From Dichotomocladium elegans (taxonomy: Eukaryota; Mucoromycota; Mucoromycetes; Mucorales; Lichtheimiaceae), in the NCBI GenBank assembly GCA_025716815.1, contig JAIXMN010000009.1, forward strand, positions 372,001-436,000: 64,000 nt of DNA. Direction: 5' to 3'. Both the position numbers and the translations under genes were made by a program. Position 1 is the stretch's first letter; each line of letters starts with the position of its first letter. Below are positions 1-64,000 of the stretch, one piece after another. Under the pieces are notes generated by a model, which saw nothing but the letters and a program-made list of their open reading frames with translations, made no database searches and was not told the origin of the DNA.

Positions 1-1505
1 ATGACTCGGTCGCTAGCCGTTTTTGCGGGTGGCCCCAGTATCCGTTTGTCAACTGGATGGGCGCGTTTGTAAACATCTCCTGATCATTGCTAGCGGACGA
101 ATTTGTAGAGGTGATGGAGGCCGGGTAGGGAAGATCGTCGTCCGCAGAGGACTGAGGTCGCACGGCGGCGATGGGAGTAGTCGACTTTCTGAGACCTACG
201 AAATCGAGTCCGAGGAAGGAAGATACGTCGGATGCCTGGGCCACCAGCGTCATGTCCGACGCATGCGTCGGGACCTCTTCGAGGCCTTGCATCCGTCGCC
301 ACTGATTCGTCACGCGGTGGAGGGACCAGTCGATGGTCAGGAACCAGTACTTCTCAAAGAATTCCGGCGGCAGCTGCCAGTTCGCTGCAATGGCCGGGTC
401 GCCGCCATGAAACACGGAATGATTTAGGAGACACCGAAAACAATCGTCGAGACTGAACTGATCGCGAAAGAGGATCATGCGATCTCGCATATGAGGTGTC
501 GGAATGAGATCGATGCGAGGGTCATGCGGCACTGTCAGCTAAATAAAGAGCCTTGCTTCGTTCAGCCGGTGGCTGCTCTCCCCCTTCCCCTTCACTGTTT
601 TTTTTTTTTTTACCCCACCGCATGCAATACATAAACAGACACCCCCGCACACAGGCCGTCCTTACCTGGAGAAGTGTAGGTTGAAGAGCGAAGGGAAGTG
701 AGGTCATGCGGACGCAGGCCGATTGCAGCCTTAGTCTTAGCCGCAATGCCTGGATAGCCGCTAGATTCGATGTAATGGAATTCTCTTTCATTGGCCGCGG
801 TAGTGATGGATTGGAATCTCGCTGGTTCTCATGCTCATCGTCTTTGTGGGCACATGTCTTACGCTCAGGCACGGTTGATGTCGGTAGCGGCGATGTAGTT
901 GGTCTGGGTGGGGACGACGAAGTTTCGTTGGGATGGTCATGAAGGCTGGCGTTTGTCGTTGGCTGGACGCTGCAACGGTTTGGCTGGCGAGCATGGCTGG
1001 TGATCTTGCTAAATGTGGGGACTTTGCTTTTGCTATTGACATCAAAATAGGTTGCGATGGGCTCTGGGATAGACTGAGCGAGGATGCTCAGGCTCTGTTC
1101 GTTGATGTACGGACCGTGCGGGGGCACGGTGAGGTTGTGCTGGAGACATACAAGCTGGAGGGAGAGAACGATGCCCTTGAGGTACCAGTTCTCGGACTTG
1201 AGCGTATCGTTTTCGGCCCTGAGCTGGTCATTTGTGGACGCAAGCTGGTCACGCTCCTGTCGGACCTGCTTCATGGCCGACTCGAGCTCTTTGAGATGCA
1301 GCTCCTTTCGCTCGCGAAACGCACGCTGTGCGGCCCTGTTTTGGGCTTTCCGAAGGGCCGGAGATGCTGGGTTAGGCTTGCGACCGGGCTTTTTGCGGAT
1401 CTTGACGGCTGCTGGTGGTGGTGGTGATGATGATAGTAGCTGCGGCGTGTTGCTGTGGACAACACCACCAGGAGCTGCATCGGTGTCCATACGATCGCTC
1501 TCCAT
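1..1505 (-). CDS. bZIP transcription factor (Yap/Pap1-like), 3' end cut by window edge
   Basis: Two exons are visible on the minus strand: 1505-666 and 538-1, with an intron 665-539 (CAG|GTAAGG to TTTAG). The ATG at 1505 is chosen because the longer upstream reading is untypical and looks like 5'UTR. The first exon has a Ser/Pro-rich start and then a basic region (NRAAQRAFRERKELHLKELE) followed by leucine-zipper heptads. The NxxAQxxFR pattern is that of fungal Yap/Pap1 bZIP proteins, which bind TTAC-type sites as dimers in the nucleus, often in stress responses. The second exon gives a conserved-looking acidic/aromatic domain (DPRIDLIPTPHMRDRMIL...), which I recall as a C-terminal domain of Mucoromycota bZIPs, and stays open to base 1. 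The C-terminus and stop lie outside the window. The specific target genes cannot be told. Confidence 0.85.
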
Positions 1506-2951
1506 TGAAGACGACGTATCTAGAGAGACAAAAGGAGGGAAAAAAGAACAAAGGAACCAACAAGCAGACGAGAGATTGGACACTCAAGTTGTTTATTCAG
1601 AAAAGAAAAGGGTGGGCAGCTCCGCAGTGTTTTTGGATGGGGGGGGAAGAGAAAGAAGAAGAAGGATGAAATGCTGGGGTCGGGTTGTGGGTGGGGAACG
1701 TGCTTTCTCAAATTTCCGGTGGTGTTACATCTTCGCCAACCGAGAGAGTCGATGGGAAAAAAAAATAGGGCATTCCCCTTCACCCGCAACTGCACAAGAG
1801 TTGTATTAACTGACAACTTTGAAAATAAATTATGGCGAATGTCGCACGAGAATATCGGTAAAGCAAGCCGGAGAGGCATTAGCTCGTCTCCCATACGCTT
1901 TCGTTTACCCGTGAGGTAGTCAGCTGTATGTCACTGCAGTACCGTCTGGCAGAAGACTTACCAGCGTACGTAGGCCGGAGCTGGTGAGCATCAAGACGCG
2001 AGAGGAAACGACGGAGCAGACGCATAGGAAACTCAACGAAGGCCATGTAAAAAAAAAAATGCTTGCGTTGCGTCCAAACCATTGTGCCCCCTACCCCAGG
2101 TTTCCTCGCCTTTCACGGCGCCTGCTTGAGATTGCAAAGTCCACACCTATCGAGAACCCCAACACGCTATATTTCGCAGCGCAAAACGAGAAAGCGCGAT
2201 AAGTCTATATACTGTCCAAGGCGCAAGAGAGAAAGTTAAAGAAAGCTAGATGCCTATAAACTCGCTATGGTCTTTTACCTTTTCCTTTTCTTCTTGGCTA
2301 GTGGCTGTGGGAGTTTCAAACTATATGTTAAGGATGCCTGGTGCTGAAACTGCTTCCAAGGATTGTAGCTGTTTTCGCTCTTGTTTTTGGCACTGTAACT
2401 ACTTTAGAAGCCCCTTCCTTGGACCATCCCATATTGCTCTTCATGTTATAATAAGGAATCCAGACTAATCAAGGAAAACACGGTTTTTCCTAAAGACGAT
2501 GTCAGCCATGTCCTCCATCGGCGCACCCAACCAAAGTGCTCGTTGAAGCCGATCCTTCTATAATGACAAGTTGAATTCATTTTTCACAAATCGATGAAGC
2601 GATCATTTTCGACACCTTAAACCCATCAGATCTCGGCACCGGTTACTCCATCAGTCACTCTAGAAACGATGGATGGATTCCCATCAACCCGTTCTAAAAT
2701 GCATATATAGTGTATTCTTTTTCCATAAAAAGAATCTCCCTGATATTCCCTCTTCTCAATTGATGTATCAACCAAAGCTATACTATAGGCAACGCAGAGA
2801 ATGGACCCCAGCCTCGTTTGTGGAACAGAGACATGGCAGCATGCTTTAAAGTCCACCATATTATCCGCGGCCTTTGCTCACCGCGTTCGATTCCCCCAAT
2901 GGTTTCGCCAAGAAGCCGTGGCAGGCATTAGGCTCTGAGAACCAGAGGTAG
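1506..2951. other. intergenic, upstream of the bZIP gene
   Basis: No convincing gene. The stretch has several poly-A/T runs and short unsupported ORFs on both strands. The part next to 1505 should hold the bZIP promoter and 5'UTR. No clear TATA box or repeat was recognised. Confidence 0.5.
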
Positions 2952-3051
2952 CCCAATGAAATGTAAGGCCACAAAAAGCAGGGCGAGCATGGAGAATAGC
3001 ACAACCACAACGACCACGAGGGCGTCGAAAATGAGTTGTCCTGGAATTATA

Positions 3052-3670
3052 CACCATTTTTCAAAATCAAAGTCGCACCCTGCCAGTTTTGAAGTCGCAG
3101 GATCGCAAAAATACAAATCGCATTTTTGTCCGGAAATCTTTACGCGTGATGACAAAGCAAAAGTCGCATACATACACGGAAAGATGTCGCAAATCCATCT
3201 CATCCTTATGACTCTTTCTCTTTATAAACTTTTACATTTTGAAATGAGCAATCTATTATTTTACAACGATGGCCAAGGTCATGTCGCTGATGAGGAAATG
3301 TACTCACTTCAATCCGTTTGTTCTTACACTGAATATCTGTGTAGCATATCGTGCAAAGATAACTCTGAGTTTACTCTCACACACATTCCCAAGCGAAAGG
3401 ATACATACATTCGGATGAAAGAAGCGGGGATCAAGGGCAGTTACACAGCATACACTGATCAAGGCAAGGTCAGATGTTTCAAACTGGTGTTTGAGGAGGT
3501 ATTGAGTGCATCAGCTGCAGCAAAACAGCTAGGACTCCATGTTCGTTCAGCACAGCGATGGGCATTACAGTAAGAAAAGGATCCTGACAGCATTTTAAGA
3601 AACGTAGAAGCAGGGGGCCGATCGTGTATTCTCAATGAAGAGCATTTATTGTTCTAGAATGCAATTTTCG
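3052..3670 (+). pseudogene. Tc1/IS630-type transposase, N-terminal relic (copy 1)
   Basis: An open stretch to 3573 ends in a helix-turn-helix-like segment (EEVLSASAAAKQLGLHVRS, then AQRWA), the usual DNA-binding start of IS630/Tc1-type transposases. After the stop at 3571 the similarity appears to continue in broken frame with DPDSILRNVEAGG and ILNEEH, motifs I recall between the HTH and the DDE domain in Mucoromycota transposases. The catalytic DDE domain is missing. The same DNA recurs on the minus strand at 13725-14165 and 14844-15230, and its first 50 bp recur at 27611-27664, so this is a repeat family. It is a dead fragment. Its start is uncertain. Confidence 0.65.
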
Positions 3671-4076
3671 CTAAAAATAGCCGTACTCAAAAGAATCCTA
3701 TATCGAAAGAACAAAGAACTATGGGAGTGTGCTTTCTTTGTCAATGAGCCATTTAGCCTGGGGATTGTAACTCCGAAGCTGGTTATCAAATGGAATAATG
3801 AAGTAATAGCTTTCAGGAGACTCCTGTGTTTTCATTGTAATATTCAGAGAAATTATTCATTATGTACCTACACTTTCTGAACGTATGGATAAGGATGACA
3901 GCAGTGTCGTGTTTTGTTGTGTTGTAAGAGACTGAGAGAGTACGAAAAGAAGTACAATCTTCCTACACTACACAAGTGCCGGATATGTATCGGATTATTC
4001 TTGAGATGGTCTCTTGGAATTACTTGTTGGAATTGTTTGGGATTTCATTGTTGATTTCAGACCGCCCTCACGTCGA
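3671..4076. other. no gene recognised; possible transposon debris
   Basis: The stretch has stop codons in all frames beyond short ORFs. It lies between the transposase relic and the MITE and may be the decayed remainder of the transposase, but I see no catalytic motif in it. Confidence 0.4.
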
Positions 4077-4078
4077 TA

Positions 4079-4250
4079 CAGTGGCCGCCCCTTGTAGTTA
4101 TACCCTCGGTTCCAGGAAATCGCATCACTATAATGAATTATCACTATAATGAATTGGAATAAGCCCTACCTGGCAATTTTGTCCTTCATAAAGTGTATCG
4201 CTATAACGAATTATCATTATAATGAATATCACTATAACGAGCGGCCACTG
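4079..4250. mobile_element. 172-bp pogo/Tigger-like MITE
   Basis: The element begins CAGTGGCCGCCCCTTGTAG and ends in CTATAACGAGCGGCCACTG. The two ends are inverted repeats matching at about 20 of 24 bases. It is flanked by TA at 4077-4078 and 4251-4252, the target duplication of Tc1/mariner-pogo elements. Inside, CTATAAYGAATTATCAYTATAATGAAT-like units repeat on both sides (about 4128-4155 and 4200-4236). CAGTG...ATAACG termini are typical of the pogo/Tigger group. There is no coding capacity, so it would need a transposase in trans. Confidence 0.8.
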
Positions 4251-4495
4251 TAAAACCTCATTAAAGAACCCAGTGGGAAAAAGAAAAACACTGTGGAGAT
4301 GGATCATTGCTGACACTATAAATAGTGATGCTCAAGCAAGCTGTCCCTTTCCATTATCCACATACAAAACTAGAGCCCATTCAGCCTACAGAAAATAACA
4401 CAGCACCACATTTACGGTTGAAAGGTAATACGGCCGCTTTCATACTCGGCTCTGCGATACTAAGAAATAATATACCCTAGGTCTTCACCCACCAA
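4251..4495. promoter_or_regulatory. 5' flank of the Fanzor ORF
   Basis: These 245 bp between the MITE and the Fanzor ATG should hold the left end and promoter of the Fanzor element. No terminal inverted repeat matching the 3' side was seen by eye. Confidence 0.3.
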
Positions 4496-6694
4496 ATGGC
4501 CCAACCCCACCGCCCCGTCATTCCCGAAGGCATGCGCACTGGCCACAGCATTGACCGCACTGGCCGTATAATTGGGGTGAAATCGTCCATACGGGGCATC
4601 GGCTGGCGACAGCAGTACCGTGAACGTCTGTATCAGTTGGTTGACCTTGTCCACAACACCACAACACAGGCGTACGCGTTCGCCAAATATATTTTCATCA
4701 ACGAGGCAGCGCGCGATCCAACTTTTAACATCCAGGAAAACATCACGGAGAAGTTCTTTTCAGAAGTTTGGCTCTCCATGGTTAACAAAGCCGAACGCCG
4801 CACCCAAGGTGAAACTGCCCGCATCCGAGAACTAATTAACCGCCACAAGGATGAGTACCTTCGGATATCCGGATACGACAGGCCTGCGTTCCCTTATTCC
4901 CAGCAATGTTCTTCTTACGAAGGCACCAAGATTTATACTGCTTACGTGAATAATGTCCACATGCGGTTCGGGCAACACCTTCGGCGTGTCATCAATGTCA
5001 TCCTGAATCTTCGTCAGCGAAAAGCCGACCGCAAGCGAGAGTTAATCGCACAGGGCCTAAGCCCCGATCAAGTACGCCAGGACCTTTATGAAACCATCAC
5101 CCGGCATGCCACAGGATTCAAGCTAGCAATTGCCCGTCGAGGTGTTTTGAGGGAAGACATTAACGCCGAACCTGGATTTCTTCGGGAAGCATACGATATC
5201 CTACAACCTGTCTTAAACGCTTACCCCCGAAACCACCAATTCCAACACCAGAGTATCTATTACGACGCCAAGGCCAATCCTGTTAAGCATTTCAACGCCT
5301 TCTTCCAGCTTGCACGCGTTTGTCAACAGAACGGAATACGCGGATTCAACTGTTTTCCACTTCGTCGCTCGTGGTCACCATGCTACATGGAGATCGATAC
5401 GAAAATCCTTTGCTACCATATCCTGGGCTGCAAAATGGAATCCCACACAAGCAATATGGAGTACTGGAGACGTGTTGTAAACCTGAAATCAAGAGCTTTC
5501 AAACCCCAAGAATCCGAGCTGCTCCAATTCCGTGGGACTATTCACACTGACGGCGTCGGTGTTACTGTGTTCAAGAAGACAAATGGCCTTCAATCGGGTT
5601 TCGGACAGAGATTTGGCATCCAGAGCGAAGATATCGAATACGTCACCCCACAGATACTCCGGAACGAAGACTATAGAGGACAATGGGTCACCATTGATCC
5701 TGGCAGAAGGGACCTGTTGTATTGCGTTCATGAGAACTCGTCACCCGACAACCACCAGACCTTCCGATATACAAAGCAGCTTCAAGATCATACACGGAAG
5801 ACCAAACGGTACCGCAGACTCCGAGAACGACTCAAGTTAGAGCGACCCGAGGTCGCGTTGGCTGAGCAGAATCTATCTCAATTTCAAAGTCATACGCTTT
5901 CCGTGCCCAACTACGACGGATACCTCGCCGCCAAGAATCGGGTCTCTGTAGTTCTCAAGTCTTTCTACGCGACAACCACTACGAACCACCCGAACCCGCA
6001 ATTTCTTTTTCGAAAACTTCGCCTGTCAGCGTTTTACAAGAAGCAGCAAGCAGATGAAAAGCTTCTCGATTCTTTGAATACGAAGTTTGGCAGTAGATCC
6101 GTTTTCGTGATGGGAAATTGGTCTGCGCCGCATACAAGGTATCACGAGCCTATCCGTGGTGTCGGCTTCCGGCGGCTGTTGAAGAAGAACAATTGCAATA
6201 TTTATTTGGTCGACGAGTACAAGACAAGCAAGTGCTGCCCTGTATGTGACAATGAAAGCCTTGCTACCTTTAAAATGGTTCCTAATCCACGCCCATATCG
6301 ACGACCCGACAATCCGCTCACGATCTGCCATGGCCTGCTACGATATGAAGGACGGGCATGTTGTGTTATACTTCCAAAAGATTATAATACAGTATTTTGA
6401 TGTTTCAATAGATGCACAAATCAAAACTGTACAGCAGGCATGGCAGAGGGTGCTTGTCAACCAAGGTTATGGAACCGGGATCTGGCGGCGGCTCTCAACA
6501 TGCATCATATCCTCCGGGGTCTTCGGGAAGATGGTATCATCCCAGCAAGGTTCCAGAGAAGAAATGCTGCACAAGCATCCGCAGCTGGTGGAAGACCACA
6601 CTCACCTGAACCAGAGCAGCGCAGCGTGAGACCACGACGGGCAAGGCCAGGAAGGCCACGAGGTGCACGCTCTGGCGGGTCGAGACGACCGTAA
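4496..6694 (+). CDS. Fanzor (eukaryotic TnpB-like RNA-guided endonuclease), coding frame interrupted
   Basis: The ORF runs 4496-6400 (634 aa) and, after an in-frame TGA at 6398, continues in the same frame to TAA at 6694. Features in order: a helical N-terminal region; RuvC-I TIDPGRRDLLYCV (Asp about residue 401); the GNWSAPHTR segment near 540; LVDEYKTSK (about 572-580), whose Glu fits the displaced catalytic acid of Fanzors; a zinc-site CPVC; then, past the stop, CTNQNC (second zinc pair) and RLWNRDLAAALNM, the RuvC-III Asp (codon 6479-6481). Fanzor/TnpB proteins cut DNA guided by an RNA made from the element's 3' end. The segment 6343-6411 (69 bp) between CTACG and ATGCACAAATC looks like an intron whose first base is A rather than G (ATATGA for GTATGA); exact removal would join GLLR to CTNQNC. 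So the gene is either spliced unusually or recently inactivated. It sits among mobile elements, away from housekeeping genes. Confidence 0.85.
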
Positions 6695-6711
6695 CCCCAA
6701 CCAAGAATTTT

Positions 6712-6783
6712 CCGCGTCAGTTATCGCTGACGCACCCAGGATAACCACAGCCCTTCGGGGCAAGCCCCCTTCCTTTGGAAGGA
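6712..6783 (+). ncRNA. candidate Fanzor omega (guide scaffold) RNA 3' hairpins
   Basis: Three perfect hairpins follow the Fanzor stop within 70 bp. The first is GCGTCAG-TTATCG-CTGACGC (6714-6733). The second is GCCC-TTCG-GGGC with a UUCG tetraloop (6750-6761). The third is CCTTCC-TTT-GGAAGG (6768-6782). TnpB and Fanzor guide RNAs are transcribed from the end of the ORF and its 3' flank, so position and structure fit. The second, decayed Fanzor copy keeps a similar last hairpin (TTTCC-ACT-GGAAG at 22573-22585). The true 5' end probably lies inside the ORF and the guide would follow the last hairpin. Inference from structure only. Confidence 0.5.
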
Positions 6784-7909
6784 CGGTGTGTTGTAAGTCA
6801 ACGGGATTGGAGAAGGCATAGTGTTTTCTGCTGACTAACAGGGTTTCATCCATGGATGCGAAATCTTTTTACCTATTGATACGACAAATTTATATAATTC
6901 TATGCGACATTCTTCTTGTATTTTGCACGACATTATTTTATCTTGTTTACGAAATTTATTTTTGAAAATAAAGTATACCCGACCTATACATACTCCCTAT
7001 AAAACCCCCAGATCACGACCGTTATCACTGCACAACTTTCAATTATCCCTTTCTTTATCTCGGTTGTCTTCCGTTCCATTACCTTTCTACCTTTCTTTCC
7101 TATACACTTATTCTCTTCGAATATTTGGAAAACAGCAGCCATTCAAACAGTATATCAAATAAAATACTAGCTCCTATGATAGTCCCATTCGGAGGTCCCG
7201 TACTTCCTTCCTTCCTTAAAAACCCAATATAAATACCCGACTAAGGATATATTATGCTGATCCAGGCAGGTTTTAATAAAACTTTCACAATGACATGTGT
7301 TTAACATAATCTGCTTTCGTGTGCTATCAGGCGCACTTGTAATTTTTCTTAATGTGGATAAACCGGACTACATGTACATAGTCGTATATCAGAAGATATA
7401 CTGATACTAACCATCATCGTCCGTGTTACAGTTGGCAACGTATATCTGTGTGTTTGTCAAGTCAAGAATGAAAAGATGTGTAGCAGCATCAGCATAACAA
7501 GTTAGTGGTGCCATGGCAGTAATACACCGCACAAGCATTGAAAGTCTGGTAAGCCCTAGTATATTCTCTATGCAGCTATATTCTTCTCATCAAATCCACC
7601 TCTGTTCCCTCTTATTTTTATAGACTCTGACACATTGCATGGTATTAAAATAAGAAAAAATGAGTTCTTGAACATTAAACGCAGTATTACGTAGTTCTAA
7701 ACCCCTTCGCAACTGATGGATTAGCATATGCTTGTGGAACATCCACGATCCCTAGACAAAACGGTACATACCTATTATCTAATTCTGACAGTTCCAGGAT
7801 CACGAGAATAGAAGTCTTCAAGGATCCAATATTATATACACTATAGTAATATCCGTAATTATCATACAGTAAATGATATGCATCATTGTTGTCTATTACG
7901 AAAGTGAGC
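6784..7909. other. AT-rich intergenic, no gene recognised
   Basis: Contains pyrimidine-rich DNA with a TATAAAA-like box near 7000 and an 86-codon low-complexity ORF (6902-7162, Ser/Leu/Tyr-rich) that looks like promoter or 5'UTR DNA. It could be an old LTR, but no matching second copy was found in the window. Confidence 0.4.
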
Positions 7910-7910
7910 T

Positions 7911-8113
7911 ACATATTCTCCCGAGCTTAATCCAATAGAGCAATTCTGGACAGTGGCAAAGGGTAGGGTAAAAGGCCATATATTTTTGCAGCGAGACAGG
8001 TTATCAAAACGAATTACGGAAGCCTGCAACACAGTGGAAAAAGGTCACTTCAAAGGCTTTGTTTCGCATTCTTACAAGTGCTGGGAAAGATGTCGAAGCA
8101 AAGTGCCCATGTA
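7911..8113 (+). pseudogene. DDE (IS630/Tc1-type) transposase C-terminal relic
   Basis: Without a start codon, the frame beginning at about 7911 reads TYSPELNPIEQFWTVAKGRV, then KGHIFLQRDRLSKRITEACN and KGFVSHSYKCWER, to a TAA at 8111-8113. YSPELNPIEQFW carries the final Glu of the DDE triad and is diagnostic of IS630/Tc1-mariner (DDE_3) transposases. Nothing upstream can be joined to it in frame, so only the last 65 or so codons survive. It may be the missing C-terminus of the family whose N-terminus is at 3052, but that link is inference. Confidence 0.8.
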
Positions 8114-8689
8114 ATGCCCACAATAGCACAGTAATACAAACAGGTAAGTCGCAACCAAATAAGCGACACGACCACGCAGTGTGGTAAAAATAAAAGAGAG
8201 AGCTACACCTCGGACCACTATTTCGGGAAAATATTGCCAGATCAAGTATCTTGACCCTTGAAACCGTCAATTTGTTTCGGACCATGACTGCAACTGTCGA
8301 TAGACCTGATTACTGCCTCCTCATGGACAATCGGTCTCCGTGCAGAAATCAGTGTGGAGCCAATGCCTGACTTATGAAGAAACTCTGCGGCCTTTAAAAA
8401 GAGTCAACTCACAATTGCATTTCTTAGCTTTCCATTTCTTTCTTTCATCTTCAATTACAGTATATCAATCCTTGAATTCCCATGCTGCAAGAAAATGGGG
8501 GTCGCTGTCTCGCTGTCCTTGACCAAGCCGGTCTGGATATGGTGTACGTGAAAGAGTTAGGTGACAAGCGACCAATTATAATGGGGAAAGACGCCATCAT
8601 ACGTGACACCATTACATACATGACATACGTTGGAGGTAAACTGCTGAGAGGTACTTCAGTTTCAACATATGGTTCTTATTGCTGGCGTT
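8114..8689. other. no gene recognised
   Basis: A 114-codon ORF at 8482-8826 (ENGGRCLAVLDQAGLDMVYV at its start) has a natural-looking composition but no family I can name. It may be part of the broken gene that follows. The minus-strand ORF at 8004-8285 is a shadow of the transposase relic. Confidence 0.35.
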
Positions 8690-9564
8690 CTCGCATAGCA
8701 AACCCCCAAATAGTATCTACACGGTCTACGATTCCTGGAAAAGCAGCTGCAACAGCACCCGCAGCGAAGTCCTCGTGCACACCACACCAAGTGTATTTGA
8801 AGGTACCGCAACGAAGAAGGCAGTGATGGATTTGCTCTTCGTCATATCTTGTACGACACCTCCAAACACAATATCAACAACAAATCAATACGCGACATTA
8901 TTGCCAGGTTCATCCCAGACGTTGCCACGGTACCAATGCCAACGTTTTCCCAATGGTTAAATGACGTTCCAGCTACCACCAGGCTGACCAAACGAAAACG
9001 AACAAAGGACGATCGAACCCGCGTGCGAGATATGTGGTTTTTAGTGCAAGAAAGACAAGGTAGGTTTAAAAAATGAAAATCAGCGTATCATGATCTCTTA
9101 TCTTTTTAACTTAAAGATCGAGTAGCAAGGAATTTGTTTAACAAGCACATATTCATCGAAAGCGTCAAAACCGGCGAATGCACAACAATAGGATACGCTC
9201 GCAAAAGCCATACCAACGAATCCAAGTCAACACGCCTGCGTCTATTAAAGAGTATGACAGCTCTCTTGACAGACCCCTGCCGGTGCCGCAAGGTTTACGT
9301 AACCCCCTTTTGCACTGCCAATACTCCTCTCCTGGAACAAGGCATGAAACGTAACACTCTGACTAAGGAAATCCGTCATGCCCATGGCGACATGCAAGGC
9401 GAAAACCAGCTTGACACAGTAACCTGCAACGTTATATCTCAGTGCTTTAGATCTAATATCATATGCGAAGACAGCTCGGGGTCCTATTAGGCTGGTCGTG
9501 ATCGACTACGCTGGTCTTACCACGTCACCGCAAGACCTTTTTGACTTTGTATCGTAAACATCAT
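8690..9564 (+). pseudogene. broken gene with serine-recombinase-like YARKS motif
   Basis: Pieces in different frames: SIYTVYDSWKSSCNSTRSE (about 8710), then VFEG, a frameshift near 8801, then DGFALRHILYDTSKHN to FLVQERQ. A clean intron 9060-9116 (G|GTAGGT to TTAAAG|AT) follows, then DRVARNLFNKHIF, GYARKSHTNESKSTRLRLL and KVYVTPFCTANTPL. Another frameshift near 9485 is followed by LVVIDYAGLTTSPQDLFDFV. The YARKS motif with a conserved Ser, then LRLL, and the later VIDYAGLT resemble the catalytic core of serine recombinases such as IS607 TnpA. I also recall similar multicopy proteins in Mucoromycota. Both points are unverified. At least two frameshifts and a stop (9488) make it a pseudogene. 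Confidence 0.55.
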
Positions 9565-9991
9565 GGCTTATTTGACAATGAGTATCATTCTCACCTCCTT
9601 ATTTATTGTTTATAAAGCTCCCTCCCCATGATCATGTTCGTTGTCATATATCATGGCCACAGGTTTGAGTCTTTCTCCAGGGAAGCCTTGCTGAAAGGAG
9701 ATGGCTGTAAGGCCTTCGCATGCCGCAATGCACCAGTACGACCATCACGACAATGATTTTTCGAAGGACAAAACTACGACAACAACTCCAACATCAGCAA
9801 CAAGCAATTCCGGATTCCACCACTTGTTGCCTTTTTTTATTACTTTGTCAATGATCGAGATATCAAGTCACCTTTTTTCTTTTTCCTATATCGTTTTCTA
9901 ATTAACCATGATCCTGTGATCATTGGCATTGTTCTTCCCAGACCAAGGAATACAACAATCTCGGCAGTCCAGATTCCATTCATCTTCCGCC
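9565..9991. other. no gene recognised, flank of the minisatellite
   Basis: AT-rich spacer with a Thr-rich short ORF (9701-9901) that I do not support. It ends directly in the first partial unit of the tandem array. Confidence 0.4.
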
Positions 9992-12550
9992 GCTCAGCTC
10001 ATTTTGAGTGGGCCGAGGTGTCGTTCAGCTCATTTTGAGTGGGCCGAGGTGTCGTTCAGCTCAAATGGGGGTGGGCCGAGGTGTCGTTCAGCTCATTTTC
10101 AGTGGGCCAAGGTGCCGTTCAGCTCATCTTGGGGGTGGGCCAAGGTGTCGTTCAGCTCATTTTGAGTGGGCCGAGGTGTCGTTCAGCTCAAATGGGGGTG
10201 GGCCGAGGTGTCGTTCAGCTCATTTTGAGTGGGCCGAGGTGTCGTTCAGCTCATTTTCAGTGGGCCAAGGTGCCGTTCAGCTCATTTTGAGTGGGCCGAG
10301 GTGTCGTTCAGCTCACCTTGGGCGTGGGCCGAGGTGTTGTTCAGCTCATTTTGAGTGGGCCAAGGTGGCGTTCAGCTCAAATGGGGGTGGGCCGAGGTGT
10401 CGTTCAGCTCATTCTGAGTGGGCCGAGGTGTCGTTCAGCTCATTTTGAGTGGGCCGAGGTGTCGTTCAGCTCAAATGGGGGTGGGCCGAGGTGTCGTTCA
10501 GCTCATTTTCAGTGGGCCAAGGTGTCGTTCAGCTCATTTTGAGTGGGCCGAGGTGTCGTTCAGCTCATTTTGACTGGGCCGAGGTGTCGTTCAGCTCATT
10601 TTGACTGGGCCAAGGTGTCGTTCAGCTCAAATGGGGGTGGGCCGAGGTGTCGTTCAGCTCAAATGGGGTGGGCCGAGGTGTCGTTCAGCTCATTTTGAGT
10701 GGGCCGAGGTGCCGTTCAGCTCAAATGGGGGTGGGCCAAGGTGTCGTTCAGCTCAAATGGGGGTGGGCCGAGGTGTCGTTCAGCTCATCTTGGGGGTGGG
10801 CCAAGGTGTCGTTCAGCTCATTTTGAGTGGGCCGAGGTGTCGTTCAGCTCAAATGGGGTGGGCCGAGGTGTCGTTCAGCTCAAATGGGGGTGGCCGAGGT
10901 GTCGTTCAGCTCATTTTGAGTGGGCCGAGGTGTCGTTCAGCTCACCTTGGGCGTGGGCCGAGGTGTTGTTCAGCTCATTTTGAGTGGGCCAAGGTGGCGT
11001 TCAGCTCAAATGGGGGTGGGCCGAGGTGTCGTTCAGCTCATTTTCAGTGGGCCAAGGTGCCGTTCAGCTCATCTTGGGGGTGGGCCAAGGTGTCGTTCAG
11101 CTCATTTTGAGTGGGCCGAGGTGTCGTTCAGCTCAAATGGGGGTGGGCCGAGGTGTCGTTCAGCTCATTCTGAGTGGGCCAAGGTGTCGTTCAGCTCATT
11201 TTGGGGGTGGGCCGAGGTGTCGTTCAGCTCAAATGGGGGTGGGCCGAGGTGTCGTTCAGCTCAAATGGGGGTGGGCCGAGGTGTCGTTCAGCTCAAATGG
11301 GGGTGGGCCGAGGTGCCGTTCAGCTCAAATGGGGGTGGGCCGAGGTGTCGTTCAGCTCGTCTTGGGGGTGGGCCGAGGTGTCGTTCAGCTCATCTTGGGG
11401 GTGGGCCAAGGTGTCGTTCAGCTCATTTTGAGTGGGCCGAGGTGTCGTTCAGCTCAAATGGGGGTGGGCCGAGGTGTCGTTCAGCTCAAATGGGGGTGGG
11501 CCGAGGTGTCGTTCAGCTCATTTTGAGTGGGCCGAGGTGTCGTTCAGCTCACCTTGGGCGTGGGCCGAGGTGTTGTTCAGCTCATTTTGAGTGGGCCAAG
11601 GTGGCGTTCAGCTCAAATGGGGGTGGGCCGAGGTGTCGTTCAGCTCATTTTCAGTGGGCCAAGGTGCCGTTCAGCTCATCTTGGGGGTGGGCCAAGGTGT
11701 CGTTCAGCTCATTTTGAGTGGGCCGAGGTGTCGTTCAGCTCACCTTGGGCGTGGGCCGAGGTGTTGTTCAGCTCATTTTGAGTGGGCCAAGGTGGCGTTC
11801 AGCTCAAATGGGGGTGGGCCGAGGTGTCGTTCAGCTCAAATGGGGGTGGGCCGAGGTGTCGTTCAGCTCATTCTGGGTGGGCCGAGGTGTCGTTCAGCTC
11901 AAATGGGGGTGGGCCGAGGTGCCGTTCAGCTCAAATGGGGGTGGGCCAAGGTGTCGTTCAGCTCAAATGGGGTGGGCCGAGGTGTCGTTCAGCTCATTTT
12001 GAGTGGGCCAAGGTGTCGTTCAGCTCATTTTGAGTGGGCCGAGGTGTCGTTCAGCTCATCTTGGGGGTGGGCCGAGGTGTCGTTCAGCTCATTCTGAGTG
12101 GGCCAAGGTGTCGTTCAGCTCATCTTGGGGTGGGCCGAGGTGTCGTTCAGCTCATTCTGAGTGGGCCAAGGTGTCGTTCAGCTAATTTTGAGTGGGCCAA
12201 GGTGTCGTTCAGCTCAAATGGGGGTGGGCCGAGGTGTCGTTCAGCTCATTCTGAGTGGGCCAAGGTGTCGTTCAGCTCATCTTGGGGTGGGCCGAGGTGT
12301 CGTTCAGCTCATTTTGAGTGGGCCGAGGTGTCGTTCAGCTCAAATGGGGGTGGGCCGAGGTGTCGTTCAGCTCAAATGGGGGTGGGCCGAGGTGCCGTTC
12401 AGCTCATTTTGACTGGGCCAAGGTGTCGTTCAGCTCAAATGGGGGTGGGCCGAGGTGTCGTTCAGCTCATTTTCAGTGGGCCAAGGTGTCGTTCAGCTCA
12501 TTTTGAGTGGGCCGAGGTGTCGTTCAGCTCATCTTGGGGGTGGGCCGAGG
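9992..12550 (+). repeat. 2.56-kb minisatellite of 31-33 bp units
   Basis: About 80 head-to-tail units share the 22-base core GGGCC(G/A)AGGTG(T/C)CGTTCAGCTC. The core is followed by one of a small set of linkers of 9-11 bases: ATTTTGAGT, ATTTTCAGT, ATTTTGACT, ATTCTGAGT, AAATGGGGGT, ATCTTGGGGGT or ACCTTGGGCGT. Unit length is therefore 31, 32 or 33 bp. Linker order is non-random: a 220-bp block at 10910-11129 recurs, apparently identical, at 11518-11737 (offset 608 bp), showing higher-order duplication. Units lack stops in two frames, so long ORFs arise in all frames without being genes. It separates the YARKS pseudogene from a Ty3-type relic. Confidence 0.95.
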
Positions 12551-12757
12551 GAACTTTCGGTCATGGCGAAACACGATGAAGCAAGAGGAGAGGAGGCGAT
12601 CTTCAGCAGAATGGCTGTTTTGAAGGAGTTAGCGGTGCGCTATGCGTGCCATGCTCCCCCTGGAAACATTCATTTGGAATCGTCGGTCTTGCCTCGCAAT
12701 GGAGTATCGAACTCCTCGGGCATTCCGACTGGTCTTCCTTATTTCCAGTGACCAGAC

Positions 12758-13690
12758 TTGAATAGCTTACGTAATACTGGATCATTGAAAGATCTATGGA
12801 CAACATTGCACCTCCGTCATTTTGAAGCCATCAAAAAATTATTACAAAGTGCACCTGTTCTCAGTCTTCCAGATTTGAGTTTACCTTTTGAAGTCGCAAC
12901 TGACGCCTCAAATAGTGGTATTGGTGCTGTCTTGTACCAAACGCGTGGAAATCGAACATGCTACATTGTGTTGTTGCGCGCGCATTGTCGCCATTAGAGC
13001 GTAACTATTCTGTCACGAAGCGAGAGTTGCTGGCCGTTGTGTATGCATTCAAGAAATTTCACCAGTTCTTGTGGGGTTGTCCATTCACATTATACACGGA
13101 CTACAAAGCCCTCGTCTATTTATACACGCAACCCATTGCTAATCTTATGATGGTCCAATGGTTAGATGCCATTTAGCGATTGCAATTTCACGGTTGTGCA
13201 TCGTCCTGGTGTACTTAACGTGTTGCCTGATGCTCATTCTCGTCTGTTCCCTCCTGAAAAAGAGCTGGTGGAGGGTAATGTCTCAAATACGCCTGTGCTT
13301 TTGAAAACTCCCACAGTCGCAGCTGTCACGCGACCAGAGTACATGACGCCACCAGAGAATGAACGGATACAGTTGTTGGAAAAGCGCATCTGTTGGGTCA
13401 CTGTGGTGTAGATCACATAGTCAAGACCCTACATAATGACGATATACACTGGAGAAACATGCAGAAAGAAGCTCTAGAGTTGGTTTCGAAATGTCAAACT
13501 TGCCAACAATTCTCCATCACGAAGCGTGGGTATCATCCGCTACGTAATGTTTACTCTAATGAACCAGCAACACATTGGCTATCGACCTTAGGAGAATTTC
13601 CTACTTCTGCAAGAGGCAACAATTATATGCTCGTACGATATCATTCTCGTGCTCTTTACGGAGAATACGTGGATGGTCTCTGCGTCTACA
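12758..13690 (+). mobile_element. Ty3-type retrotransposon pol relic (RNase H to integrase)
   Basis: Fragments in alternating frames read in pol order. First is an RT end plus RNase H start (FEVATDASNSGIGAVLYQ). Next is the RNase H core (KRELLAVVYAFKKFHQFLWG and TLYTDYKALVYL, with the catalytic Asp/Glu/Asp), then HRPGVLNVLPDAHSR. Last is an integrase H2C2 zinc finger (LLGHCGVD...KCQTCQQF, 13390-13515) and the start of the integrase core. RNase H before integrase identifies the Ty3 (Metaviridae) type. At least three frameshifts or stops break it; gag, protease, most of RT and the LTRs are not recognised. A dead fungal retrotransposon fragment. Confidence 0.85.
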
Positions 13691-13724
13691 ATCCTTAAAA
13701 ATGCTGTTGCGGGGTCCTTTTCCT

Positions 13725-14165
13725 ACCGTAAGTAATGTCCAATTGCTGCGCTGAGCGAACACGGACTCCTCGCTGTTTTGCAGCAGCAAGCCGATGCACT
13801 CATGCCCTTCTCAAACATCAGTTTGAAAAAAATCTCACCTTATCATTGTGGGTGTAGCTGCGCTAGACGCCTGCTTCTTCCAACTGAATGTCTACATCCT
13901 TTCGCTTGGGGATATATGCGTAGCAACAAACTCAGGGCAGCCCCTGAAAAGTAGACTAGGCAGGATTCTGTGCGAGGACAAACGTATTGAAGAGAGTACC
14001 TTTCGTCATCCACGACATGGTCTTGCCCTCGTAATAAACCACAATAGATTGCTCATTTCTGGATGTAAAATGAGTATAAAAGATAAGGATTTCCCCACGC
14101 GTGTGTGTCTATGTATGCAGCATTTGTTTGTGACGATTTCTGGGCAAAGTGCGAATTATATAGTT
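13725..14165 (-). pseudogene. Tc1/IS630-type transposase N-terminal relic (copy 2)
   Basis: The reverse complement matches copy 1 (3095-3570) along its length, for example GAAATGAGCAATCTATT, CCCAAGCGAAAGGAT, AAACTGGTGTTTGAG-like and GCAAAACAG stretches in the same order. Frames are broken throughout. It directly follows the Ty3-type relic on the opposite strand, so one element probably landed beside or inside the other. Confidence 0.7.
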
Positions 14166-14843
14166 TTGCGAATCTATGATTTCAGCATACAATGCTTCCC
14201 GCATTCTCTTATCCAGACCGACATCTAGCAACTAAATACGGCCGTAACCCGATTTATTGGAAGCATCCATATACCATCAATGCGTGCATCATCCGTTACG
14301 GTAGAATAACACCCTGTATAGTTGTTCATCTCGTCCATTATAGCTTTAAGAATCCTGAGATACTGTCCAATTACAGCCCGCTTTGTTTTTCTTTTCTGGA
14401 CTGATGTAGCTGAGGAGAGTTTAACTCTATGAAATAATTCTGGATGCCGAGGTTTGCTAACAAAACTACTGCTGTCTTTTTCTCGAGCTTTGGACCATAT
14501 CCAATCTACATTATGTACACGTTAACATGGGATCCAGACTGGCCGTAAAAAAATTCAGTTCTTTCCAAATGTCTATGTCAGCCATATCCAGTCAAGGCAG
14601 CACATGTGGATCGTATTGTATCACATTTTAGCTATCGACGAGCCAATTCCATCTTTTTTAATGACCGCGTGTATTTGTCTTCTTCATCAAGTGACGGAGG
14701 GTCGCTGCACTAAAAGTCATTCTAGGGAATCAAAATGGATTCTCATCGACGCGTTTTAAAGTTGTATCCATTTGCTTTTCATTGAGATATATGACCGGAT
14801 AGACAGGGATTCTGATTTGCGCTTCCTTCTCGCTCGCTCGTAG
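14166..14843. other. no gene recognised, between two transposase relics
   Basis: AT-rich DNA between two minus-strand copies of the same transposase N-terminus. It may contain decayed transposon sequence, but no motif was read. Confidence 0.4.
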
Positions 14844-15230
14844 ATGCACTCAAACATTAGTTTCAGAAACCTCGTTTTGCCTTGGTCAATGCCCGTTTCT
14901 TTCATCCGCATATCTGTATCCCTATCGCCTGGGAATACGCGTGGCATCAATCCCAAGGCTACCGTTGCACGATATAATACGCAGATATTCATTGATTGTG
15001 TTTGTTTGGAGGAGAGGATAGATAGAGAAAAGCAATGTCTCCTCGTCAATGATTTAGGCCTAGAACCGCCATGCTCATCAACAATATGGCCCCTGCCCAT
15101 GTTTGTAAAGAAGCACAGAAGGATGAATCGACAGGAGCCTGTGTGCGTTTGCTTGCTAAGCGGGAATTTCTATTTTTGTCATCCTGCACCTTCTGAATTG
15201 AGTTTTGCTTTTTTATCTCACAGCTGACGT
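14844..15230 (-). pseudogene. Tc1/IS630-type transposase N-terminal relic (copy 3)
   Basis: The minus strand reads GDRDTDMRMKETGIDQGKTR and FLKLMFE, matching KRKDTYIRMKEAGI and GKVRCFKLVFEE of copy 1. Upstream DNA (TTCAGAAGGTGCAGGATGAC against copy 1 TTTTGAAGTCGCAGGATCGC) is also related, so the homology spans almost 400 bp. It is more degraded than copy 1 and stops before the HTH is complete. Confidence 0.65.
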
Positions 15231-16329
15231 ACACCTTTAATTTTATCTCCAAGGACAAAAATTTTGGCGGGTTGCTTCTATTTTCGAGATGCATAGAGCA
15301 GCTGAGAAGAATGGATTGCGCCCGAAAAAAAACATAGCTGTAGACCATTTATGATGAAAAGAAAAAGCCACGCATCCTAATATTTCCAGGGGTTGGGAGT
15401 GTCGTTGGCATGCACTACATCATTTGCACGGCGACGATGGATGATAGAGATGGTAATAAGGACTTCTACCGGCTGCGTATAGGGTTCAACACCTTCTAAG
15501 AGGACATTGCGGTGAAACAGAAGAAAACTTTACTTTTGGATGGAGCTAGAAAGAGATTCTGAAAGACATGTGCTGTTATTGAGGGGGAGGGGAAATGTGA
15601 AGTGCGTGTGCGGGAAATAGAATGCTTTTATCACATGAGTAAGCGTCCATCGGTGGTTGAAGCGCAATTACATTCGCATCACCGAATGGGGGGGGGAGAA
15701 AAAGTTATTCTCTCTCTTTTCTTGCAAACTCATCCGCTGCTAGGGTGGAGGAGGAGATTGGATGTTTCTTTTTGTGGGAGTGGAGGGATGGTCCTGATGC
15801 GACGGTATCCGAGTGCCTTTGACAAGCACGCACGCAAAGACACGACCGAAGCGGGGAGCAGCACGCGTTGGTTTTGATGAATGGTCACAATGGTTTGGTC
15901 ATTATCAGAATTGGGATTCCTGAGAAGGCCCATGCGCAGCGAGGCTGATCATACGATGTTTAAGTCGTACGATGTTACACCATCGTAATTGTTTGTTAAT
16001 TTACCCCTATTCATGCTTAACCCCCATCCTTGTCGACGCCAATCCAGATCTACAGGCAACGTATACAAATGACAGGGTTTTTTTTTTGGGGGGGGGAGGG
16101 TGATAGGTCGCACTTGGTTCCCCGGCACCAGTGGGGGACGTCAGTGTGGGAAGATCTTTGTTTGTTTCGTTGGTAATCGCGTCGCGCGTGTGTGTCATCT
16201 GAACGTCCGCATGGGGGAGGAGGGAAAAACTCAATAGGCAAGGTCCCGATGTCGGCATTTGACAGTGATTTATATGTATAATCAATAAAGGGAGGGTATA
16301 TACAAAGAGATGGAGAGGAAGAGATTAGG
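15231..16329. other. intergenic, no gene recognised
   Basis: Includes G-rich runs (15688-15697, 16090-16099) and short low-complexity ORFs. Probably the 3' flank of the minus-strand gene that ends at 16330. No repeat or RNA gene was recognised. Confidence 0.45.
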
Positions 16330-17301
16330 CTAATGCTGTTCAGAACATCGTTCCTGTAATGCGTAAAAAGCGCTTTCCCAATGCAGTTTCTCTTCCCAAA
16401 GGGTCCTGAGCTTTATATAGGTCAATCCGCTCAAAACCTCAAATTGATCGCATGTTGCTTCTATGGCACTCTCGAGCCGCTTTTGCTTCCGCTTCTCTAA
16501 ATCAATCAGACGTTGCAGATCTTGCACGTTGTGGATCTCTGAGGGTGGTGGATAAATATCTGAAGGACCAAACGTGTTTCGTTTTCTGTTGCTGCTGTCT
16601 TTGGCGGATGACGAAGGGAGAAGAAGGAGCGGTGGCATGTTACTGGGTTCGGTCTGAGTCTGAACATGACGTGCCTGCGTGTGTGACGCCGGTTTTGGCA
16701 ATGGTGGCGGCGAGGGTGACGACGTTGATGTTACCTGAAAGGTGGCTAAGCGTTCTCTCAGGGCTTGGTCAATGTGGTTGTTGTTTTTCTGGAATATGTC
16801 CGCCACCTCATGACTAGGTTTTGCTACTGAAGATGGCTGGGTGCTGTAAGTGCTACTACTGTTGCTGGTATGGTAATGCCGCGCCGACCCGCTGAAGAGA
16901 CTCGAGGCACGTTTGCTGGAAGGCAAGATCGGCTCTTGGTAGGAGTCGAAAGGAGGTGGGGATATTTCAATGTGCTTCTTGACAGGTTGGCTGTCGAAGG
17001 TTGGCATGGGTGTTGGCAGGTCCTTCTCTTGGTTTTTGTGCTTTGTTGAAGATTTATTCTTGCGTCGCATGAAAAAGAACGAGCTAGTGGTACTACTGAT
17101 GCTACTAATGGTGCCGATATTTCGAGCTCTAGTCGATAGCTCCTTTTGGAATTCCTCGGGACCCGTTGAATTCAAGAAATCAGCAAGTTCTTGGGCATGC
17201 GTCTTTCTGGGCGTTGACTGTGAAGCCAAAGGAATGATGGACTTGCCATCGTCTTCAGCCATTATTCGTGCGCTCTTGGGCTGATATTGTTGATGAGGCA
17301 T
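16330..17301 (-). CDS. disordered protein with C-terminal coiled coil, unknown function
   Basis: A single-exon frame of 323 aa from the ATG at 17301. The same frame is open further upstream, but that part resembles UTR and overlaps the 3' end of the Tat-SF1-like gene. Residues about 30-45 hold a short conserved-looking patch (HAQELADFLNSTGPEEFQ). The middle is Ser/Pro/Thr-rich and presumably disordered. The last 70 residues (EIHNVQDLQRLIDLEKRKQK onward) are charged and helical, likely a coiled coil. I do not recognise the family. It follows the Tat-SF1-like gene in tandem, with about 200 bp between stop and ATG. No membrane segment or signal peptide is visible. Confidence 0.6.
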   Translation of the reverse strand: MPHQQYQPKSARIMAEDDGKSIIPLASQSTPRKTHAQELADFLNSTGPEEFQKELSTRARNIGTISSISSTTSSFFFMRRKNKSSTKHKNQEKDLPTPMPTFDSQPVKKHIEISPPPFDSYQEPILPSSKRASSLFSGSARHYHTSNSSSTYSTQPSSVAKPSHEVADIFQKNNNHIDQALRERLATFQVTSTSSPSPPPLPKPASHTQARHVQTQTEPSNMPPLLLLPSSSAKDSSNRKRNTFGPSDIYPPPSEIHNVQDLQRLIDLEKRKQKRLESAIEATCDQFEVLSGLTYIKLRTLWEEKLHWESAFYALQERCSEQH

Positions 17302-17497
17302 GGGGGACAAAGGAAAAAAAGTAACAAAACTGGAATGAAATGAAATGAAATAAAGAAGCGATCGAGGACAAAGAATAGAAGACATCAATTTATGGTAAAT
17401 GGCTCGACTTTGCAAGTTGGCATTATTCTCTTTCTCCTGTTGCGTAACCTTCCGTACCCCCACGCGCTTGTCTGTGTGTGACATTCCATGTGCTACC

Positions 17498-19205
17498 CTA
17501 TGCTTTTTCTTGCTCCGTTTCATCACCTTCCTCTAACCACCTCGCGTATCGCTCCAAACGCGCCTTTTCTGCTTCCTCGTCTTCATCTTCTGTCCGCACA
17601 CTGCTCTTCTGATATTTCTCCTTGCCATCGTAGATCTCCGCGCTAATCTGCCGTCCGGCAAAGTATCGATTGTTCATCAGCTACCAAAACCAGCCCTCTA
17701 AGTCAGCGATCCGGGTGAACGGGGAGGGGATGCGCTTTGCAAATTGTTCGGCGTGTTCCTTACCAGCACGCAGGCTTCTGCGGATTTTTGATCCGTGTAG
17801 CGGACGGAAATGATGCCGCCCGGCGATTTCTGAGGGACAATAGGTGAGAGACTTATTTAGCGGTTATCCCTTTCGCCGTCCGTATTACATACATCATAAA
17901 GAATTACATTGGTCACCTCGCCCAGCTTCTCGCATTCCTCTCGGACATCCTCTTTAAGCTCAAGCAGCAACGTCGGATCTTCCTATTATGTCGATGAGCT
18001 TTTCCTTTTTTTCTGGCCACCCAATTTCTCTCCTAAGCTTACGTCCAGTTCCTGCTGCGTGTACATATTTTTCAGAATCACAATCTTGCTGAACTTCTCT
18101 GCCTTCTTGCCCGTCTCCTCGTCAACCCAGTCAAGTTTTCTGTTGTATCCCTCCGTCAGAACATCTTTTCATGTACTCCACCCGCCCCTCTTAAAATGAC
18201 ATTTGCCTCTGAAGCTGGTGCAACCGCTTTTTGGTCTTGTTCTTGTTGGGTGTGCTTGATGCCTTCTTCTTGTCATTCGTGTTCTCTTTTTCTTTAAATA
18301 CAGCCTGCTGGACACGGATTTTGCTTGACGGTTCGCCCAACCGGAATTCGGCATCATCCAATAGGTTGATCGCCAAGCTGACAGATTCCTCTTTGAAATA
18401 GGTCACCAACACGTCTCCTTTCGGTCGCCCTTCTTCATCCTTATAGATCTTGATCTTGGGTGTTCCTAGAAATAATACACACCTTGCTCAATTCCTTTGC
18501 TTGTCTTTCAAAGCACTCTTTTTTTCTTTTTACCGGAATCAAGATCTTCCATAATAACGCCGCACTTGCTAAACACGTGCTTGATTTCATCCACAGTAGC
18601 GTCTGCTGGCATCCCCGTCACATATACAGAGGTGATGGGTTTCTTGGATGCATCGCGTTTTTGTTTTTTGGAGTTGCTTTCGTTTTCCTTTTTTTTTTAC
18701 GAAAAAAAAGAGGTGCAGAGGGTGGAAAAGGGAAAGAGGGTCAGAACACAAAGCGCTGATAAGCTGGCGGGGAACCGTGCTGCGGCTACCTCATCATATG
18801 TATAAACCCGCTTCTTAGCAGTCCGAGGTTTTACTGCGGGCTCCTAACGATCAGCGTTGTTCAGCAGAGCAGACAATATAGCATACCAACGGAATTATCA
18901 AATACTTGCTTCTTCGTTTACACCCTCCACAGCATAAACAGATTGCTGCGCTTTGATGAGTTCCTCATCGTACTTTGTGCGCGTGCACATGTGCGCGTGT
19001 CAGATCAACAAATCGATGAGTTCGATGCGCCCGGCATATACGCGCAGAAACTCACCATAGGAAACCATGCGCCGACATTCTCGTCATATTCATATGAAAC
19101 ATTGTCGTCACCCACAAAGGTCCACTTGTTTGTCTCTGGGTTTAGCGTGTAGCGAGGATCTGATTTGAAATCAGCTGGTTTAGAACCACCTGCTGGAGCC
19201 GACAT
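17498..19205 (-). CDS. CUS2: Tat-SF1/Cus2-like U2 snRNP-associated splicing factor
   Basis: Nine exons: 19205-19056, 18972-18910, 18843-18790, 18687-18534, 18465-18207, 18139-18043, 17982-17893, 17829-17764, 17680-17498; 371 aa. The N-terminus has a Tat-SF1-type aromatic patch (TNKWTFVGDDNVSYEYDE and GAWFPM). RRM1 starts ITSVYVTGMPADATVDEIKH and runs to GRPKGDVLVTYF. A linker ending LQRKLDW precedes RRM2 (KIVILKNMYTQQELD to GIISVRYTDQKSAEACVLLM), which has the UHM-like NRYFAGRQI. Family members help U2 snRNP fold and bind SF3B1 through the UHM-type RRM. Two introns appear to start GC (GAA|GCAAGT at 18909 and GAG|GCAAAT at 18206). It is head-to-head with the RBR ligase gene. Confidence 0.9.
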
Positions 19206-19714
19206 GGTATAGGTGAAGAACGGGCGAGAAGTGTCGGTTGTGCTCGGACCTTGAAATACCGGCAATCGAGGGCAGCCTCTGTCGGGCGGTGGTGATGGTG
19301 GGTAAAAAAAAATGCATGATGATAACAAAACGTCATGTGCTGGATGATCGCCCTATCTTACAAAAATGTCAAGTAAATAATTCCCACTTCTTTCTTCTTT
19401 TCATCCCCTCCCCCTTCCGCAATCCTGCGCCAGTGTGCTTTGGTGGCATCGCTGACCTCTTCTTCACTCGCCTTTAATACGCACCCTCACCGTCACCCAT
19501 CTGGCGCTTGTTTCCATCGTACTGTTCTTACTCAAGAGCAGCTCCGCACGCAGGTATGTTCTTCCAAGTTGCCTTATCAGAGGTTATTTGGCCCTTATCC
19601 ATCCCTATGATATTCTTTAGTTGCTTCTCTCTCACATATAGTCTTGCAGTCACATCCCATCGAGCTTTCTCTTCCACCGTGGTTTCCGGGATTCTTGGAA
19701 TTATTATCAATCGC
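19206..19714. promoter_or_regulatory. divergent intergenic region, Tat-SF1-like / RBR ligase
   Basis: About 510 bp between two divergent starts. Pyrimidine-rich tracts lie on both sides. The plus frame into the RBR gene is open from 19508 but reads as untranslated-like sequence. Shared promoter function is inferred from layout only. Confidence 0.4.
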
Positions 19715-21381
19715 ATGGTGCACCCGCACTCGCAGGTGGCCAGCGCCGCATCGCCAACAAACTTCACTTCCATATCTCCTGCTGGAGCAGATTCTGGTAG
19801 TAGTAGTATTGGCGATGATGATAGCGACCATGGCGGCGGCGATAACAATGACGACGCAGTGGTTTCCGCGGACCGACACCGTCATTCGAACGAGCTGATA
19901 TCGGATGGGAAGAATATGGAATATTGGATGCAACGCTGCTCAATCTGCTTTGAAGCACAACTCGACCTCTGTCTTGAATACTGCCGGGACCAGTTCTGCC
20001 TTGATTGTTTTCGCAGGTTCATTTGCTCTCTTCACGCATTTTAAATTTATGCATCCAGAATGAGGACAGACTGATGCATATACCCAAAACCTAGATATGT
20101 GACCAATGTCGTTTCTTCGTCATGGGGCTTAAGCGTGACCAAGATCAGGTGTCCAGTTTGTCAGGATCCAATTCCGCAGCGTGAATGGAGCCGATTTGTA
20201 CCAAGAAGTGTAGTAGATCTCTACAATCGATTTAATGAACCTTATCGCAGTTTCTCACGCTGCTGTCCCGAATGTGATGCCGAGATAGTACCCTGCGAAC
20301 GGAGCCATCGGGGGTAAAGCATTTCATTTGATAGAAAAAAAAAGAGTGCCATCACTAACTAAGGATATGGTATCATTTGAAACATCAGTCAGCCTAGGCG
20401 CGTCCATGTGCTTCTTAAAGAGCTCATCACCCGATGCAATGCCTTCACGCACCGTAACTACCGTGACCTCAAGGATTTAGCCAAGATCTACGAGCGACAA
20501 GAATGGTCGAGCAGCACGCTCCTCGATGTGTATAAACAGACGATGATCATTGTCAAACAGTTTGAGCGCAATTACCCACATAGCAACCACAGCAGTGCCA
20601 TCAATCATGTTATCCATGGTGGTAGCAGCAGCAGCAGCAACACCAGCAGCAGCAGCTCCAGCCTCGCCCAGAAATGTTCAGCATTCGCCATTTCCAAAGA
20701 AATCCTACGCTTTGACATGAAGCCCGACACCTGGCGCAAGCTCCAATTTGCCCATATTTCCTTTTTCCCTTCGATTGATTGGTAGGTGACACTTTGGGGA
20801 AAGAGGCTACTCTCTAATGATTGAGTGAGAGCCGTGCGTACTGGAGGAAGCGCATTTGCTTATCATTTATACTACACATTTAGTTCGGATTGCGGTGTAA
20901 CTTTTTGTCTTCAGTGCGGGAACCGTGACCATCCTGACGTCACTTGCGAAGAACATATGAAGTCGGTGATTGTGGGGCGAAAGGCGTCGTATGAAATGGT
21001 GGAGACTTTACGATGGCAGCTGGAGCACAGGTGTGTGTGTGTGTGTGTGTGTGTTTCTATATTATCCTATTGACGAGATTTGCTGATCCTATCCGCAAGC
21101 CAACGCTGCCCGAGCTGCTCTATCATGATCCAACGAGACGAAGGGTGTAACAAGGTAGATTGCTCGCTTTGCGGTTTTTCGTTTTGTTGGACATGCTTGT
21201 CGTCCTGGTCAGAGGTAACGGAAGGATGGAAACCTTTTTTTGTGCTGCTGATCATCCCCACTCACGTGGATCCCAATTTCTTCAGTGCGGGTTCTATCGA
21301 TGCTCCCGGTCGCCCGAAGGAGGACCATACATGAACAACACTGAGGCGTCCGAGTTATCGAATGTCAAGGTACACCCTTAA
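19715..21381 (+). CDS. RBR-type (RING-IBR-RING) E3 ubiquitin ligase
   Basis: Six exons: 19715-20016, 20095-20313, 20389-20781, 20884-21030, 21100-21214, 21286-21381. After an acidic, Ser-rich start, RING1 reads CSICFEAQLDLCLEYC, then QFCLDCF and CPVCQDPI. A helical linker with a Ser tract from AGC repeats (20624-20665) follows. The IBR has CSDCGVTFCLQCG. RING2 has CPSCSIMIQRDEGCNKVDC then FCWTC; the Cys of GCNKVDC matches the thioester-forming catalytic Cys of parkin/HHARI-type RBRs. These enzymes take ubiquitin from E2 onto that Cys before the substrate. The start is uncertain: the frame is open from 19508, and an upstream exon is possible. Substrates cannot be inferred. Confidence 0.87.
21031..21052 (+). 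repeat. (GT)n microsatellite in an intron
   Basis: About 11 GT repeats begin exactly at the 5' splice site of intron 4 of the RBR gene, so the donor is CAG|GTGTGTGTG. Several GT registers are possible donors, but only the first keeps the reading frame. Confidence 0.85.
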
Positions 21382-22039
21382 GGCTATTTATGTTTTAGGA
21401 TAATGAACTGATATGGGCAACCATCATAGCCCGAGTTAGGAGTGCCAAACGTATCTAATATCCAGGCCAGGCTTTACTCCGGCATCCGTTTGTAACTGAC
21501 TAACCCACCCAATGCATTATGTGCATTCTGCATTCTCTTCTCCGCCCCTCACCCATCGCTCTCGATTACTTCTCACAAACTAACCCACGCTTTATATCCA
21601 CCCATAAATATATATGACTTTTCTTTAGCCATTTCAAAAAAAAAAGAGAAAGGAACTGGGAATGCGGATAACCATTTACATATATTATCGCTTCCCAAAG
21701 GTATCAAAGTCGGAAATGTACATCTTTTCAGTATAGCAGATGGGCGCCGCAGTAAGAACGAGGTCCTGATAGCAATTTTAAGACATGTAAAACCAAGACA
21801 GTTTTTTTAGATTGCATTGTTGAGAACCCATTCGTCGGCCTAAAGCAACCACCGCTCACGAGATTTGAGGCACCAAAAGTAATCAAGAAGGGTGAAACCC
21901 TTGACGGGACATGCCAAATGGACATGACACACGCTGTCTTTTAGGAAAACTACATCTTCCACAGCAGCCAAGGAAAGAAAAAGAAGGGAAGCCAGGGGCA
22001 ACCAGAAGTAACAAGCAAGCTCAAACTGACTCAAGGCTA
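21382..22039. other. intergenic, probable transposon debris
   Basis: AT-rich, no supported gene. The later part (from about 21850) may belong to the degraded DDE transposase described next. Confidence 0.35.
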
Positions 22040-22330
22040 CGATGGACGAGTTAAATGTTATTCAGTAATGGATAATCCACCAATGCATAAGGCTGAGGAT
22101 AGCTCAGGTACTAAAATCAAAGTGAAATGCAATAAATTCTTGGCAAGCAGGACGTTGATGACATCGAGCTGTTTAAGCTATAAAATTTCGAGGGATTCGC
22201 CATCCATTCCTGTAGCTGTTTCATACATGCGAGAACAGGAGCCTTATTACGTACCATTTAAGCGGTACTTAATCTACCTGCTATACCAGCGACCGGACAG
22301 TCCAAACGTTATCTGCTGTAAAAGGCCCTA
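22040..22330 (+). pseudogene. probable DDE transposase relic
   Basis: The frame at 22059-22100 reads YSVMDNPPMHKAED, close to the VMDNAPIHKAED-type motif around the second Asp of IS630/Tc1-type transposases. The rest of the 87-codon ORF has drifted and the C-terminal PYSPELNP motif is absent. The call rests on one motif. Confidence 0.4.
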
Positions 22331-22344
22331 GCATTCGATGTTTC

Positions 22345-22600
22345 GCTGGATATTGAAATAGAAAACTATGTGGCGTGTATGCATACCAGAGGGTGTTCGC
22401 TGGCCAAGATTGTGTAGTGGGGCAGAGGATCTGGGGGCGACTTTTAACATGCATCATGTTCTTCGGGGGTCCTCGGGAACTGAACCAAAGCAATGAAGCG
22501 CGAGACCCCCGACGGGAAAAAGTCAGCAAGCGCGCCGAGTCGAGGCACCAGGCTTCTTTGGTAGCAAGCTCCTTTCCACTGGAAGCAACGGTTTTACAGA
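22345..22600 (+). pseudogene. decayed Fanzor 3' end (second copy)
   Basis: DNA similar to the end of the intact Fanzor (6390-6545) is recognisable. CAGAGGGTG is followed by a matching CAACCAAGGTTATGG-like stretch (GGCCAAGATTGTGTAGTGG here), then GGATCTGG and the shared AACATGCATCAT. The RuvC-III WNRD codons are destroyed and a stop is present. Upstream, CGATGTTTCGCTGGAT matches TGATGTTTCAATAGAT in the interrupting segment of copy 1. A hairpin TTTCC-ACT-GGAAG (22573-22585) sits where copy 1 has its last hairpin. No RuvC-I or N-terminal part was found upstream. Confidence 0.65.
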
Positions 22601-22895
22601 GATAATAAAGTATGCCAAAGAGAGTCTGCAGTCAATTATGGCCTTCATTCATGCACTTTTGTTGCGGCTATACATATTCTCAAGCCCAGACCTGCTTACG
22701 CGCATCCTGTCTCTCTCTTTTTGCTGCATCCTGGTACAAGCGTGCACTTTTTTGGTTTTATCAGAACACGGGAAGAAATTGCGGTACAAAACCGCATTGA
22801 CTCAAGTTAACGGTCCCTTCAAAATCAGGAACCAATCCAAAGAAAACTCAGCACTGCACCTGCTGACGCGCCACCTTTATTACTCGCACTTCGCT

Positions 22896-23488
22896 ATGAT
22901 TTACTCTCTCTACATCATCAACAAGGCAGGCGGTCTGGTCTACCAAAAAGATTTTACGAACAATCTCGAAAAGCTCTCCAGCAATGAGTACCTAGTATTA
23001 GCTGGCACATTCCACGGGTAAAAAGAAAGAAAGAGGGAACTCGAAATCACGCAGGTTAAAACCAACCTTACGCGATCGGTCGTTGCCGACTTTACTCCAA
23101 TCTTCCTCTACATACAATGAAGCGTCCACGCTATTGCAAGCCAGATTTCTCCTGTACATAATTCCTCGGGCATTGAGATGCTTGAGGCAGGCAACTTTCG
23201 ATTGTACTGTTTCCAGACTCTGACAGGTTTGACGAAAGACTACACCCCGCAGACAGCACTTGCGATTTTGCTAAGCACTATCACCCTTTCCCCGTCTTGG
23301 TAGATACCAAGTTCCTTATGTTGACCTCGCCGCAACAGACAAACATTGATCCTTACATGAAGAAGATTTACGATATTTACAGCGACTTTGTGATGAAGAA
23401 CCCGTTCCATACACCCGAAATGCCCATTCGCTCAGATCAGTTTGACCAGACCCTTTTGAAATTCATCAAGACCGTGAATGGCCCATAA
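22896..23488 (+). CDS. TRS23: TRAPP complex subunit Trs23/TRAPPC4
   Basis: Three exons: 22896-23017, 23123-23226, 23304-23488; 136 aa. It starts [20 protein letters not shown], the usual longin-type opening of Trs23/TRAPPC4 (INKAGGLIYQ). The middle has [10 protein letters not shown] and [20 protein letters not shown]. The end reads [20 protein letters not shown] then [15 protein letters not shown], almost as in animal TRAPPC4. TRAPP is the GEF for Ypt1/Rab1 in ER-Golgi and autophagic traffic, and Trs23 contacts the GTPase. Human TRAPPC4 is about 219 aa with an inserted PDZ-like segment. This copy lacks that insert, as I recall for short fungal forms. It is convergent with mL43. Confidence 0.92.
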
Positions 23489-23629
23489 AATGATAGGGTC
23501 TTTCTTTTAATATTCATATATACTTTGTACACAGCAGAAGGAAGAGGGAGAGGGCATGTGAGAGAGAGAAAGAGAGAAGAAAGCAAGAGAACAAAGGGGG
23601 AAAGGGCCGTTGTCGCGTCCATACATTTT

Positions 23630-24260
23630 CTAAATAGTGTGAGGATTCGTATGGAAGGGTGACCAGATACCACGGACACTCTCGGTGGTAGAGATAACGG
23701 GCTTCTTGGTCAGATTCTTCAGTTTCGCGCCACTAGCATCACGCAACAGCTCCACCTTTTTGCCGATTTCGTTGGGTGTAAGATTGCGCGTGCAAATAAC
23801 CTTATCACGGCCATTCACTATCGCAGAGTTCAGAGTATTAATGAATATGTCGTTAGGCTCCGAGCGCAAGCTCGAGCACGAAAACGCGCGCGGTCTCCGG
23901 TATGAGACTTCCGCGGATTATGTTATGAGGCCGAGAAGAAAAAAAAAAGGTAATGCTTACAATAATACCCGCGAACGACAGGATGATGGTGAGGTCTCGG
24001 CTCGACAATGATTTCAATTTGTGGATGTTCACGAGCAAATGAAGCAAGATCTTTTTTGATGTAATCGCTAGAGAGAGGGGGAGGGAAGAAAAATCAGACT
24101 GCTGCAGATCGATAGCATAGAACTGACTGTTTGTTTACATCATGCCCTTGTTGGAACCCCATCGTTCGCAGTAATTGAATACGAGCTTCTTGCATTGAAG
24201 AACAAAGGCACCGGTGCCATTGTTAGTACGTGGAATCGCTTTGCTCGCAATCGAGGCCAT
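23630..24260 (-). CDS. MRPL51: mitochondrial large-subunit ribosomal protein mL43 (yeast Mrpl51)
   Basis: Three exons: 24260-24139, 24067-23961, 23817-23630; 138 aa. It reads GTGAFVLQCKKLVFNYCERW, then IDYIKKDLASFAREHPQIEI, HHHPVVRGYYLNGRDKVICT, and ends with STTESVRGIWSPFHTN. The ARxNPxIEI and P-H-P-x-x-xGxYxNGR pattern is the L51/S25/CI-B8 thioredoxin-like domain of mL43, and the RGIWSPFH ending is typical of the fungal protein. The length matches the family. It acts in the mitochondrial ribosome large subunit. The basic N-terminus may serve as targeting signal. Intron 2 is 143 bp, longer than neighbouring introns. Confidence 0.93.
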
Positions 24261-24457
24261 TGATTGTTTACAAGTCCGGACAAGTCCAAAGCTGCCTGCT
24301 GAAGGGTAAAAAAAAATAACTCAGTGAAAAAATGCGTGCGGAAGATGAATTAAGGCTGGCCACACTCGCCAGCCAAAAAAAAAAAGTTTCTCCCTTTTGA
24401 TCATTTTATAATACAGTATACCATTCTCGATCTCGAACAGATCGATCCAGGATAACA

Positions 24458-27326
24458 ATGTAAAGAGACGCAACTGTGAAATGATCCCGATCTATATTCT
24501 GACAATGACTTATGCAGGTCACGCTTGATCGTAAAAAACCTTCCCAAGTTTTTATCTGAAGAAGATCTTCGGAGCCACTTTGCTGCCAAAGGTCAAGTTA
24601 CCGATTGCAAGCTCATGAAGACACGGTATGTATCATATCATGGACTCTAGCTAATTTTCTTTTGGCTAAAGAATGGTTTGGAAATAGCGAAGGCATCTCT
24701 CGACGTTTTGCTTTTATTGGTTACCGAACTGAAGCAGAAGCCCAGGAAGCGTGCAACTACTTTAACAATACCTTTATTACAACCTCTCGCATTACTGTCG
24801 AGAAAGCTATTCCGGTAAAGTAAAAATGGCAAAGCTATATCTTTCCATTGAAACAAGAAGTGGCTCATGCGTATATGTAAAGTATCGTTCCGAAGCACTT
24901 CCACGTGCCTGGAGTAAGCACTCAGAAGGGTCTTCTGCATATGCTCGTGCGCACGGGAATTCAAATAAAAATGGATTTGAGGTCGAAGAGACGGATGCAT
25001 ATCGTCAACAACAGCATCAACAAAAGCTGAGCGAGCAGGACAGCAAGCTAAAGGCAGCTGAAAACGACCCCAAGTTTCAGGAATTCATGGATGTCATGTC
25101 AGGACGGTCAAAGGGGAAAACATGGGCTAACGATGATACAGCTGTCCTCAAGGCTAGCTCCGGTGGAGATACGACCATGCCTGTGAGCAAAATCAAGGTG
25201 GATTCTGATGATGAGTTATATGAAGACCTGCCATCGAAGAAACCCGTGGCTGATGACGACGAAGACGAAGAGATGGAAGATGAAGAAAACGAAGAGCGCG
25301 AACCAAAGAATGAGACCGTTGCTACATCATCCAGCAGTCATGGTCGTCCAACAAGTGCGAAGCATAATGGTGACGAACTGGAACCTATGGATGTCGATCG
25401 CATGCATCCTGAGGAGAGGAAAGAGGAGGAGGAGAGGAGTCAAGGCAATATTGTTGCACAGATTGAAGATACTGGCCGCTTGTTTGTCCGCAACCTCACG
25501 TATACTTGCACAGAGGATGATCTGAAGGAGCTTTTCGCCCAATACGGTCCCTTGTCCGAGGTCAATCTTCCGGTTTCCAAAGACACGAAACGGCCCAAGG
25601 GCTACGCTTATATCGGCTACATGATTCCTGAGCATGCAGTCAAGGCATACCAAGAGCAAGACATGAAGTTTTTTCAGGGACGTCTCATGCACATTTTGCC
25701 TGCCAAAGAAAAACCGCAGGCACCTGATGAAGAAATCCTCGGTCCGAATGGTACCAAGCTTAGCAAGGTGAAAAAGGAGAAAGAAATTAAGCGCAAAAAT
25801 CTTGCTGGCAGTGACTTTAATTGGAGTACTCTTTATATGAGCGTAAGTTAACGGAACAAGGGTAACCATGGTAATGACTCCAATCTTCTTTTTCTAGAGC
25901 GATGCGGTCACCGCAGCGATCGCGGACCGTCTTGGTCTTAGCAAGGGCGAGGTTTTGGATCCAAACTCGAGCAACATGGCCGTGCGCTTGGCATTGGCTG
26001 AAACCAACATTGTAAACGAGACAAAGGAATTCTTTGCCAAACACGGTATCCAAGTGGACTCCTTTGGCAAAAAGGAACGAAGTGACACTGTCATCCTCGT
26101 CAAGAATACCCCTTACGGAACCTCAGAAGACGATCTTCGGGAACTATTTGGCAAGTATGGTGACCTTGGTCGGGTATGTATAGACTTTGGGAAGGGTGAA
26201 TTCTCTCGATATAAACATGTGATTTGCATTAGGTGCTCGTACCACCAGCCCAGACAATGGGTGTTGTCGAGTTCCTCGAACCAAGCGAGGCACGTGCCGC
26301 GTTTAAGGGCCTCGCCTATCGCCGATACAAGGATACTTTGATCTACCTCGAGAAAGCACCTGCTGGCTTATTCAAAGGTCAAATAGATGCGGCTGCCGCT
26401 ACGCTTTCTTCTGACGGTACCGCCGTGAAAAATAGCGACGAGAAAGAAAAGTCTAAGGGTGGCAAGAAAATCATGAGTGCTGCTGATTTGCTCATGGACA
26501 GTGCACCAGCAGCAGATGATGACGATGTAGCAACACTTTTCGTCAAAAACCTCAATTTTAACACGACAGCGGAAAGCCTCAGAAAGGTGTTCTCCGGGCT
26601 TGAAGGCTACCGATCGTCGCGCATCAACGTAAAGAATGATTTCGCCAATCCGGGAAAGCTTCTGAGCATGGGATATGGTTTTGTTGAATTTGACAACAAG
26701 GATCATGCAACCAAGGCAATGAATGCCATGCAGGTAAATTAATCTACGTAAGATCTTTACTTCGTGGTTTTCGTATTTCTAACAGTTTTCTGTTTATGTA
26801 GGGTTATAATCTAGATGATCATGCTCTGCAGATCAAGTTCTCGCGCACGAACAGCTCCAGCGTCGGTGGTACCGGGAAAACAAAGAAGGCGGAATCGACC
26901 AAGTTGGTCGTGCACAACGTGCCTTTTGAAGCAACGGAGAAGGAATTGCGGGAGCTTTTCAGGTAAGGACCACGCGGTTCTTTGCATAGCAAGTGTGGAT
27001 ATTAACCATCTATATTCTTTTTGAAATTCAGCGCGTATGGACAGCTCAAATCGTTGCGCGCTCCCAAAAAGTTTAATGGTGGCCATCGCGGTTTTGCTTT
27101 CCTAGAGTTCACTACCAAGCAAGAAGCCAAGAATGTGTTCGAGAGTATGGGCAATATTCATTTGTACGGACGTCACTTGGTGCTTGATTGGGCCAAGGAC
27201 GATGAGGGTGTGGATGCCCTGAGAGAGAAGACCAGTCGGAACTACTCGAAAGAAGAACGCTTAGGAGGACGGCTCACGAACAAGAAGCGGAAGGTGGACC
27301 ATGAAGACGAGGGGATGCTCGAATAA
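24458..27326 (+). CDS. MRD1: Mrd1/RBM19, multi-RRM pre-rRNA processing factor
   Basis: Eight exons: 24458-24459, 24518-24625, 24688-24814, 24883-25842, 25898-26173, 26233-26733, 26802-26962, 27032-27326; 809 aa. No in-frame ATG precedes [17 protein letters not shown], but AT|GTAAAG...GCAG|G at 24458-24518 builds the start codon across an intron. Five RRMs are visible: about residues 2-78; 277-352 ([20 protein letters not shown]); 460-530 ([20 protein letters not shown]); 590-680 ([19 protein letters not shown]); 690-770 ([19 protein letters not shown]). An acidic linker lies between RRM1 and RRM2. Five RRMs match yeast Mrd1, while RBM19 of animals has six. Mrd1 joins the 90S pre-ribosome and is needed for the 18S rRNA cleavages in the nucleolus. 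Confidence 0.93.
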
Positions 27327-28307
27327 CGAACTGGCCCCCAGAAAGCAGCGCACCCTTCTTCCTCCTCCTCCTCCTCCTCTTTCCACACGTTTTCAAAAAA
27401 TGTTTTTCTCACGCAGCCATACACTTATCACCTGTCTGCTGCGAATCTGACTCGTTAGTTGGCGGCGGAGGTGGTGATCTTGTAAATAACTACTAAAAAG
27501 CATGCCTTATTTTCCGTATTTTAGCATCCGAGTAAAAATGTAATGTTAATCTGACGCTGTCTGTGTTCCATTTTTGTATGATGTACCTATCCTTCAATGC
27601 ATACATATATCATTTTCCCAAAATCAAAGTCGCACCCCTGCCAGGTCTGAAGTCGCAGGATCACTACGGATCAGGGCGCGGCTGCATTAGATCACATATG
27701 AGAGTAGGCCCCCATTCAACCTTATCGACCGGCTCTCTTTACCTTTGTCCCTGGGCTGCCTGCCGTGCTGAAAGTATATTTGGTTAACAGCCTGGGCGCT
27801 CCGAAAAATATCTGACTGTGGGGAAGGGAGGTTGTTTCCCTTGCAGGTTGGACAACATGTCTTTTTTAAGGATGCGTTTGGAGATTTTCTGTTTTCATTG
27901 CCCGAAAACCTTGGTGTTGCCAAGTGAAAGATGTCTTCATTTTCCGACACATCTCTCTCTATAATTTAGTCCTCTCTTTCTCTTTCTCTTCTTCTTTTTC
28001 TCTCTGCGTCCACCTTCCCACTTTTTTATTTCCATTTGCTTCCTTCTGCTCGGCCCTTGCAAAGGTGTGCATGCACCACTGATATAGAATAATACAAGGA
28101 AAAACAGCGCAACGAAGCGATAATACGAGGAAGCAAGAAAGAACACCCACCGTTTTAGCATTCTTCCCCTTTTGTCCCCGTAGTAGTACCTTGTTCGCCC
28201 CGGGCGTTTGCTAATTGTGTTGCGGGTATCACTGCTTTGTCATTTCACGATCGTCCTTCCAAAGCCTTCAACTACAACCATCCACTGATCATCCAGCCTT
28301 TGCAGCA
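27327..28307. other. intergenic with transposon fragment; neurofibromin promoter
   Basis: Holds a (CTC)n-rich patch near 27357-27380, the short repeat copy at 27611-27664 and a long pyrimidine-rich tract (27950-28010) before the neurofibromin gene. The 87-codon minus ORF at 27687-27950 (with a CPTC motif) is unsupported. Confidence 0.45.
27611..27664 (+). repeat. 54-bp fragment of the transposase repeat family
   Basis: CAAAATCAAAGTCGCACCC then CTGCCAG and TGAAGTCGCAGGATC match 3053-3113 of transposase copy 1 almost base for base. The similarity stops abruptly after GGATC. This fixes the likely 5' limit of the repeat family and marks an old insertion or excision scar. Confidence 0.75.
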
Positions 28308-31300
28308 ATGCGCTCCAACACCAAACTCATTCTTAGCTTGATAAATCGGGTTGCTGTGCGAGTAAGTGCTCTTCCTTGAACTATCCTCGGGAAATGCTTC
28401 GCTTTTTTCGCAGTGCTTACACATTCACTCCCTTTCATTAGTTACCGATCAACAGCGGGAGAAAGATTGAGAGCCTCGAACAGGACCCCATTGTACAGCA
28501 AACAGGTACGACAACACACCGGCTCTCTGCTTTCCTATATACAAAAAAAACGCCTGTGCGTGCGTAGGACAAGCAAACGTATAATCTGACTATCCACTTT
28601 GTCGTTCTTTCTTCCTCTCTGTACAGTGGCCGCCATCATCGAACTTTCCCAATATAAGCTATCTACCATAGCAAATGCACTCGGCACAGTACTTGAAAAC
28701 GTTTCCAAGGTAAGATGACAGGACTAGGGTTAAAAGAAGGCAGATACGTCGTTGACCACCAATTGCTCCAATAACCTCCTTGTGCATGTCCTCGCCCATC
28801 TCCTTTTTTTTTCCTGCACAGAATTATCAATCGCCCACGCCTGCGATCGATCAGCACGTACCTTTAGACGTTCTTCAATCACAGCTCTTTGTTCTCCGAC
28901 TACTCTCGGCATGCATGCAGCACCAGTGGAAGATGTATCGCAGCGGCTCAAAACAGCAGCAGCAACCGGATTTGAGCAATAGTGTCGAGGCACTTGTCGC
29001 TGCTAATGCCACGGGTGCCATTGCAACATCCATTTCGACGGAGACAGAGTTCTTACAGGCACCAGTCACGGTCGGTTATATGCGTTCACAAGATAGTACA
29101 GCCCCCATTGATTCAGTAACAGACGGCGATGAGACACGCCGGAGCAGCTTTGCAACAACTTCACCAGAAAACAATCATAGTAACAGCTATAATCGCCAGC
29201 AGCAAAATATACAAGCGCGACGCGACCTTGCCGACCCTCCTCCGCTCGATGAAGCACTCGTCACCTTCATCCTTGCTCTCATCGGGCGCTTCTTGACCCA
29301 AGCACATATTTTAGAAGAAACTCTGGACCAGCAGTCCTCTACTCCTTCCGAATACCCTCTTGATATGCTCGCCAACAATTTCAATCTAGACCCTAAAATC
29401 GTGTCACTGACAATGGACATCTATAAGACAGCCGGTCGCGTCCTTTATTACGTTAGTGCCAGCAACTGGTCAACATATTACACAAAGATCAAGAACGCAG
29501 TGCATGTCCTTGGTGCGATGGGTGAAGGTGTCGAAGTGAATCCGCCAGAGATACGACTCTTAGAGTGCAGTTGTTTGACCCGTCAGCGTGTGCACACGGT
29601 TTTGGCAGGTACTCCCATCCCTTCTCAGAACGGCTGGCTGATTTGAAAAAGAATCCTCACCTCATCTTCGTATTTAGAGCTCAGTCCGTATTTTTTGCAC
29701 ATGAAGCGCCAGGGTAAACTTCTGTTTTCGAAGATGATGCGGCGCGCCATTTGGCGTTGGATCGAAGCTTATCCGAGCCAATTCGCCGAAGTTTGCACAA
29801 GTGACAATCGTCTGCTGAGCGGATCCGAAATTCTATTTGATATGTGCAGCTCCAACGCGGATAACCCAAGGAAAAAGGCGATTCTTTGGCCCTTGCAGAC
29901 CATTTTACTTGCTCTTTCACAGGATCTACTACTGCAAGCTTTTCTCGACAACCCAACATCGCAAAACAGAAGGGTATTATGAAATGTCAAACTTTAATCG
30001 CCTGATTAACTTAAGCTCGTTTTAATTAGACAAGTTTTCTCAGCATACTCCGCAAATCACTACGCACTTCAAAGACAGCTGATATTGCTGCCGTATGTTA
30101 TGTCGATCTGTGCAAAGCCGCAACTTATGTCCCGCCTACTGATGATTGCGTGCTACGACATATCGCTGCGGATATTGAGGATGAACTCCAGGAAAAGGTT
30201 TGGGACTTCTCGCGGAATCTTTCCGGTGACATGTCCAACGCCACTGCGCTCGGATATGTAATCAACCAACAAGCTTTAGCAACCGACTATTTGCTTGCAC
30301 GCATCCGATTGGATCCAGACAATACACTTTCCCACCTCGTACCACAATGCCTCGAGGAAAATGCGCCGATTGTCTTCAAGCAGGCTTTTGTTAAATCATG
30401 TCTTGAACTGGCGCGTGAGGAGCAGCGCCTGCCATGGAACCCGTCTATCACGTCCATGTACAAGTTCATATGCACTCCGCTACGTAAGCTATTCTTGCAG
30501 ACCATGAACATCGAGTTAGCGTCCAAAGATACGACCTCATCTGCGCTACCACCCTCACTTTCTGGTGCCATGCGCAAACCACCTTTGGGTAACAGTGGTG
30601 GATTTAACCGCAAAGACACCGCAGCTCTTTACCGGGGCGAACTTCTTCAGGACCTGTTGCGTTTGTTTCGTGTGGATCCCATGTTGGCTCTTCTTGGGAA
30701 TGACACTGATTCGGTTGAAGATAATGCGGCGATAATGGCAGGCATGGCAAGTTTGTTCCAGAACCCTGATCAGACTACAAGGCTGTTGGCAGGCGAGTGT
30801 TTGGCAAAGCTCCATCAGCCTAACAATGTCGTCTACTGGGGATCAGAGCAGCGGATCATGATCAATTTCTGGCGTATATCTTCCAAGGTGGTGTTCATCC
30901 TTGCAAAGCAAATCCTTGATAACAAACAAGGTGAAGAAGGAATTAAAGCACTCTTGCATCTTTTGATGAAGCTTTTTGAGACACGAAACTCCTTTCTGGG
31001 CAGCAATCAGGTAACGAACAGCCATCGAGCGAGCGAGAAGACAAAATATTTCTAATCCTGTCCTACAGGACAGGGCGTCTGAAGGAGCAGATGCCAGGGA
31101 GCGTCTTCAAGCATCTGTTGCTTTAGAAATTGCGCTGCTCGTCACACTATGCTCGGCTAATCCGGACGTGTGCTCGGACGCAATCAAGTGTCTAGGATTC
31201 TTGTGTGACGAGGCTCGTTTAGTGGACGAGGAAGAAGATCCACAGCAAAGTCAAATTACTCTCATTTGCAATCTGCCAGTTTACACTGACCTTGCTGCTG

Positions 31301-34300
31301 AGGACTCGGTATTTCTTGGACGTAAAGCTCAGCAGAAGCGAATTCGCAAGTACATGAGACTTATTACTCGACACACCCCTGGAAACTTGGCCGCATGGGA
31401 AGAGGTTTGGAAACGGTGGAAGGCATTGACCCAGATGGTCAGTCGCCCTGTGAGTGAGGAGATGCTGTCGGAAGATAATGCGGTGGAAACTTCTCCCGTA
31501 CCCGCGAATAACAAGAAAATCGTCAAGGGTCGAGCAACCATGCCTACAGCTAGCGCCCCTCCTGCCAAATCACCGGTAACTATTCCCGCTCGAATCGAGC
31601 TTGACGATGAAAAGCAGACTCTGTGGCAAAATTACACAGGCTTCTTAGCTGCCCTTGGTGGTTGCTGTCTTACCCCCAACCTACCCGAGAGTAAGTCCGG
31701 CGTAGATTCCCGTCGGATTTCTGCGCCAACTGAGCCTGCTGCTCTGGTCGAGGCCTTCATCAGCGAGATGACTGCATTGCTTGTTTCTGAGAATGTCTTT
31801 ATCCGCGAAGGTGTCAAAGAGATTCTCGGCAGCGACTCGTCACTGACTCTATATACCCTGCTGTTCCGACATCTTGAGCGTCACATGACCCGATGCTTTG
31901 ATCCTGCTGGTGAAGCCGTTTGTACTGCACGCTCGACGCTCTTTGTGGAACAGGCCGTACTCGTTCTTAAGCTAATTCTTGATCGGCTGGTGGATCCAAG
32001 CGATTGTCTTTTGAGTATTGATTTCAGTACACTGATCGAGCAGTTTGCGCGCTACCTGAACAAACTGCCGAATAGTTTTAACTCGTTGCGGATCAAAATC
32101 AAGATGTGCCATCTCGTCGAGACCCTTATGCTGAAAAAGGAGCAGATTGTGGTCCGCGATGAGATGCGTTTGCGAAATAAACTTCTTGAGCTTATTGTCG
32201 AATGGACGAGCGACTTTGCATTGGTAAGAAACGGATAGGTGATAGGTCGAACGAAGGATCTCACAGAATTTTGTCTTTTACTCAGCAAAAACCAGATCAC
32301 AAAACCGGCTATCAATTGCAACAGGATGTGGCCCAGAATGAGAAACTCCATAAGGACCTGGACCAAGCTTGCATGAAGGCCATTGTTGCTTTGCTGAAGC
32401 AATTGCCGCTGCAGGTTACTGAGCCTGTACGCGAAGCTGACACAAACCAGATTAAGGGGAGACTGTTCTACAAATACTTCACCTTCTTCCTGAAGCTACT
32501 GAACCGATGCCGTTTAAGCGAGGTGAGAAAAGTTTTGATGGGAATCTTTTTCCTTGAGGTATCAAGAGCTAAATAATACTGATTTGATGCATTTAGATGG
32601 AATTGAGCAGCGCGGCAGTGGTGAAGAATAACAAGGAGGTTTTGACTCCAGCGAAGGCGACAGAAAATTACCAGGATTTCGCGCCCCTCAAAGATCTAAC
32701 TATCTGGGCCATGTCAAACTTGCTAAGTGCGAACGTGGATGCCGGTCTTAAATACTCGCTTGCCATGGGCTACCACGAGGATTTACGTACTCGAAACGCG
32801 TTCATGCAGGTGCTGACCAATATTTTGAATCAAGGCACAGAGTTTGAGACGCTTGCAGAGAGCGTGATGACGGATCGCTACGAAAAATTGATTGATGTAT
32901 GTGAATTTAGTGCAATTATCTAATCCTATAGACTTACGATTATTTCCTGTTCAGATGCTTGTGGAGGCTGATATGGAGGTTGCTATGGCGTTGTGCGACG
33001 TTTGCCCGTCAACTGATGCTGGAGGCGTTGCAGAAACTATGCTCACTGCGTTCGAGTCTCGTGAAAAAGTATTTCCACTGTTAAAGGCCGCCATCCGAAA
33101 GGAGATTGAGTCTACCGAGCAAGAAGCCACCCTCTTCCGCAGTACTACCATGTCAACTCGCCTACTGTCGGTATTTGCTAAACAGGTATGTGGTGATTTC
33201 GTACGTGTCACCTTGGAACCTGCCATGGAAGCCATCAACGCGCTGCCGGACGATCAAACAACATGGGAGCTAGATCCGCAGAAGCTCGGGCCGAATGATA
33301 ACTTGATGCGAAACAAGGAAAATGTGATCCGCGCCACCGAAATTTTGCTTAATGCCATTTGCTCCTCGGCTGCGAAAGCACCACCGTAAGTACTATAGCG
33401 GTGGCCCATTGACTCAAACGTACGCTGTTATTCACATGGTCCACTCCCGACTTCCATGATAGGGCTTTTCGCATGGAGCTCTCACTCATTGCTGAAGCTG
33501 TTTACAAGCGTTTTTCGGAGGCCAAATACACTGCTGTTGGCGGCTTTGTGTTCTTGCGTCTCTTTGGCCCCGCCATTGTCACTCCGGATATCGCTGGATT
33601 TTCAAAACTGGCCACACCACGCAATAAGAATGTGCGCAAACTACAGCTTCAGGCAACACGTGTGATCCAAAATCTGGCAAACAATGTGTTTTTCGGCTCC
33701 AAGGAGACGCACATGATCGTTCTTAACGATTTTGTCACTGATAATATCTACAAAGTGACCAGTTTCTTGCGCGAAATTTCGACTATCCAGGCAGATCAAA
33801 ATCAGGCAGAAAAACTGTTATTGAATGCTGTGCGTATGGATCAAAAGGGATACAACCGGCTTCACCGGTATTTGTTTGAGAACCTCGAGCGCATGAGCCG
33901 CGAACTGGCTAGCCGCAAAGTCAAGGGTGGTTCTGCCGATACCCAGTCCTTGCTCGAGTGGAAGAAAACGTTGGATAGGCTATCGACTTTGATCGCTCAG
34001 TTAGGTCGACCTAATGATATCGCCCAGAACGATGTATCGCTTTCTCGTAACTACGCAGTCGCCAACAGCAACCATCATTACAGCGAATTTATCCGTCGCA
34101 ATAGCCATCGTGACGTATCTCCCATCAGCTCAAAAAGTATCTTTTATCAAGCAGGTACATCGCGCTCTGGACGTCCTGTCTTTTACCTTGTCTATCGCAA
34201 CATCGACGTGGAGAATTTTGACTTCGAATTACTCGTGTACTACATGCTCCGGGTAAGCAAGAGGGTGGGAGGACAAACGTAGCCGCAAAGGAATAAGTCT

Positions 34301-37300
34301 AACCCTGGCGAGTAGGTCTTGGAACCGTTCCTAAATCGGCCATTTGAATTTGTATTCGACAGCACCAGACTCAATCCGTCATGCGAGATCCCTCCACACT
34401 GGCTGAACCAATTTTTTCAGCTTATTTTCACCGAAATGACCGACTATCTTTTAGCGATTCATATTTATAACCCAAGCACGGAATCACAGCGTTATATGAG
34501 CAAATTGCCACGACCGCTCGCCAATAAGCTCATAAAGCGCGCTCATTTCTATGTCACCCTTGCCGAATTCTACGAAGCCATCTCACCTTCCGAGGTGCAT
34601 TTGCCCAAAGAGACAATCGACTTGGAGAAGGCACCAAGTACAACATTCTTCCCTGTCTCTCGTGTAATCAATCTCAAGTCCTCTAGCACCCCAGTTACTC
34701 TCAAGATTGGCCAGGAACATATCCAGATTATCACCGTAAGCATATGGTTTTGCTTCAATCCATGTCTTTGGTTAATAGTTTCCCTTTTTGATCTTTTTCT
34801 TGACAGGTACGAAAGCAAGAGTTCTACGGTAACCTATATACCGTCTTTAACGACGTGTATCATGTCTCTGAGATTGATGATATGATTGCACTGCCAAACT
34901 CCAAGGGTGACTCGAACGGGGAATTTATGATCAAATATGATCGAGGCAAGTCGTCTATGGTGCTGTCGGCGTCCAAGCGAGACGCTATTCTTGCGCTTTT
35001 GCGATATAACAAGAACCGATACGAAGCATCCAAGCCAGGGGGCCTGAATGAACGTGCCATCCGACCCAATGATGTTCCCGGCCGCCTGCTGAACATGTCA
35101 TTGCTGAATATCGGTAGCGAAGATCCTGGCCTCCGGTTAGCCGCGTACAATCTACTCTATGCGTTGAGCTTGACATTCCGCTTCGACATTGGCAATCAAC
35201 TTCTCAATGCTCAGGATCTATGCATTCCTGCTAATAGCACTGAGTTTATTGTCAGCATCAGTGAAAGTCTTTCCTCAACCGAATCACATCTGACTCTCGA
35301 GTTTCTGAACGAATGCTTGGTCGGCTTTAATAAGTCGAACGATCTTATGCGACAGCTATGTTTGGATTACATGGCACCATGGTTGCGCAACTTGGCACTC
35401 TATTGTCGCCATAACCCAGATGATAATAATAAGAATCTAACAAAGACCAAGGACGTGATCCGGCTGTTGATTGAAATGACTGTCACTCGAGCAGATGTAA
35501 GTTCACTTAACGTATATATATAAAGTGACCACGCTGATACGGAATCTCTTACAGATGTACAAGCACATGCAAGCCAAAGTGTGGAAGACGTTTGCTCAGG
35601 TGGACGACATGGTAAATCTCATTATTGACTCATTTGTCCAATACTCGGTCGAGCACGGTGTTGGTTCGCCGCAAGCTGAAGTGATGGCGGATACGATTGT
35701 TACAATGTCGAGTATCTCGGTGCGAGGCAAAGTTATCAGTCGTCTTCGGAGGGTGATACAGCGATCATCTTTGCGACCGTCTCGCAGCCTCACAGAACAC
35801 CCAGCATGGACAGAGATTGCTATTTTGTTACGCTTCGTTCTCATGCTCTCATTCAACAACGTTGGCCCTGGCAAGCCTTACCTTCCGGAGATTTTCCATA
35901 TTGTATCCCTCTTGGTAGGGGCAGGCCCGACGTTGATACGTACGTCAGTTCATGAACTGGTTGTCAATATGATTCATACACTATGTACCAGCATGCCACA
36001 ATCAGAGGAAAGCGTCAAGAAATTACACTATGTGCTGAACGACGTCTGCGACAGCAAGAACCGTGTCTATTTTGGATTGACCAAGCCCCATGCCAACGCA
36101 TTCACGATCACGCAGGAAACTATGTCTGACGTTGCTGAGTCGGTGAATCTGTCTTCTCTGGAATCTATCATTCGCCTGTTACTTGATGCCCTTAGCATAG
36201 GGGCTCCATCCATCGATGTAGCCAACATGTGGCGCGCCAGGTGGATGGGTCTAGTCACAAGCACAGCCTTCCAGTTTAACCCAGCAATCCAACCAAGATC
36301 ATTTGTAGTGCTAGGATGTCTTGCACAGGATGAAGTGGACGACGATTTGATCTATCAAGTTCTCGTGGCCCTTCGTGGTGCGCTTGCGATTTTCAACGAG
36401 ACTGATTCCAATTTGATTGTGAGCATCATGATGTGTCTGAGCAATGTTATCGACAACCTACCCGCCGACTCTCGTTATCTGCGCTCTTTGTTTTGGCTCG
36501 CGATTTCGCTTGTGCAGATGCGCCACCAGGCTACGTTTACGCCAGCCGTTGAATTCCTCCAATCTGTGCTTCGAGCGCTGGATGCACACAACTTGTTCTC
36601 TCGAAATGGTCTTGTGGATGTTTTAATGGATTCACGTGCGCAACTGGGCGATATTGCGAAGGAGCTTGATATGGCGTGCGGTGTGAGCTTTGACACGCAC
36701 TTTTCATTTGCAGTCGCGGGTGTATTGCTCAAAGGCATTCAGCAAAATAATGCCAAGGAGGTGGTGTTTCAGTGCCTGACCACGTTCTTGGAAATTGATT
36801 GCAAGCGTTCGATGGAGCAGAATGTAGTGGAGGCACGCACGCTCGGCTACTTGGCCGGTCTGTTGCCTCTTGCGGCCAAGAACAACACGTTACGGGAACT
36901 TTTACGTCTGGCAGGCATCAATGACTTTGACTTGGACTCGCTCGAGATCGGAACAACATATGTCCGGATATTTGATTCACTAGAAATCCCGGATAATACG
37001 ACGGCGCTGCTTCTTGTATCGCTGCTGGTCACCCTCTTGAACTCGGCAGAGAGCGAATCCGAGCGCTTATTCTTGTATAGTTTTCTATCCGAAGCAGCCG
37101 TGTCGATACCCGAAGTCTTTGCATTGGTGTAAGTAGCAAAGATTCAAAAGAAGAATGGGCCCTGTTCCATTCAGATGATTTAATGTATTTCACATAGATA
37201 CGAGTCACTTTTGCCAAAGATGAACCAAATCGTTGTGAGCGGCCAGAGCTATGCAGTTATTGATGCTGTCAAAAACATCTTAATCACAGCATGCTCAGAG

Positions 37301-37459
37301 TCAGCGTTCGCTCACTCATCTACACGACGTAGTCAGAAGGCATACCTCGAAGAACTTGGTTTCTCTGCTCTTGCAGATCCAACGTTTGGTGCGGCGAAGA
37401 CGAACACAGTACTGAGCGCACAGCTAGCCAGTAAATTATTGGAGAGGATTACAGAGTAA
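28308..37459 (+). CDS. neurofibromin-type Ras GTPase-activating protein (NF1/Ira)
   Basis: Fifteen exons: 28308-28361, 28442-28505, 28627-28709, 28822-29608, 29678-29973, 30030-31010, 31069-32223, 32286-32522, 32597-32896, 32955-33385, 33463-34252, 34316-34735, 34807-35496, 35555-37128, 37198-37459; 2,707 aa, near human neurofibromin. A long helical N-terminal part precedes the RasGAP domain, which has the arginine-finger motif TLFRSTTMSTRLLS (Arg about 1381) and VFLRLFGPAIVTPD (usual FLRFINPAIV). A Sec14-PH part follows (SGRPVFYLVYRNIDVENFDF; VTLKIGQEHIQIITVRKQEF), then a helical C-terminal half. It speeds GTP hydrolysis on Ras at membranes and so lowers Ras signalling. The G replacing N in the usual IN of FINPA is a minor variation. 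Confidence 0.95.
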
Positions 37460-37969
37460 CCCTTTCTAAACAAAAAATCATACTTTTTATTTTCGTATAT
37501 AATCCTACACCCTGTTGCATTTTACACACCTTTATTTAGAAGCTTTATCTGTCTTTTTCATTTCCTCGCCATCCTCCTTAATTTATTTGACTCTCGGATC
37601 TTAATATTATCCTAAACCGTTCAAGGACCGACACGCGTTTTATTCTCGTAATAAAAAGTCGTGTTCCGCCAAGAATATTTAGGACTTTCGCTCGGTCTCT
37701 TTACGAAACGGCCAGGGCCTGAGTCTATAGACTACAAAAACAAATGAGACGATGTATGTACTGTACTCACAGAATGTACTTGTTGTAAATTACCCTACAA
37801 CCGTAACCCAGCGATTGCTGTTATGCATATTATTCAAGCAAAATAATACGGACATTCCGATGAAAAGAGACAGGGCCCAGGTGCATATACGCAACGTATT
37901 TAGATCAAAACAAGCCGATTTTTGATTGTAATAGCTGGTGTAAGATAGCTAGGAAATTCATATTTACAG

Positions 37970-38292
37970 TATTCATTATTATAGCAGTGTAAAAGTGCGC
38001 TGGCACTGCTGTACTTTTAGCAAATGAAGCACTGGCGAGGGAAAGGAGCAGTGCTTTATTTATTCTATGAAGAACATCAATGAAAATTTTAGAATTCACG
38101 GTGCAATACGCAAGGCAACGATCTATTGACTCATGCAAGACACATTGCAACATATCATTGAAAAAGGGGTCGATATGCACCCTGTATACGATACGTAGAT
38201 AGGAGTCGTGGGACTGTCTTGACGGGTACGTTGCGCCGATGGTGGCAAATCTGGGGTTCCATATGAACATGAGCGCAGCATGGTATGGTACA
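37970..38292 (+). pseudogene. DDE transposase central-region relic
   Basis: One frame reads SIDSCKTHCNISLKKGS (about 38118), then a stop, and later VANLGFHMNMSAAWYGT to a stop at 38292. KTHCNISLKK followed by a GFHMNM segment is the order in IS630/Tc1-type transposases between the HTH and the first catalytic Asp, where DESGFHMNM is expected. The catalytic Asp-Glu codons have drifted. It is another decayed fragment of the group seen at 3 and 7.9 kb, downstream of neurofibromin. Confidence 0.55.
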
Positions 38293-38821
38293 TAAAAAAG
38301 GCGAGGCGAGGGAAACTCAGCCGTTCGTTATGGTACAGTTATTTGGGATCATTCTGGACATCCCGTATCATCCAATGTATCCATATAGCTGAGGAACATC
38401 TCTAAATCAAGCTTCCGTTTGAGCAAAACAATATATTCTTACTCAATAGAGACCGCCACACCGCATATAGCAACAAGTAGAGAAAGCACCCGCGTGGAGC
38501 ATGGAAACAATGGACCCCAAAAAAGAAGTTCACTTTTCACAATCATCGGTTTGTTGTTGCTTATCGAATGGATCCACGTGCTCTACATCCACAGAAGAAC
38601 CACTGTTTTCTTTCGTCAAACGCCATTTGTTGGCAGCAAGGCAAAGCCCATCGACTATTGTTACAAGTTGGACTGTATTTGATATCACTTTTTGGTTATT
38701 GATGGGGGAACGTTTAGGGGAAAATATGCGGGTGGAGAGACGAGCATGATATCCACATGCTTAACGGGTATGTGACGTCCTTTTGAGAACCAACACCTCA
38801 GAACGGATGCCAGCATATTGA
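38293..38821. other. intergenic, 3' flank of the amine oxidase
   Basis: No gene supported. The 82-87-codon ORFs at 38419-38749 overlap each other in different frames and have no recognisable motif. It may contain more transposon debris. Confidence 0.4.
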
Positions 38822-41082
38822 TCATAACCTACAGCAAGGAGCATATGCACTCTGGGTCGAATGTTTATTGGACCCAGGGACGTCAACTGCCGGATTGCCC
38901 ATAAAAAAGTTCTCTGGCTTCAGTGTGATGCCGCACGTCTCGACTGGCATGATGGGAAAATCTTCGACGCGCACAACGTGCGTAAGTCCAAAGTTAAACC
39001 AGCAGACAATGTCCTTGTTTCGCACATTCTTGGTCTCCTTGAGCCACTGAGGTATGCCAAGGTGATCATCCGGGTTACTCCTGTAACAATTCATCCCCGC
39101 AGGGAAGATTTGGTCCGGGTCATAGCGTGTTACCCACAGTGTCTTTGTCGCAAACCGAGCACGCTCGTACACAACCGACCCAGGCTTAGGAAGGAAGGAT
39201 GGTGTGCCCTGACCAGTAAGCCTGAATCCCACAGGTTCTTTGGCCCATGGATGCTCGCAATTCTCATTTAGAATCCTCCAAAATCGATTTCGTTCACCGT
39301 TAGCGACGGACATTGCATCCGTTGTGTTGTCGAATACCCTAGGAACAGGGTAAAAGGCGTTGCCGACCGCATTATCCTTGTGTCCGACAGGGAGATCTGA
39401 GGCCACCACATCGACTTCAGCCACAGAATTGAACGGTCCGTCCACCATTGGATCAATACGCATACAGAAAAAGTGTTGGTGGTGTTGACCGTCAACACCC
39501 GGAACAACACTCGTGCCGTAGGGGGCTGCTTTCTACATAATAATTGATAGACCGGCATTATTAAACCCCACCCTCTCCTGCTCCTGTTGCTATTATTTGG
39601 ATTTATACTTGCTTCATCTTTTGCTAGCACATGTGTGTTCAACTCGCCAGTTGCCTTGACTTCATATTGTATTGTACCGTCCTGGTAAAAATAGTAATAC
39701 AATCCGTAGTCATAGTTTGCCGCTATTCAAAAAAAAAGAATGTCAGAAACAGCATTTATATGGCTCTTCCTACTAGTTTGTACCTGTCACAATATGAGAC
39801 AAGACAAGACGACGCGAACGCACAGCATGCGCTCTACCTGTTCGAAAATCGGTGTGCTTAAGTAGGAGCCCCGCATCTTCCTCGTGAATACAGATGGCGT
39901 TGGGAATCAAAATAGGTTCACCCTGGCCGTTGCAAAGCGTTGCGTCCATGTAATGGATTTGGCCCACACAGTCACAGCCTAACTCGAGTGAGTTGGACAT
40001 CATTCCCATTCCATATTCGCCCACGTCAAATGCCATCTTCTCATTGTACGGCTCGTAGGGGTTTCCATAAGGGACCACCATTTCTGACAAAGCAATACGG
40101 TAGAGGATTGGCCGACGCTTGTTGCCATCCGCATAGCTGATATTGTGTAACACAAGTCCCTCGCGGTAATTGAACGACACACGGAAACGCCACTTTTGCC
40201 AATCAACCTCATGACCGTGAACAGTAAAGCTAACCCCCTCTGGCTGAGTGATATGGATTGGCTTGATGTCTTTTCGAAGGCGCTCATAACCAATCTGTTC
40301 GGGTAAATACTGGTGATTCTCTAAGGGCACTCGTGCGCGTGCGTATTTGCTGTTCCTACGCTTGGCTACAATGACATCCAGAACTTTTTTCTGGCTGAAA
40401 TCTGAGTCACCAGCAATGCATCAGGATACATTCGTATATGCGCCCTGCATCCCTACATACCCCACACACAGACCAATCCCCCTTTATTGTCCTTTCGCCC
40501 TTCTCCCCGCTTTTCGCTCGCTTGCTTACCGTAAAGCACATTGAAATCGAAAGGATGAGCATATAGATTATCATCTGGCGATGTCTTAAGATACAAAATT
40601 GCCAGTGAAAGTCTTCTGCCCTTATGTCCGCCACCCCAAGGATCAGCATGGACCTTGGTCATGTCTGTGACCCCCGAGAGGCGGCACTGTTCAATGACGC
40701 GCGGGTCATTAACGATAGCCTTCTCAGCCTCAAAAAATTCTTCTGTTTGAATGGTCGGTTGTTGGCCCTCAGGTACCTTGTCCCAGCGGCTGATAGCACC
40801 CATCGTCAGGTTGACGGTGAGCTCGTGGACTCTCCCCGAAGGCTTGTCCAACAAAATCACCAGTGCCTCTCGGTCAATTCTGGCAACTTTCGATGGAGTC
40901 CATCCAAGATAGGACATCATAATATCACGCCGAGGTTCCTTAAGCATCATGGAACTGACCATATAGGTGGCCTTGCTGCCTCGAGCTTCGCGCACGATAG
41001 CGGCTGCGCGTCGTATTTCATCCGCACTAAGACTGTCCAGAGGATGGGGTGGTGCGGAAATAGCGGTGGTGGTTTGTGTCAT
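38822..41082 (-). CDS. copper amine oxidase (TPQ-dependent), probably peroxisomal
   Basis: Four exons: 41082-40530, 40401-39784, 39722-39613, 39532-38822; 663 aa, normal for the family. The ATG at 41082 starts MTQTTTAISAPPHPLDSLSA; N2/N3-type domains follow, then the catalytic domain. The cofactor site is AANYDYGLYY, where the first Tyr becomes topaquinone; copper ligands include HHQHFF and a later His (NFGLTHVVR). FDVGEYGMG holds the likely catalytic Asp. It oxidises primary amines to aldehyde, ammonia and hydrogen peroxide, allowing use of amines as nitrogen source. The C-terminal CRL fits the PTS1 pattern [SAC][KRH][LM]. Intron 3 starts GAA|GCAAGT (GC-AG). It is divergent from DNA-PKcs. 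Confidence 0.93.
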
Positions 41083-41351
41083 TTGACCAGCGTGTGAGAA
41101 AAAAACCCGCAGAAGAAGAAGAAGCAAAGATGTTGGCCCTGTCGAGATAAAATCAGCGAGACACAGGCCACCTCATCATGCTGTGACAAATAAGGATATT
41201 AAGACCACCGGGCCGAGTCCCTTGGCGGACTTGGAATCCATTGTTTGATTCAACGCACAAATGCAGACAATTAAATGAACGGCATGCGCGCTTTCTTTGT
41301 GTGCTTTTCTCTCTCTCTTCTTCGGGGACTGACTCGAAAAAAAAGCGACTT
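41083..41351. promoter_or_regulatory. short bidirectional promoter, amine oxidase / DNA-PKcs
   Basis: Only 269 bp separate the two divergent ATGs, so both promoters must lie here or overlap the genes. CT-rich tracts (41300-41330) precede the DNA-PKcs start. No named binding site was recognised. Confidence 0.5.
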
Positions 41352-44300
41352 ATGGCATCGCTATCAAAACTTGGATCCTTATTACGCGACCTTTCAGACC
41401 ACGTACCAAGCGCCACTCGTGGCGAAAGCAAATTAGTCAACAACGGCACCGATGTCAAATCGCTTGCCAAAGACATTTCAGACCTGGTCATGTCTGGGAT
41501 TGAAGATCAGGATCAGGGTAAGCAATAAAGCTTACGACCGATAAAGGCGCGGAAAGAGAAGCTCTAAAGATGTCCCCCTTAAGATTACGCGTCCTCGCTC
41601 TTATTCCATTCCGAAAATTCGATACTACGTTTTCTTCGCACCAACATACGCACCAAGGACACGAATATTATGTTTGCTCAGAGCGAACTCCTTCACTTTA
41701 TTGCTTCATACATTCAAAAAGTCCAGAGAGTTTTGGAACCTTATAGTCTTGGCATTCGCGTAAGCTTTCTCTGTCGCTCGCTCTATCTCGATAGCTGATT
41801 TTTTCCTACGTCTTTGTCTCGCTTTGTGCGCATATGATATAGGAAGCGTGCTTTGTACTTGCGTGTGGTGCAGGGGCCCGTGTGAGAAATGCAGCTATTG
41901 ACACATTGACGGTGATGGTTGACACGGGCCGCAGCAAATTGGAACCTAATGAATTCGATATACAACAGCTCTATGATCAGTAAATACACGGTTTCTATCT
42001 GATGTAAGCGATCCCTGAATGCTCAAAAGATATTTTAGGTTCTCCCGGTCATTTACCTTGGCTGTATCGAAAACGCCCATGAGCACAAAAGGCTGTATCC
42101 TTGAGTTTCTTGGGACGGTTGCAAAGCTTTATCCTGAAATTGCCGATGCTCCTAGAGTCATGCAGCTCCAACGCTGGTGTCTGACAACGTTGGAGAATCA
42201 GCTCTTTGTCGAAGGACAGGCAGATAATAGCATAGTTGCAGGTGCCATCAGTAGCCTTGATGGCCTCGTATGTTCGCCACATTCGACTATGACTCCTGGT
42301 ACGACTACACTTATAGTGATGGGTATATATGTCTAATTTTATTCTACTAGATTCAAAAGAAATTGGCACTCTTTATAAGGTTATAAAGCGGCTGATGGAT
42401 TTGCCAGAGAATTTAAGTCGCTATGCAGCGCCTCTTGGTAAGGCCTACGCATATACGCTATATAGTTTCCAGCACTGACTGTGGGTTATATGTTCATGTG
42501 TATGTTAGCCGCACTTTCATTCTTCTCAAACCATACTGATCTTTTGGATACATTCATTATTGAGGACTGTGGATACCTGTACGATCACATCCAGGCCTTT
42601 TGTATGCACAAGAACAGAGATCTCAGCAAGCTTGGATTCAAAACAATGAATAACTTGATGAAAATGGTAATCGACATTGTAACGCAACACTTCTTCCTTC
42701 TAACCAGCTTATTGCCCCCCACTATTGCATCATAAGGTCTCGCGGGCGTTATCAAGCCGACCAAAGGGTCAAGCGGAAATCCAAGCGTTCAATGTGAGTG
42801 TCCTACTTAAACTGCGAAGGAATGCGCTTTCTCAATGCGATTAACTATTTTGATATAGCTCTTCTTGAAGCGTTTCATCAGCTGCTTGCAGACGGACATT
42901 GCAGACTTGAATGTATACGATCTCTCTCTCACCATACGTGGTCTTGGCTATTTTTCTCTTGCATGCAAGAAGTATATGAAACCTGATGAATTCGACATGC
43001 TTAAGGATAAGCTTATTGGCATGAACGCATGGTTCTATTCAGAGTATGTTGCAAATGAACATTATTTCTTCTTTTTATGTATTTTTACATGGAAATTTAG
43101 GTTCAATTCAGAAGATGGCGGTGACCACACGGGAGAAATCCCATCTTTTATCCAGGCATATGCCCAATTTGCCAACAGTCTCGATACGATACCTCCATCT
43201 TTAATGAACACCATCAATAGCATCGTTGACATATTTACCCTTCGCTATGGCCAGCTTCCCAGTTCCGTAAGAGTAGCTGGAGTGTACGGTGTCCAGAATC
43301 TATTACGCACCCTTTTCCGGAAAGGCGAAGGCACACTCCGAAATTTCATTAAAGAATTCTGTAAGGCAGCTGCAGTCTTTCTATATATGTCTTGCTGACA
43401 ACCGTGCTAGTCTACAACGCACTGCGATATACCTGTAGCTCTGCTAGGACGAATGAGAACGAGGAACGGCTAGTCTACATGGAATTCGTGTACTTTTGGG
43501 ATACTATATTATGCGACAAGAATGGCAGTTCTGGAAAGGACGACAAGAAAGCAACGGAAAATCAAAAGCGTCTGCAGACAATTCTCTATGATGAGTTCTT
43601 TGCAGCGTTCTTAAGAATTGTTAAATCATTCAATCTGGACGTCGAACGCATAGAAGAAAAGGAGGAAGAAAACACCGAAAACACCAACGATGACACATTG
43701 ACCAAAAGCCCGGACCTAGATATTGCCACAGCCTATGGTAATTTGAGGCCACAGAATAGAACAGACTTCAACTTGTTCTACAATATGACACAATTCTGGT
43801 GCGTCCTCCTGCCTAAGCTGCCTAACGACCGACTACGTGACTGGATGCACATTTCGGGGAGCACTCTAGTTGAATTAAGCTTGCGACGGCCGCTTGTGAG
43901 CGGGTTCTACAAGATGATCTCGGTCATGCTCATGATTGCAAACAAGAACCAACTCTTCAATCACTTTAAAACCATTTATCAGAAGCAACAGCAGCAGCAT
44001 AAACGGTTTGGATCAATTCACCTCCTTCCGGAGGTTCAGGTATTTATAATAACATGAAATATATCCACCGTAGAGGGGGATTGGAATGCTGACAATACGC
44101 ATCCATTGGCTCATGCATTGATAGGCTGATCTCTTTTCCGCATTCACCTTATTCCGAGATTATTTAAGGCAGTCCTCTCAGCGATTACAGCAATTCAAAG
44201 ATGAGCTGCTATCTTCATGCTTGCAAGCTGTACTCGCGTATCCGCTTGCTTTCTTTGAGATTAGGGAGCTAATCCCACCTTTGCAAACTGCTTTTCGTCT

Positions 44301-47300
44301 TGGTCTCACATTCTATCCACTTGCTGTCACGGCATTGGATGTACTGGATATACTGGTTGATCCCAACTCGGATGCACCCAAAGACCTTACTTACCTCGAG
44401 TATATCATTCCTCTCATGAATGAGTATCTGATGATGGACCTTCGGGCGAAGGCAAACCCACATCGGTCAAAGACTGGGAAAGTCATGAGCTTAGCACAGC
44501 TAAAGCGTCAAGAAATCCACTATCAACTGACTGCCGACGTCCTCGGTGTGACCACGCAAGAGGAGGTTAACTTGCGTGATATTCAGCTGCGAATGATGTG
44601 CTTTCTAGGACGAATCGGCGGTATCAACAAGCTAATGATTAAAACACAAATGGCGGAAAAGGTCAAATATCTTGAACAATGTGCTTCGTCCCAGCAAATT
44701 GTTGCGTGGGATCCTGACCGGAAACTAAAATTTAACCTTCCTTTCCCCAACGCACGCATCGAACTCAATCTCGGTACGTCAGTAAATGCAAATCATTTCC
44801 GAGTGCTTATGCATACCCATATATCTATTAACATTTTCTTTTTATGGACTTAGATGAGATCCTTCCGCGTATTTGCGAACTATCAGAACTGGCCCCAGAT
44901 AGACAAGTAAAGGTGGCTGCGTGTGAATTACTTCACGGGATTGTTATTATGATGATCGGCAATAGTGCTTTTGAAGGTCGGGCAACACGAGAAGCAACTG
45001 AGTCCCGTTATATCAAGCTCTATACCCGTATCTTCCCTGTCCTCCTGCGCCTAGCTGTAGATATCGACCAAGTCGCAAGGACAATGTTCAGGAGCTTAAA
45101 TGCGCAACTCATACACTGGCTGACGAACAATGCTCAATATGAGAACTCAGAAACAATCTGCCTTCTAACAACATGCCTTAATGCTGCATGTGGCACTGAC
45201 TCCGGCCTACGGGATTATGCCGCCGATTGCGTTAGAGAATTCGTTCGGTGGTCTTTGAAGCAAGTTACAGATGAGTCCAGTCCAATGAACATAAGATCTC
45301 TCCTTAAGCGACTGTATCTTCTGCTTTCCAACCCCAGTGCCAGACAGCGTTTAGGAGCATGTATGATATTTAACCGTATCTATCGTGAATACGGAAAACG
45401 AGACGAATTGATTGACGAATATCTCCTTGAGATTTTTTACCACTTATTCTTTTGCTTGAAGCTAGGCGAAGATGATCATCCGCTGGTTGGTAAGTAATTA
45501 TCCTATATAGAATATGAAGGGTTGCTGATCAGAATATATATACGCATCGGTAGGCACGCGGGAGCAAGCTCAAGAAGCAATAGCGCATCTTCGACGCATC
45601 CTACGAAAAAGGACACATATGTTTTTCGAGGAGAAGAGTAGCCGCAGGAAAGTTCCAGGTCTTGAAAAGACAGATTTGTCTTCATTTATTTCCTGGTCCA
45701 TCCATCAAGTCGGTCAGTTGCAAAGGGAGTACGCTAAGCAATGTATGGAATTCTTTGCGGAGTTTGTCCGACATCTTCCAGGTAAACATGAAAGTGATAA
45801 CACTTGACACCGCTGACAGACTTCGGTAGGAATCAAGAATGGCCGGGATTGGATGAAGAAAACATTGGAAAAGGATCCGAATTATCTAATGCAGACGTTT
45901 GAGCCAAGCCGATTGGACCCGTCTCAAATTCGAAAACCAGGATCAGCTCTCTTGTGGCTCAAACAGCTCAATTGTACCCTGGATGCGTATGTCTGGCTGG
46001 TTGAGCATGATATCGTAGATTCCATCCAGCTTCTTGAAAACAAGCGCTCTGTCTTCCTCAGCACCTGCAAGTTTTTCCTGGAGAACAGTATAATGGATCT
46101 CTTACAGAAGCAAGGAAGTGAGAGTAGGCTTGAGGAATCTAGGGGAAATGCAATATACGCCTATGTGTCCTATCAACTTCTTCGATTTTTGACGCTTGGG
46201 ATCCGATCACGTGATTGCGACAAAGTTATCACCGTTATAGAGAGATCCGGTATACTCTTGAGCCAGCAATTTGTAACCTCCGTTTCGCAAATGCTCTTAC
46301 TTCCCTCTCAGTATTATGATGCGGTTCAAGTCGAACAACATACACTGTCGACTTGGTTGTCGGAAGACAAAGTACGTCAAGCAGCAAGAGCTTTCGTTCA
46401 GTCGATGTTAGAGTTGGGCCCGCCAAGGTTCATCCGCTTGTTCAGTAAAGCTTCCGCTGCTATCATTTACGCAGAAGGAATAAGCCTAGCGAATCTCGAA
46501 CTTAATCAAGGTACTTCATATATATATTAACACTTATGTTGCACTAGCGATTGAGACATACCATTAACTTAATCACCTATACTACTTAGGTTCTCTGAGC
46601 GACATGCTGCAGACAATTGAAGGTATAAAGATATTCCAGGATCTGAAAATGCTCGACTTGATCTGCAGGTCAGCCCCCGCATCGAGTGGAAATCGGCCGA
46701 GTGCTCTAGACTACTGTGAGAGTCTGTTTGGAAAATTTATGGAGTTCCGAGATACCTACGAGCCCGCAAACATCAACCTGCTTGGTGAAATGCTCAAAAT
46801 CGCATTCAATCTAAAAGGATTTGCAGCAGAACATGCGGAAGAATTGCTCTTAAAGTCAGATGACAAGCTTACAGATCGCACAAAAACATATCAGAAATTT
46901 AGCGGTTTCGTATGTAATGACGATATTCTTTCAGCTTTTTCTCACTAACTATCCTCAAATAGATTAATGATTGCTATGCAACCAACTTCAAAGTATTTGC
47001 TCCTCTCTTTGTCGCAAATATTGAGGATGAATTTGTACAGCAGGCAATTATTGGGCTTCTAAAGCATCTGGCGGAAGGCAGAATGAGTCATCGAAGAGAG
47101 GTCATCACCTTTATGAATGATGTATGTCGTAGGATATTATTTTGAAGTCAACATTTCGGACTCACCTTTATTGAAACACAGTTGTCTTCAGGAACTACAT
47201 TTTTAAAAGACCTGTAAGTTCCTCAGATGCATCCAGAAGCTATTGCTAAGCAGCATTTTTCTTTTGTCTCTCTTAGTATTGCGGCGTGGAGCGATCCATC

Positions 47301-50300
47301 CAGACTGGGTAATGCAATCTTGGCAATCAAATACATATTCACAGCAGATCCTGCTGTGCTTTCTCGAAATAAGACGCAGCCAATATTTTCCGTCTTTTGC
47401 GAGGCTCTCTATACGTTCTTAGGCAAAGATATACCTTTGTCTATTAAACTGGAAGCATTTGATCTGCTGCCAATCTATATCACCAGTCAAGGAGAGCATC
47501 TGGAAGAGGTATAAATATCTTTTTTTCAGCGGGAGGCCTGGACTCTTACCCTTTCTATAGATATCATTGCTTCTCAAAGAAACAATCAATCGCCAATTCC
47601 CTACTGTATCCCGTGACTTGGCACCTAATACGGAAATGTGGGTTGTTCTTGCATTATATCATTGACTATAACCAGACTAACAAAATGTTGGCTGATAGAC
47701 GTACTACATACATTACGGCATTGGATAAGCTACTGAAACTTATGGCACGGCATCATTCCAACATGATCTTTAATATACTACTTCCAATTTTCATCCAAGA
47801 AGATAACCATATTCATGAAAGCGCTATCAACGAAGCAATTGGCAAGTTCGCATCCCAACTTGGCCGTATCCGGTTCGAGCAAGTACTTAATCTTTGCTTC
47901 GGGTGAGAACACTCTACCATATATTCTGTATCACGCTTGATGTAAATAATGTACTAACCGGATTTGTTGCGTAGTTATTTCAAAGATAAGGAATTGAAAA
48001 TAGCATGGCGACGACGCGTTGTCGAAATAATGATTTCTTTGCTTGCATTGATACCGCATGATATTTTGCTCGAAATCTATTCCGCTAATCTTCCGGAGAT
48101 TATGGGCATCGTGAACCGCAGTTTGCTGAGGAGAGGCACAGACGATGAAATTATCCAAGATCTCGAGGAAAAATTCTGTGCGTTTCGACTGATGGAGATA
48201 TCCTTTTTGCATACATATACTCTAAAATCATTTACAAGCAGAAAGTATGGTAGTCAATCCTTGACGAATTATGCATTACGCCCTTTATACTAGAGTTTCT
48301 AAAGGCGGCGATGTTCATGGAAAAGATAGCGAGCTTGCCATGAAATGGGAACAACATTGCAAAGAGAACAAAGACGGGACATTGCTCACTTCTCAGATTA
48401 TGCAACAATCAATGGCACTTCGCACTATTAAGGTAAATAGATACTCTGCAATCATGCCATTTAATATACCAACAGTATAAAAATTATATATAGGATTCCC
48501 GAGATACATTAGAAGTTGCTACAGCAAAGCGAAGATGTCAGCAGGCTGCCTATAACGCCCTCGCCATTGCAATCAACCGAACGCAGACGAGCGAAAGAAT
48601 ATTTCGGGCATGTTTATTCCAAGATACCGAGAAGTCCCCTCTGTGGTCAAATCTCGTTGACACTGATAAGCAATTCGAACTGAAAGCTGAGCAACAGCGC
48701 CCTATGGCAAAGATGCGAATTGAAGATTTCCGCAAAAAGTCGGTGGCCCGTGGGACATACGAAAGTAGAAAAGCTCATTATATGGCCTCCATGCAACTTA
48801 GCGGAAGCAGGTAAAGAAAGAAAAGATAACACTCATCAATTTTCTTTGCTCATTTCACGAAAATCCGAAGTCTATCTCAAGTGTCTTTATCGGAGGTATG
48901 AAACATGGAGTCTGAATGTACTTCGTTAATTCATTTGTGCTCTGAGACAGATGTTGGAAGATCTCGATAAAAATCCGTCTGCTGTAACCAATGCGACGAA
49001 TGAAGAAACTTCAGAACAAGAGCCCTCGGAATCACTCGCTAATGACATGGGGTTTGTATGAGGCAATTGTAGGGACAACAGACCACATTTGAGTATCTAA
49101 ATCGATTACTCTCGTAGAGACACCATCATCGAGTCTGATCAATTCACGCAGCACCCATGTGTTGCTCCACTCAGTCAGATAATGAAACGTTTGCACGACA
49201 AGATTGCACCTCCTAAAAAAGATTCAACTACGATGCCAGAATGGATGAAGGCCTTTCATAAGTCATTCACTGCACACAGTAGGTATTCCAATTTGTCTTC
49301 GTGGTATATATATATATATATATATACGTGTGTGTGGTATCTACCCTCTCTAAAATATTCTCAATATACTAGATACTGCATTGAATGTAAAACTGCTACT
49401 TGGCAAGCTCATAATTGTCCATCCGTATATATTCGAAACGTATGCAGAACACTGGATCAGACCGCTCATGAGACTAGTCATGGAGGGGACAAGCTATGGG
49501 GAAGCAATGAATTACTACGTGAACGATCTATGCTGCTTGATTGCCATCTGGGGAGAGGATATTCCTCTTGATGGAGGTTATGATGACAACGTCTTGCTAA
49601 ACGAATTTGTGGTAATTAAGCTTCCAAAGCTCTCCGAATTTCCCGCGTTCATTTCTATTAAGCACTTCTCGTCTAGAACTACTTAATGAAAAACGCATAT
49701 CACGCTATACCGGCTGTAATGAAGAACAACATCCAATTGGTCAAAGCCATATTTGATATTTGGTCGAAGCATATAGTGATACCAACAGTAAGATAACGAA
49801 ATGCTTGCTGCTCAATCACTATCACTTAATCTTCGCTAATGCGCAATGCTTATACATATAGAAAGTCATACTAAAGGAAGCGACTACGAGGGAGAAACGT
49901 GCAAATCAACTTGGACTTCAGTTTGCTGGTATAGTGCTGGCCCATGACATTGACCCGTACTATGATGGTCCAAACTCGGATGTGGAGGGACTTTCTGAGA
50001 CTGCGTTTTATGAGAGGATCGCAAGTAACTTTTCACACCGATATCGCGACGTAGCTGCTGATACCGCTGAGGTACGTAAAAAAAAAGGAATGAAATCAAG
50101 GTGCACCGCCTGTTCCTCTCATAATATTTTCCAATCGACATTAGGTTCTCTCCTGGGCAATACAGTTTAAAAAGAAGCATGGTCGACCGACGGAACCGCT
50201 CGAAACCATCCTCCTTTCCAACATCACAGCCATGGACTCTTTACGGAATGATAAGGCGGATACTGTTCGCTTTTTAGTCTGCCTGAGCCGCATACAGCTT

Positions 50301-53300
50301 CATTATCCTGAGATGGTGCAGCAATTTTTCACCAAGGTGGTATATCTCATCCCAAGATTATACAACAACATTCAGGCGGTTGCATTACAGATCATTGGGA
50401 ATTCGTTAGATAGCACTGAGAGCGTTTTCCAGGAGCTCATGTCCAAAGGTTTATTAAAACATCTTGAACATCGGTATGTTGACGATGGTTCTTGCAAATA
50501 GGTATATATGACTCACAGGGTATCTTACAGAAATGATCAATATCAGTTAGCTTTGCTCGGAATCATTAACAAGATTGCGCCGACCTTGAACCCGGATCAA
50601 ATCGACTCATTGCTGGATACACTAGCCAATACTTTCACACAACATCCGACTCTCGAATGCAGGGTAAGAGGATAGTAGGATTATTAGGATGTATCTGATA
50701 TAATCTATGCATTCATTTAGGCTCGTTATTACTCCTTTCTGCAAACTGTCGATAATGATCTAATGGACTCATCGCCTCTCAAAAACAAAATCAAAGTCAG
50801 CCTGCTGAAAGGTCTCACGGATCCAAATGAGTACATCCGCATGAACTTAGCAACATATCTCAAAAGCCAATTTGGTCTCAATGATAATATTTTTGAACGT
50901 CTGAAAACGGTGCTAAGGTAAAAAAAAAAAAATAGCGCAGCTTATATACCATATCGCTGAATGCATGATATAGCATGTACAGTCCTGAAGTAGAACACCT
51001 TTATATATTTTACGCGATCCAGATGATGCTAGACAGCACAAAGGAATCTTATGCATATGATCAGCCCATCTTCGATAGTCCTCTTCCTACAGCAAAATTT
51101 GGCGGGGCCTTTCAGAATATAAACACATCCTGGCAGCAAAATGCAAGTATGACGCCTCTGTTTGTAGCAAGTCAAGATTATGCTCCCGTAAGGATCCAAG
51201 CTGAAGATGAAGACATGGAAGGCGAGGTCCGAATAACTCAAGATACGTACGAATTCAGTATGACCCAAAGCGTTATGGGTACGTACCTACTTTGAAAATA
51301 TTGTATACATTGAAACTGCCAATAACCAATGATCAACTTGAAGGAGGAAATTCACTTTTGTCATCGTTTGGACCTGGTTTGACACCCGGAAGCAGTACAT
51401 TTGAAGCAGAGGAGGATGAAAACAATGATGCTATTCAGAGGTATGTCCAAGTAAATATTACCGTCCAGTCAAATTCACCGCATACGGTATAGAGAGGGTC
51501 CCGAACAAGATAAGCAGAGTGCGCGGTATCGCCGGTTAAGGAAACGAGTTATCCAACAAAGTGATACCGAACGACGTGCATTCTTTCGAGGATTGCACGA
51601 TCGTGAGCAGAAGCAAAAATTCAAAGACGAGGCTGCTCGAAAGCAGGCAGAGGAGAAACGAGTTGTCCTGACAAGAAAATATCGCGTCGGTAAGAACAGG
51701 CTGCAGTATGTAGGGCAAAAAAGATCACTGAACAAAAGACACGGAATATCTATCATTTAGGCGAGCTGCCTGATGTACAAATCAAACATAAAGAGATCAT
51801 AGAGCCACTCCAGACCCTCGGACGTAACGACAATGAAATAGCGCGCCTGTTACATTCGGCACTTGTCGTGTCCATAACACACAATGCAGAATCGGCTTAT
51901 GACAACGTATGTAAAATATTAGTGTTGAGTAAAGAAGTAACTCATTAGAAATCGTGACTTTTCTCTGGGTTGTGCAGGATGACAATTATCGCGAAAACGT
52001 TCTAGCAATTATACGAAGCAATCTCGAAAGAAGCGCTGACGCATTTCCGCCTGCCATCGGGTCTTTTCTCCGTATTTGCTATGATCTGAACGCGAAAGAA
52101 CTAACAAGCCCACTAGTCAGCGCCCTCAGTAAGAAGAGCTTCAATCAACATATTGGTATTGCTCTTCTCGAAAAGCAGAGAATTATGGGTCTTAGTGCAC
52201 CTGCAAGTAAGAGAGCTCTCAGGAATAGCAAAACGAGGATGTATTCGTATGATTATAATCTCCTTTCATAGGTGCCAAAAGAGCTCGAAAAGCTCCTGAG
52301 AGCAATCTTGGAAGAGAAAAGAAGCGCTGGATAGAGTTGGGCACGCTTTATCGATCCATAGATGAGCCTGAAATTTTCCAATTCCTGTACCAGCAACATG
52401 TTGCCTCGGTTCAACTGACCAAGGGTAAGCTGCTCTATGAATTAATTTAGTAATCGACAGTGGACCTGATCGGTATCGCACATAGATGCTATCGATTCTG
52501 AGATCGACGGTCAGTTTGCAAACGCTTGCAATCTTTTTGAGAAAGCGTATGAACAACACCATGCCGAAGTTGATATTGAGGAGGTGAATAGAAATATAAT
52601 GCGCAAAAGACACTGCAAGCGTGTTACTCACCAAAAACATAAGGCTGAATTTTGGCTAAGGGAACGGCTCCATTGTTATGAGCAACTGACACAGTGGGAT
52701 GATATCGCGATCAATCTGGATTTCTTTATCAAAGGAGACATGTGGGACGACTCCAATAGGGTAAGTCTCATGTTGCTTTACCCACCTATAGTATATAGCT
52801 GATATATTGCATCTTTCACAGGATGAGAACATGGGCTATTTTGTGCGCAGCTTTACCAAACTGCGGGACGGCTACGTTGATAGCGAAAATGATCATGTGA
52901 TGTGGTCAACCGAGAATCCAAATCCCGTTACCAAGCTGATATCGTCAGCGAAAAAGATACCGAGTCAAGAAGACTATTTGATCCGAGAGTTTGGATGCGG
53001 TAAAATCATTGTTAGAAAGAGACACTTTCGTACCTTATACACTCTTTACTGCCATAGATCTTTCACTAAACGCCATCCATGAGAAAAATTTCGATCGTGC
53101 GCGATATTACGTACGTCACTCGTATGACGCTTTTTTTTCTACGTGGACGTCGCTTCACCCGCTCGCTCATGGTAGTCGAATGGCGCAGTTGGCAAAACTG
53201 GAAAGAGTAAGTGGGTTATTGGCCAAGGATAAATGTTGATGCTGAGAAATTCTTTGCTACTTCCCTCTGGTAGATAGTCGAGTTGGACGATTTTCTCAAC

Positions 53301-56300
53301 GTTGCCACCGCATTCCAGCGCTCGAACATAACTTCGGGGGAACAAGCGGCATATTTGAAAAGTTTGATAAGCCACTATCCTGACGACCGATTGGACACAA
53401 TGGACATTTGGGACGATATTATCGATGCACGAAATTTATTCTTGGATACCATTTCCATGCTTACATCACGCCAGCAGGTAAATTCCAGTAGCAACTTTTA
53501 TTTTCTATTTGCAATATCTCTAATTAGCGTGGTTATTGTTACAGAATAACCTAATCACAAGCGAAGAATTACAATCATGTCGGAAGCATTTACAGCTGAC
53601 TATGATGGCAGCTGCGAGAGTACAACGCAATGTCAACGTCGCAGTAAATAGATTCAAAATGCTTGAAGAAATTGGAATCGATCAAGGAATGCGCGACTTG
53701 GTTATCCTGCAAAACGACATGAAAATCCTAGAGACAATTGCGAATGAACATAAAAAGGCCCTCAAACTCGGGCGGATGCTAGAGGGTATTTGTCGAGCCC
53801 AGGTAAGAAGACAGATTATGATGATGACGGATCTCTCAATTACGAATTATACGTATGCAGGATACCCTTAGCCCGGCTCAGGCTCATTGTCAGGAATATA
53901 TGCTTGCCGCTGCCAAGACATTTGAATTGGCTCGCGTTCGGCTTCAAGAGGACCCGCCTGCCTTTGAAATTATGGCGCAACACGATGCCTTAAGGTCCCT
54001 TCGGTCCCATAAATTTACAGATGCTGGTATGCTGGCCAACTATTTAACAAAGAAGGGATATGAATATGTCCATAATGCGAATGAGGCGTCCAAGAACGAT
54101 GTAAGTGGGACTGTATAAGTTCGAGTATAAATCACACTTAACATTCTTATATCAAAAGTCTCGCAAGCACGTTGTATGTCGTTGGGCACTCGCAGAATAT
54201 TGCAATAATGTTTTGCGCTCGAATGAAGCCGAGTCAAATATTCCTGTACGCATATTCTGTATGACGTGGAAATTCTTTTTAATTGATGGAATTCTCTGTT
54301 TCTTTTACGATGTGTGTGCAGGTCCGTGTCGATCCACTCCAGTATTGTCGTATTATTATCGACTGCTATTTTCAGTGCATGGAACTCGGTTATCAGCACG
54401 CAATTGAGGAGTTTCCTCGCCTTCTCGACTTGATAGAAAGATATCAGGACGCTGGTAAATTCTTTTTGGAAAACACAAGGTCATTTGATACGGTGTGGAT
54501 GTACATCCGGTGGATACCACAGCTCGTCGCTATATTGGATACACCTATCGCGATTAATGTATTCCCAGCCCTCCATAAACTGGCGAAGCGTTACCCAAAT
54601 GCGCTGTACTACCCATTCAACATTAGCAACAGACTGTACAAAAGTGCTGCCAATATTCCACAAGACAATCAAGAGGAAATCAAAAAACTTCAGGACGTTC
54701 TCCACTCACCTTTAATTGAAAGAATAGTCAAAGAATTGCGCCGGCTCACGCACCCCCAGCATATTCTAAAAGACTTTGTAGAATTTCTGAATGTAAGTAG
54801 ATACCGAGAGAATATAATGAATATGATTAATCGAAAATATCATCTAGGATGCACGACAACATAACACCCATGATGAGGAAGCTATTATAGTTGAATTTAA
54901 TGAAATCCATAGCCTTGTGCTTGACCCGCGCGACAAGTCTCTGGGCGAAATTCCGCGGAGATTTGCAAACATATATGGAAGCAGAATATTCGAGGTTTTA
55001 GGCAAGTAGCACATAATACACCTGACTGACCAGCACTGACAAAGCTTTTAATGTATTTAGGGAAGAATGGATCAAAACTGATGAAAGCAAGTGCCACGGA
55101 TCTAAACAATCTCCGGACTCTGCTCAAGGAAGCCGACGTAGATGAGAAGATTACTAAAACTGCGTCTCTCAACACTTTGGCCGGATTCTCTCCTTGGCTG
55201 GCCAAGTTCCATAGCATGGACTATGATGAGGTAAAGTAAATTTCTTCGTAATATGCTTGTTGTTAACATGAAAGAAAATCGCATCAGCAAATTGAAATAC
55301 CAGGCCAATACAGCGGAATGGCTATGCCTGACCCGTCCATGCATGCCAAAATTGTTCGGTTTGACGAGCGAATCTTGATCATGCGCTCGTTGCGAAAACC
55401 AAAACGACTTACTATGTATGGTACGGATGAGAAGAAGCACATGTTCCTAGTAAAGGTGAGAAACAAATCAGAAGGAATCTTTGGCTTGGACACTCATCTT
55501 GATCTCAGGGCGGTGAAGATCTGCGACTTGATCAACGAATAGAGCAGCTCTTTGAGATATCCAATCAAGTCCTAAAGAAGAACCCGTACTGTGCTCGACA
55601 AAATGTTCACATCCGTACATACAAGGTAAATCACCAATAATATTTACGACAAATGGTATCTGACCAGACTACGGACAAATCAGGTCATCCCCCTCTCCAC
55701 TAATGTGGGAATCATTGAGTGGATTAATGATATCCGGCCTCTTGTGGATTGCGGCATATCCCAAACACCAGGATATCAAGTTGCACGCAAAAAATTCAGC
55801 GATTTCTACAAACCTGCTCCAAGTAAGTACCCGAAGTGTGTGCAACAGCTGATACCAAATCATCGTCTTTCCTCATCCTGCCTACTTAGTTGGCTACGTC
55901 AAAAAGGTTGATGTTCCACGTCAAGAAATAGTCAATATGTTTGAGAATGCATGTACCATGTTACCAAGGAACGGTCTGCGCCGGTATCTACTTAACCTTG
56001 CTGCATCTCCTGAAGCTTTTCTGTATATTCGCAAAGACTTTGTACACAGCCTTGCAGCCATCAATATTGTGGGCTATATTGTTGGTATCGGTGATCGACA
56101 CTTGGAGAACTTCTTGGTCGACCAGAATTCCGGGCAGCTGATACCTATCGACTTCGGCCATGCATTTGGATCAGCCACAGAATTGATTCCTGTCCCAGAA
56201 CTGATGCCGTTCCGTTTGACGCGCTGCTTCGAGAGTGTGATGGAACCTCTGGGTCTGAACATGATTGAGGTTCCCATGACTCACGTTCTCCAAAGTAAGT

Positions 56301-56996
56301 GACAATAATAAAAAAGGAGAAATGGAGAGCGCACGTACATCTATTTTAACATATTATATGCCCTTGTTTATAGCGTTGCAGCTCAATAAGGACATTTTAC
56401 TGAATGCAATGGATGTCTTTGTCAAAGAACCACACTTGGAATGGCAAAAGCACGCGTTAAAACAGACGGGTACACAGCGTATGTATATTTATTATTCTGG
56501 CGGATATGCGCCTTCTATACGCATCGTTCTCCGCTCATCTGTCTTCTCTCTTATTAAGGTTCCTTGTCGGGCGGCCGGGAGTCTACTGGGAGCAGCAGGT
56601 CTGGCCGCAGCGGCACAACAACGCCTGCATCAGCATCAATGGATCAAGATATCACATGGTATCCTGAGCAAAAGCTCGATACGGCAAGACGAAAACTTCA
56701 GGGCGAGAACCCTGCTTGTGAGGATTATATATAGGCGATGCCGAGGCAGCCAAATTCTCATTTTTTATGTTCTAGACACTATGGCAGCAAGTGGCGAACG
56801 CAACGCATTCTTTAGGCGAGCCAAGAAAGAGCATGTGATCCAGCAGATTGCGATGGGCGATCCGGAGTTTAATTATCGTGCGACCATTGGTAAGAAATGC
56901 TCCAGTGTAAAGGAGCAAATCAAGTGTCTCATAGATCTTGCCACGGATCCCAATATCCTCGGCCGGACCTGGTTTGGATGGAACCCGCTTGTCTAA
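41352..56996 (+). CDS. PRKDC: DNA-dependent protein kinase catalytic subunit (DNA-PKcs)
   Basis: A very large gene with more than 40 short exons (first 41352-41517, then 41584-41759, 41843-41979; last ends 56996), roughly 4,000 aa by estimate. Most is helical repeat. The PI3K-like kinase domain lies at about 55.3-56.4 kb: FLVK|GGEDLRLDQRIEQLF, catalytic loop GIGDRHLENF and metal site IDFGHAFGS. NAMDVFVKEPHLEW and WYPEQKLDTARRKLQG, and the FATC end TDPNILGRTWFGWNPLV, match animal DNA-PKcs rather than ATM, ATR, TOR or SMG1. With Ku it holds DNA ends for non-homologous joining in the nucleus. Most introns are 55-90 bp and have GT-AG ends; exon limits in the middle are approximate. It is tail-to-tail with the PPR gene, 74 bp apart. 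Kinase motifs are intact, so it appears functional. Confidence 0.93.
49304..49326 (+). repeat. (TA)n microsatellite in a DNA-PKcs intron
   Basis: A run of about 11 TA repeats within an intron-like stretch of the DNA-PKcs gene. Confidence 0.8.
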
Positions 56997-57070
56997 GGAA
57001 ATGGAGGAATGAGGCCAATGGCCGCATGCTTTTTATGATAAATATTGGAAATGAAATGGAAAATAATAAT

Positions 57071-59490
57071 CTAAATGATATTCTGCTTGACCCAGTCCAG
57101 GTCCTCCCCACTCTTCTCTCGTTCTAATAACTGGAGCACGCCCTGACGGGCTGCCTTGGACAACCGTTGACCCTTGCTCTTTTGGCTGTTCCATTCCTTG
57201 AGAACATCCACGACAAGCGAGACATTTTGTGAATCGACGAGGGACTGGATATACATGTCAATCAAGGACATATCCAGGGAGGTGTAGGGTCCGGACGGGA
57301 ATGGGACGACAGGGGATGTTTCGTGGACGGGGATGGCGACCTTGCCGAGTGACTCGAACCGCTTCATGGTATAAGACGTAAAGAGACTCTGAATTTCTCG
57401 CGCCTGGCCTGCATTTCCGCCCTGCAGGGCGAGGTAGACCATGGACCAGTACCAGAGCCTGCTGTTGAAAGGAAGGTCATCTTTCGGAACGGCATCGAAG
57501 ACGGCCTTGGCCTCAGCCTCTAGTCCTTGGAGCGAGGTGGCTGCCCGCAGCACCGCAAGGATTGGCCGGTGATTTCCTGGTGATGATGATAATGATGATG
57601 ATGAGAGCATCGTAGAGCCATGGATAATCTGCTTAGCCACGCGGGGTTCTTTGGCTGCGACGCAGCAATCAAGCATGGCGGTCAAAAGTTCTGGATGGTA
57701 AGATTCGACGTTAGGGATCTCGCGCACCAGCTCCTCTTTGACGACCGACAAGGCGTATCCGGCCTGTTCCGGATCAAGCGACGCAAGCGCAAAGACGTGG
57801 CGGTACAGGCTCTGACTTCGTCTGAGACCAGACAACTTGGTCATCTGCCAGCGCTCCCACATTGCTTTGTACTGACGGGCAGCACCTAAGCAGGTTAGGG
57901 CTGTTGCAAAGGACAACCGGTCATAGGGGACACGGCCCTTGAGCATGATTTTTTCAATGTCAAAGAAGCGGTGGTCAAGGTGCATGCGCGGCGTACCCGC
58001 TTCAATATTGGACGCCTGCGTAAAGTAGTCGTAAGGGTAATGTTCTGGCCCATGAGGTATGCATGCCCGTAGGAGTGCGTGGAACATCCGACGATAGTCT
58101 GTTGCATCGGTAGCAGAGAATTCTTCAAAAAGCGCGAGCGCCTTGTCGAGGCGTGTGTTAGTGTTATTTGTGTCATTGTACTCTTGACAGCGGCTATAGG
58201 CATTAAGGAGGATGTGATAGGTCATTTCGTTTGGCTGAATACCCTTCGCGCTCATGCCTTTGAGAATCCCTTCCGCACGGGCCATGGGATACCGGGTGTG
58301 ATCCAACTGGTTTGCACGGCAATAGTAGTCAAGAACAAGGTTCCATTCGGAAACATTGCTGTCAGGCTTTTCCAACAGTTGCATGACCTCTGCTGCCTCG
58401 AACGACTGGTCTATCTTGTCAAAGGCGGTTGATGCAATGCTGCAAGAATTGAGGGTCAAGCCAAACACACCGCGATGCTGCACACGATACCGGCAAATCG
58501 CGTCCAGCGCACGCCCATGCGCCCGCAGAAGCATCAACTGGTCCTTCCCGTCATTATCATAATGTTGCATCGCGGCCTTCGTGCGCTCGACATTCCCCTT
58601 GTACGCATAAATTCGAGCCAATCGACGATAGTCATTGGCTTCCAATATATTTTTGCTTGATCCAAGCAATGCATCGACTTGTTCGTTTGCGCCGCAATCC
58701 GCGTAAGCCAAAACCGCAGCAGCTTCTAATCTTCGACGGTCAACCGTCTGCTGTACACCGGCAAGTACGGCCGCGATCGATTGTGGCCGCCCGATAATGC
58801 CGTAAGCCTAATTTCGGGAAGAAGGAGATATCAGATGCACGTCGTTCCACGGATCACACAACATCCCTTTCCGCCCCTTTGTTTCATACATACTTTGATC
58901 AACAATTCAACTGCTTCCTGGTCCGTCAGTGTCTTGAAGGGGAAGAGCTTGGTGAATTTGGCTAGAAGCAAATGAAGGTCGTTCGGACGTCCTTTCCCGG
59001 CAAGATTAAAGCCGAGTTTTAATACTTCTTTCCATATAGCGACATCATGTAAAACAGACACTTCGAGTTTTCGCGACGACTGATAGAACCATTTTGCGAT
59101 CGCAACTGCATTGGCAATTTCTTTGTCATTGGTGAATTGGGCTTGTTCAATGAGAGAAAGGCATTTCGTGCGATTTAATGGCGCCGTCTGGAGCTTTTGA
59201 CGTGTTGCGGCGATTGTAATAGACCCGGTGGGAGAAGCAGTAGTGGCAGTAGTGGTCGAAGCTGAGGTAGCATTCATGGTGGAGGCATCGGTTGAAGTAA
59301 AACGTAATAGGCCCGGCTTTGCCTCGATCGCAGTAAGGCGCCGAGGATGAGCCATGGTTCTGAGGGAAGAAAGGCCTTTATGCTGGGCCAGCGCTTTACG
59401 GGCAGACGAAAGCATAGGTGGAAGAGGGGGTTTTCTTTTTGACAAGGGGCCGAAAAGTGCAGGCAAAGGCGAGCGGGAGCGGTCCCCCAT
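57071..59490 (-). CDS. pentatricopeptide-repeat (PPR)-like protein, probably mitochondrial
   Basis: Two exons: 59490-58894 and 58807-57071; 777 aa. The start MGDRSRSPLPALFGPLSKRK with further Arg/Lys and few acids suits a mitochondrial presequence. Helix-pair repeats typical of PPR proteins follow, best seen as VSEWNLVLDYYCRANQL, GILKGMSAKGIQPNEMTYHI and LLNAYSRCQEYN, with later degenerate units. PPR proteins bind single-stranded organelle RNA, each repeat reading about one base, and act in RNA stability or translation. I cannot name the target RNA or a yeast orthologue. The gene ends 74 bp from the DNA-PKcs stop and is divergent from the TIA-1-like gene. Confidence 0.8.
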
Positions 59491-59704
59491 GGTCCGAGCA
59501 AAAACTGTGACTGTGAGGAACCTCAGGTTTGACGTTGAGTGCTGTGCCGCGCGGGGAGAGTAAAAAAATAAAAAAGGCGGAGCGGAAAAAAAAAGGTGCC
59601 CTGGGGATAACGCACGATTTCCCTCTCTTTGGATTTGCCCGCACCCCTTCCCTTCTCCCTCTTTTGCCCCCCTCTCTATATACTTCTCTATTTGCTTTCC
59701 ACCA
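59491..59704. promoter_or_regulatory. short bidirectional promoter, PPR / TIA-1-like
   Basis: 214 bp between divergent ATGs. It has an A-rich tract (59561-59596) and a CT-rich tract (59620-59700) just before the TIA-1-like ATG, a common upstream feature of fungal promoters. Confidence 0.5.
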
Positions 59705-61973
59705 ATGTCACTCACACCCCATGACGGATGCAAAGCACTTTACGTCGGAAACCTCGATCCTCGAGTCACGGAAGAAATGCTGCAGCAGATTTTCTCTGTC
59801 GTTGCCCCAGTAGGCAACGTCAAAATCATTCGCGATCGCAATGTAAGTACACCTACGTTTTACCAGCATTCCCATTACCACTATCGCCACCACCCCCAAC
59901 TTTGTACATCCAGCCACATACACATCATATCGAGAGAAAGAGATTGAGCTTAGAAATGGTGTGGAGAAAAAGAAAAGTGCTGCATGTGCATCGAAAGAGT
60001 GAGAAGCAACACAGAGAAAAAGAGATACGACTACGAGCATCACCGCCGCCATCGCCACCCACCATCACTACATTACAGCTTTTTTCGATCTACTCTACCG
60101 GACGAGAATGTTGTTTTCACGATACAGCGCCCAGTAGTGTTGTTTCTTTCTTTCTTTTCTTTTCTTTTGTTTTCGAGTGATGACTGGGTATGCGTTACAA
60201 AAGCTCACTTACGTGTTGTATATATATTACCTGATCGATATGTATACTCACACAAAGCATTCCATTTATGCGAACGGCCATGACGCGGTGACAAGCACGA
60301 CGAGTACGGCGTCCTAGGAAGGTTGACTCTTTTGTCTTTTTTCCTTCTTGATGGTCTATGCACACACTCTTGGGAGCTTTTTTTCAGCCAAAGCGCGATG
60401 CTGGAAAAAAGGGGGATACTTGTAGAAGAGGGTCTTTTTTACAAACACAGGCACACGCTACGATCTCTTTCTCTATATCTCTCCTCCTGCTCGCTCGCTC
60501 GCTCGCTCGCTCTCTTCTTTCTTCCCCTCTTTATACATACCCGACAACCGCAACCAGTGGATTTCTCACCATGATTCTAATATCGGTCTTTAGTACTCGC
60601 ATGGTGGCTTCAACTATGGTTTTGTAGAATTCAACGACCATGCAGCAGCAGAGCAAGCCATGCAAGCGTTGTCGGGTCGGTCGGTGTTCGGACACGTAAG
60701 GACGATATGGTGTGTGTGTGTGTGTGTTACTTTTCTATCTTATTCATGCGAAACGATGCTGCATAAAGGAAATTCGCGTGAATTGGGCTGCACAAGGATC
60801 TGCTCAAAAAGAAGATACTGCAAATCACTATCATATTTTTGTCGGAGATCTCAGCCCGGAAGTGACAGATGAAGTGCTTGGAAGTGCTTTTACGCTTTTC
60901 AGATCCATGTCGTAAGCTGCTGCGAGATAATGACTGATGCTGACACGTTACGCATTGCTAATACCTACCATCTGTGGTACAGAGAAGCTCGTGTGATGTG
61001 GGACCAGTCTACAGGCAAATCGCGAGGATTCGGCTTTGTTGCCTTCCGTGAACGACAAGACGCAGAGCAGGCAATTGCTACAATGAATGGAGAATGGCTT
61101 GGATCACGTGCGATTCGATGCAACTGGGCAAACCAGAAAAATACCAGCAGCTCTAGTGGCAACGGTGGTAGCAGTGGCGGCATGGGCAGCGGCAGCGGCA
61201 GCGCGGCGTCCGCCTCGAACCCCTATCGTGAGTGGTGTAAAGCAACATGCTTGTCCTTTGCGCACGCGTTCACTCAATTGCACTAGCGATATCACCCAAC
61301 ATGACATACGAACAGATTTTTGCTCAGACACCACCCTACCATACGACTGTGTACATTGGCAATCTACCGCACGGCATTACCCGTAAGCAGATCGGGATAT
61401 ATGGGGAGTTCAATCCATCCTAACTCATCCCTCTCTATCGTTTCAGAGCAAGACATTGCTCCCTTTTTCCAACAATACGGCTATGTATCCGATATCCGCT
61501 TACAAACTGAACGCGGCTTTGCTTTTATAAAGTAAGCTGTATATTTGTATAATTTCTGATGATATTAAAAGGCGTGGCAATGGAATAGGATGGACTCACA
61601 CACAAATGCTGCGAATGCGATTTATTCCCTACAAGGCTATCAGATTCATGGCCGGCCGGCAAAGCTGTCGTGGGGCAAAGACCGTGTTAGCGGGAGCACC
61701 AACGCACACTTGGCCCCAGGTGGAGGCGCTGCCGGCAGCCCGGCGGGTGCGGTTCCTTATGACCCGTACTCAACTTATGGTAGCTATCCAGCAGCAGCAG
61801 GCTATGCGCCTTCTGCAGCAGGCGCTGCTCCTGGCACTACGAATTGGGTCCAGCCTGGATCCTATGACGCAAGGGGTGTAGGCAATGCTGGAATGGATGG
61901 ATCAGCTGGATGGACTCAACAACAGCAGCAGCAATATTACCAGCAGTACTATAGTGCCGGTCATAATATATAA
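59705..61973 (+). CDS. TIA-1/Pub1-like RNA-binding protein with three RRMs
   Basis: Seven exons: 59705-59842, 60594-60695, 60769-60911, 60983-61227, 61287-61382, 61447-61531, 61589-61973; 397 aa. RRM1 (about 10-80): [20 protein letters not shown] to [19 protein letters not shown]2 (about 97-172): [20 protein letters not shown] to [18 protein letters not shown] Gly/Ser linker precedes RRM3 (about 225-295): [20 protein letters not shown] to RGFAFIK. The tail is rich in Ala, Tyr, Gly and Gln ([11 protein letters not shown]), prion-like. The order and the [11 protein letters not shown] and NWANQKN linkers match Pub1/TIA-1/TIAR, which bind U-rich RNA, join stress granules and affect splicing. Nam8-like proteins are the main alternative. 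Intron 1 is 751 bp against 60-75 bp for the others. Confidence 0.92.
59843..60593 (+). other. 751-bp first intron of the TIA-1-like gene
   Basis: About ten times the length of neighbouring introns. It carries pyrimidine runs (60147-60175, TTTC/TTTTC repeats) and a (TCGC)n run (60488-60510), and TIA-type proteins bind U/C-rich RNA near splice sites. Several GT/AG pairs inside could define a skipped exon, though none was chosen. Autoregulation is a guess from content. Confidence 0.5.
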
Positions 61974-62057
61974 AACTATCTCACATTATTTCCATATTCG
62001 CTCTTCTTTATTTCGTAGACAAAGCATGTATCTCAAGTCATATGATGAGTCCAGCAC

Positions 62058-62083
62058 GCACACACACACACACACACACACAT
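62058..62083 (+). repeat. (CA)n microsatellite
   Basis: About 12 CA repeats followed by imperfect CATA/CACATA units to about 62103, in the 3' flank of the TIA-1-like gene between two convergent genes. Confidence 0.85.
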
Positions 62084-62254
62084 ACATACACACATACACA
62101 TACGAAAAAAGTTGGTTATTTCTTCTCGCTCTGAAAAATGAGATCACATTGAGGCGAGAGCATTAATCATAAAAGATATTGATGATAATGATTTATTATG
62201 TACCAAATCGAAATATAGAGTAAATACGATGGATTATTTTCGGGGTGGATTAAG

Positions 62255-62850
62255 TTAGCCTGTCCAGCCGTGACTGAAGGCAAGGCCACCGATGGCCAGA
62301 GTGATGGCATAAAAGACGGCGCTATACACGAAGCGCACGAAGCGATGGCCGTAGCCCACTTCGGAGAAAGCAACGATGGCCGTAAGAGCGAAATAGCTAC
62401 AGGCAAAAGTGAGCAATGGCTTAAGACGAAAGGTTATAGGAGGCTACATTACATCCAGGTGAGGATCATAACCGCGCGAGTCGAGCCGGCTGCAAAGGTA
62501 TTGAGCACCAGCACGCTCAACAAAAGGAGCGTGTTTTCCATTAGAACACGATGGGCATGGTTTAATCGTGTCTGCCACACACGATATGTTGAGTGTTTGA
62601 TTCTCTGTGCATCCCCAAACCAGACTCCACTATGACTTACACCGAAGCTACCGGCGCCCATGGCAAATCTTTTCCTGGGTTTGCCTTCCTCCGTGGCTTC
62701 GGGTTCGGCTGATGTTGCGGGACGCTCAGCAGCATCATAGCCAAAGATATGTCGTATGAAGTAGACAAGACCCCAGAGGACCCATTGGGTGAAAAAGGCG
62801 ATCCAGTAGCTGCGGACGCTGCGGTCAGTGAGGAAGTCGGTGATATCCAT
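62255..62850 (-). CDS. small four-helix membrane protein, MAPEG-like
   Basis: Two exons: 62850-62453 and 62396-62255; 179 aa. Four hydrophobic segments are visible: about residues 15-34, 108-125, 130-147 and 155-172. Before the second is TRLNHAHRVLMENTLLLLSV, similar to the R-x-x-x-N...EN signature of MAPEG proteins, which are about 150 aa with four helices and include microsomal glutathione transferases. The third segment ends SEVGYGHRFVRFVY, again MAPEG-like, where R-x-x-Y is common. A charged linker (residues 40-65) separates the first helix. Enzyme activity is not assured; it may be an unrelated ER membrane protein. It is convergent with the TIA-1-like gene. Confidence 0.6.
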
Positions 62851-64000
62851 CCGGTTAAATGTGTAGTCTTTTTTTTTGGTCTTGCTCGAGCTCCTCTTTT
62901 ATATCAGCCGTTGCTGCTTCAAATAGAAAGGACCCAGTGACCCTTGACATATTTACACACGTACAAAATGCAAAACTACCACCCTCTCTCCTCGTCAAGA
63001 CTCGGTCTACAGACAAACCCACAACTCCTTCTCTTGCCACGCGTCAGTGCTTAAGAAATCATCTTGTTGTTTTGAGGTGCCATTGGATAAGCTTCTGAGG
63101 CATTCAACAGTTGATATTTTCAGCTTTATCACGGTGAAATAGAACAATTGCAGTGAAGGTCATGTGCATGTATTAGGTCAACATCACGTCTTGTCGTTTT
63201 CCCAGCGCAAGTGACTTCCATCCCAAGTTGGCTAGTCTTTGTTGTTTAGTTGCATTTCGAAGGAATCGGGGGATCCCCACGCTCTTTGAGCAGCAGGGGG
63301 GGATGAATCAGTTGATGCAATGCGTTCTAGACATCGCCTGTATGCCCAAACATACGCTCCGTGCCAATAGTGATTGACGGTCCTGTCATTTCCTTTGTCC
63401 CAACACATACAAACAAAAAGTGCCACAAAGAAAGCATGTTGGCAAGCGTCACATATTCTAACCTCACAAAGCTCTTTTGCTATCTACATATTTACATGAT
63501 CCATCATTGCATCTTAAAACGACGACAATATGTTGATCCTCCCCGTCCACCAAAAAACTAGTGGATGAAGAAAAGGGAACCCCAATCGTACGTTGAATAC
63601 CAAGGCAAGACATAGAATATTAGCCTTATTCGACTACCATTATTTAGTCAAGGATACCGTAGAAACAAGACCCCGTTTTTGTGTTCTCTCTCTGTCCCAT
63701 CACTCCATCCGGTCATGGAAAGACTCACCCATCGCTTCTAATTTTATATATCTCTTCTTCGATTCGCCCCTTTTTGGTAAGCAGACAAGCGTCACTGTGA
63801 AAATATCATGCATCCATTACGTATTAAACAAGGATAGCGCCTTGTATTGTCAATGGATCCTTTGATCTGTAGTAACTTTTATGCTTACCACGAATAAAGT
63901 TCAGTTTTGGATAGAACATCTAGGATACCAGTATGTTGTGTACATCTGTCCCAAATCCAAAAGTTATAACCACTTTGGTCTTTGCATTTCGACGGTTGCT
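62851..64000. other. intergenic to window end, no gene recognised
   Basis: The first part should hold the promoter of the MAPEG-like gene. Short ORFs at 63232-63865 have no recognisable motif. The region is AT-rich and may continue into a gene outside the window. Confidence 0.45.

Follow-up and report, generated by a model that had tools for sequence, protein, structure and literature searches.

The making of Fanzor guide RNAs in native eukaryotic cells appears as little known in the portions of the Fanzor literature compared here (PMC10432273, PMC11423790, PMC3627910, PMC10711439). A Fanzor1 element of Dichotomocladium elegans raises the questions of where its omega-RNA takes the guide from, and how a scaffold that stops well inside the element is brought beside that guide. 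Here we analyse this element in a stretch of 64,000 nucleotides (the window, G000:C112:372001-436000), together with its relatives in the same genome (39.4 Mb, 122 contigs). Feature coordinates are collected in Table 1.

Table 1. Features of the Fanzor element and its surroundings (window positions; a slash within a sequence marks a junction)
Feature	Position	Strand	Remarks
Remnant of another Fanzor exon 2 beside the insertion site	2755-2916	+	
TATA in left flank	3048-3051	+	TA at 3050-3051 is the target-site duplication; TATA is the predicted TAM
Whole Fanzor element	3052-6973	+	3922 bp, CACCATTTTTC ... GAAAATAAAG, imperfect terminal inverted repeats
Remnant presumed to resemble Tc1/mariner N-terminal helix-turn-helix	3480-3573	+	open frame 2932-3573
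MITE-like insert	4077-4252	.	26-bp inverted ends
Fanzor1 exon 1	4496-6342	+	RuvC-I, RuvC-II, first half of zinc ribbon
Fanzor1 intron	6343-6411	+	69 nt; donor AT here, GT in 45/47 readable loci
Fanzor1 exon 2	6412-6694	+	RuvC-III NRD 6473-6481, arginine-rich tail, stop TAA 6692-6694
SL1	6714-6733	+	7-bp stem, loop UUAUCG
SL2 region	6746-6792	+	UUCG hairpin 6750-6761 (4 bp), SL3 6768-6782 (6 bp)
Possible closing stem of SL2 region	6746-6749 with 6787-6790	+	
GTAAGT, proposed 5' splice site of omega-RNA intron	6793-6798	+	41/43 family-A copies
Proposed branch point CTGCTGACTAAC	6828-6839	+	motif CTGAC/CTAAC
AG directly behind branch-point motif	6840-6841	+	window copy
Tract without AG to the element's terminal AAAG, proposed 3' splice site	6842-6973	+	
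AATAAA, possible poly(A) signal	6967-6972	+	
Right-hand TA target-site duplication	6974-6975	+	TA at 47/47 right ends
Predicted guide of window copy	6976-6992	+	from flank position
Decayed relative	22383-22612	+	exon-2 remnant 22383-22550, hairpin-3-like stem, right end AATAAAG/TA at 22604

The Fanzor1 gene and its relatives

The open frame at 4496-6400 (634 aa) encodes a clear Fanzor1, with RuvC-I (VTIDPGRRD, 5687-5713), RuvC-II (LVDEYKTS, 6206-6229) and a CPVC motif (6236-6247), and with homology over most of its length to the Parasitella parasitica Fanzor 1, PpFz1 (E 1.1e-119), and to SpuFz1 of Spizellomyces punctatus (E 9.7e-44). In a Pfam search of the window frames, Fanzor gave only a sub-threshold TNB match. 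The initial annotation saw all RuvC landmarks in one frame; the Fanzor identity, RuvC-I and RuvC-II stand, while RuvC-III is encoded in a second exon behind an intron. The frame is kept when 6343-6411 is removed, and the RuvC triad and zinc ribbon are complete only when exon 2 is joined.

Nor does the window frame appear intact. The end of exon 1, scanned in 57 loci and readable in 47, carries the donor GT in 45, GC in one (L018) and AT in the window copy alone. The AT is probably a broken splice site and the gene of the window copy probably a broken gene, whose protein may lack RuvC-III, so that a whole Fanzor is probably not made from it. For the family, 15 intact copies, selected because their exon 1 has kept its length and is free of stops, were compared with a neutral replacement-to-silent ratio of 2.56: they carry 27 replacement against 31 silent private changes (P 4e-5) and 5 against 8 shared ones (P 0.012). 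With so few replacement changes, the family seems to have spread in a functional state.

A search with the window protein gave 78 matches in this genome, and a search with exon 2 at least 150 (scored among 285 candidates). Of family A, which includes the window copy, we compared 50 loci that are 72-100% identical over the matched part, many of them partial or decayed. Family B was compared at 15 loci (56% amino acid identity to A, gene kept in 6), D at over 20 decayed loci, and E at six loci whose protein is 35% identical to that of A; members of families F (48%; L057, L107-L109) and G (52%; L054) were also compared, and a further relative, C, was seen in one place only, downstream in L055. 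Outside this genome, the named relatives of the window proteins lie in the Mucoromycota: the window Fanzor shares 47% identity with a Mucor mucedo protein, and a neighbouring gene, whose relatives are named neurofibromin 1 by one source, shares 61% with a protein of Absidia glauca.

Several other repeats lie in the window. Further relatives, with 73-88% similarity to its left portion, are found for the element at 13650-14087, 14892-14994 (minus strand) and 27605-27662. Just outside the element, a weak match to the DDE_3 transposase family, under its curated cut-off (7908-8111), may mark another mobile element adjoining the insertion. A large G+C-rich minisatellite with strong strand skew occupies 9994-12550 (about 81 units of 31 nt, or 40 dimers of 63 nt).

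Element ends and target site

When other copies are aligned, the ends of the element are sharp, and 16 of the 24 terminal bases match between the inverted repeats (hand count). Beyond the TA found at every right end, the next base is T in 40 and C in 7 of the 47. On the left, 40 ends were found, two of them without a readable start; the 38 that were scored are preceded by TATA (36), CATA (1) or a sequence out of register (1), and the base before these four is T in 19, A in 11, G in 8 and never C.

Comparison with empty sites, the route to the element boundary proposed by the initial annotation, bears out a TA duplication at one locus. Among 22 joined flank pairs (10 + 12), only that of L005 matched elsewhere across the junction (two places, one examined); L041 matched elsewhere by its left flank only, and the remaining pairs matched only themselves. 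The diverged empty-site homologue of L005, at C36, reads CTTTATTGTATGCGACC, compared with CTTTATTATA and TATGTGACC on the two sides of the element. This homologue has all four positions that precede the right flank, with G as the second base, which makes the upstream TA target DNA and identifies the duplication as TA; it is a single site, and one of its four bases differs. The possibility that the left TATA is element DNA was discarded on the same homologue. The conserved left-flank dinucleotide, which has a counterpart in SPu-1, leads to the prediction that the TAM of this Fanzor family is probably TATA.

The element is thus a Fanzor1-carrying, TA-inserting DNA transposon of the Tc1/mariner-like kind, and it has expanded in this fungus. 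It has the TA duplication and the terminal inverted repeats of this type, and is without a DDE transposase of its own: no intact transposase was seen inside it, and the open frame 2932-3573 had no Pfam match. Part of that frame (3480-3573) we take to be a remnant resembling the N-terminal helix-turn-helix of Tc1/mariner transposases. The element is presumably moved in trans; a left-end DNA search and Pfam on the window frames did not find an autonomous partner. The left end of the MITE-like insert is fuzzily matched in 37 of the 50 family-A loci, and the alignment skips this stretch in seven (L020, L022, L023, L032, L033, L037 and L047), so the insert possibly marks a younger branch of the family.

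A hairpin scaffold behind the gene

Directly 3' of the final stop lie three perfect hairpins, with stems of 7, 4 and 6 bp and UUCG as the second loop, just where the initial annotation had drawn them. The energy of the fold is by itself only moderately unusual (-32.1 kcal/mol for 6695-6792, z -2.55; equalled by 5 of 200 shuffles). More weight can be given to the changes between copies, which were scored in an alignment of 41 sequences of A, B and D, or 38 when identical rows are counted once. Over SL1, SL2, SL3 and the closing stem, 88.3% of cells are paired, 26 cells are changed on both sides compared with 10.7 in shuffles (none of 500 reaching this value), and the covariation score is 0.153, versus 0.033-0.094 for slid versions. 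Neither the pairs with a double change (7, reached by 176 of 500 shuffles) nor the extra pair types (22, reached by 480 of 500) exceed the shuffles, and weight is therefore placed on three double changes fixed between subfamilies: CG to UA and AU to GC in SL1, and UA to CG in SL3. These are few events, inherited by many copies. Family B lacks SL3 and the closing stem, and its SL2 is not aligned with that of the other two families.

Between A and B, the SL1 block is identical at 24 of 29 positions and the fourfold sites of exon 1 at 73 of 168, so that the noncoding 3' region is more alike than silent sites. A scaffold reaching into the coding exon was considered and is not supported, the A-B fourfold identity of exon 2 (12/25) being similar to that of exon 1.

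A scaffold model built without family E (R1) matched all six E copies at the end of the gene (E 6.5e-4 to 0.04), and no scaffold match was obtained with it in the 3' sequence of families F and G (L057, L107-L109, L054). L057, of family F, keeps a 576-aa open frame beside such 3' sequence. An Rfam search of 6400-7050 gave no match up to E 1. Within the window, the only match of R1 was the window copy itself (118 bits). A second copy had been said to keep a related last hairpin despite coding decay; this is the decayed relative at 22383-22612, where a hairpin-3-like stem can be seen by eye and the whole-scaffold model has no match, leaving the similarity weak.

Could these sequences act as DNA, for instance in transposase binding, or be relics, with no guide RNA at all? 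Many copies are decayed, and the right-end repeats resemble transposase sites by eye, but the compensatory changes in SL1 and SL3, a silent-site divergence far above that of SL1, and the scarcity of replacement changes in the 15 intact copies argue against it and make this reading quite improbable. The three hairpins are instead very probably the 5' part of an omega-RNA scaffold, a role already suggested by their place after the gene and supported by the compensatory changes across subfamilies and by the 7-bp SL1 common to the three solved Fz1 omega-RNAs in the portion of PMC11423790 at hand. A candidate omega-RNA with such an SL1 is thus found beside the 3' end of the gene, as is typical of Fanzor1, by sequence and covariation. 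The RNA part of the window copy is intact and could serve a Fanzor made elsewhere.

Position of the guide

The initial annotation places the guide immediately past hairpin 3, at about 6784 and onward. In favour of this, its placement relative to the hairpins is like that in PpFz1, where the guide follows SL2 (in the available text of PMC11423790). However, positions 6781-6798 are identical in 37 of 43 readable family-A copies, so a guide there would be one fixed guide common to the copies, and the element continues for about 190 bp past 6783, the variable flank starting only at 6974. A guide inside the element is therefore very improbable.

A guide derived from host sequence past the right end, after the TA, with TATA as the probable TAM, is likely on the present sequences. 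It is expected from SpuFz1, whose guide is the variable sequence past its right end, and the flanks here vary as a flank-derived guide requires: the 16-mers after the right-end TA are distinct in 44 of 44 copies.

Splice-like signals between scaffold and flank

Placing the guide in the flank leaves 181 nt in family A (6793-6973), 159 in D, 156 in B and 136 in E between the scaffold and the flank. The scaffold ends at 6792 with ...GGTGTGTT, immediately before GTAAGT. From there, a donor is followed by CTGACTAAC, GTGACTAAA or CTGCTAAC and then by an AG-poor tract up to the terminal AG/TA. This splice-like order is seen in A, B, the one C copy, part of D, and E, the last in spite of its distant protein. 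The donor is GGTAAGT in 12 of 15 B copies and GTGAGA or GTGGGA in the six E copies; the branch-point motif is TGACTAAC in 39 of 43 A copies, TGACTAAA in 11 of 15 B copies and TTCTGCTAAC in the six E copies. Donor and branch-point consensus are thus present in A, B and E and missing from most of the decayed D, where 12 of 21 copies are without the motif and GTAAGT is kept in 5 of 23 rows. The consensus sequences and the meaning of AG exclusion are used here as generally known; a terminal AAG is a weak acceptor.

The absence of AG is strand-specific and departs from shuffled sequence in each family (P 0.0024 in A, counted after the AG abutting the branch point, 0.028 in B, 0.013 in D and 0.0021 in E); among window stretches of like G+C content, 1 of 20, 6 of 838, 5 of 76 and 20 of 4786 are free of AG for A, B, D and E, respectively. 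These P values are not multiplied, since A, B and D are of common descent and the idea was drawn from, and scored on, the same sequences.

The signals could also belong to an ordinary intron of the 3'UTR (6793-6841 or 6793-6973) that plays no part in guide making, the guide RNA being made otherwise or not at all. In family A, GTAAGT...CTGACTAACAG has the appearance of a compact intron of 49 nt; 41 of 43 copies carry an AG no more than about 8 nt from the motif (nearly all then AG-free to the end), and many candidate host introns are 50-80 nt long. Against this, no AG comes between the motif and the terminal AG of the element in 8 of 15 family-B and 5 of 6 family-E copies (1 of 21 in D, 1 of 43 in A), and a plain 3'UTR intron is unlikely. 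The branch-point distance is a difficulty of another kind for use of the terminal AG: it is mostly about 95-140 nt across copies, compared with 12-36 nt from motif to acceptor in most of the putative host introns in which a motif was found, a few of them having 4 or 59-61 nt. Two B copies (L056 and L085) have short right ends, AATACAG/TA, about 30 nt after the motif, a more usual acceptor distance, with another AG between motif and end.

The strongest competitor is a long, unspliced omega-RNA spanning everything between SL1 and the right end inclusive (about 260 nt here), with the guide next to it, in which GTAAGT and TGACTAAC would be kept for RNA structure or protein binding. Conservation extends to the right end; the SpuFz1 scaffold takes in the right inverted repeat and continues directly into the flank in the consulted portion of PMC10432273, and that of PMC11423790 gives 150 nt for the GtFz1 RNA. 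Folding, if anything, also counts against splicing: with random guides, the UA of the target-site duplication is less paired in the spliced than in the unspliced form (0.40 and 0.74 in A, 0.54 and 0.65 in D, 0.67 and 0.93 in B, 0.61 and 0.72 in E). Yet such an RNA would be longer than the Fz1 RNAs of 75-150 nt given in the same text of PMC11423790, two copies with an intact exon 1 (L006 and L016) have lost part of the right-end region, and the strand-specific lack of AG and the order of donor and branch point are left unexplained. A long unspliced RNA is accordingly a serious possibility, and probably not what is made.

Proposed maturation of the omega-RNA

The order of donor, branch point and AG-poor tract between scaffold and flank makes a spliceosome-matured omega-RNA, joining the scaffold to a flank-derived guide, the most likely model, one that we propose tentatively and at less than even probability. 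The element ends, the TATA/TA target, the compensatory hairpins and the splice-like order are observed; RNA, splicing, cleavage and homing we infer from them. In the proposed pathway, the spliceosome would remove 6793-6973 with its donor, branch point and AG-poor tract, giving ...UGUGUU/UA-guide in family A and ...UACCUUCGGG/UA-guide in family B. The outcome would be a short Fz1 omega-RNA with the scaffold directly beside the guide, and AATAAA (6967-6972) could cause the transcript to be cleaved and polyadenylated a short way into the flank, setting the 3' end of the guide. A Fanzor loaded with the spliced RNA would then cut the empty site left after excision and so help to copy the element back. 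More tentatively still, the right end may be intronic in two or more Fanzor lineages whose proteins are only 35% identical, with the spliceosome joining scaffold and host-derived guide in both.

Spliceosomal maturation is favoured by the AG-free tracts, the signal order in A, B and E, the match of R1 in E, and the resemblance of spliced family B to PpFz1: joined in silico, B consists of the 7-bp SL1, UACC-UUCG-GG/UA and the guide, with 47 nt from the conserved UUUUCC through UA and with a proposed 4-bp SL2 that the UA of the target-site duplication would close. Its lowest-energy fold differs from this SL2. Spliceosomal maturation is weakened by the great distance from branch point to 3' end, by the AG that adjoins the branch point in A, by signals that are decayed or missing in D, by the folding comparison, and by the lack of a scaffold match in families F and G. 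Among the matches listed from the open-access literature, titles and abstract openings name no spliced Fanzor omega-RNA.

Comparison with known systems

The comparisons below follow the portions of the cited papers that were at hand. PpFz1 (PDB 9cf0-9cf3; PMC11423790) is the best solved relative of the window Fanzor. Its RNA, 75 nt in all, has the 7-bp SL1 and a 4-bp SL2 before the guide (residues C50-C58), an arrangement like that predicted for spliced family B, and its TAM, ATN, fits the TATA found here. In contrast, its FRI insertion of about 100 aa is a gap in the alignment with the window Fanzor, and 136-181 nt separate scaffold and element end in the D. elegans families.

SpuFz1 is carried by SPu-1, a TA-flanked multi-copy element like the one described here (PMC10432273, PMC3627910). 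In SPu-1, CA precedes the left repeat and the TAM is CATA; here a left-flank dinucleotide is likewise conserved, but the sequence is TATA. The SpuFz1 guide is the flank, as predicted here (PMC10432273), whereas its 75-nt scaffold spans a 30-nt right repeat straight into the guide, in place of the long right end of the present element, and SpuFz1 is a single ORF, unlike the window family with its intron. In the D. elegans genome, the left end of another element seems to begin at L100, shortly past the right end of a family-E element, with CATA, the same as in the SpuFz1 TAM, before CACC.

The Fanzor1 Tc/mariner elements PGv-1, PUl-1 and PUl-4 (PMC3627910) also have TA duplications and carry Fanzor with or without a transposase; here only a transposase remnant is left, and the text consulted on those elements does not mention any 3' noncoding RNA. 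A tie between a transposon and RNA splicing, as in the proposed model, is known from bacterial IStrons (PMC4227781), where a group I intron splices itself and makes the insertion harmless to the host; the signals here are of spliceosomal type and are proposed to act in the Fanzor transcript.

Implications

If true, a spliceosome-matured omega-RNA would be a new way of making a guide RNA and would link transposon biology and splicing in cooperation: one sequence would serve as a long transposase-binding end in DNA and yield a compact guide RNA. For Fanzors of this kind, guide design with a scaffold taken up to the element end would fail if the model holds. The dozens of related Fanzor elements in this genome, each with its own flank as a possible guide and with a common TATA target, form a natural library in which to ask what Fanzor does for its transposon.
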